The notes under the pieces were generated by a model. It made no database searches and had not been told where the DNA came from. It worked only from the letters and a program-made list of their open reading frames with translations. Below are positions 1-33,651 of a stretch of 33,651 nucleotides of DNA, piece by piece. Origin of the DNA: Pseudomonadota bacterium (GTDB lineage: Bacteria > Pseudomonadota > Alphaproteobacteria > Paracaedibacterales > CAITNM01). Position numbers and translations under genes: made by a program. How positions within the stretch are numbered: the first letter of the stretch is position 1; the number at the start of each line of letters is the position of its first letter. The stretch lies in the NCBI GenBank assembly GCA_018062345.1, contig JAGOSL010000002.1:96541-130191 (forward strand), written 5' to 3'.

Positions 1-2
1 AA

Positions 3-638
<636 letters not shown>

Positions 639-643
639 TTTTG

Positions 644-669
644 CATAGAGAATCGCTAGATTCTCTATG
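644..669 (+). promoter_or_regulatory. Perfect 11-bp hairpin in the rpoB-rpoC intergenic spacer
   Basis: Bases 644-654 (CATAGAGAATC) are exactly complementary to 659-669 (GATTCTCTATG), leaving a four-base loop GCTA. A smaller dyad, GTTTACTAAAC, follows at 669-679. No T-run follows the stem, so this is not a standard intrinsic terminator. It sits between the rpoB stop and the rpoC ribosome binding site (GGAG at 701-704). It could be an RNA processing or stability element, or a partial attenuator, in the rpoBC messenger. The structure is read directly from the sequence; the role is inferred. Confidence 0.6.
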
Positions 670-710
670 TTTACTAAACATAAATTTTATATTTTATTCG
701 GGAGTAAGGC

Positions 711-3700
711 ATGAACCGAGAGACTAAACGAAGCTTCAACGCAATGGATGTTCTTCCTGATTTTGATGCAATTCGTATTACTATAGCAACTGCAGAGAGA
801 ATACGTTCTTGGTCATATGGGGAAGTAAAAAAGCCTGAAACTATCAATTACCGTACTTTTAAGCCAGAGAGAGATGGTCTATTCTGTGCTCGTATTTTTG
901 GCCCTGTGAAAGATTATGAGTGTTTATGCGGTAAGTATAAGCGCATGAAATACCGCGGTGTTATATGCGAAAAATGTGGAGTAGAAGTTACTTTAAGTAA
1001 GGTTCGCCGTGATCGCATGGGGCATATTGAACTAGCTGCTCCTGTTGCGCATATTTGGTTTACAAAATCTTTGCCGAGCCGTGCTGGTATGCTGCTTGAT
1101 TTGGCCTTAAAAGATCTTGAGAAAATTCTATATTTTGAAAGTTATGTTGTTCTTGATCCAGGAATGACGGCAATGTCTTATGGTCAGTTGCTAACAGAAG
1201 AAGAATTCATGGAGGCTCAGGACGAGCATGGTGAAGAGGCTTTCCAGGCTGGTATTGGAGCCGAAGCACTACGGGAAATGCTACGCAAAATTCACCCTAA
1301 AAAAGAGAGCGAAACTCTTCGTCAGGAGCTTCAAGAGTGTTCTTCTGAAATACGTAAAAAAAAGATAATGAAGAGACTAAAGCTTTTAGAGGCTTTTTTA
1401 GAGTCTAATACTCCTCCGGAGTGCTTGGTTATGGAAGTTATTCCTGTCATTCCTCCGGAATTACGTCCTCTAGTTCCTCTTGATGGAGGCAGGTTTGCCA
1501 CTTCTGATTTAAACGATTTATATCGTCGTGTAATTAACAGAAACAATCGTTTAAAGCGCCTGATTGAATTGCGTGCACCAGAAATCATTGTTCGCAATGA
1601 GAAGCGTATGTTGCAAGAATCAGTAGATGCATTGTTTGATAATGGTCGTCGTGGTAGAGCAATTACTGGAACAAATAAGCGTCCATTGAAATCTCTAGCA
1701 GATATGCTTAAGGGTAAGCAGGGACGTTTCCGCCAGAATCTATTAGGCAAGCGTGTTGACTACTCAGGACGTTCGGTTATCGTAGTGGGGCCTGAGCTAA
1801 AACTGCATCAGTGTGGCTTGCCCAAGAAAATGGCATTAGAGTTGTTCCGTCCATTTATTTATGCTCGTCTTGAACGCTATGGTCTTGCCAGCACTTTAAA
1901 AGCTGCAAAGAGGATGGTTGAAAAAGAACGTCCAGAAGTGTGGGATGTGCTTGAGGATGTTATTCGTGAACATCCAGTTCTTTTGAATCGTGCTCCTACT
2001 CTTCACCGTTTGGGTATTCAGGCATTTGAGCCGGTTCTTATTGAGGGCAAGGCGATTCAGTTGCATCCGCTTGTGTGTACCGCGTTTAACGCAGACTTCG
2101 ACGGAGACCAAATGGCTGTTCACGTGCCGCTTTCTCTAGAAGCTCAGCTTGAAGCACGTGTGTTAATGATGTCAACAAACAATATTTTGAGCCCATCGAG
2201 TGGACGGCCAATTATTGTGCCTTCAAAGGATATTGTGCTTGGTATTTATTATCTGAGCTTGATTGCAGACAATATGCCGGGCGAGGGCAGTTTGGTTTCA
2301 GACATCTCTGAAGTTGAGCATGCTTTGTCTTTGGGGCATTTACATATTCACTCTAAGATAAAGGCGCGTGTTCCAATTTATCATGAAGATGGAACGGTTA
2401 CGTACCAGCGTGTGGATACAACGCCAGGTCGACTATTTCTTGGTAATTATCTGCCTAAACACCATAAAATGCCTTTCGAAGTTGTCAATCAGGTAATGAC
2501 TTCAAATGAAATCAGCTCTTTGGTTGATAATGTTTATCGTCATTGCGGACAAAAAGAAACAGTAATTTTCGTTGATCGTATTATGGCTCTTGGCTTTAAT
2601 TATATGACAAAGAGCGGTGTTTCTTTTGGTAAGGATGACTTGATCGTTCCAAAAGAAAAAGAAGTATTAATAGGTCAAACTAAATCAGCTGTTGCAGAAT
2701 ACGAGCAACAATATCTTGATGGATTGATTACTCAGGGTGAAAAATATAACAAAGTTGTGGACGCGTGGGGTCGCTGTACCGATAAGGTTGGAGACGCCAT
2801 GTTGCAAGCCATGTCGAAAAATCTTCCGGGAGAGCCATTTAACGCTGTCTATATGATGATTCATTCAAAAGCTCGCGGATCTGTCACTCAGATGCGCCAG
2901 ATGGCAGGAATGCGTGGTTTGATGACAAGGCCTTCTGGTGACATTATGGAAACACCTATTATTTCAAACTTTAAGGAAGGTCTTCACGTTCTTGAATACT
3001 TTATCTCGACACATGGTGCGCGTAAGGGGCTTTCTGATACAGCGTTAAAAACAGCGAATTCCGGGTATTTGACTCGTCGTCTGGTTGATGTTGCGCAAGA
3101 TTGCATTATCGTTGCTGATGATTGTGGTACAGTGCAAGGTATACATATGAGATCAGTTGTTGAAGGTGCAAATACTGTAGTTCCTTTGACTGATCGTATA
3201 TTGGGGCGTACTGCCTCAGAGGATATAGTTCACCCAATAACCAATGCAGTGATAGTTGCTGCTGGCGATATGATCCACGAAGATACTGCTGAGCTTATTA
3301 GTGATGCAAATATTCACGAAGTTAAAATTCGTTCTGTTTTGACATGCGAAATGGAAGTTGGAATTTGCGCAAAATGCTATGGGCGAGATTTGGCGAGAGG
3401 AACCTCAGTAAATGTGGGTGAGGCGGTTGGTGTTATTGCTGCTCAATCTATTGGTGAGCCTGGAACACAGTTGACCATGCGTACCTTCCACATGGGTGGT
3501 GCTGCACAACGAAGTGCTGAACAGTCGAGCATTGAAAGCTCAATGCCTGGTAAAATTAAATTTAAGAACATAACTGCTATTGAAAATGCAGCAGGTCAAA
3601 CAGTTGTACTTTCTCGTAATGGCGAGGTGATTGTTCTTGATGATCAGAACCGTGAGCGCGTGCATTACCGCATACAATATGGTGCGAAACTTTTAGTCAA

Positions 3701-4871
3701 AGAGGCGTCGACAATTAAGCAAGGTCAAAAAATTGCTGAGTGGGATGCGTACACTATTCCTGTGATTACAGAAAAAGAAGGTATTTCTCACTTCGTTGAT
3801 CTGATTGATGGTGTCACCATGAGAGAGGTCATCGATGAATCTACAGGTATTTCTAGCCGTGCAGTTATTGATGCAAAATCTTCTCGTGCCAACGCAGAAC
3901 TTCGTCCAATGATCAGTATGCGCGATGAAAAAGGCAACCCTATTAAATTATCAAACGGGTTGGAAGCACGATATTTCTTGCCAATTGACGCTATCATTTC
4001 CGTAGAGAATGGAAGCACTGTTGCTGCGGGAGAGGTCATTGCTCGTATTCCGCGTGAAACATCTAAGACACGAGACATTACAGGTGGTCTACCGCGTGTT
4101 TCTGAGCTATTTGAAGCTCGTCATCCAAAAGATGCAGCTATTATTGCAGAATTTGATGGAAGAATTGAATTTGGCAAGGATTATAAAGCAAAGCGTCGCA
4201 TTGTTGTTGTTCCAGAGAATGATTCTTTGCAACCAGTGGAGTATTTGGTCCCACGAGGAAGGCACATTGTGATTCAAGAAGGAGATCATGTAAGGAAGGG
4301 AGACCTTGTAGTTGAAGGAAATCCAGTTCCTCATGATATTCTACGTGTTCTGGGTGTTGAGGCTTTGGCTGTTTATTTGGTAAGCGAAATTCAACAAGTG
4401 TATCGTCTGCAGGGTATTGCTATCAACGATAAGCACATTGAAGTTATTGTGCGCCAAATGCTTCAAAAAACTGAGGTGTATAACGCAGGTGATACTAACT
4501 TTATTGTCGGTGATCATGTTGATAGGGTTGTTTTTGACCATGTTAATAATGCTCTTATTAAAGAAGGAAAAAATCCAGCTTCAGGACAGCCTGTCTTACA
4601 GGGGATTACCAAAGCATCTCTGCACACAAAATCATTTATTTCTGCAGCATCCTTCCAAGAAACAACGCGTGTTCTAACTGAGGCGGCTGTTTCAGGGAAG
4701 CTTGACGGTTTAGCAGGGCTAAAGGAAAATGTAATAGTAGGACGTTTGATTCCTGCCGGTACTGGAAGTGCGATGCGTCGCATGAAAGCAACGGCACAAG
4801 ATCGGGATAAGCACTTGCTTATGCAGGCTGCACCTAAAGGTAAAGAACCTGCGCAACCTTCTGTTGCTTAA
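711..4871 (+). CDS. rpoC: DNA-directed RNA polymerase subunit beta'
   Basis: Catalytic largest subunit of RNA polymerase, 1386 residues, close to the usual proteobacterial length of about 1400. The N-terminal zinc site is visible as Cys71, Cys73, Cys86 and Cys89. The active-site loop NADFDGD spans residues 460-466 and carries the three Mg-binding aspartates. The second zinc cluster is present (DDCGT, later [13 protein letters not shown]). The trigger-loop and bridge-helix region includes [11 protein letters not shown] and [19 protein letters not shown]. The ATG is preceded by GGAG six bases upstream. It lies 72 nt after rpoB and is presumably cotranscribed with it. A strong terminator follows within 20 nt of the stop, so the ribosomal str operon genes that often follow rpoC in proteobacteria are not next here. 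Confidence 0.99.
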
Positions 4872-4890
4872 GTGCGATTAAGTTAGTGTA

Positions 4891-4925
4891 AGTAAAAAAG
4901 CAAGCTTAATGCTTGTTTTTTTACT
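4891..4925 (+). terminator. Intrinsic terminator of rpoBC
   Basis: A 15-bp stem pairs 4891-4905 with 4911-4925 around the five-base loop TTAAT, with one G-T wobble. The stem core is CAAGC/GCTTG, and its distal arm is A-rich upstream and T-rich downstream, giving a seven-T run (4916-4922). It begins 19 nt after the rpoC stop codon. The A-run/T-run symmetry means it could act in both directions, but the only gene reading into it is rpoC. Confidence 0.9.
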
Positions 4926-4967
4926 TTTTGATTGGTATTTTAATTTTCCATTTTTTTATTTGGTTTT

Positions 4968-6194
4968 ATGAATATTGCTAGATCTAAAATTCCTTTACCT
5001 GTTTGGGCAATCGGCTTTGCTAGCATGTTGCTTAATATCTCTACAGTAATGATGTTTGGGGTGGTAGCACTTTATTTAAAGCAAATTCTTGGTGCTGGTA
5101 CTGGCTTTATAGTAATGCTAGAAGGTTTTTTTGAAGCCATGGCATTTGTTATGAAGCTTCTTTCAGGCTTGGTCAGTGACTACTTTAGGCGCCCCAAAAA
5201 GATAATGCTTGTTGGTTTTTCTATGGTAGCTATATCACGTCCAATATTTGCATTGTTTGCGACTGTCCCAATGGTAATTATTGCCAGGCTTTTTGATCGT
5301 TTAGGCAATGGCATTCAATCAACCCCACGGGATGCTCTGGTGGGCGATTTGGCGCCTGCTGAAATAAAAGGTGCATGTTTTGGATTGCGTAATACAATGG
5401 CAACAGCCGGCTCATTCATAGGTGGTATACTTGGGGTTGTGGTTATGTACGCCGCTGATCAGGATATTCAGCAAGTTTTTATGTACGCAAGCATTCCAGC
5501 ATCTATAGGGTTTCTTTTGCTATTCTTTTTTGTGAAAGATCCGCATGAAACTGAGTTAACAGCTGATAAAAAACCTGTGCGTCACCCCCTTCATTTCCGA
5601 GATTTGTCTCGACTAGGCAAGCCTTACTGGATGTTAATGATTATAGCGATGGTATTTATGAGCTCACGCATAGGTGAGTCTATGCTGGTGCTGCATGCAA
5701 CGCAAAGCTTTGGTATGGATCCTAGCTTTTCTCATGGAATTTTGATTCTATACAATTGCACAAATTCCCTATTTTCTTACCCTGTTGGATTACTTTCGGA
5801 TAAGCTTGGACGCTATGGTTTTCTTGCATTAAGTTTTATTCTTCTAATAGTAGCTGACGCTTTTCTAGGGTTTGCCACCAGCTTGCCAGTTATGCTTATT
5901 GGTGTGGGGTTGTGGGGTATTCAGATTGGCATGAGCCAGGACATGTTTCTTTGTATTATAGCAGATCATATTCCAGAAGATCTTCGTGGAACAGGAATAG
6001 GCTTTTATTACTTAATCAATTCAATTGGGCTATTGCTTGCTGGTTTTATTGGAGGCATGCTTGCTGATAAGTATGATCAATTCGTAACTTTTATTGGCAG
6101 TGGAGTAATTGCTCTCTTCGCACTTATATTATTAATAATGTTACGATCTACAATCGATATAAATAAAAAAAATCAGAAAAAATTACTTTTTTGA
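4968..6194 (+). CDS. Major facilitator superfamily transporter, substrate unknown
   Basis: Integral inner-membrane transporter of 408 residues with about twelve hydrophobic segments in two six-helix halves. An MFS-type loop between helices 2 and 3 reads [12 protein letters not shown], and its second-half counterpart reads [11 protein letters not shown]. The segment [18 protein letters not shown] resembles the conserved helix 4-5 region of drug/H+ antiporter-like MFS proteins. A charged middle loop ([17 protein letters not shown]) separates the halves. The substrate cannot be read from sequence. The ATG at 4968 has no convincing Shine-Dalgarno, but the next Met lies inside the first helix, so this start fits topology. 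It stands alone between the rpoC terminator and the convergent lpxD, whose stop it overlaps by 12 nt. Confidence 0.9.
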
Positions 6195-6195
6195 T
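6172..6195. terminator. Weak A/T hairpin at the MFS/lpxD convergent ends
   Basis: ATCA plus five A residues (6172-6181, with one bulged G) can pair with five T residues plus TGAT (6187-6195) around the loop ATTAC. It covers both stop codons and has U-runs on either transcript. The stem is nearly all A-T, so termination would be inefficient. No better terminator is visible for either gene. Confidence 0.3.
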
Positions 6196-7175
6196 AGTTT
6201 CTGCAAAGTAATTATCTGCTTGTGCCAATCGCGAACCGGTATGGCTGGTGATCCACCAATAGTCTCACCAGGTTTAACATCTCTCATTAGTCCACTTTGA
6301 GCAGCGATTTTTACACCATCACCAATATTTAAATGTCCAGCGATACCTACCTGCCCCGCAGCGATAACGAATTTACCAAGTTTAGAGCTGCCAGCAATAC
6401 CTACCTGAGATACAATGACGCAGCCATCACCAAGCTCCACGTTATGAGCAATTTGCACTAGGTTATCAATACGACAAAAACTACCAATGACGGTATTATG
6501 CTGACTGCCCCTATCTATTGTTGTGTTGGCTCCTATTTGCACATCGTTACCTATACGCACGCATCCAATCTGAGGGATATCAAAGTGACCCTTTTCATCC
6601 ATGTGAAACCCAAAGCCGGATTGCCCTATGCGCGCACCGTCCTTGACGTACAAGCGATCGCCTGCAACTGTGTTTGTAATAGTAACGTTATGCTCAATTA
6701 AACTATCTTTTCCAATTTCTACGTACTCACCAATTACGCAATGGCTGCGAATAATTGTGTTATCTCCGATTTTGGAAAAAGCTTTAATAACTGAAAAGGG
6801 TTCAATTTGACAGTTTTTTCCAATTTGTGCTGAAGGGTGAATATCAGCAAGCTTTGATATTTCACCTGAAGATATGGGTTTGGGGTAAAAATACAGAGCC
6901 GCCTTACCAAAAGCTCGATAAGGTGTTGGGCTAAACAAGCCCACGACATCGTTTCCTAACAAATGTTTATCTTCTTCTTTCATTATGCAAAAGCCACTTT
7001 TTGCCTTGGTTAATGAAGATTTGTATTTCGTGTTGTGGTAGCAGCCTAATATATTCTCTTTAAGGTTTTCTAAGGGGCCTACGTCTTGGACAGTCATCCC
7101 CTTTACATGGACATCAGCGTCGATAATTTTTGCTAACTCTTCAATTTGAATCGGTGGAGATTTTTTGAAAAACAT
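6183..7175 (-). CDS. lpxD: UDP-3-O-acylglucosamine N-acyltransferase
   Basis: Third enzyme of lipid A synthesis. It transfers a 3-hydroxyacyl chain from acyl carrier protein to the 2-amino group of UDP-3-O-acylglucosamine in the cytoplasm. The 330-residue length is typical. The N-terminal uridine-binding domain (residues 1-100) leads into a left-handed beta helix of hexapeptide repeats beginning near [13 protein letters not shown]. The catalytic histidine lies in [11 protein letters not shown], and the C-terminal helical arm begins at [11 protein letters not shown]. The ATG is 2 nt after the skp stop, so it is translationally coupled in the rseP-bamA-skp-lpxD unit. The usual next genes fabZ and lpxA are absent; the gene runs instead into the convergent MFS gene. 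Confidence 0.97.
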
Positions 7176-7177
7176 GA

Positions 7178-7762
7178 TTACTTCTTTATTTGGTCTATGT
7201 TAGGGATTCTTTTGTCCAATATCTCGATAATGGCATCAGTGTGATTTAGACTTTCATCGGCAACAAGAGCTACCTGCTGCTCATTCGTAGATGTGTTTAA
7301 GAAAAGGTCAATTTTGTGAGACTTGCTGAACTCTCTGATAATTTGTTCTAGTTCGTTTTCTACCAAGATGAGATTCTTTTCGAATTTTTGTTTGATTGAT
7401 TCGCGTTCTTGGTGAAAATGCTGATCTAACTCAGTAACTTTTTTATCAAGTTCTGCCTTTCTTCTTGCAAGCTCTTCTGTTTTTGTGTGCTTTTTTTGTT
7501 GTAATGCTTGGAGTTCGTCATATTCTTTTCTCATACCTTTTTCGAGCACTTCTAAACGCTCTTGTGCTTTTGCACGTGCTTCAAAGTCTTGCTTATGTAG
7601 TTGTTGAAACGGCTTTGCCTGCAGACGAACGCGATCCATGCTAACCAGACCAATAGTGAGGCCTGTCGTTTTATAATATGGCTTTAGTATAATATAAGCT
7701 GCCAGTAGAGTGGCAATGGCTAATAAGCATTGAAACACATACTGTTTATTTTGCTTCGACAT
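7178..7762 (-). CDS. skp: OmpH/Skp-family periplasmic chaperone
   Basis: Skp-type chaperone of 194 residues that holds unfolded outer-membrane proteins on the way to the BAM complex. The frame is open further upstream, but the start chosen is the ATG at 7762, one base after the bamA stop; longer versions would read through the end of bamA. Residues 8-25 form a hydrophobic signal or anchor segment with no obvious signal peptidase site, so it may stay membrane-tethered. A segment around [18 protein letters not shown], typical of the family start, is followed by a long charged coiled coil (about residues 60-140) rich in Lys, Glu and Gln, the tentacle region of Skp. Its position between bamA and lpxD is the conserved one and supports the call, since sequence conservation in this family is low. 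Confidence 0.88.
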
Positions 7763-7763
7763 A

Positions 7764-10007
7764 CTAGAAAATATTACTGAATTGTAATTGCATGCGACGA
7801 GCGTCATCGTATTTATTACGTAGATATGGCCAAGAATATGACATTCCAATAGGGCCAAAAGGAGAGGCCCACAAAATCCCAAGACCTGCTGAAGCACGCA
7901 TTTTCTTGGAATCTAAAGTATTTTCGTCTTTTTGTCCTGGTTTCCATAAGCAGCCTAACTCATTAAACACACTTGCGTTAATTTTCCAATCATCTGGTAA
8001 TCCTGATGGGAATTTTATTTCAATAACATTTCGCCACATTTTGGTTCCATTTAAGGGGTCACCAGTTTTTTTATCTCGTGGTCCTACACCTTGGAAATCA
8101 AAACCTCGGAAAGAGTCGTATCCCATGTTAAAGCTGTCAACAACGCGAATGGTTTTTCCAATTTTTTGCATAACCCCCACTTCACCCATCACCTTAAGGA
8201 CAATGTCTTCAGCAAATAGAGGGTGATAAAATTTTGCTCCCCAGACGTGCTGCAAGTATTTAATTGTACCGCCTACACCAGCAAATTCAGTTGCATAGCT
8301 TAGGTCAAAGCCTTTTGTTGGGTCTGCCCTGCTATCTAACTTTCCAAAGTGAATCGTTTGGCCAATTGATGATAGTAAGGCGTTATGGCTTTGATTGCGG
8401 ATAATTGCAGACGCATCGTTATTAAATCCAGTTACTCGTTCAGAACGTATTGTATAATTTAAATTTTGCCACCACATTTCACTTAAGTCGTACCCTAGAC
8501 CAAAATTGGTTCCCAGCATTTTTTCCTTGTGCGATCTAGAGCGTTTTGATTGGCTAGCGGAAACGGTAGCTGATCCAACAAGATCTCTATCAAGGAAAGC
8601 GGGCTCAATAATTCCTGCATCAATTCCCATGCTTCTTTTTGAAATGGTTGCGTTTGAATGAAGTGTTTGGCCAGTACCTCTGAAATTCCGCTCACGGATA
8701 CCAAGAGTTGTAAAAGGCCCATCCAACGTAGAATAACCAACACCTACGTTTAGTTCTCCTGTGCGTTGTTCTTCTAAATCGACATTTAATTTTGCTTTAT
8801 CAATTGCGGATCCCTCTTCAGGCTGCACATGCGATTCTTTAAAGTATCCGAGGTCTTTGAGTGCTTGTTCGGCATCTTTAATTTTTTTGCTGTTATAGGC
8901 ATCGCCTTCATGAATTTTAATTGCGCGACGAATTACGTAGTCTCTGGTGCGGTCATTGCCCTTTATTTCAATCGTTTCTATGTAAACTCGCGGACCTTCT
9001 TTTATATTGAATACGATGTCAGCAACGCCACTTTCAGTATTTTTTTGAATATCAGGTTCTATATGAATGAAAGCATACCCCATACAACCTAAATTTTCTG
9101 TGAGTTTCTTTATAGATTTATCAATAAGTGATGCATTGAATTCTTCATTTTTCTCAATAACAATACTTTCATTGAGTTTTTCAACATTTACTGACTTGAT
9201 TTCAGAATTAATTTTTACGTTTCCAAACACGTACTTTTTTCCTTCATTAATTGTAAAGGTTAGAAAGTAGGCGGTTTTATCTGGACTTAATTCGGCAATT
9301 GATGAAATCAAGCGCATATCAGGGTAGCCGTGATTGCTATAAAACTTTTTGAGTTCTTGTTGATCATTAAGAAAACGATCGGGGTCGTACAGGTCATCAT
9401 TCACAAAGAAACGATACCAGTGCCACACTTTACTTTGTAGAACTTTTTCAAGCCTTGGCCCCTTGAAGGTCTTATTTCCAACAAAATTGATTTTTCGGAT
9501 GAATGTAATCGGGCCTTCTTCAATCTCGAAAACAAGATCTACTCTATTTTCAGGTAGACGAATAATCTTGGGATCTACTTTTGCACTAAAACGTCCTAAG
9601 CGTCGATAAATTTCCAAAATTCGTTGCTGAGTGGCCTGAATTTTTGCATAAGATAATACTTCACGAGGACGTAACTGAATTTCTTTTTTGAAATCAGCAT
9701 CTTTAATTTTTTCATTTCCTTCATAAGCAATTTTGTTGATGATGGGGTTTTCTTCAACATCAATAACAATTACAGTTCCTTTTCTATGTACTTTTACATC
9801 ATGAAAGTAACCCGTATCGAATAGAGATTTCAAGCACTGGTCAAGGCTATCAATATCTACCGTATCTCCAGCTTTTACAGGAAGATAAGAAAGAATGGTT
9901 TGATTTTCTATACGATTATTTCCAACAACATCGATTTTGGAAATTTTTTGTCCTTCAGCGTAAACAACGTTTAACGAAAGCAGAAAATAGAGGAAATATT
10001 TTATCAT
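7764..10007 (-). CDS. bamA: Outer membrane protein assembly factor BamA
   Basis: Central subunit of the BAM complex, which folds and inserts beta-barrel proteins in the outer membrane. The 747 residues fit the family. A signal peptide (residues 1-17, cleavage likely after VVYA) precedes POTRA domains that open with KISKIDVVGNNRIENQTILS. Further POTRA starts are seen at IRKINFVGNKTFKG and YIETIEIKGNDRTRDYVIRR. The barrel follows from about residue 390, with the family loop motif FRGF near residue 630. The C-terminus MQLQFSNIF ends in Phe, as required for BAM recognition. Its ATG overlaps the rseP stop as ATGA, and skp starts one base after its stop. Confidence 0.98.
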   Translation of the reverse strand: MIKYFLYFLLSLNVVYAEGQKISKIDVVGNNRIENQTILSYLPVKAGDTVDIDSLDQCLKSLFDTGYFHDVKVHRKGTVIVIDVEENPIINKIAYEGNEKIKDADFKKEIQLRPREVLSYAKIQATQQRILEIYRRLGRFSAKVDPKIIRLPENRVDLVFEIEEGPITFIRKINFVGNKTFKGPRLEKVLQSKVWHWYRFFVNDDLYDPDRFLNDQQELKKFYSNHGYPDMRLISSIAELSPDKTAYFLTFTINEGKKYVFGNVKINSEIKSVNVEKLNESIVIEKNEEFNASLIDKSIKKLTENLGCMGYAFIHIEPDIQKNTESGVADIVFNIKEGPRVYIETIEIKGNDRTRDYVIRRAIKIHEGDAYNSKKIKDAEQALKDLGYFKESHVQPEEGSAIDKAKLNVDLEEQRTGELNVGVGYSTLDGPFTTLGIRERNFRGTGQTLHSNATISKRSMGIDAGIIEPAFLDRDLVGSATVSASQSKRSRSHKEKMLGTNFGLGYDLSEMWWQNLNYTIRSERVTGFNNDASAIIRNQSHNALLSSIGQTIHFGKLDSRADPTKGFDLSYATEFAGVGGTIKYLQHVWGAKFYHPLFAEDIVLKVMGEVGVMQKIGKTIRVVDSFNMGYDSFRGFDFQGVGPRDKKTGDPLNGTKMWRNVIEIKFPSGLPDDWKINASVFNELGCLWKPGQKDENTLDSKKMRASAGLGILWASPFGPIGMSYSWPYLRNKYDDARRMQLQFSNIF

Positions 10008-11137
10008 ATAGGAAGCAATCCTCGAATCATTTGAAATATTTTATAGCGCATCAAATCGTTCCATGTGGAATATAGCATTAGGCAAATTACTATCGCAAAA
10101 CCAGCCCCAAAAACATACTTTTGAATTTTTTCAGGGATAGGTTTTCCTATTGCCCATTCAATTGCATTGATTAGGATTTGTCCACCATCTAAAACCGGGA
10201 TAGGGAATAGATTAATTAGTCCGAGATTTATGGACATGATAATTACAAACCACAACATACCTGAAAAGCCTAATTTGGCGCTTTGTGATGCCATATCTCC
10301 TATAGCAAAAATTCCACCAAGCTCTTCACCTCTGCGTTGACCTGTTAGTAATTCAGACAGACCAACTACAATTGTTTTGCACATTTTCCAAAAAGTTGAA
10401 AATGATGTTTGAACAGCCTCTCCTAAAGAGAGTTTTTCATATTCTTGCGATGGGTTTGGTCTTATTCCTAATACTTTTGTTCGCTGAATTTCGCCAGTTT
10501 CTTTATTTTTTACAGTCAATGGAATAGCCAGCTCAATACTTTTATTGTTGCGTAGCACTACAATTGATAAAACGTCGTGCTTATCGTTGCGGATAAATGG
10601 CAATATATCTTCGAAACAATGAATCTGTTCGTTATTAATTTTAGAAATACGATCATTTACTTCAAGTCCATGTTTTGCTGCTGCTCCTGCTGGATCAAGG
10701 GTGCCAATCACCGGGGGCAATATGGGTTTTCCTAAAACCGAAAACAAGCCAATCATAGCAAGAATTGCAAATACAAAATTGGCCAAAGGCCCACCTGCAG
10801 CAACCTGAATGCGCTGCCAGGGAGTTTTTGAGTGAAGTGTTTGTTGTTTTTCTTCTGCGCTAAGTTTTTCAATGGTTGTGTTGTCTGCTGTGGAACTTGT
10901 TGCATCAGCGTCGCCTAGCATTTTTACGTATCCACCTAATGGTACCAAATGAAAGGCCCATCTTGTTCCATGACGATCTGAAAAACCTATTAGTTCTGGT
11001 CCAAAACCAATCGCAAAATGCTCAACTTTCACTTTATTTCTGCGTGCAACCCAAAAATGTCCCCACTCATGAACGAAGACAATAACAGAAATTAGCACGA
11101 TAAAAGGTACAAAGTACTCTAACAGCCACGTGAACAA
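10004..11137 (-). CDS. rseP: RIP metalloprotease RseP (site-2 protease family)
   Basis: Intramembrane zinc metalloprotease that cleaves membrane-bound anti-sigma factors and signal-peptide remnants. In E. coli it acts on RseA after DegS; no such partner is visible here. The 377 residues carry HEWGH (His23, Glu24, His27) in the first membrane segment. The second catalytic element PVLDGGQ lies near residue 315, and a PDZ domain sits between (around TLDPAGAAAKHGLEVNDRIS). The start is TTG at 11137 with GGGAG about eight bases upstream; no in-frame ATG gives the full first helix. First gene of the rseP-bamA-skp-lpxD unit; the usual upstream partners (cdsA, dxr) are missing and the helicase terminator lies upstream. 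Confidence 0.96.
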   Translation of the reverse strand: MFTWLLEYFVPFIVLISVIVFVHEWGHFWVARRNKVKVEHFAIGFGPELIGFSDRHGTRWAFHLVPLGGYVKMLGDADATSSTADNTTIEKLSAEEKQQTLHSKTPWQRIQVAAGGPLANFVFAILAMIGLFSVLGKPILPPVIGTLDPAGAAAKHGLEVNDRISKINNEQIHCFEDILPFIRNDKHDVLSIVVLRNNKSIELAIPLTVKNKETGEIQRTKVLGIRPNPSQEYEKLSLGEAVQTSFSTFWKMCKTIVVGLSELLTGQRRGEELGGIFAIGDMASQSAKLGFSGMLWFVIIMSINLGLINLFPIPVLDGGQILINAIEWAIGKPIPEKIQKYVFGAGFAIVICLMLYSTWNDLMRYKIFQMIRGLLPI

Positions 11138-11276
11138 AAAAAGCTCCCGAAGATAAAACTAGTGATGTTTATTGATACGGTATCTAGCAACGAAACAAAA
11201 GAGGTTTTTTAATAAATTTTAAAAAGTATATATTTTTTTATTAAGTGTTGCTAAATATCCTTGGTGTTTTGAGGGT

Positions 11277-11311
11277 AAAAAAAGGCCCCATAGTGACGAA
11301 CTATGAGGCTT
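11277..11311 (-). terminator. Intrinsic terminator of the DEAD-box helicase gene
   Basis: On the minus strand, GCCTCATAGT pairs with ACTATGGGGC around the loop TCGTC, ten pairs with one mismatch. It is followed at once by CC-free T-rich sequence: a seven-T run at 11283-11277. It sits 22 nt after the helicase stop and before rseP, so the helicase and the envelope cluster are separate transcripts. Confidence 0.85.
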
Positions 11312-11332
11312 CAATATATCAGTAATTTGGAG

Positions 11333-13003
11333 TTAGTTAAAAGTGCGTTTGCCTGCTGCGCCACTTTTTGATCGGCCAGCAAATGGTTTGGATGAAGATG
11401 AACCGCTAGAAACGCCATGTGAGCGACGCGAGCCAGGCTTTGCAAAGCTACGACGTCCTTCGCCACCGAATCCATTGCTTCTAGGTGCTGCTCTTCCGTT
11501 ATTATCGTTATTTTCTCTGCGTGCTCCACCGAAACCACCGCTTGAAGAGCTGCGTGATCCTGGTCTGGACTCACTAAAGCTGCTGCCTCTGGAATTACTC
11601 CTAGATTCTCTGGGTGTGTCACTGAAGCTGCGTCCTTCACCACCGAAGCCATTACTTCTAGGTGCAGCTCTGCCAGTAGTGCCGGCATTCATGCTTCGAC
11701 GTGCGTTACCGAAACCGCCGCTTGAAGAGCTGCGTGATCCGCCTCTAGATGCTGCGCCTCCAAAGCCACTGCCTCGTGATCCGTCTCTGGATTCACCGAA
11801 ACTGCCACTTGCGAATGGCTTTCTTTTTCTATCGTTACCAAAGGGGCTTCCTCCAGTAGGTCTTGCGCTTCTTCCAAAATTCTTTTCTGAATTAGAGTTA
11901 TGATTTGATCCTTCGTGCGCTTTGGGGTTCATGTATCTTTCAATAGCATTCCATTTCTTCGCGTCTTGTGATGTAACAAAACACAAAGAAAAACCTTCAG
12001 CGCCTGCGCGACCAGTTCTGCCAATGCGATGGATGTAGTCCTCAGGGCACGGAGGGACGTCGTAGTTAATCACATGCATCAAGTGAGGAATATCCAATCC
12101 ACGAGCCGCAATATCAGTAGCAACTAATACTCTGCATTTTCCTTGGCGAAATGAATGAATAACTTTTTCACGTTGACGTTGACGTAAATCACCATGGATA
12201 GCAGATGCAGAATGATCTTCCTTGCGAAGAGAAATAGCTAAACGATCCGCATTCATTTTTGTTTTCACGAAAACTAAAACAGTTCCGTCACGCTGGTCGA
12301 GTTCCTGCAGAAGGCGATTGTATTTCTCTTTTTCACTAATTTTGACAATTTCTTGCTTGATTTTTGGGATTGGTAGAGTTGCTGAACCTACGGCAACACG
12401 TTTTGGTTCGTTAAGATATTTTGCCGCAAGCTTTTCAATTGCGGGTGCAATAGTTGCAGAAAACATTAATGTTTGGCGTTTTGCTGGTAGTTTGGAGATG
12501 ATATGGTCAAGCTGAATGCCAAACCCCATATCAAACATACGATCTGTCTCATCCAGCGCAAGGCACTCTAGTTTATTAACTCTTAGGGTGCCCCTTTCCA
12601 AATGATCTATGACTCGACCAGGAGTTCCAATTACTACTCTTGGGCGAGACTTGAGTTGTGACAACTGCTTGGGATATGGTTCGCCACCAATTAGGAGCGC
12701 TACATTAAAATCTTTCGAATCACTCATGAAAATTTTTAATGTGTTCATGACTTGTTGTGCAATTTCTCTGATTGGAGCAAGCACAAGTGCTGTGCTTTCA
12801 GGATTATCAAGTAGGTGCTTCACTAAAGGTAGGGTAAAAGCTAAAGTTTTTCCTGTTCCTGTTTGGGCTGAACCTAATATATCATGCTTAGCTAGCGCCA
12901 AGGGTATGGTTTGTGCTTGAATTGGAGTGGGCGTGGTTAATCCCATTTTTTCAAGTGATTTGATAAAAGTTTCTGGCAAATTTAATTCTTTAAATGATTT
13001 CAT
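11333..13003 (-). CDS. DEAD-box RNA helicase, RhlE-like, with long GRS-rich tail
   Basis: ATP-dependent RNA helicase of 556 residues, likely acting in ribosome assembly or RNA turnover. Core motifs in order: Q motif TPTPIQ (residues 24-29), motif I AQTGTGKT (46-53), motif Ia as PIRE instead of the usual PTRE (77-80), GTPGR (126-130), motif II as DETD instead of DEAD (151-154), SAT (182-184) and HRIGRTGRAG. From about residue 365 a 190-residue low-complexity tail rich in Gly, Arg, Ser and Phe follows, including a partly repeated block, typical of RNA-binding RGG-like tails. The ATG has AAGGAG eight bases upstream. It is monocistronic with its own terminator. The closest family is RhlE/DeaD-like; I leave the symbol blank because the tail is not diagnostic. 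Confidence 0.93.
   Translation of the reverse strand: MKSFKELNLPETFIKSLEKMGLTTPTPIQAQTIPLALAKHDILGSAQTGTGKTLAFTLPLVKHLLDNPESTALVLAPIREIAQQVMNTLKIFMSDSKDFNVALLIGGEPYPKQLSQLKSRPRVVIGTPGRVIDHLERGTLRVNKLECLALDETDRMFDMGFGIQLDHIISKLPAKRQTLMFSATIAPAIEKLAAKYLNEPKRVAVGSATLPIPKIKQEIVKISEKEKYNRLLQELDQRDGTVLVFVKTKMNADRLAISLRKEDHSASAIHGDLRQRQREKVIHSFRQGKCRVLVATDIAARGLDIPHLMHVINYDVPPCPEDYIHRIGRTGRAGAEGFSLCFVTSQDAKKWNAIERYMNPKAHEGSNHNSNSEKNFGRSARPTGGSPFGNDRKRKPFASGSFGESRDGSRGSGFGGAASRGGSRSSSSGGFGNARRSMNAGTTGRAAPRSNGFGGEGRSFSDTPRESRSNSRGSSFSESRPGSRSSSSGGFGGARRENNDNNGRAAPRSNGFGGEGRRSFAKPGSRRSHGVSSGSSSSKPFAGRSKSGAAGKRTFN
11454..11740 (-). repeat. Imperfect tandem duplication in the helicase tail
   Basis: Bases 11454-11497 closely match 11631-11674 (offset 177), and 11529-11560 match 11709-11740 (offset 180) with one mismatch. 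The unit is therefore about 59-60 codons with a one-codon indel. Each copy encodes GGFG, then ARR, then GRAAPRSNGFGGEGR. A third, degraded GFGGA/SRGGSRS-like segment lies further N-terminal. The coding frame is kept, which suggests in-frame expansion of the tail. Confidence 0.85.
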
Positions 13004-13194
13004 AATAACTCCTTAAAAACGTTTTCCTAAGACCACTTATAGTGGACAGAAATTTATCCATAATCTGCTTTAGTCAGAAAATGGTGAACGGATAACGCTT
13101 TTAAAAGTTTTTGGAAATCGCCAAATAACCCTACATTCTTAAGTAGGCGCGGAATCAGAATCTAAAATTTCAGCTACAACGTAGACGATATAAA

Positions 13195-13223
13195 AAAATA
13201 ATGCAATAGAAATATTAATTCAA
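13195..13223 (-). promoter_or_regulatory. Candidate helicase promoter in the 248-nt spacer 13004-13251
   Basis: On the minus strand TTGAAT (13223-13218) and TATTTT (13200-13195) are 17 nt apart and would give a leader of about 180 nt before the helicase ATG. The spacer also holds small dyads, CCACTTATAGTGG near 13034-13046 and CCTAC...GTAGG near 13131-13148. Long structured leaders are known for some cold-induced RNA helicase genes. The boxes are weak and a promoter nearer the gene is possible. I see no gene in this spacer. Confidence 0.25.
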
Positions 13224-13251
13224 TGTATTGAGTATATAATTATTTATGTAA

Positions 13252-13734
13252 TTATCCCTTCTTTATTGGGGTTATTTTTAAATCATTTTTATCGAGATCA
13301 ACTTGAATTTCGTAATCAGCACTTACATTTGTGCGGTGATCTCCGGGACTTGTGTATCGGGCAAACATTAAAGCAACAACGCCTGTAGTGTGTGTTGGTT
13401 CTATATCTAAGCTGGTGGATGAATCAGGCACGATATCGATACTGAAAACGTCTAGGTCTTCTCCTGCATCAGATTTGAGTTTCTTAGCTTTTTGAAAATA
13501 AGAGTTAGCATCAAGTTTTGCTATTTCTGCAGCAAGATCTTCTTTGTAAGCTATTACAACGTGAATTTTGACTGGTGCCGAGTCATTTGCGTTAGCTGCG
13601 GCCTTAAAGTTTATTTTTTCAAGCCAAACCTTCGATTGTTTTATGCCAACTGCAGATTTTATAGATTCACAACCCATTAAGAGAGTGATTAAAATCACTG
13701 CACTGAATGTATTTTTAAAATTTAGAGTTAACAT
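13252..13734 (-). CDS. Putative lipoprotein resembling type VI secretion TssJ
   Basis: A 160-residue protein with a lipoprotein signal peptide: a hydrophobic stretch, then the lipobox LLMGC with Cys22 as the lipidated residue. The mature part fits the pattern of TssJ/VasD, the outer-membrane lipoprotein of the T6SS membrane complex. This shows as a beta strand with PVKIHVVIAYKE, a Phe-containing helix (ANSYFQKAKKL), then DVFSIDIVPDSS, SLDIEPTHTTGVVALMF and a closing PGDHR. These features are seen by eye; no search was run. No other T6SS gene lies in the window. The start ATG has AAAGG about seven bases upstream. It is divergent from the 13818 gene. If not TssJ, it is an unassigned transthyretin-like lipoprotein. 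Confidence 0.5.
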   Translation of the reverse strand: MLTLNFKNTFSAVILITLLMGCESIKSAVGIKQSKVWLEKINFKAAANANDSAPVKIHVVIAYKEDLAAEIAKLDANSYFQKAKKLKSDAGEDLDVFSIDIVPDSSTSLDIEPTHTTGVVALMFARYTSPGDHRTNVSADYEIQVDLDKNDLKITPIKKG

Positions 13735-13817
13735 TTTTGGCCTTTGTTATTTATTAACTTTTATGGGGTACAACTAATCTATTAGACCATGGCTTATAAA
13801 GGTTTTAAAGAGTTTAC

Positions 13818-14240
13818 ATGGAAAAAGATGAAATTCGTGTTGTGCATATGCCAGCGGTTGCTGAGATTTATGATTTTGCGTATGAAAGTTTGCAGAGATT
13901 GCCGAACTCATTTCGTTCGCATTTGAAAAATTTTGTTATTGAAGTGAAGAATTTTGCGGAGAACAATGTTTTAGAAGAGCTATCAATGACAGATAGGTAT
14001 GATTTGCTTGGATTATATCGAGGGGTTCCTTTGCCGTTAAAGAAAAAAACGTCTAATAAAAAACCCGATATTATTTATTTATATCGTTGTCCATTAATAC
14101 GTCATGCTGTTGAAAATGCTGAAGATGTGAAGGCTTTAATACATCATGTATTGATTAATGAAATCGGGCATCATTTTGGGTGTACTGCTCATGAAATGGC
14201 ATGGATACATCAGCATTCAAAATTTACAACCCAAGATTAA
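13818..14240 (+). CDS. Zincin-like metallopeptidase family protein (DUF1025 type), altered HExxH
   Basis: A 140-residue soluble protein matching the small metallopeptidase family long known as DUF1025. Family features are DRYDLLGLYRGVPLP in the middle, then DIIYLYRCPLIRHAVEN, then the C-terminal zinc-site helix. Here that helix reads NEIGHHFG: the first His of HExxH is Asn114, with Glu115, His118 and His119 kept. The codon is AAT at 14157-14159, one base from the His codon CAT. Zinc binding may be weakened or rearranged; whether Asn is usual in this lineage I cannot tell. The ATG has AAAGAG six bases upstream. Its stop shares the bases TTAA with the convergent pgk stop. The cellular role of the family is not established. 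Confidence 0.82.
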   Translation: MEKDEIRVVHMPAVAEIYDFAYESLQRLPNSFRSHLKNFVIEVKNFAENNVLEELSMTDRYDLLGLYRGVPLPLKKKTSNKKPDIIYLYRCPLIRHAVENAEDVKALIHHVLINEIGHHFGCTAHEMAWIHQHSKFTTQD

Positions 14241-15451
14241 ACTACTATTTGATCTGGATCCAAAGATTCAATGCCTGGTAATTTTTTTCCTTCAAGCCAT
14301 TCTAAAAATGCCCCTCCTGCAGTTGATACGTAGGTAAATTCAGCTGCGCTTTCTGCTATTACAGCTATTGTGTCTCCACCTCCTGCAATGCTTATGAGTT
14401 CGTGTGCTTTTGTTTGCTGGGTAATTATTTTTGTTATAGCAATAGAACCTTGGGCAAACGGCGATATTTCATAAGCCCCAACAGGACCATTCCAAAGGAC
14501 TGTTTTACAAGATTGTAAAATATTTTTTAGTTTTTCGATTGTTTTAGGGCCAATGTCGTATATTGCTTGCTCATCATCTATCATATCGATATCAACAATT
14601 GCTGTAGGTGTATTAGTTTTTAATTCTTTAGCAACCACAACATCAATTGGTAATACTAGCCTGCATTTACTTGTTTGAGCTTTTTTCATGATTGTTTTGG
14701 CAGTATCTAGATATTCATTTTCAACCAGAGATTTGCCTATTTTATATCCTTCTGCTTTTAAGAATGTATTGGCCATTCCACCACCAAGAAATAAGTAATC
14801 GAGTTGATTTAAAAGATTTAGTAATAAATCAATTTTTGTAGAAATTTTGCTGCCTGCAACAATGCCTATAGTCGGACGGTTTGGGTGCGTTAAAATACCT
14901 CCTAATGCATGCAATTCTTCCCTTAGACAAAGGCCTGCATAAGAAGGCAGATGTTTTGTTATGCCAACGACTGATGCATGTTTGCGATGACTGCATGAAA
15001 AAGCTTCGTTGACAAAAATATCTCCTAACTGACTGATAGCTTTAGAAAATGCATCTGAATTTGCTTCTTCTCCTTCATAAAAACGAATGTTTTCAGCCAA
15101 GATTATTGAGTGATTAGGTGCGGTTTTTAATAAGTGGTAAAGTTCGGGGCCAATTGGTTTTTTTGTGAAAGTAATTGGCAACTCAAGAAGTTTTTGCAGG
15201 CTTGGTTTTATGATTGCTAAACTATTATCTTCATCCCAAAGGCTAGGCGGTTTGGGTTTGGGGCGGCCTAGGTGGGATAAAATTACAATATATTTTGGAT
15301 TCTTAGAAAGAATCATTTTTAATGTTGGGATAATTCTTTCGATTCGAGTAATGTCTTGAATTTTTTTATTTTGTATGGGTACGTTGAGGTCTAGTCTGAT
15401 AACGACTTTCTTCTCTGAAAAATCAATATTTTCAATTGATGTAATAGCCAC
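14237..15451 (-). CDS. pgk: Phosphoglycerate kinase
   Basis: Glycolytic and gluconeogenic enzyme that transfers phosphate between 1,3-bisphosphoglycerate and ADP. The 404 residues match the usual size. The N-terminal substrate-binding signature reads VVIRLDLNVP (17-25). SHLGRPK and the family stretch VNEAFSCSHRKHAS, in which Asp is replaced by Glu relative to the common VNDAF, follow. The nucleotide-binding half has GSKISTK, the LWNGPVGAYE segment and GGGDT. STAGGAFLEWLEGKKLPGI closes the fold. The start is GTG at 15451; there is no in-frame ATG that preserves the N-terminus, and the Shine-Dalgarno is weak. It lies 26 nt downstream of the symporter gene and is probably cotranscribed with it. 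No other glycolytic gene is in the window. Confidence 0.97.
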   Translation of the reverse strand: MAITSIENIDFSEKKVVIRLDLNVPIQNKKIQDITRIERIIPTLKMILSKNPKYIVILSHLGRPKPKPPSLWDEDNSLAIIKPSLQKLLELPITFTKKPIGPELYHLLKTAPNHSIILAENIRFYEGEEANSDAFSKAISQLGDIFVNEAFSCSHRKHASVVGITKHLPSYAGLCLREELHALGGILTHPNRPTIGIVAGSKISTKIDLLLNLLNQLDYLFLGGGMANTFLKAEGYKIGKSLVENEYLDTAKTIMKKAQTSKCRLVLPIDVVVAKELKTNTPTAIVDIDMIDDEQAIYDIGPKTIEKLKNILQSCKTVLWNGPVGAYEISPFAQGSIAITKIITQQTKAHELISIAGGGDTIAVIAESAAEFTYVSTAGGAFLEWLEGKKLPGIESLDPDQIVV

Positions 15452-15477
15452 AGAATTTGCCTGAATACTAAGCTAAA

Positions 15478-16611
15478 TTAACTATTGCATCGATCTATTA
15501 ATTTGGCAAATGCGCCATTACCCAAAACATTTGCACAAGTGATTACGGGATCAAACAATAAATAAAGTGCAGTAATCAATGACATCATTTCTGTATTAAA
15601 CCCTAAATAAGTTTTTAGTATAGGTAGCATTACTAGGATGCCTCCGCCGGGGACTGCTGCTACAGAAAATTTTGCTATCACAAAATACATTGAAAATATT
15701 AAATAGTTTAACAATGTGGGCTCTTGCATACCAAAGCTCTTTAGTACGGCATATGCCAAAATGGGAATAGCAAAACAATCACCAATGAGGTGAATATTTA
15801 CAGTGGCTGGAACAACAGAGCAAGCTAGATCTTTATTTTTTGCATTATTTTCTGCGCCCATAATAGTTAGAGGCATGCTTGCGGCGCTTGACATTGTGCT
15901 AAAACCGCTAATTGCTGCGGGAAGCATATTTTTTACACTTACTATGAACGCCTTTACATTTGCATTGTTAAGTGCAAAATAGGCAAGAATTATATAGCTA
16001 AATTGGGCTAACGCGATTACAGCAAAAATTGCTGAATAATCTTTTATAATTGTTTCTACCACTCCTTCAAATTTTAATTCCACAGCATACCCTGCTACGA
16101 AAAGGGGAATAAAAAACACGATTGCTTTTAGCAATAAATGAATCCACCGATCTATTTTTATAGAAATTTTTTGAGCAGTTGTAGGAAGGAATATCGATGC
16201 AATTATGCCAAGCACAATGCCTGTAAACATGGCTATGTAGTTTTTAACAAGCTCTGGGAAAGATAAATTCCACAAAGGATCTAATTTAGAGGTTTCGTGT
16301 GGTGATATCATTGATAAATCAAAATTATATACCCACATTCCTACATAATGACTAAGGAATGTGGAAATGAAGTTAGAGCAACACGCTAAAACCAAAATCA
16401 TGATAATAATTTTAGTGGCTTTGTTAGAGAGAGTTACAACTGCCTTGAATAACAAGCCGAAGATGATTAATGGCAATAGAAAAACAATAATTTCTTTAAT
16501 GCTTAAACTGATAGTGTAAAGTGTTTGCTTCAACAAGAGAGGCATGAAGGGGTCTAAGAGTATTACAGCAGCTATAATTGCTATTAAAATAAATGGCATT
16601 TTACGGAACAT
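15478..16611 (-). CDS. Dicarboxylate/amino acid:cation symporter (SDF/DAACS family)
   Basis: Secondary transporter of 377 residues with eight or more hydrophobic segments, somewhat shorter than the usual 400-450 of the family. The diagnostic re-entrant region is present: the serine-rich hairpin STMSSAASMPLTI, then VVPATVNIHLIGDCFAIPI, the counterpart of the GATVNMDG region in GltP/DctA. The key motif is divergent (NIHLIGD), so the exact substrate (glutamate, aspartate, C4-dicarboxylate or another amino acid) is uncertain. The second hairpin PGGGILVMLPIL near residue 320 is also family-like. The ATG has AGGAGAG six bases upstream, a strong ribosome binding site. It lies 162 nt after the ech-type gene and 26 nt before pgk. 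Confidence 0.9.
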   Translation of the reverse strand: MFRKMPFILIAIIAAVILLDPFMPLLLKQTLYTISLSIKEIIVFLLPLIIFGLLFKAVVTLSNKATKIIIMILVLACCSNFISTFLSHYVGMWVYNFDLSMISPHETSKLDPLWNLSFPELVKNYIAMFTGIVLGIIASIFLPTTAQKISIKIDRWIHLLLKAIVFFIPLFVAGYAVELKFEGVVETIIKDYSAIFAVIALAQFSYIILAYFALNNANVKAFIVSVKNMLPAAISGFSTMSSAASMPLTIMGAENNAKNKDLACSVVPATVNIHLIGDCFAIPILAYAVLKSFGMQEPTLLNYLIFSMYFVIAKFSVAAVPGGGILVMLPILKTYLGFNTEMMSLITALYLLFDPVITCANVLGNGAFAKLIDRCNS

Positions 16612-16630
16612 ACATCTCTCCTACGAGAAT

Positions 16631-16703
16631 TAATCGATTATTAAATTTGCAATTAAGAAATGAGAAATACTTACCGGGCATAGCCGGTGATTACCGAGGT
16701 AAC
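16631..16703. promoter_or_regulatory. Cluster of short dyads upstream of the symporter gene
   Basis: In the 162-nt spacer 16612-16773 three inverted repeats stand out: the ten-base palindrome TAATCGATTA at 16631-16640, ACCGG...CCGGT at 16673-16688, and TTACC-GA-GGTAA at 16691-16702. The last two are more GC-rich than the surroundings, and the motif TTACCG occurs twice. They could be operators or an mRNA structure in the leader. No convincing -10/-35 pair or T-run terminator was found with them. Confidence 0.3.
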
Positions 16704-16773
16704 AGAAAAGACTGCGCGACTAAAGTCAAACACGAAAACGAAATACAAAAAATCTATACGTAAAAGTTTATAT

Positions 16774-17802
16774 CTAATTGCGATTATTTACAAGCTCAGA
16801 GCAATGATTGGGCTGAAAAAATCGATCGATCATTTCACTGCTAGTGTTATCGAATGTGTAGTGCCATTTAGGGTTTTTATCTTTATCTACGACTTGGGCT
16901 CGAATACCTTCTTTGAAATCAGAAGTTATTAAAAAATTCATAGCTATTATGTAGTCGCGCCGAAGAGCTTGGCTTAAATTAATAGAAGTGGATGTCTCAA
17001 GTAGTTTTTCAGTTACGCGCAGACTTAAGGGGGATCGAGAATTCAGATCGTTGAAGGTTTTTTTTGCTTCAGGGTGCATATGTGTTTTTAGACATGTAAA
17101 TGCATGCTCTAAGTCTAATGAAAAAACATTGTCTACCCAATTTTCCCCAAAAATAATTTCATTTGGTGTGGGTTGATTAAATTGCTCAATCACTTGGTCT
17201 AACTGATTGGTGGCGCACAAGGCGTTTACAAGTTCTGGTAATGCAGAAGATGAAATAAAATAATCAGCCATGTTCCATTTTAGAGCATGAGAAATAGCAA
17301 TATTATTTCCTGTGAGTCCGTAAAATTTTGCCCAGGATTTTGGGAATTGAGAAAATCGAAAGCTTGCGCCAACGTCTGGAAAAAAACCGATGATTGTTTC
17401 AGGCATTCCAAGTATTGCATTTTCAGTTATAATTCTATATCGATTATGCATAGAAAGCCCCATTCCACCGCCAAAACATAATCCATTCACAAGAGAAATA
17501 ATTGGTTTGGGGTAGGTGGCTAGTTCATAAACGAGCTTATATTCTGCATTAAAAAAAACAGATCCAAGGGATAGATTGTTATTTTCCATAGCATCGTATG
17601 CTGCTTTTATATCACCTCCGGCGCAAAAGGCTTTTGGATGATTGGAGGTGATGATAATTTTTTCTACTTTGTTGTTCGTGGCGCACTCTGCTAAAAATTG
17701 CGAAATTTTGTAAATAATTTCTAGATTTGTGGCATTATATCGCTCAGGGCGGTTTAATGTGATAATTGCAGCATTGCCTTGAAAACGGGTTAAAATCGTC
17801 AT
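16774..17802 (-). CDS. 3-hydroxyisobutyryl-CoA hydrolase (crotonase superfamily)
   Basis: Cytosolic thioesterase of valine breakdown, releasing 3-hydroxyisobutyrate from its CoA ester. The 342 residues match the hydrolase rather than the shorter enoyl-CoA hydratases. Oxyanion-hole segments are AFCAGGDIKAAYD (58-70) and NGLCFGGGMGLS (106-117). The catalytic pair sits in MPETIIGFFPDVGASF as Glu135 and Asp143, with the eight-residue spacing typical of this enzyme. The C-terminal part EGIRAQVVDKDKNPKW is specific to the subfamily. The ATG follows the 6S RNA T-run by 10 nt, with AGGAGC six bases upstream, so transcripts reading through 6S would express it. No other branched-chain amino acid degradation gene is in the window. 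Confidence 0.93.
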   Translation of the reverse strand: MTILTRFQGNAAIITLNRPERYNATNLEIIYKISQFLAECATNNKVEKIIITSNHPKAFCAGGDIKAAYDAMENNNLSLGSVFFNAEYKLVYELATYPKPIISLVNGLCFGGGMGLSMHNRYRIITENAILGMPETIIGFFPDVGASFRFSQFPKSWAKFYGLTGNNIAISHALKWNMADYFISSSALPELVNALCATNQLDQVIEQFNQPTPNEIIFGENWVDNVFSLDLEHAFTCLKTHMHPEAKKTFNDLNSRSPLSLRVTEKLLETSTSINLSQALRRDYIIAMNFLITSDFKEGIRAQVVDKDKNPKWHYTFDNTSSEMIDRFFQPNHCSELVNNRN

Positions 17803-17813
17803 TCAAGCTCCTA

Positions 17814-17968
17814 AAATAAAAGGTGCCGCAAACGCCGTGGAGCGAATGATCCTCTCGTGGCTAAAATGCCAAGTGGGTGCCATATAACAAAGCCACGACT
17901 TTGCTAGGGACAGCTCCCAAGGATGTAAACTGAGCCAAGGGATTAAACTCACACGAACGTTGCCGCAC
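17814..17968 (-). ncRNA. ssrS: Probable 6S RNA
   Basis: This stretch between acpS and the hydrolase gene is clearly more GC-rich than its flanks and folds as a long rod. On the minus strand the 5' end GTGCGGCAACGTT pairs with GGCGTTTGCGGCAC at the 3' end. CGTG-GAG then pairs with CTC-CACG, and ATCCT with AGGAT. Between these is an open bubble containing AATCCCTTGGCTCAG (compare the E. coli 6S stretch AGTCCCCTGAGCCG). Beyond it are GGGAGCTGTCCC and the distal stem TCGTGGCT/AGCCACGA. A T-rich tail (17820-17813) follows the closing stem and a promoter precedes it. 6S RNA mimics an open promoter and sequesters the housekeeping RNA polymerase holoenzyme. The length of about 150 nt suits alphaproteobacterial 6S. 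The call rests on folding and motif recall. Confidence 0.8.
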
Positions 17969-17974
17969 AGGGAA

Positions 17975-18003
17975 ATCCTAGCATGGGTAGCAGAATTTTT
18001 CCA
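17975..18003 (-). promoter_or_regulatory. Promoter of the 6S RNA gene
   Basis: On the minus strand TGGAAA (18003-17998) and TAGGAT (17980-17975) are separated by exactly 17 nt, and TG one base before the -10 gives an extended -10 element. Start of transcription would fall near 17968, the first paired base of the predicted RNA. It lies in the 36-70 nt after the acpS stop codon. Confidence 0.6.
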
Positions 18004-18039
18004 CATTCTCAACATATCCGATAACCTATTAAAGAATGA

Positions 18040-18423
18040 TTAAAGCATTTTAGAAAAAATAACATATGCTAAGGCATAAGGAGGTTCATCGCTTAAGCTT
18101 AAATGTAGTTGATAGTTTCCATTGGCTAGACTTTTAGCCATGCTTTGTGCTTTTTTGTGTAACTTGAGTTCAGGTCTGCCATTATTGTTTTTCACGACCT
18201 CAATATCTTGCCAGGAGATATCGGTGCTGTTGCCTAGTGCCTTTACTAAAGCTTCTTTAGCAGCGAACACCTTTGCAAAACCATTTGCAGATTTTTCTCT
18301 TTTTTGTAGTCGATTTCTTTCTGAAAGGGTGAAAACTCGATTTAGAAATTTCTCTCCTTGAGATTCAATTAATTTTTCGATTCGACGAATGTCACAAATA
18401 TCACAGCCTATTCCCAGAATCAT
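18040..18423 (-). CDS. acpS: Holo-[acyl-carrier-protein] synthase
   Basis: Transfers 4'-phosphopantetheine from CoA to the acyl carrier protein, switching on fatty acid and lipid A precursor synthesis. The 127 residues are typical. The Mg-binding residues are visible as Asp8 in ILGIGCDICDIRRIE and Glu57 in FAKVFAAKEALVKALG. The C-terminal region has the usual NGRPELKLH and LHLSLSDEPPYALAYVI. Its ATG overlaps the rsh stop as ATGA, so it is translationally coupled to rsh. A 6S RNA gene follows it on the same strand. Confidence 0.97.
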   Translation of the reverse strand: MILGIGCDICDIRRIEKLIESQGEKFLNRVFTLSERNRLQKREKSANGFAKVFAAKEALVKALGNSTDISWQDIEVVKNNNGRPELKLHKKAQSMAKSLANGNYQLHLSLSDEPPYALAYVIFSKML

Positions 18424-20396
18424 TGTGTTTTTACCTGAGTTACGACAGCTAATGAGCGAAGGTTAGATTTCATATTTTTTATTTGATTTTTATTTTGCGC
18501 GCTAATGTCTACCATAATTTCCCAAAAATCTAAATTTCTTTTGATAATTTTAAAATTGTTGATATCAGCTTTATGTTCGCTGATAGTGTTTGTTATCAAT
18601 GCTAAAGCCCCCTGCTGATTAGCAAAGACGATCTTCAAACAATCATTAAAGTTATTTTCTTTATCATTGTTCCTAGAAATCATCTGTGGTTCTGATTCTT
18701 TTGCTGCTTTTTCAGTGGCTATTGGTGCCTGAGGTTTGAAATTCTCAACAAGATCTTTCACACTGAGAGTGCCCTCTCCGATACTGATTAAAATGTCTTC
18801 ATAATTTTTATATTGAGCAGTTTTGAGATTTTGAAGGAAAAATTCCTTATCTAAAACAGGATTTTCACCTTGTAAGAATTTATCAACAATGGTTCTTCCT
18901 TTTTCTAAAAATTTATCAATTTTTTGGGTTCGGAGGAATTTTCTAATTTGTGCTTTTGCTTTTCCCGTTATAACGTATTTTTCCCAGCTAGGAGAAGGCT
19001 TTTGTTGTTGTGAAGTTATGATTTCAACTTGATCCCCATTATGTAATTTGGTTTTAAGTGGCTCTTGCTTTCCATTGACTTTAGCGTGCACTGCTTTATT
19101 GCCAACTTCCCCATGAATTGCATAAGCAAAATCAAGAACGCTAGCATGTTTTGGCAAATCGATTACTTCTCCTTTTGGAGTAAAACAAAATACTTGATCG
19201 TTAAACATTTCAAGCTTTGTATGTTCCAGAAATTCATCGGGATTATCTGTGTGTTCTAGAATTTCCAAAAGATTTCGTACCCAGCTATATTGGGTTCCTT
19301 CGTGTAGATTGGCAGATGTTTTGTTTTTAGCTTTTTGTTTGTAGTGCCAATGAGCAGCAACACCAAATTCGCAAATCTCATGCATTTCTTGGGTGCGAAT
19401 CTGAATTTCAATTTTTTGATTATAAGGACCGTTAAGAGTCGTGTGTAATGATTGGTAACCATTGGTTTTGGGTCTGCTTATATAATCTTTAAATCGACCT
19501 GGAATCATAATATAAGAACTGTGGATAAGGCCAAGTGCTTGATAGCATTCTTGTAAGTTTGGAACAATGATTCGAAAAGCCATCAAATCTGATAATTGCT
19601 CGAAAGTGATACTACGTTTTTCAATTTTTTTCCAAATAGAATAAGGGGTTTTTTCTCGCCCAAAAACCTGAACGTTTAATTTTCCATTTTCCAAAACTTT
19701 TGTGATATCAGTATTTATATTTTCAATTAATTGTTGTGTTTGAGGCATATTTGCTAGTTGTTCTATGACATTCTTGTATTCTTCAGGATGAAGATGTTCA
19801 AAGGCATAGTTTTCTAGTTCATCTTTAAATTTTGTTGTTCCGATTCTGCTTGCTAGAGGTGCATAAATTTCTAGTGTTTCTCGAGCTATACGCAATCGTT
19901 TTTTGGGGTCTTTTACGAAATGAAGAGTGCGCATATTGTGGACACGATCAGCAAGCTTTACGAGAAGTATGCGTAAATCATCAGACATTGCTAAGAATAG
20001 TTTGCGAAAATTTTCAGCTTGAGGAGATGATGAAGACTGCAGCTCAAGCTGAGAAAGCTTAGTTACGCCATTTACTAATTTTGCGATTTCAGGGCCAAAG
20101 AGATGCTCAATTTCTTCGTATGTTGTTAGTGTGTCTTCAATTGTATCGTGGAGTAGAGCTGTTATGATGTAGTTGTGATCCAGCCTCATGTCTGCAAGGA
20201 TATTTGCAACTTCTAAGGGGTGGTAAAAATAAGGGTCTCCAGACTCACGTAATTGCTGCCCATGTACCTTCATACAGAACACGTAAGCCTTATTGACTAA
20301 ATCCTCATTTGTATTTGGATTGTGTCTTTTTAATTTTTCAACAAGCTCATACTGACGAATTACAGGCCTACCAACAACTGTTTTCACAGCAACCAT
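18420..20396 (-). CDS. RelA/SpoT-family bifunctional (p)ppGpp synthetase/hydrolase
   Basis: Stringent-response enzyme of 658 residues, a little shorter than most full-length family members. The HD hydrolase domain is intact, with YHPLEVA and LLHDTIEDT (His83, Asp84). The synthetase domain has GRFKDYISRPKTNGYQSLH; its RFKD motif (301-304) is of the RxKD type found in bifunctional enzymes, not the ExDD of RelA. A TGS domain follows (near residues 395-455, VFCFTPKGEVIDLP). A C-terminal ACT domain starts near residue 585 (CLKIVFANQQGALALITN). Both activities look possible. It lies 38 nt after rpoZ and overlaps acpS by four bases. The usual alphaproteobacterial name is rsh or spoT. Confidence 0.96.
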   Translation of the reverse strand: MVAVKTVVGRPVIRQYELVEKLKRHNPNTNEDLVNKAYVFCMKVHGQQLRESGDPYFYHPLEVANILADMRLDHNYIITALLHDTIEDTLTTYEEIEHLFGPEIAKLVNGVTKLSQLELQSSSSPQAENFRKLFLAMSDDLRILLVKLADRVHNMRTLHFVKDPKKRLRIARETLEIYAPLASRIGTTKFKDELENYAFEHLHPEEYKNVIEQLANMPQTQQLIENINTDITKVLENGKLNVQVFGREKTPYSIWKKIEKRSITFEQLSDLMAFRIIVPNLQECYQALGLIHSSYIMIPGRFKDYISRPKTNGYQSLHTTLNGPYNQKIEIQIRTQEMHEICEFGVAAHWHYKQKAKNKTSANLHEGTQYSWVRNLLEILEHTDNPDEFLEHTKLEMFNDQVFCFTPKGEVIDLPKHASVLDFAYAIHGEVGNKAVHAKVNGKQEPLKTKLHNGDQVEIITSQQQKPSPSWEKYVITGKAKAQIRKFLRTQKIDKFLEKGRTIVDKFLQGENPVLDKEFFLQNLKTAQYKNYEDILISIGEGTLSVKDLVENFKPQAPIATEKAAKESEPQMISRNNDKENNFNDCLKIVFANQQGALALITNTISEHKADINNFKIIKRNLDFWEIMVDISAQNKNQIKNMKSNLRSLAVVTQVKTQ

Positions 20397-20434
20397 ATTT
20401 CAATGACTACTTTTTCAGCTTAGCGAGTTTTTGA

Positions 20435-20797
20435 TTAATCTTCGAGGGTTTCGTCGTCTATAATATCGATTTCTTTTGTTTTTGGCGTTGGCTCATCCTT
20501 GTGCCATTGACTTGCGTCTTGCATGACTTCAAGCAAATCATCATCGACCTCTACATCTAGTTCATCTGTAAGAACTGCACGCTGCAAAGCTTTTATGATG
20601 CTTTCTTCAATATTTTTAAGATTTAGGTTACCTTCGGCTATTTCTCGAAGAGCAACTACTGGATTCTTATCATTGTCTCGAGCAACTGTTATGCTTGCCC
20701 CAGCCGAAATTTCTCGCCCACGCCTTGCAGCAAGTGCAACTAGATCAAACCGGTTGGGAACTTTTTCAGTACAATCTTCAACAGTAACTCGCGCCAT
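20435..20797 (-). CDS. rpoZ: DNA-directed RNA polymerase subunit omega
   Basis: Small subunit that chaperones beta' and forms part of a ppGpp binding site in E. coli RNA polymerase. The start chosen is the ATG at 20797, giving MARVTVEDC, the conserved N-terminus; AGGAGG lies four bases upstream. The longer open frame starting at 20812 would begin inside the ribosome binding site. The core [17 protein letters not shown] and [12 protein letters not shown] are canonical. The 120-residue protein carries a long acidic C-terminal extension after about residue 80, as in other alphaproteobacteria. It is followed by rsh, the common rpoZ-spoT order. Confidence 0.97.
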
Positions 20798-20821
20798 AAA
20801 ACCTCCTGACAACTGATGTGT

Positions 20822-20850
20822 ATAATAAGTTAGAATTATAACTTACGCAA
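20822..20850 (-). promoter_or_regulatory. Candidate rpoZ promoter with an internal dyad
   Basis: On the minus strand TTGCGT (20850-20845) and TATTAT (20827-20822) are 17 nt apart, giving a start about 18 nt before the rpoZ ATG. A perfect seven-base inverted repeat, TAAGTTA...TAACTTA (20826-20832 and 20839-20845), fills the spacer between the two boxes, which is where an operator would sit. A second -10-like TATAAT lies inside it (20840-20835). Confidence 0.45.
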
Positions 20851-20854
20851 GAAT

Positions 20855-21844
20855 TTAGTGCTTATTTGTTTGATTTTCTGAGGTATGTTCTTCGTTAGTA
20901 TCTTCAAGTCCTGCCAAAATACCTTTTAGTCTATTTGAAAGCTCAGGGTCTTCGCCTTCATTGTCGGAGATTTCATCATCTGCGTCTTGAATATCTTCAG
21001 GCTCAATTTCGATATCAATATTAGCCCTTTCAGCAAATTTTCTGGTGTGTGGATGTGTAATATTTTTAGGAAAAGAATCAATTGACCAGGAAGGATCGCT
21101 GGTTTTTAGAAGATTTTCTGCGCTATTTATTGTTAGAATGCCATTTTGTAATTTTTCATCAGGAATCAATTGATTGTATATGTCTGTAAAGAACGGTGAG
21201 AATTTTACAATATCATTATCTTTTTTTGGTAGATTACTTATCAAGGCAATGCTTAGCTCGTTAATTAGTTCTTCATCTCCTTTTGGCAAGTATTTCTCTA
21301 AATGTTCTATGGTGAAGAAATTGAGAGCGAACATTTTTACATATAGAAAAGGATCAGTTGATTCTAAATAATTTTTAATTCTTTGAAATTTTTGGGGTTG
21401 ATGGATTTCAATATCTTTTAAAAATTTCTCAAGATCTTCTTTGCGTTCTTCTGTGTATTTTTCAATTGGAGTGCGATCAGCTGATAAATCAAGCCATTTG
21501 TGTTGATTTCTAAAAAATAAATCAGCATTTCTGAGAAGATTTTCTGGCCCCTGGCTATTGACTAAGATTGAAACGGGTTTGTCCAAAAAATAAAGATAGG
21601 GTATCAGATGTAAATCCAAGCAAAATCCGGGCATTGAAGCGATTTTTGGAATGTCTTCCATAAAATAGGTTGCACAATGGGTGCAACTTGGAGAAAGCCA
21701 TGCAGCAATATGAACGCGGCAGCCTCTCTGAGCGTTCAATGTTACAAATGTCTGAGGAGCTTTTGCGGGAACTGGTTGTAATGCCAATAGACCATTTAGA
21801 AAGCCTGAGATTAAGGTAATTATAAAATATGAAGAAAATTGCAT
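20855..21844 (-). CDS. Secreted thioredoxin-fold protein (DsbA-like) with acidic tail
   Basis: A 329-residue protein with an N-terminal signal peptide (about residues 1-22, ending near LLALQPVPA) and a DsbA-like active-site helix AAWLSPSCTHCATYF with the CxxC pair Cys54 and Cys57. Such proteins make, reshuffle or reduce disulfides in the periplasm. A helical insertion rich in Lys and Glu follows, as in DsbA-type folds. The last 60 residues are strongly acidic (DIQDADDEISDNEGEDPE) and probably disordered. The redox direction cannot be told from sequence. Its ATG lacks a clear Shine-Dalgarno. It lies upstream of rpoZ on the same strand with a 57-nt gap. Close relatives I cannot name. Confidence 0.7.
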   Translation of the reverse strand: MQFSSYFIITLISGFLNGLLALQPVPAKAPQTFVTLNAQRGCRVHIAAWLSPSCTHCATYFMEDIPKIASMPGFCLDLHLIPYLYFLDKPVSILVNSQGPENLLRNADLFFRNQHKWLDLSADRTPIEKYTEERKEDLEKFLKDIEIHQPQKFQRIKNYLESTDPFLYVKMFALNFFTIEHLEKYLPKGDEELINELSIALISNLPKKDNDIVKFSPFFTDIYNQLIPDEKLQNGILTINSAENLLKTSDPSWSIDSFPKNITHPHTRKFAERANIDIEIEPEDIQDADDEISDNEGEDPELSNRLKGILAGLEDTNEEHTSENQTNKH

Positions 21845-21925
21845 CTAACTAAGTTTCAGCTAAAAACTTTTATGTTTTGAGACTATCATATAAAAAATAA
21901 CGAAAAATTAATATCTGAAAATCTT

Positions 21926-23023
21926 ATGAGTTCTATACTTCAAGTTTTACCGGGCTTTCATACTGGTGGTGTCGAGCAGACAACCTTGCTAGTGGCAAAT
22001 GCATTAGCTGAAAAGGGTTGGAAAAGCTTCATTGCTAGCGCTAAAGGAATATTAACAGAGAGTTTGCATCCAGACGTTGTGCACATTGATTTGCCTTTAA
22101 ACTCAAAAAATCCGCTTATAATGTTTTCTAATGTGAAAGAATTAATAAAAATTATTGAAGGGCACAGCATTAATATTGTGCATGCTAGATCACGAGCTCC
22201 TGGCTGGAGTGCATATTTTGCGGCAAAGTCAAAGGATGCAACCTTTTTAACTACTTACCACGGTGCTTACAGCCAGAATTTTTTTAAATGGTACTATAAT
22301 CGTGTGATGACAATGGGAAAGTTAGTTGTTGTAGCGTCTTCTTACATGGAAAATCATGTTAAAAAATACTACCCAAGTGCTGAGTGCATTAAGATTCCAT
22401 CGGGAATAAATACACAATATTTTTCTCCTGAAGAGGCAAATGTGGCGCAAGAGCAAGAATTAAAATTATTATGGGGAATTAAAGCTTATACAAAAATTAT
22501 TTTGTTGGTAGGCAGGTTCACTCCTATTAAAGGCCACCAAGTTTTATTGCAGGCGCTTAGTAAAAGTATTTTTAAAGACCAGATAAAAGTAGTTTTTGTG
22601 GGGGATGGTAAAAATCCCAATTTTATTGAAGATCTAAAAGGGCAAGCTGCTGGGTGCAAGCTTGAATTGCATATTCATACGGATGAAAAAGACCTTCGTC
22701 CATTTTTTAGTGTGGCAGATGTTGTTGTTGTGCCAACAACAAAACCTGAAGCTTTTGGCCGAGTAACAGTTGAAGCAATGAGCATGAGCAAACTGGTTAT
22801 CGTTAATGACCTTGGGGCCTCAAGTGAAGTTTTAAATGACCAGGATTGGGTTTTTGATCATTGCCATGTTGAGAGTTTGACTCAAAAAATTGATAACGCG
22901 TTGAATTTAGGTACAGAGCAAGCACAAGCAGTAGGTGCGGCAAACCGAATGCGTGCATCAACACTATATGATGTTGATGCTCTTGTTGAATCTCATCTTC
23001 AATTATATAAACGGTTTCTTTAA
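21926..23023 (+). CDS. Glycosyltransferase family 4 protein
   Basis: Retaining GT-B glycosyltransferase of 365 residues, probably adding a sugar to lipopolysaccharide core or another surface glycan. The N-terminal acceptor domain opens with ILQVLPGFHTGGVEQTT, the glycine-rich loop typical of GT4. VHARSRAPGWSAYFAA and TTYHGAYSQN follow. The C-terminal nucleotide-sugar domain has ILLVGRFTPIKGHQVLLQA, VFVGDGKN and the E-x7-E motif in PEAFGRVTVEAM. No membrane segment is seen. Donor and acceptor cannot be assigned. It is divergent from the thioredoxin-fold gene, and its stop shares TTAA with the convergent secretion-like gene at 23020. Confidence 0.9.
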   Translation: MSSILQVLPGFHTGGVEQTTLLVANALAEKGWKSFIASAKGILTESLHPDVVHIDLPLNSKNPLIMFSNVKELIKIIEGHSINIVHARSRAPGWSAYFAAKSKDATFLTTYHGAYSQNFFKWYYNRVMTMGKLVVVASSYMENHVKKYYPSAECIKIPSGINTQYFSPEEANVAQEQELKLLWGIKAYTKIILLVGRFTPIKGHQVLLQALSKSIFKDQIKVVFVGDGKNPNFIEDLKGQAAGCKLELHIHTDEKDLRPFFSVADVVVVPTTKPEAFGRVTVEAMSMSKLVIVNDLGASSEVLNDQDWVFDHCHVESLTQKIDNALNLGTEQAQAVGAANRMRASTLYDVDALVESHLQLYKRFL

Positions 23024-23472
23024 AGTTGAAGGAGTTGTTGTTTTTGACGAGCATCACCATCGACAATGCGGTGCCCTATAGTGATTAGACTTTGATTAGA
23101 TCTTAGTTTTAAAGTTTTTTTATGAGAGTCTTTTAATTCAAATTCAACATAATGGTTAGTGACCTTTGTAATTTTTAAAGTGTTATCTTCCATGTCATCG
23201 GCTGTATAAGTTCGGTCATTAATCCATACACTCCAATGTGTAGGTGACAAATATAAGATTGCGCTTAAAAATAAAATTTCTTCGATTGTGAAGCGAGATG
23301 TGAAAATTTCAGGCGTTTCCAGAAAAGAGGTGGCTTCGTCTTCAATAGGAGCAAGTTCATTTAGCAAGTTCACTTCATCTAAAGACATCATTAGGGATGC
23401 TTTAATGGGAAAGAGTAAGAAAAAACTTACTATGATTAAGGCTTTATAAAAATTCTCAATCCACATCTGCAT
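23020..23472 (-). CDS. Putative GspB/GspC-like secretion platform protein
   Basis: A 150-residue protein with an N-terminal hydrophobic segment (about residues 10-26) serving as anchor or signal. An acidic linker follows, then a small domain with SVWINDRTYTADDM, LKITKVTNHYVEFEL and KTLKLRSN. That pattern, an Ile-Asn-Asp/Gly-containing strand then a 'value of G' repeat, is what the GspC homology region and the GspB/MshK C-terminal domain look like, which link inner-membrane platform to secretin. The match is weak alone and relies on the three genes before it. It is the last gene of the minus-strand run, 16 nt after the gspM-like gene. Confidence 0.5.
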   Translation of the reverse strand: MQMWIENFYKALIIVSFFLLFPIKASLMMSLDEVNLLNELAPIEDEATSFLETPEIFTSRFTIEEILFLSAILYLSPTHWSVWINDRTYTADDMEDNTLKITKVTNHYVEFELKDSHKKTLKLRSNQSLITIGHRIVDGDARQKQQLLQL

Positions 23473-23488
23473 GAGAGATCAAATAACT

Positions 23489-24100
23489 TTATTGTTTTGA
23501 AAGATCATTGCAAAACGGCGCATATTCTAGTTCAAAGTCAATAGTTCCTTCAAAGAGGCTAACCTTCTCTCCTTCACTGACTTTTTGTGAAAGCTGCTTA
23601 TTAAGCTCTTTAGTGCGTTTTAGTTCAAATTTTTTAACTTTTATAATGCCCGGAAGATCAGTTTCAAGCTTTTGTAGGAAATTAATAAAACTTTGGTCAC
23701 GCAGAACATGAACATTAAGAGAAATATTTGCTTTTGTGATATTATTAGTATCACCCGATATTTTGGAGTGAATGAACAGAAATTCTACATTTGCAGATTT
23801 TTGCAGGGCATAGAGAGATTGGTTGAGGCGGTCTTGGGTTAATGGAATTTTCCATTTTTTGCGCTTAAATGTGTTGAATTTTTGAACTTCTTGCCTGCTA
23901 AGTTTTTCATAAACTTCAGCAGCATCAATTTGAGCTGTTAGTGAATGTATTTTTTTATTTGTTAATATAATCTCTTCTTGGGTCGTTTGATAATGATTCA
24001 CTGCCATTATTAGGATAGAAAGGCAGAATATCACCAAAAATATGAGAGAGCCAATAACTCCGCCTGTCTCAATTCTATTCCATAGTTGCCAGTTAATCAT
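23489..24100 (-). CDS. Putative GspM/PilO-like platform protein
   Basis: A 203-residue bitopic protein: a short cytoplasmic N-terminus, one membrane segment (about residues 13-34), a coiled-coil stretch (QTTQEEIILTNKKIHSLTAQ) and a periplasmic domain with ANISLNVHVLRDQSFINFLQ. This is the architecture of GspM in type II secretion and of PilO in type IV pili, which pair with GspL or PilN. The start is placed at the ATG 24100 (MINWQLW), overlapping the gspL-like stop by eight bases; a longer start at 24154 is possible. Sequence identity to known GspM is too low to see by eye, so the call rests on topology and order. Confidence 0.55.
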   Translation of the reverse strand: MINWQLWNRIETGGVIGSLIFLVIFCLSILIMAVNHYQTTQEEIILTNKKIHSLTAQIDAAEVYEKLSRQEVQKFNTFKRKKWKIPLTQDRLNQSLYALQKSANVEFLFIHSKISGDTNNITKANISLNVHVLRDQSFINFLQKLETDLPGIIKVKKFELKRTKELNKQLSQKVSEGEKVSLFEGTIDFELEYAPFCNDLSKQ

Positions 24101-25502
24101 TGTGCGGCTCTGCTCGTTGCTGAATAAGAAGGGTGGTATCTTTATCATGTTCATCCCAAGTTAACGTTGCATTCTCAAAAATTTGCTCAAATTTATTACT
24201 GATGTGCTTCTTAATTTTTTGATTTTTTTTAGAAAACTTTAACCGAAATTCTGACCCATGTTCTTCAAGATTCCAGGTAATTTCTGAAATTTGGACTATG
24301 CCTTTCAGTAATTTATTTGCATTGTTGATAGCATTAAAGGGATTTTGATTATTTCTTCTTATATAAAGGTTAAAAAAGCTGCTTAGATGTACCTGTTCGG
24401 CAAGATTTTTAGGGGATTTTTTGCATAATTGATCATATTTTGCTGTTAGCCATTTATTTTCATAGTCTTGAAAAAATGACTTTATTTGAATAGAGGCCCA
24501 AAGTATTAACAAAATTATGCTTACAGGAATCAAGATTTTGATGCAAAGTTTTGGTAATTCGTGTGCCAATCTTGCTTGTTTTAAAGTTTGAGGTGAGAAA
24601 ATTAAAAAAGGCTTAGTAGGCTTATAAATCGATTTTTCTAAAATTTCTTCTGGCACTTGAATAAGCTCAAGTCCTGCATTAGAAAATGTGGTGAATCGGT
24701 TATCTTTAGGGGTTAGAATAGATACTGCTTGTCCTTCTTTATAGCCCTGCCTTTGTAAGAATCTTAACGTGGAGTGCAATTCTTTTTCCAAATCGTCCAT
24801 ATTTTTTGTAAAAATAAGCCGTTGTAGCAGGATTTTATCCGTATGCTGAATTATAATAGTGCAGCTATTACTATCAACTGGTATGACAGTTACAATCCAA
24901 GCCCGTAGTGAGCTATTAATACTAGCTCTTTTCTTCATGGCTAAATTCTGCTCAATATCCCAGGAAAGCACTCCTCCGATAGGGTTTTTTAATGACGCTA
25001 GGATTTTGAACATTTGCTTAAGTGTGTCATTGCTTCTTGTTGAAACAAAAATATCAACTCTTTCAGGGTGCTGTTTTGGTTGATAGTGTGCGACTAAGTC
25101 ATCTGGCCCAAACTCATTTGTTTTGATTTGATTAAAAAGAAACAGGCGATCCCAAATATGTATTTGATTTGTAGGCAATGTGCGAAATTCACAATCTTGC
25201 CCTTGCACGATAAGGTAGATAGGAGAATGTTTATGAGAAGAGATGTATTCTTGCCAATCAGGCTGTTCAATGGAAATATTTTGAGTATGAGTAAGTAAAT
25301 TATTTTTAAAATGATAAAGGGTGTAGTTGCCCTGAGATTCATATAGGGTTATGTAGTCTAGGGGGTAATTTTTCCAGCTAGCGATACGTTTCCAAATGGT
25401 TTGAACGTAAAATTGTAAGCTTTTCCAGATTTTTTTATTATTGTGAGTATAATTTTCAGGTGCTGTTTCTTTGTTTTTAATCCATTCTGGCAACTTGATC
25501 AT
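24093..25502 (-). CDS. Putative GspL-like (PilM/PilN-fusion-like) platform protein
   Basis: A 469-residue protein with a large N-terminal cytoplasmic part (to about residue 325), a single membrane segment LCIKILIPVSIILLILWASI, then about 120 periplasmic residues including ISEITWNLEEHGSEFRLKF. That layout matches GspL, in which an actin-like cytoplasmic domain binds the GspE ATPase and the periplasmic domain binds GspM. It sits directly after gspF and before the GspM-like gene, as such genes do. The start chosen is the ATG at 25502 (MIKLPEW), overlapping the gspF end by 26 nt; the ATG at 25526 is an alternative. No Shine-Dalgarno is evident for either. Confidence 0.55.
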   Translation of the reverse strand: MIKLPEWIKNKETAPENYTHNNKKIWKSLQFYVQTIWKRIASWKNYPLDYITLYESQGNYTLYHFKNNLLTHTQNISIEQPDWQEYISSHKHSPIYLIVQGQDCEFRTLPTNQIHIWDRLFLFNQIKTNEFGPDDLVAHYQPKQHPERVDIFVSTRSNDTLKQMFKILASLKNPIGGVLSWDIEQNLAMKKRASINSSLRAWIVTVIPVDSNSCTIIIQHTDKILLQRLIFTKNMDDLEKELHSTLRFLQRQGYKEGQAVSILTPKDNRFTTFSNAGLELIQVPEEILEKSIYKPTKPFLIFSPQTLKQARLAHELPKLCIKILIPVSIILLILWASIQIKSFFQDYENKWLTAKYDQLCKKSPKNLAEQVHLSSFFNLYIRRNNQNPFNAINNANKLLKGIVQISEITWNLEEHGSEFRLKFSKKNQKIKKHISNKFEQIFENATLTWDEHDKDTTLLIQQRAEPHND

Positions 25503-26661
25503 AGAGCGGTACGACAATGGCAACAACCATCCATATCATTACTATTCCCATGATAGATATCAAAAATGGTCCCGTCCAGGCTATTATTTTTTGTAGTTTT
25601 CCTTGATAAATATTTTTTAGTGTTTCTGCGCATATATTGCTATATGTCGATACTTGAGAGGTTTTCTCTCCGGTTAGTAATAAATGCTCAATTGATTCAG
25701 GAAGTTTTAATAGGTTTGTGAGGGCTGCACTGATTTTTCCATCATGCTTGATAATATGTTCTATTTGCAAAGCATGGCTTTTTAAATAAGTATTTTGCAA
25801 AATATCAGTAGTGTAGCTTACGGCTTGTATGACATGGTGTCCACGTTTTAGCAATATTGAAAAACTCTTCAGATAAAAGCTTTGTATTGTCATAAGGTAA
25901 ATAGGTCCAAATATTGGGAATTTTATTGAAAGCCAAGAAAAAATATATTTTATTCGCTTTATTTTTGATCCCATATAACAGCTTGTAATAACGGTTATTA
26001 CCACTGGTAAATTTGTGAAAATGGTAAGGAAGTTCTTTAGGATTTCTGCAAAATGAATAAATAAAGTTGTTGTTAAGTGTTGTTCAAAATTATTATTTCG
26101 AAAAAAATCTAGGGAGGTGGGCAAAAGAAATTCACTAAAAGCTATGATCATTGAAAAAATAATAATGGCTAAAACGATTGGATATTGAAGATTAGAACGT
26201 AATTGCTTGAAAAATTCGATTTCTTCTGCCCTGAGCAATGCGTAATCTTCGAAAGCTTGCGCGTATTGCCCCGTTGCTTCAGCTACACTTAATAGTCCAA
26301 TGAATAATTTTGAGAAAAATTGATGTTCAGAAATAATCTGTGAAAGAGTTTGGCCCGCGTAGAGTCCTGCTAGTAACATATCAATAATTTGTATTTGCTT
26401 TTTGCCAAGTCTTAATTTACTAGCTTGCAAGCTTTCCACTAGTGATAGCTCTTGCTTTAGGAAAAAGTTCATATCTTTTGCCCATTCAACAGTCCAAATG
26501 TCTGATGTCATAAGCCAAGAGAATTTTTGAGGTTTTATGTGAATAGGGTGCAGGTTCTTCAGCTTTAGATTGTATAAAGCGTGATCTTTGCTATTTGCTG
26601 GAATTGCACCTCGAACTTTTTTTCCATTAGCATTTAAGGCTTGAAATTGATACATACGCAT
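25477..26661 (-). CDS. gspF: Type II secretion system F family protein
   Basis: Polytopic inner-membrane protein of 394 residues, the core of the type II secretion or type IV pilus platform, contacted by the assembly ATPase. The N-terminal family start reads YQFQALNANGKKVRGAI, as in GspF/PilC. Two T2SSF repeats follow: the first with FLLPTSLDFF after helix 1, the second with SFSILLKRGHHVIQA and LLLTGEKTSQVS (the conserved GE(K/R)TG-like segment). The final helix ends IVVPLYDQVARMD. Three long hydrophobic segments are present. It lies eight bases after rsmI and overlaps the gspL-like gene. No GspE, secretin or pseudopilin is in the window. GspF versus PilC cannot be decided here. Confidence 0.88.
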   Translation of the reverse strand: MRMYQFQALNANGKKVRGAIPANSKDHALYNLKLKNLHPIHIKPQKFSWLMTSDIWTVEWAKDMNFFLKQELSLVESLQASKLRLGKKQIQIIDMLLAGLYAGQTLSQIISEHQFFSKLFIGLLSVAEATGQYAQAFEDYALLRAEEIEFFKQLRSNLQYPIVLAIIIFSMIIAFSEFLLPTSLDFFRNNNFEQHLTTTLFIHFAEILKNFLTIFTNLPVVITVITSCYMGSKIKRIKYIFSWLSIKFPIFGPIYLMTIQSFYLKSFSILLKRGHHVIQAVSYTTDILQNTYLKSHALQIEHIIKHDGKISAALTNLLKLPESIEHLLLTGEKTSQVSTYSNICAETLKNIYQGKLQKIIAWTGPFLISIMGIVMIWMVVAIVVPLYDQVARMD

Positions 26662-26669
26662 AAAATATT

Positions 26670-27491
26670 CTAAGTATTTTTTATCTCAAGTGCCAAGTCA
26701 TATGCTTGCTTTTTTGAAATATCGTAAGTGGAACTGATAATGCCAACGATATCCTTGACGGAATGAGTTTTTAAAAGGCGATTAATATCATTATTGATGA
26801 TGTTCAAAGAAACTTCCTTTTCAGAAGCAGGACTTAATATGATAACAATTTCCCCTTTTATTGAGCTTTTTTTTGAAAGAACTTCAATAACTTGATCAAA
26901 GGTTCCTGAAATTTTTTCTTCATATATTTTTGAAATTTCGCGTGTTACTGCTACTTGTCTATCATCGAAAATTGTTTTCAGAAAAATTAAAGTTTTTAAA
27001 AGTCTTCGTGCAGATTCATAAAAAATTAATGAGCCAGGAATATTTTTAAATTTTTTCGCTGCTTTTGATTCAAAAAATCCCGCAAAGAAAAATTGATTTG
27101 TTGGCATTCCTGACATGCACAAACCGCTAACTGCTGCGCACGGACCAGGTAGTGCAGTGTAGTAAAGTTCTCGTTCTTGAATTTCTCTAACTAGTTTATA
27201 TCCAGGGTCTGAAATAAGTGGAGAGCCTGCATCACTGACTAAGCAAATTTTAGAGCCTTGCATAATTTTCTCAATAATTTGATCTCGAGCCGATGTGGCA
27301 TTGTGTTCATGGTATGTTAATAGAGGTTTTTTTATGCCATAAGCATTTAGTAATTTGCTTGTCACACGAGTGTCTTCACAATAAATCTCATCACATGTTT
27401 TTAGATATTCAAGTGCTCTTAAGGTAATATCTTTAAGATTCCCTATCGGTGTAGGAACAATGTATAGTCCAGGTTTTAATTCAATATCCAT
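26670..27491 (-). CDS. rsmI: 16S rRNA (cytidine(1402)-2'-O)-methyltransferase
   Basis: SAM-dependent enzyme that methylates the ribose of C1402 in the decoding centre of 16S rRNA. The 273-residue tetrapyrrole-methylase-fold protein has YIVPTPIGNLKDITLRAL at the start, EDTRVTSKLL, the SAM loop SDAGSPLISDPG and ALPGPCAAVSGLCMSGMP. YESARRLLKTL and VTREISKIYEE follow. The start is set at the ATG 27491 rather than the TTG at 27500. It overlaps the DUF1467 gene end by 16 bases. RsmI is next to unrelated neighbours in many genomes, so context adds little. Confidence 0.96.
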   Translation of the reverse strand: MDIELKPGLYIVPTPIGNLKDITLRALEYLKTCDEIYCEDTRVTSKLLNAYGIKKPLLTYHEHNATSARDQIIEKIMQGSKICLVSDAGSPLISDPGYKLVREIQERELYYTALPGPCAAVSGLCMSGMPTNQFFFAGFFESKAAKKFKNIPGSLIFYESARRLLKTLIFLKTIFDDRQVAVTREISKIYEEKISGTFDQVIEVLSKKSSIKGEIVIILSPASEKEVSLNIINNDINRLLKTHSVKDIVGIISSTYDISKKQAYDLALEIKNT

Positions 27492-27712
27492 AGCAAGCAA
27501 TCGTGACGCAATAATAGATCAAGAGCAATATAAATTACGCAAGTGATTTTTGTGACTTTGAGAAATTTTTGTTTGAAAGAAAACTGTTTGGGAGCGCTTT
27601 TAGAAGTGCCGAGCATGGGTGCTGTATCTGCTTCAAAATCTTTGGAAACAAGCATAAAAAATACTAACCACCAAGTGCATGAAAATACGACTATGCCTGC
27701 CACAACGCTCAT
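27476..27712 (-). CDS. DUF1467 family small membrane protein
   Basis: A 78-residue protein beginning SVVAGIVVFSCTWWLVFFML, the hallmark N-terminus of DUF1467, a small alphaproteobacterial family of unknown function. A second hydrophobic stretch (KITCVIYIALDLLL) follows a basic loop, so two membrane helices are expected. The ATG overlaps the protease stop as TAATG and its end overlaps rsmI, so it is embedded in the run. Its presence supports an alphaproteobacterial origin of the window. Confidence 0.8.
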   Translation of the reverse strand: MSVVAGIVVFSCTWWLVFFMLVSKDFEADTAPMLGTSKSAPKQFSFKQKFLKVTKITCVIYIALDLLLRHDCLLWILN

Positions 27713-28788
27713 TATTTTATAATTCCATTTGAAAGTTCATCAATCATTTTTAAATAGCGTTTATCTATTGCAAAGTGTTTCGCGTTACCGTTATTAGCCT
27801 TTGGCTGCATATCCAAGCGATACGGAGTTGTTATAATTGTTTGGTATTTATTGTAAGCGTTTTCAGGATTTCTTATTAGGTTTTCAATATTTGTTGTAAG
27901 TAGCGTCATTTCTTCTCCTAGTGTGGAGTAACCCATTACTAAACCAAAAAGATGAACTTTTCTAATTCCAAAAATTTCTGTTTCGACAAATACAGGGGCA
28001 CCGCTTGTTCCAGGAAGGGCTAAGCCGTATGGGCGTTTTCTGGGGATCCAACTTTTAAGGGCGAAGTAGCGGCGCTGCACACTTTCTGGTGCGTTAACGC
28101 TTGGTTTTTCATTTGGTAGTTTATTATCTGGATCAAAAAAGATAGAGCTTAACATGACAGTGCGATGATTTGCCAAAGCATCCTCATCAATATTAGGGAA
28201 AAAAAGACACCATTCAAATAGGTAAAACCCTCTTTTTAACTGCTGATTAGGGGTGTCAGAGTTTCCCCAAGTTATTACCAACATTGGTGTATCTGTTTCT
28301 AAAGATGCTTCTTCTTCCAGCTCAATTGGGGAGATGTTTACAACTGGTTCAGACAATTTTAAAACTGCTATGTCGAATTTGTGCTGATCTCCTGGTTCAA
28401 ACCGGATGTAGCGACTGTCAATGAGTACTGATTCGACGTTGTATGTGATAGAAGAGTTTAGGTTAGCGCTGAAAGTAACCGTGAGTTGCTGAGGTGTTAT
28501 TAAAATGTAGGATCCAAAATCTTTCATCGGATATTTTGCTTGCAATAAAAGTTGCATACCATGCGCAGCGGTAATGACAATATTATTGCGAACCAGAACT
28601 CCAGATTGGCTAAATTTTAGTTTGTTGTCTTTAATAAGCGCAGCTGATTCATGGTGAGTTGAATCATATGCGAGGTAAGTGTGTGTTGAAATTGTTTCTG
28701 AACCCACCATGGCAACCAAGGAAGTGTGGATTATTAAGCAGTATAAAAATTTTAATAAACTATTGAGCTTGCAATTCACGACTAGCAT
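27712..28788 (-). CDS. Secreted trypsin-like serine protease
   Basis: A 358-residue protein with a signal peptide (hydrophobic stretch about residues 11-27, LLKFLYCLIIHTSLVAM). It has the chymotrypsin-fold triad: His76 in VITAAHG, Asp139 in FDIAVLKL and Ser262 in LPGTSGAPVF. The serine motif GTSGAP replaces the usual GDSGGP, as seen in some bacterial family members. A longer insertion lies between Asp and Ser. The exported protein probably acts in the periplasm or outside the cell; the substrate is unknown. The start overlaps the yejB end by 29 bases; a GTG at 28779 is an alternative start. It sits where yejE/yejF would be expected, so it may share peptide-uptake duty, but this is a guess. 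Confidence 0.85.
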   Translation of the reverse strand: MLVVNCKLNSLLKFLYCLIIHTSLVAMVGSETISTHTYLAYDSTHHESAALIKDNKLKFSQSGVLVRNNIVITAAHGMQLLLQAKYPMKDFGSYILITPQQLTVTFSANLNSSITYNVESVLIDSRYIRFEPGDQHKFDIAVLKLSEPVVNISPIELEEEASLETDTPMLVITWGNSDTPNQQLKRGFYLFEWCLFFPNIDEDALANHRTVMLSSIFFDPDNKLPNEKPSVNAPESVQRRYFALKSWIPRKRPYGLALPGTSGAPVFVETEIFGIRKVHLFGLVMGYSTLGEEMTLLTTNIENLIRNPENAYNKYQTIITTPYRLDMQPKANNGNAKHFAIDKRYLKMIDELSNGIIK

Positions 28789-29860
28789 TCAAATCAATTC
28801 TACGATCAACCATCATGTACATCATATCACCGATAAGATGTAAAAACATTCCCAGTAAAGTGAACATATACAAGCATCCAAACATGACAGGGTAATCACG
28901 GCTCATTGCAGCTTCAAATCCTAGAAGTCCTAGACCATCTAAGGAAAATAGAACCTCTATAAGAAGGCTTGATGTAAATAAAATGTGAACAAAAGCTGCG
29001 GGGAAACCGGCAATAACAATTAGCATTGCATTACGGAAAATATGGCCATATAGGATTTTTTTTTCTTCAAGACCCTTTGCTCGGGCAGTGGTTACGTATT
29101 GTTTGTTGATTTCTTCCAAAAAGGAATTTTTTGTAAGAAGAGTTAGTTTTGCAAAACCTGAAATAACCATAGCTAGTAGTGGCAAGAATAGATGCCAAAA
29201 ATAATCAGTTATTTTACTGATAAAGTCTAAGTGCGACCAGTTGTCAGAAAATAATCCACGCAGAGGAAAAAATTGAAAAAAACTTCCGCCTGCAAAAAGT
29301 ACGATTAGGAATAGTGCGAATAGAAAACTCGGCACAGCATAAGCCACCACAACAATTGCGCTGGTTAAAATATCAAATCGACTGCCGTCATGAACAGCTT
29401 TACGAATTCCAAGAGGTATGGAAATTAGGTACACAAGTAATGTTGTCCATAGCCCAAGAGATATTGAAACAGGTAGCTTTGATTTTATAATTTCAAGGAC
29501 AGGTTTATCGCGAAAATAGCTTTTTCCAAAATCAAAACATGCGTAATTTTTCAGCATTAACAAAAATCGTTCATGAGGTGGTTTGTCAAAACCAAATTGC
29601 TTCTCAAGTTGTTTGATAAAAGCAGGGTCTATACCTTGTGCTCCTCTGTAACTATTGTCGGCGCCAAAAGTTTGCTCACGTTGTAGTTGATCTCCGCCCC
29701 CAAGACGTGCGTCAATATCACTTGCCTCACCACGCATTTGACTGATGACTTGTTGAATAGGGCCGCCTGGGGCTGCTTGAACAATTATAAAATTGAGCAG
29801 CATGATTCCAAGAAGAGTTGGAATAATAAGCAATAATCTACGGGCAATATAACCTATCAT
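28760..29860 (-). CDS. yejB: ABC transporter permease, YejB-like
   Basis: Inner-membrane permease of 366 residues of the oligopeptide/nickel ABC importer class. The N-terminus IARRLLLIIPTLLGIMLLNF and the following VQAAPGGP are typical of DppB/OppB-type permeases. A long periplasmic loop with MRGEASDIDARLGGGD and the length mark the YejB subfamily (microcin C and peptide uptake). The EAA loop contains TTARAKGLEEKKILYGHIFRNA, which contacts the ATPase. Six membrane helices are expected. The ATG abuts the yejA stop (TAAATG). YejE (second permease) and YejF (ATPase) are not next to it, although they normally follow. Confidence 0.93.
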   Translation of the reverse strand: MIGYIARRLLLIIPTLLGIMLLNFIIVQAAPGGPIQQVISQMRGEASDIDARLGGGDQLQREQTFGADNSYRGAQGIDPAFIKQLEKQFGFDKPPHERFLLMLKNYACFDFGKSYFRDKPVLEIIKSKLPVSISLGLWTTLLVYLISIPLGIRKAVHDGSRFDILTSAIVVVAYAVPSFLFALFLIVLFAGGSFFQFFPLRGLFSDNWSHLDFISKITDYFWHLFLPLLAMVISGFAKLTLLTKNSFLEEINKQYVTTARAKGLEEKKILYGHIFRNAMLIVIAGFPAAFVHILFTSSLLIEVLFSLDGLGLLGFEAAMSRDYPVMFGCLYMFTLLGMFLHLIGDMMYMMVDRRIDLNASRELQAQ

Positions 29861-31741
29861 TTATGAAATCCAGCTTTTAATAGTATTGAAAATTCTTGTG
29901 AATATAGTGTGTTCTTGTGGTGCTTTTTTTTGAGAAATTTCAGGCTTTTTCCACCAAGCTAGAAAGGGAAAGGGTGAATATTTTGATGGTTTTTCAGGCA
30001 TTTCAAAGACGTCCCAGTAAGCAGTACGAAAGCCTGAAAAGTCCCAGTACATAATCATATAATAATTCCAGCATAATACGCGGTCTATGGCGTGAGCACA
30101 ATGCAGCATCGCTTGATAATCTTTAGCTGTGATCAATTTTTCGATTAATTCATCAACAACAGGGTTTTCAATGCCTGCTAAATTTCTAGAGCCTTTGACA
30201 TGTGCTGATTTACTGCCAAAAAATTCTCGTTGTTCATTGCCTAATGAATGATGTTGGGCGATTCCTATCATAGTCATATCAAAATCAAACTGATCAATCA
30301 TTTCTGTATATGTGCTTGCATCAATCTGGCGAGGCCTTAAGTTAATACCTGCAACTGCTAAATTCCGCTGTAAGTGTAAAATAATTTTTTCCAGAGCGGC
30401 TTCTGTATAAAGGAAAGTAATTTCAAAAATTTCTCCGTTTTTATTAGTGAGTTTTTGATCTTTTAGTTCCCACCCAGCTTCTTTGAGTAAATTTAAGGAT
30501 TGCCTTAATGTTTCTCGGGGGATGATATCTTCGGTATAAACAGGGTTCTTAAATGCAGGCCCAAAAACTTCTGTGGGTAATTTATCTTTATAAGTTTTTA
30601 GCAGTTCAAGCTCTTCTTTTTTTGGTTCAGCATGGTGGGCTAATTCTCCACTACCGTAGTAGCTATTTAATCTAGTGTACTCATTATAAAATGCTGATTT
30701 ATTTAAACTTTCAAAATTGAAAAGCATTGAGATGGCTTTTCTTACACGAATGTCTTGAAATTTGCTTTTTCTTAAATTAAATACAAATCCTTTTGTCGCT
30801 TGGTGGTTACCATCAGGAATGATTTTTTTAATGATTTTTCCATCTTTTACGGCAGAAACATTATAAGCTGTGTGCCATTGTGTAGCAGATGCCTCAATCC
30901 ACAAATTAACATTTCCTGCCAAGAAGGCTTGGAAAGAAGCATTTCTGTCTCTGAAATATTGCAGTTCAATTGTTTCAAAATTATATCGTCCAACATTTGC
31001 GGGGATTGTTTCCCCCCACCAGTTTTTTATGCGCTCAAAAACTAGAGTGCGACCTAAATCAGCAACGCTTATTTTGTATGGGCCGCTTACAGGGAATGGC
31101 TTAGTAATGGTGCCATTTTCATTCATATTTTCTTTGAAAAACTTGCTAGGATATACATATATTTGCCCTAATATACCAGCAAGTTCTTTGTTTTTTGGAT
31201 TTTTATTATGAAACTTAACTGTATGCTGATTAACAGCTTCAACTTTTGAAATATCTTTGTAATATTGCTTCATCATTGGGTTGATTTTTGTGAGAAAATT
31301 AAAGCTCCAAACCACATCGTCTGCGGTTATTGGAGATCCATCAGAAAATGTTGCATTTTCTCTTAAATGAAAAGTGATAATTTTTTTATCTGTGCTGATA
31401 TCCAAACTTTTAGCAAGATATGGATAACTAATACCTATTTCATCTTGCGACTCATCAAGTAATTTTGCAAAACAAAATATCGCAATATGCATGGGCGAAG
31501 AGCCCATTATAGAAAAGGGATTGAGCCCATCATATGTTCCAACGACTGAGATTTTTAAGGCTCCTTCTTTTGGTGCCTTTTGATTTACGTAATCAAAATG
31601 TTGCGCTGCTTCGCTATATTTTGGAGCAACATTATACACGCTGAAATACGTTGCGGGTTTTGCGTTAAGAGATATGCATAAGAAACAAAAAAAAGCTAAG
31701 ATAGTTTTTTTTTGTATTTTGCGCGAAAAGTATTCGCCCAT
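29861..31741 (-). CDS. yejA: ABC transporter substrate-binding protein, YejA-like
   Basis: Periplasmic binding protein of family 5 (626 residues; E. coli YejA is about 600). A signal peptide (n-region RKIQKK, h-region TILAFFCFLCISLNA) precedes the mature domain, which starts with the YejA-like ATYFSVYNVAPKYSEAAQHF. GTYDGLNPFS, then LRENATFSDGSPITADDVVW, the family 5 core signature, follow. The C-terminus has WNYYMIMYWDFSGFRTAYWD and FPFLAWWKKPE, specific to YejA relatives. It probably binds peptides. Its ATG lies inside the end of glmU (46-nt overlap in another frame). No later in-frame Met would keep the signal peptide. Confidence 0.94.
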   Translation of the reverse strand: MGEYFSRKIQKKTILAFFCFLCISLNAKPATYFSVYNVAPKYSEAAQHFDYVNQKAPKEGALKISVVGTYDGLNPFSIMGSSPMHIAIFCFAKLLDESQDEIGISYPYLAKSLDISTDKKIITFHLRENATFSDGSPITADDVVWSFNFLTKINPMMKQYYKDISKVEAVNQHTVKFHNKNPKNKELAGILGQIYVYPSKFFKENMNENGTITKPFPVSGPYKISVADLGRTLVFERIKNWWGETIPANVGRYNFETIELQYFRDRNASFQAFLAGNVNLWIEASATQWHTAYNVSAVKDGKIIKKIIPDGNHQATKGFVFNLRKSKFQDIRVRKAISMLFNFESLNKSAFYNEYTRLNSYYGSGELAHHAEPKKEELELLKTYKDKLPTEVFGPAFKNPVYTEDIIPRETLRQSLNLLKEAGWELKDQKLTNKNGEIFEITFLYTEAALEKIILHLQRNLAVAGINLRPRQIDASTYTEMIDQFDFDMTMIGIAQHHSLGNEQREFFGSKSAHVKGSRNLAGIENPVVDELIEKLITAKDYQAMLHCAHAIDRVLCWNYYMIMYWDFSGFRTAYWDVFEMPEKPSKYSPFPFLAWWKKPEISQKKAPQEHTIFTRIFNTIKSWIS

Positions 31742-33009
31742 CCGTTTTTCTCCTGTTGTTGTGTTCTTGAAATGGCGAGATTATCAACCCCAACATCTTC
31801 AGTAATGACGCTGCCAGCGGCAATATATGCTCCATTTCCAATTGAGATGGGTGCTATAAGAGTAGTATTAACGCCAACCATGACATTTTTGCCAATATGC
31901 GTTTTGAATTTTTCAAAGCCATTGTAGTTACAGGTTATCGTGCCTGCTCCGATGTTGGTGTTTTCTTCAACTGCTGCGTCACCAATATAACTAAGATGTT
32001 TTGCTTTAGTATGCTTACCAATAGTAGAGCCTTTGATTTCGACAAAATTTCCTATGGAAGCGGACTCTTCAATAATTACGTTATCGCGCAAGTGTGCAAA
32101 AGGACCAATGCTGGTGTTGTTTTCAATGGTGCAATGAGAAAGGTAGGAAAAACTTCGTATTTTTGCTTTGTTTGCTATATTTACGTTTTCACCAATATGC
32201 ACAGATTGTTCAATAATTGTGTCAGGCCCTATTTTTGCATCATGATTTACATAACTGGTTTCAGGCAGCAAAAAATGAACACCATTTAGCATGTGCTGTT
32301 TTTTAAGGCGAATCTGCATAATATTTTCTGCTAAGGAAAGCTCAACAAGAGTATTAACACCTAAAAAGTTTTCTTCATTTGCTAAAATAAGTTCGGTCGT
32401 GTATCCATTTTTTATTGCTAATTCGACAAGGTCAGTTGCGTAAAATTCTCCGGACTCTGTATTTGTTGTTAATTTTGGCAAAAGCTCTTGAAGCATTTTT
32501 GAGTTGAATGCGTAGACACCTGCATTCGCAATTGAGATATTTTTTGCTCCAGAATTATGTTTTGTTTCTTTTATGGCAATTGGATTTCCATTTTCATTGC
32601 ATTCAATACGCCCATATGATTTGTCTAAATCTTCAAGCTTCATGCCAATGACTGTTAGGTCGGCATTTGATTCTTCCAGCTTTTTAAGATCTTGAGATTT
32701 TAAAAGCGGTGTGTCTGCACACAGTAGAAAAACTTTATTAATATTATTTTTTAGTTTTACTGCTGCCAGTTTTAGTGCGTCTCCTGTGCCTAGCGGAACT
32801 TCTTGCACAACAACATCTGTTCCTTTTAGGATTTCATGATTTTTAAGATTTGGAGATACGACAGTAATGATTTGATCTATATCTATAGTTTTTACCGCAT
32901 CAATCACCCACTGCAACATAGGTTTTCCAGAAATTTTATGAAGCACTTTAGGTGTTGAGCTTTTCATGCGCTTGCCTTGTCCTGCGCCTAAAATGATTAC
33001 AGCATTCAT
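31696..33009 (-). CDS. glmU: Bifunctional UDP-GlcNAc pyrophosphorylase / glucosamine-1-phosphate N-acetyltransferase
   Basis: Makes UDP-N-acetylglucosamine, the precursor of peptidoglycan and lipid A, in the cytoplasm. The 437 residues are near the usual 450. The N-terminal uridyltransferase starts with IILGAGQGKRMKSSTPKVLH and has LLCADTPLLKSQDLKKLEES. The left-handed beta helix begins around residue 240. The acetyltransferase active-site region KAKHLSYIGDAAV carries the catalytic His, followed by NIGAGTITCNYNG. The C-terminus is short and basic. First gene of the ten-gene minus-strand run; no clear Shine-Dalgarno at the ATG. A 52-nt spacer separates it from the divergent tsaB. Confidence 0.97.
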   Translation of the reverse strand: MNAVIILGAGQGKRMKSSTPKVLHKISGKPMLQWVIDAVKTIDIDQIITVVSPNLKNHEILKGTDVVVQEVPLGTGDALKLAAVKLKNNINKVFLLCADTPLLKSQDLKKLEESNADLTVIGMKLEDLDKSYGRIECNENGNPIAIKETKHNSGAKNISIANAGVYAFNSKMLQELLPKLTTNTESGEFYATDLVELAIKNGYTTELILANEENFLGVNTLVELSLAENIMQIRLKKQHMLNGVHFLLPETSYVNHDAKIGPDTIIEQSVHIGENVNIANKAKIRSFSYLSHCTIENNTSIGPFAHLRDNVIIEESASIGNFVEIKGSTIGKHTKAKHLSYIGDAAVEENTNIGAGTITCNYNGFEKFKTHIGKNVMVGVNTTLIAPISIGNGAYIAAGSVITEDVGVDNLAISRTQQQEKNGWANTFRAKYKKKLS

Positions 33010-33061
33010 CGATGTTTTGTGCTAAAGTTTGCCTCAAATACCATACCACGAGTTCACCTTA

Positions 33062-33625
33062 ATGGCTATTCTAGGTTTTGCATTGTTAAGTGGTGCTTGC
33101 CATTTAGCATGGCATCACGATAATGAATTTAAAGAGAAAGTTGTTGTTTTGCAGCCAGGGCAAACTCATGCTGGTATACTTGTCTCTTTAATAAAAGAAT
33201 TTTTGCCAATGCCGCCAGATATTGTTGCGACTTTAACTGGTCCTGGTTCATTTACTAGTATTCGCATTCAGTTAGCAACTGCAATTGGTTTGAAAATAGG
33301 CTATAAATCAAAGCTTTTTTGTCCGAACAATCTTGATCTTTTGGTGTGGGCATCAGAGGGGGCCATTCCAGTAATTGATAGTTTTCGTGGTGATTACTTC
33401 ACAAAAATTGATGATGTTGTGAAATGCATTACGTTGCCGGAAGTAGAAATTTTAAAAAAGGAAGGCAAGGTGTTTTGTGGCGATATTGGAGCAATGCCTG
33501 AGAATCTTGCGCTTAGTTTATTAAAATATTACTTATGCTATCCAGATCCTGAAGTTTTGAATAACCCAGAGCCCTATTATGTTAGAACGCCAGAATACAA
33601 AACCAGAGCCAATTATCAAAAATGA
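33062..33625 (+). CDS. tsaB: tRNA threonylcarbamoyladenosine biosynthesis protein TsaB
   Basis: Partner of TsaD and TsaE in forming N6-threonylcarbamoyladenosine at position 37 of ANN-decoding tRNAs. Recognised by the core TLTGPGSFTSIRIQLATAIGLK and the QTHAGILVSLI segment; the C-terminus EPYYVRTPEYK matches the usual PxYxRxP end. The start is taken as the ATG at 33062, giving MAILGFALLSGACHLAW, which aligns with the family N-terminus; a TTG at 33029 would add eleven residues. With 187 residues it is shorter than the usual 220-230, and the family's IDTS motif is absent at this position (GFALLS). It may be a reduced version. Divergent from glmU. Confidence 0.85.
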   Translation: MAILGFALLSGACHLAWHHDNEFKEKVVVLQPGQTHAGILVSLIKEFLPMPPDIVATLTGPGSFTSIRIQLATAIGLKIGYKSKLFCPNNLDLLVWASEGAIPVIDSFRGDYFTKIDDVVKCITLPEVEILKKEGKVFCGDIGAMPENLALSLLKYYLCYPDPEVLNNPEPYYVRTPEYKTRANYQK

Positions 33626-33651
33626 TGCTTTTTGGTTCAAGCCTTTATTTA
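33579..33651 (+). CDS. Possible start of the next gene, cut by the window end
   Basis: A frame opening with ATG at 33579 (MLERQNTKPEPIIKNDAFWF) stays open to the end of the window and overlaps the tsaB end by 47 nt. A second candidate start is ATG at 33622, overlapping the tsaB stop as ATGA, in a different frame. rimI often follows tsaB, but nothing here is recognisable. Only 24 codons are visible, so this is uncertain. Confidence 0.3.
   Translation, partial: MLERQNTKPEPIIKNDAFWFKPLF

Follow-up and report, generated by a model that had tools for sequence, protein, structure and literature searches.

The described systems closest to the genes analysed here are the type II secretion system (T2SS, Gsp), the type IVa pilus (PilMNOPQ) and the MSHA pilus, which has separate PilM-like and PilN proteins. 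A T2SS usually has five prepilins. The T2SS model of PMC6668835 includes GspC as a mandatory component. In Chlamydiae and protist mitochondria, the minimal T2SS has no detectable GspL/M (PMC6668835, PMC8134430). As for the order Holosporales, a 2023 study describes incomplete type IV pili in most of its members (PMC9992710), and type II secretion has been credited to it (PMC11724238); a term search in a 2025 review of the order gave neither T2SS nor pili (PMC11909080). In view of these reports of type II secretion and incomplete type IV pili, the existence of such a machine in Holosporales is not new. What appears to be new is the naming of three of its platform genes (L, M and K) and of a small peptidase, and with it the completeness of the machine: we have found no paper identifying these genes in the main text of open-licence papers.

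The stretch of DNA that we have analysed, called here the window, has 33,651 nt and corresponds to bases 96541-130191 of contig 20, in a genome of 1.46 Mb (31 contigs, 99.8% complete). Its relatives in the same genus are metagenome genomes; two are labelled Candidatus Finniella and one Candidatus Odyssella, both of which belong to the Candidatus Paracaedibacteraceae (Holosporales), in a group of protist symbionts. An initial annotation of the window had proposed a secretion or pilus platform made by four open reading frames. All of them are present on the minus strand:

23020..23472, minus strand: K, a small protein with a signal peptide or anchor, whose conserved domain resembles GspB/MshK/PilP (sequence similarity)
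23489..24100, minus strand: M, a GspM/PilO-like protein (AlphaFold2 model, structure matches)
24093..25502, minus strand: L, a GspL-like protein (AlphaFold2 model, structure matches)
25477..26661, minus strand: F, an inner-membrane platform protein of the GspF/MshG/PilC family, 394 aa (Pfam T2SSF, 3.3e-24)
26670..27500, minus strand: rsmI, a 16S rRNA methyltransferase gene (Pfam TP_methylase, 3.6e-25), the upstream neighbour, outside the machine

The junctions had been described as overlapping, which is correct for two of the four: F and L overlap by 26 nt and L and M by 8 nt, with the ATG start codons of L and M at 25502 and 24100, respectively, while there are gaps of 8 nt between rsmI and F and of 16 nt between M and K. 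The 3' end of K overlaps a convergent glycosyltransferase gene by 4 nt. Orthologues of F, L, M and K are collinear in every genus member for which this locus is covered, with about 46-76% identity to the proteins of the window. The same F-L-M-K order is found in other Holosporales families, away from rsmI. The location behind rsmI therefore holds in the genus only, and it is not fixed even there: three relatives have an open reading frame between rsmI and F, which by eye is leucine-rich-repeat-like in one case and an ABC transporter in two. The ATPase gene is immediately upstream of F in two genomes (G014 and G015) and one open reading frame away in another (G016). L is present in 29 of the 35 Holosporales genomes searched for it and K in 40 of 42, which indicates that the machine is old and has been kept. 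A 171-aa protein of G011, which had initially been aligned with K, turned out to be an HTH protein and was excluded.

The best NCBIfam model for F is GspF (1.5e-39), with 136 bits, far below the cut-off of 424. F is the sole T2SSF gene in the window's genome: the complete independent T2SS with its own F which the initial annotation had set against its reading was not found there. An alignment of F from the whole order was too diverged to be used in the search for related loci.

The platform proteins L and M had been recognised mainly by topology, and sequence comparison indeed adds little. Pfam and NCBIfam gave nothing convincing for L, M or K, and no Pfam platform model matches L, whose profile search gave a weak PilM match (E 0.43). 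The L and M profiles gave no hhalign signal with single GspL, GspM and MSHA PilM-position and PilO-position sequences, so that the identities of both proteins rest on their folds. Structure prediction, the check suggested in the initial annotation, gave models which resemble GspL/PilM and GspM/PilO, as expected for a platform. The L model (mean pLDDT 76) has an actin-like domain, a long helix with a transmembrane segment and a terminal alpha-beta-beta-alpha-beta-beta unit. The best match of its actin-like part is cyto-EpsL (Z 13.1, 4.2 A over 223 residues); another GspL (Z 12.2), FtsA (Z 11.8) and PilM (Z 11.4) come next. Since the FtsA score is close to that of GspL, this fold would not decide by itself; the transmembrane segment, the ferredoxin-like tail and the gene context do. 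According to its model, L is thus a protein of the GspL fold, with a predicted cytoplasmic actin-like domain, a transmembrane helix and a periplasmic ferredoxin-like domain. The M model (mean pLDDT 77) has a transmembrane helix, a coiled coil and a periplasmic ferredoxin-like domain. It matches PilO (Z 11.3), the periplasmic domain of a pullulanase-type T2SS membrane protein (Z 9.4) and EpsM (Z 8.8), as well as GspL-type periplasmic domains; Foldseek gave a PilO model (7.1e-6). The predicted fold of M is that of PilO/GspM. The presence of GspL and GspM, as in a T2SS, is thus supported at the level of predicted folds, to which those of PilM and PilO are also close.

K has a short conserved domain, with invariant residues L, I, W, W and N. 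Its similarity to GspB/MshK is weak but consistent. The Pfam T2SSB model matches two of 27 members (best value 0.0012), and hhalign aligns K with the Legionella protein in the MshK position of an MSHA-type locus over 64 columns (P 7e-5, probability 62%). Against the PDB, a profile of 14 sequences gave a weak GspB match (E 1.2), which ranks below unrelated chains, and a profile of 27 sequences gave no GspB match. No signal was obtained with one E. coli GspC. K is probably the connector between the secretin and the platform, judging from these similarities; this is the weakest of our calls.

No ATPase, secretin, prepilin or peptidase for this platform is found within the window, as the initial annotation had noted, and a split system was one of the explanations it had offered. 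The genome does encode these parts, at separate loci. The part list, obtained by computation, adds the following genes:

Contig 16, L050:7249-8655: ATPase, beside an xerC-like gene
Contig 20, 155060-156727: secretin, 24.9 kb beyond the window
C20:163437-164075: first prepilin, next to a truB-like gene, with an A|F-x-x-x-E site
C25:88876-89598: second prepilin, with an A|F-x-x-x-E site
C6:1053-1481: predicted mini-peptidase, 142 aa, next to tmk

Absences in the window's genome were established by family and profile searches. The ATPase gene is the single T2SSE-family match at E 0.001, and no PilT-like retraction ATPase was found in this search. Walker and Asp/His motifs can be read in its sequence, and it has an MshEN-type (c-di-GMP-type) domain (NF053729, 52 bits, cut-off 38). 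The Cys4 module is absent in this ATPase and in that of a genus relative, and present in some relatives and references. The ATPase of the genus has also lost the last part of the C-terminal domain along with this zinc module, and keeps the catalytic motifs. The best family for the only secretin detected is MshL (TIGR02519, 197.4 bits, under the cut-off of 250.2). A second, very divergent secretin-family protein of about 660-680 aa is found in G001 (L078:6027-8024), with matches in G002, G003, G004 and G009; it was not found in the window's genome.

The two prepilins have 212 and 240 aa, and the cleavage-type site of both may be written A|F...E5. The GspG model gives them 16-17 bits, against a cut-off of 88.85. 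GspG and the minor pseudopilins H-K were not recognised in our searches, which very divergent ones could escape. A pilin-like match at C1:9203 (E 0.07) looks like chance.

The PF01478 prepilin peptidase model finds nothing in eleven genus members. The mini-peptidase was reached by an intermediate-sequence search, stepwise from divergent small peptidases of other families, and has no prepilin-peptidase match in Pfam or NCBIfam. Its family is found in 19 of 20 genomes. The alignment of these 19 sequences has only two invariant columns, both aspartate; the glycines of the GxGD motif are lost, with IQPID in the window's genome. The family profile matches a full prepilin peptidase of the order, which keeps the N-terminal domain (hhalign E 3e-8, probability 95%), a value to be read knowing that relatives of this full peptidase had helped lead to the family. 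On this evidence the mini-peptidase is a divergent prepilin peptidase homologue with both catalytic aspartates kept, and its activity is predicted.

Very probably, F, L, M and K form the inner-membrane platform of a single type IV filament machine, the genes for which lie scattered over the genome. Scattered genes alone are no proof of a single machine; we infer it because they occur together, because the linkage of ATPase and platform is conserved in relatives and because F, the ATPase and the secretin are each present in one copy in the window's genome. An ATPase, a platform protein and prepilins are all present, as in other members of the type IV filament superfamily, and the predicted parts would suffice in principle for such a machine. 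The initial annotation had also considered a system reduced to its platform, or a platform put to another use. The divergence of L, M and K, the shortened ATPase of the genus and the reduced peptidase could suggest that the platform is decaying or exapted and has no working filament, a reading which we consider very improbable: the set is kept across many families with open frames in most genomes, and the catalytic motifs of the ATPase and both aspartates of the peptidase are conserved. It looks like a complete but dispersed, streamlined machine, not a broken one.

In order to place this machine, we have compared F, the secretin and the ATPase with T2SS and MSHA references. All Holosporales F proteins fall in one clade, in 98% of bootstrap trees. 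The secretins and the ATPases also form one Holosporales clade each, apart from the sampled T2SS and MSHA references, with the secretins on the MshL side. None of the three proteins falls inside the T2SS clade, and each appears beside the MSHA proteins, not inside them; with few references and long branches, the trees tell more about the separateness of the Holosporales proteins than about their exact sister groups. The machine shares with the T2SS its F protein, the predicted GspL and GspM folds, an ATPase, a secretin and the lack of a retraction ATPase. It differs in having no recognisable GspC, no GspG above the cut-off and two prepilins instead of five. The predicted PilM and PilO folds, probably a PilP, and prepilin processing are shared with the type IVa pilus, whereas the fusion of PilM and PilN parts in one chain and the lack of PilT are not, and the PilQ model gives the secretin only 46 bits. 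The minimal T2SS of Chlamydiae and protist mitochondria is also a streamlined system of host-associated or organellar lineages (PMC6668835, PMC8134430), but L, M, the connector and the peptidase homologue are kept here.

Several features resemble those of the MSHA pilus: an MshL-like secretin (197 bits, against 99 for GspD), an ATPase of the MshEN type, an MshG-like platform protein and a small MshK-like protein. In addition, the top match in a plasmid collection for F of two relatives in the order is the F protein encoded in an MSHA locus of Aeromonas. An MSHA-like adhesive surface pilus, used for attachment to protist hosts, is nevertheless doubtful. L is GspL-like, with PilM and PilN parts in one chain, while the PilM-position protein and PilN are separate genes in the Legionella MSHA-type locus used here, F and the ATPase are outside the MSHA pair in the trees, and the Holosporales genes are dispersed.

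DNA uptake by Gram-negative bacteria usually requires a PilT-like retraction ATPase, the very component that our search did not find in the window's genome. This makes a competence pilus working with ComEC rather unlikely, even if ComEC is found in all 17 well-completed relatives and, in the window's genome, lies on the contig of the window, about 10 kb ahead of it. Unrelated bacteria commonly have ComEC too: it was found in 10 of 14 control genomes.

In our reading, this is a dispersed type IV filament machine particular to the lineage, which combines T2SS-like L/M with an MSHA-like secretin. It may possibly represent a separate class specific to the order, neither T2SS nor MSHA nor type IVa pilus, with two prepilins and a very reduced peptidase that has hardly any invariant residues besides the two catalytic aspartates, serving as a core host-interaction device of intracellular Holosporales; this can only be suggested with some reserve. 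By analogy with T2SS and type IV pili, the mini-peptidase would trim both prepilins at the A|F...E5 site, the GspE/MshE-type ATPase would dock to L on the cytoplasmic side and power F as it builds a periplasmic filament from pilins. L and M would make a periplasmic collar, which K would join to the outer-membrane secretin of the MshL-like type. Two features, the GspL-type L and the absence of a retraction ATPase, incline us towards a T2SS-like role, in which a short filament would push exoproteins out: this is the most likely function, and we propose it tentatively.

Once L, M, K and the mini-peptidase are named, no part of the machine is missing on paper, and it can be put to the test. Fast-evolving parts that sequence profiles miss may make a type IV filament system appear incomplete. 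Other streamlined T2SS, among them the mitochondrial one, can also be compared with this alphaproteobacterial machine.

Some other genes near these loci should be mentioned. A secreted-looking trypsin-like protease (PF00089) is found at 27712-28788 of the window (minus strand); in the genus, it is placed two genes away from the platform. Its relatives are present in 32 of 42 genomes of the order, and it may be an exported substrate; it is near the cassette in the genus and otherwise only in G017, so the linkage is not general and we have not retained it as a linked substrate. The second prepilin has conserved cysteines. Next to rpoZ, at 20855-21844 of the window (minus strand), there is a 329-aa protein with a thioredoxin-like CxxC motif (SPSCTHC), with no Pfam match above the cut-off and 45-66% identity in the genus, which may be a DsbA-type oxidoreductase. 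Beside the first prepilin gene, a 691-aa secreted-looking protein with a coiled coil (contig 20, L010:16257-18332) contains tandem near-identical repeats (LADDGTNMEQQQTLPLDNSAGDEVTKPVAN).
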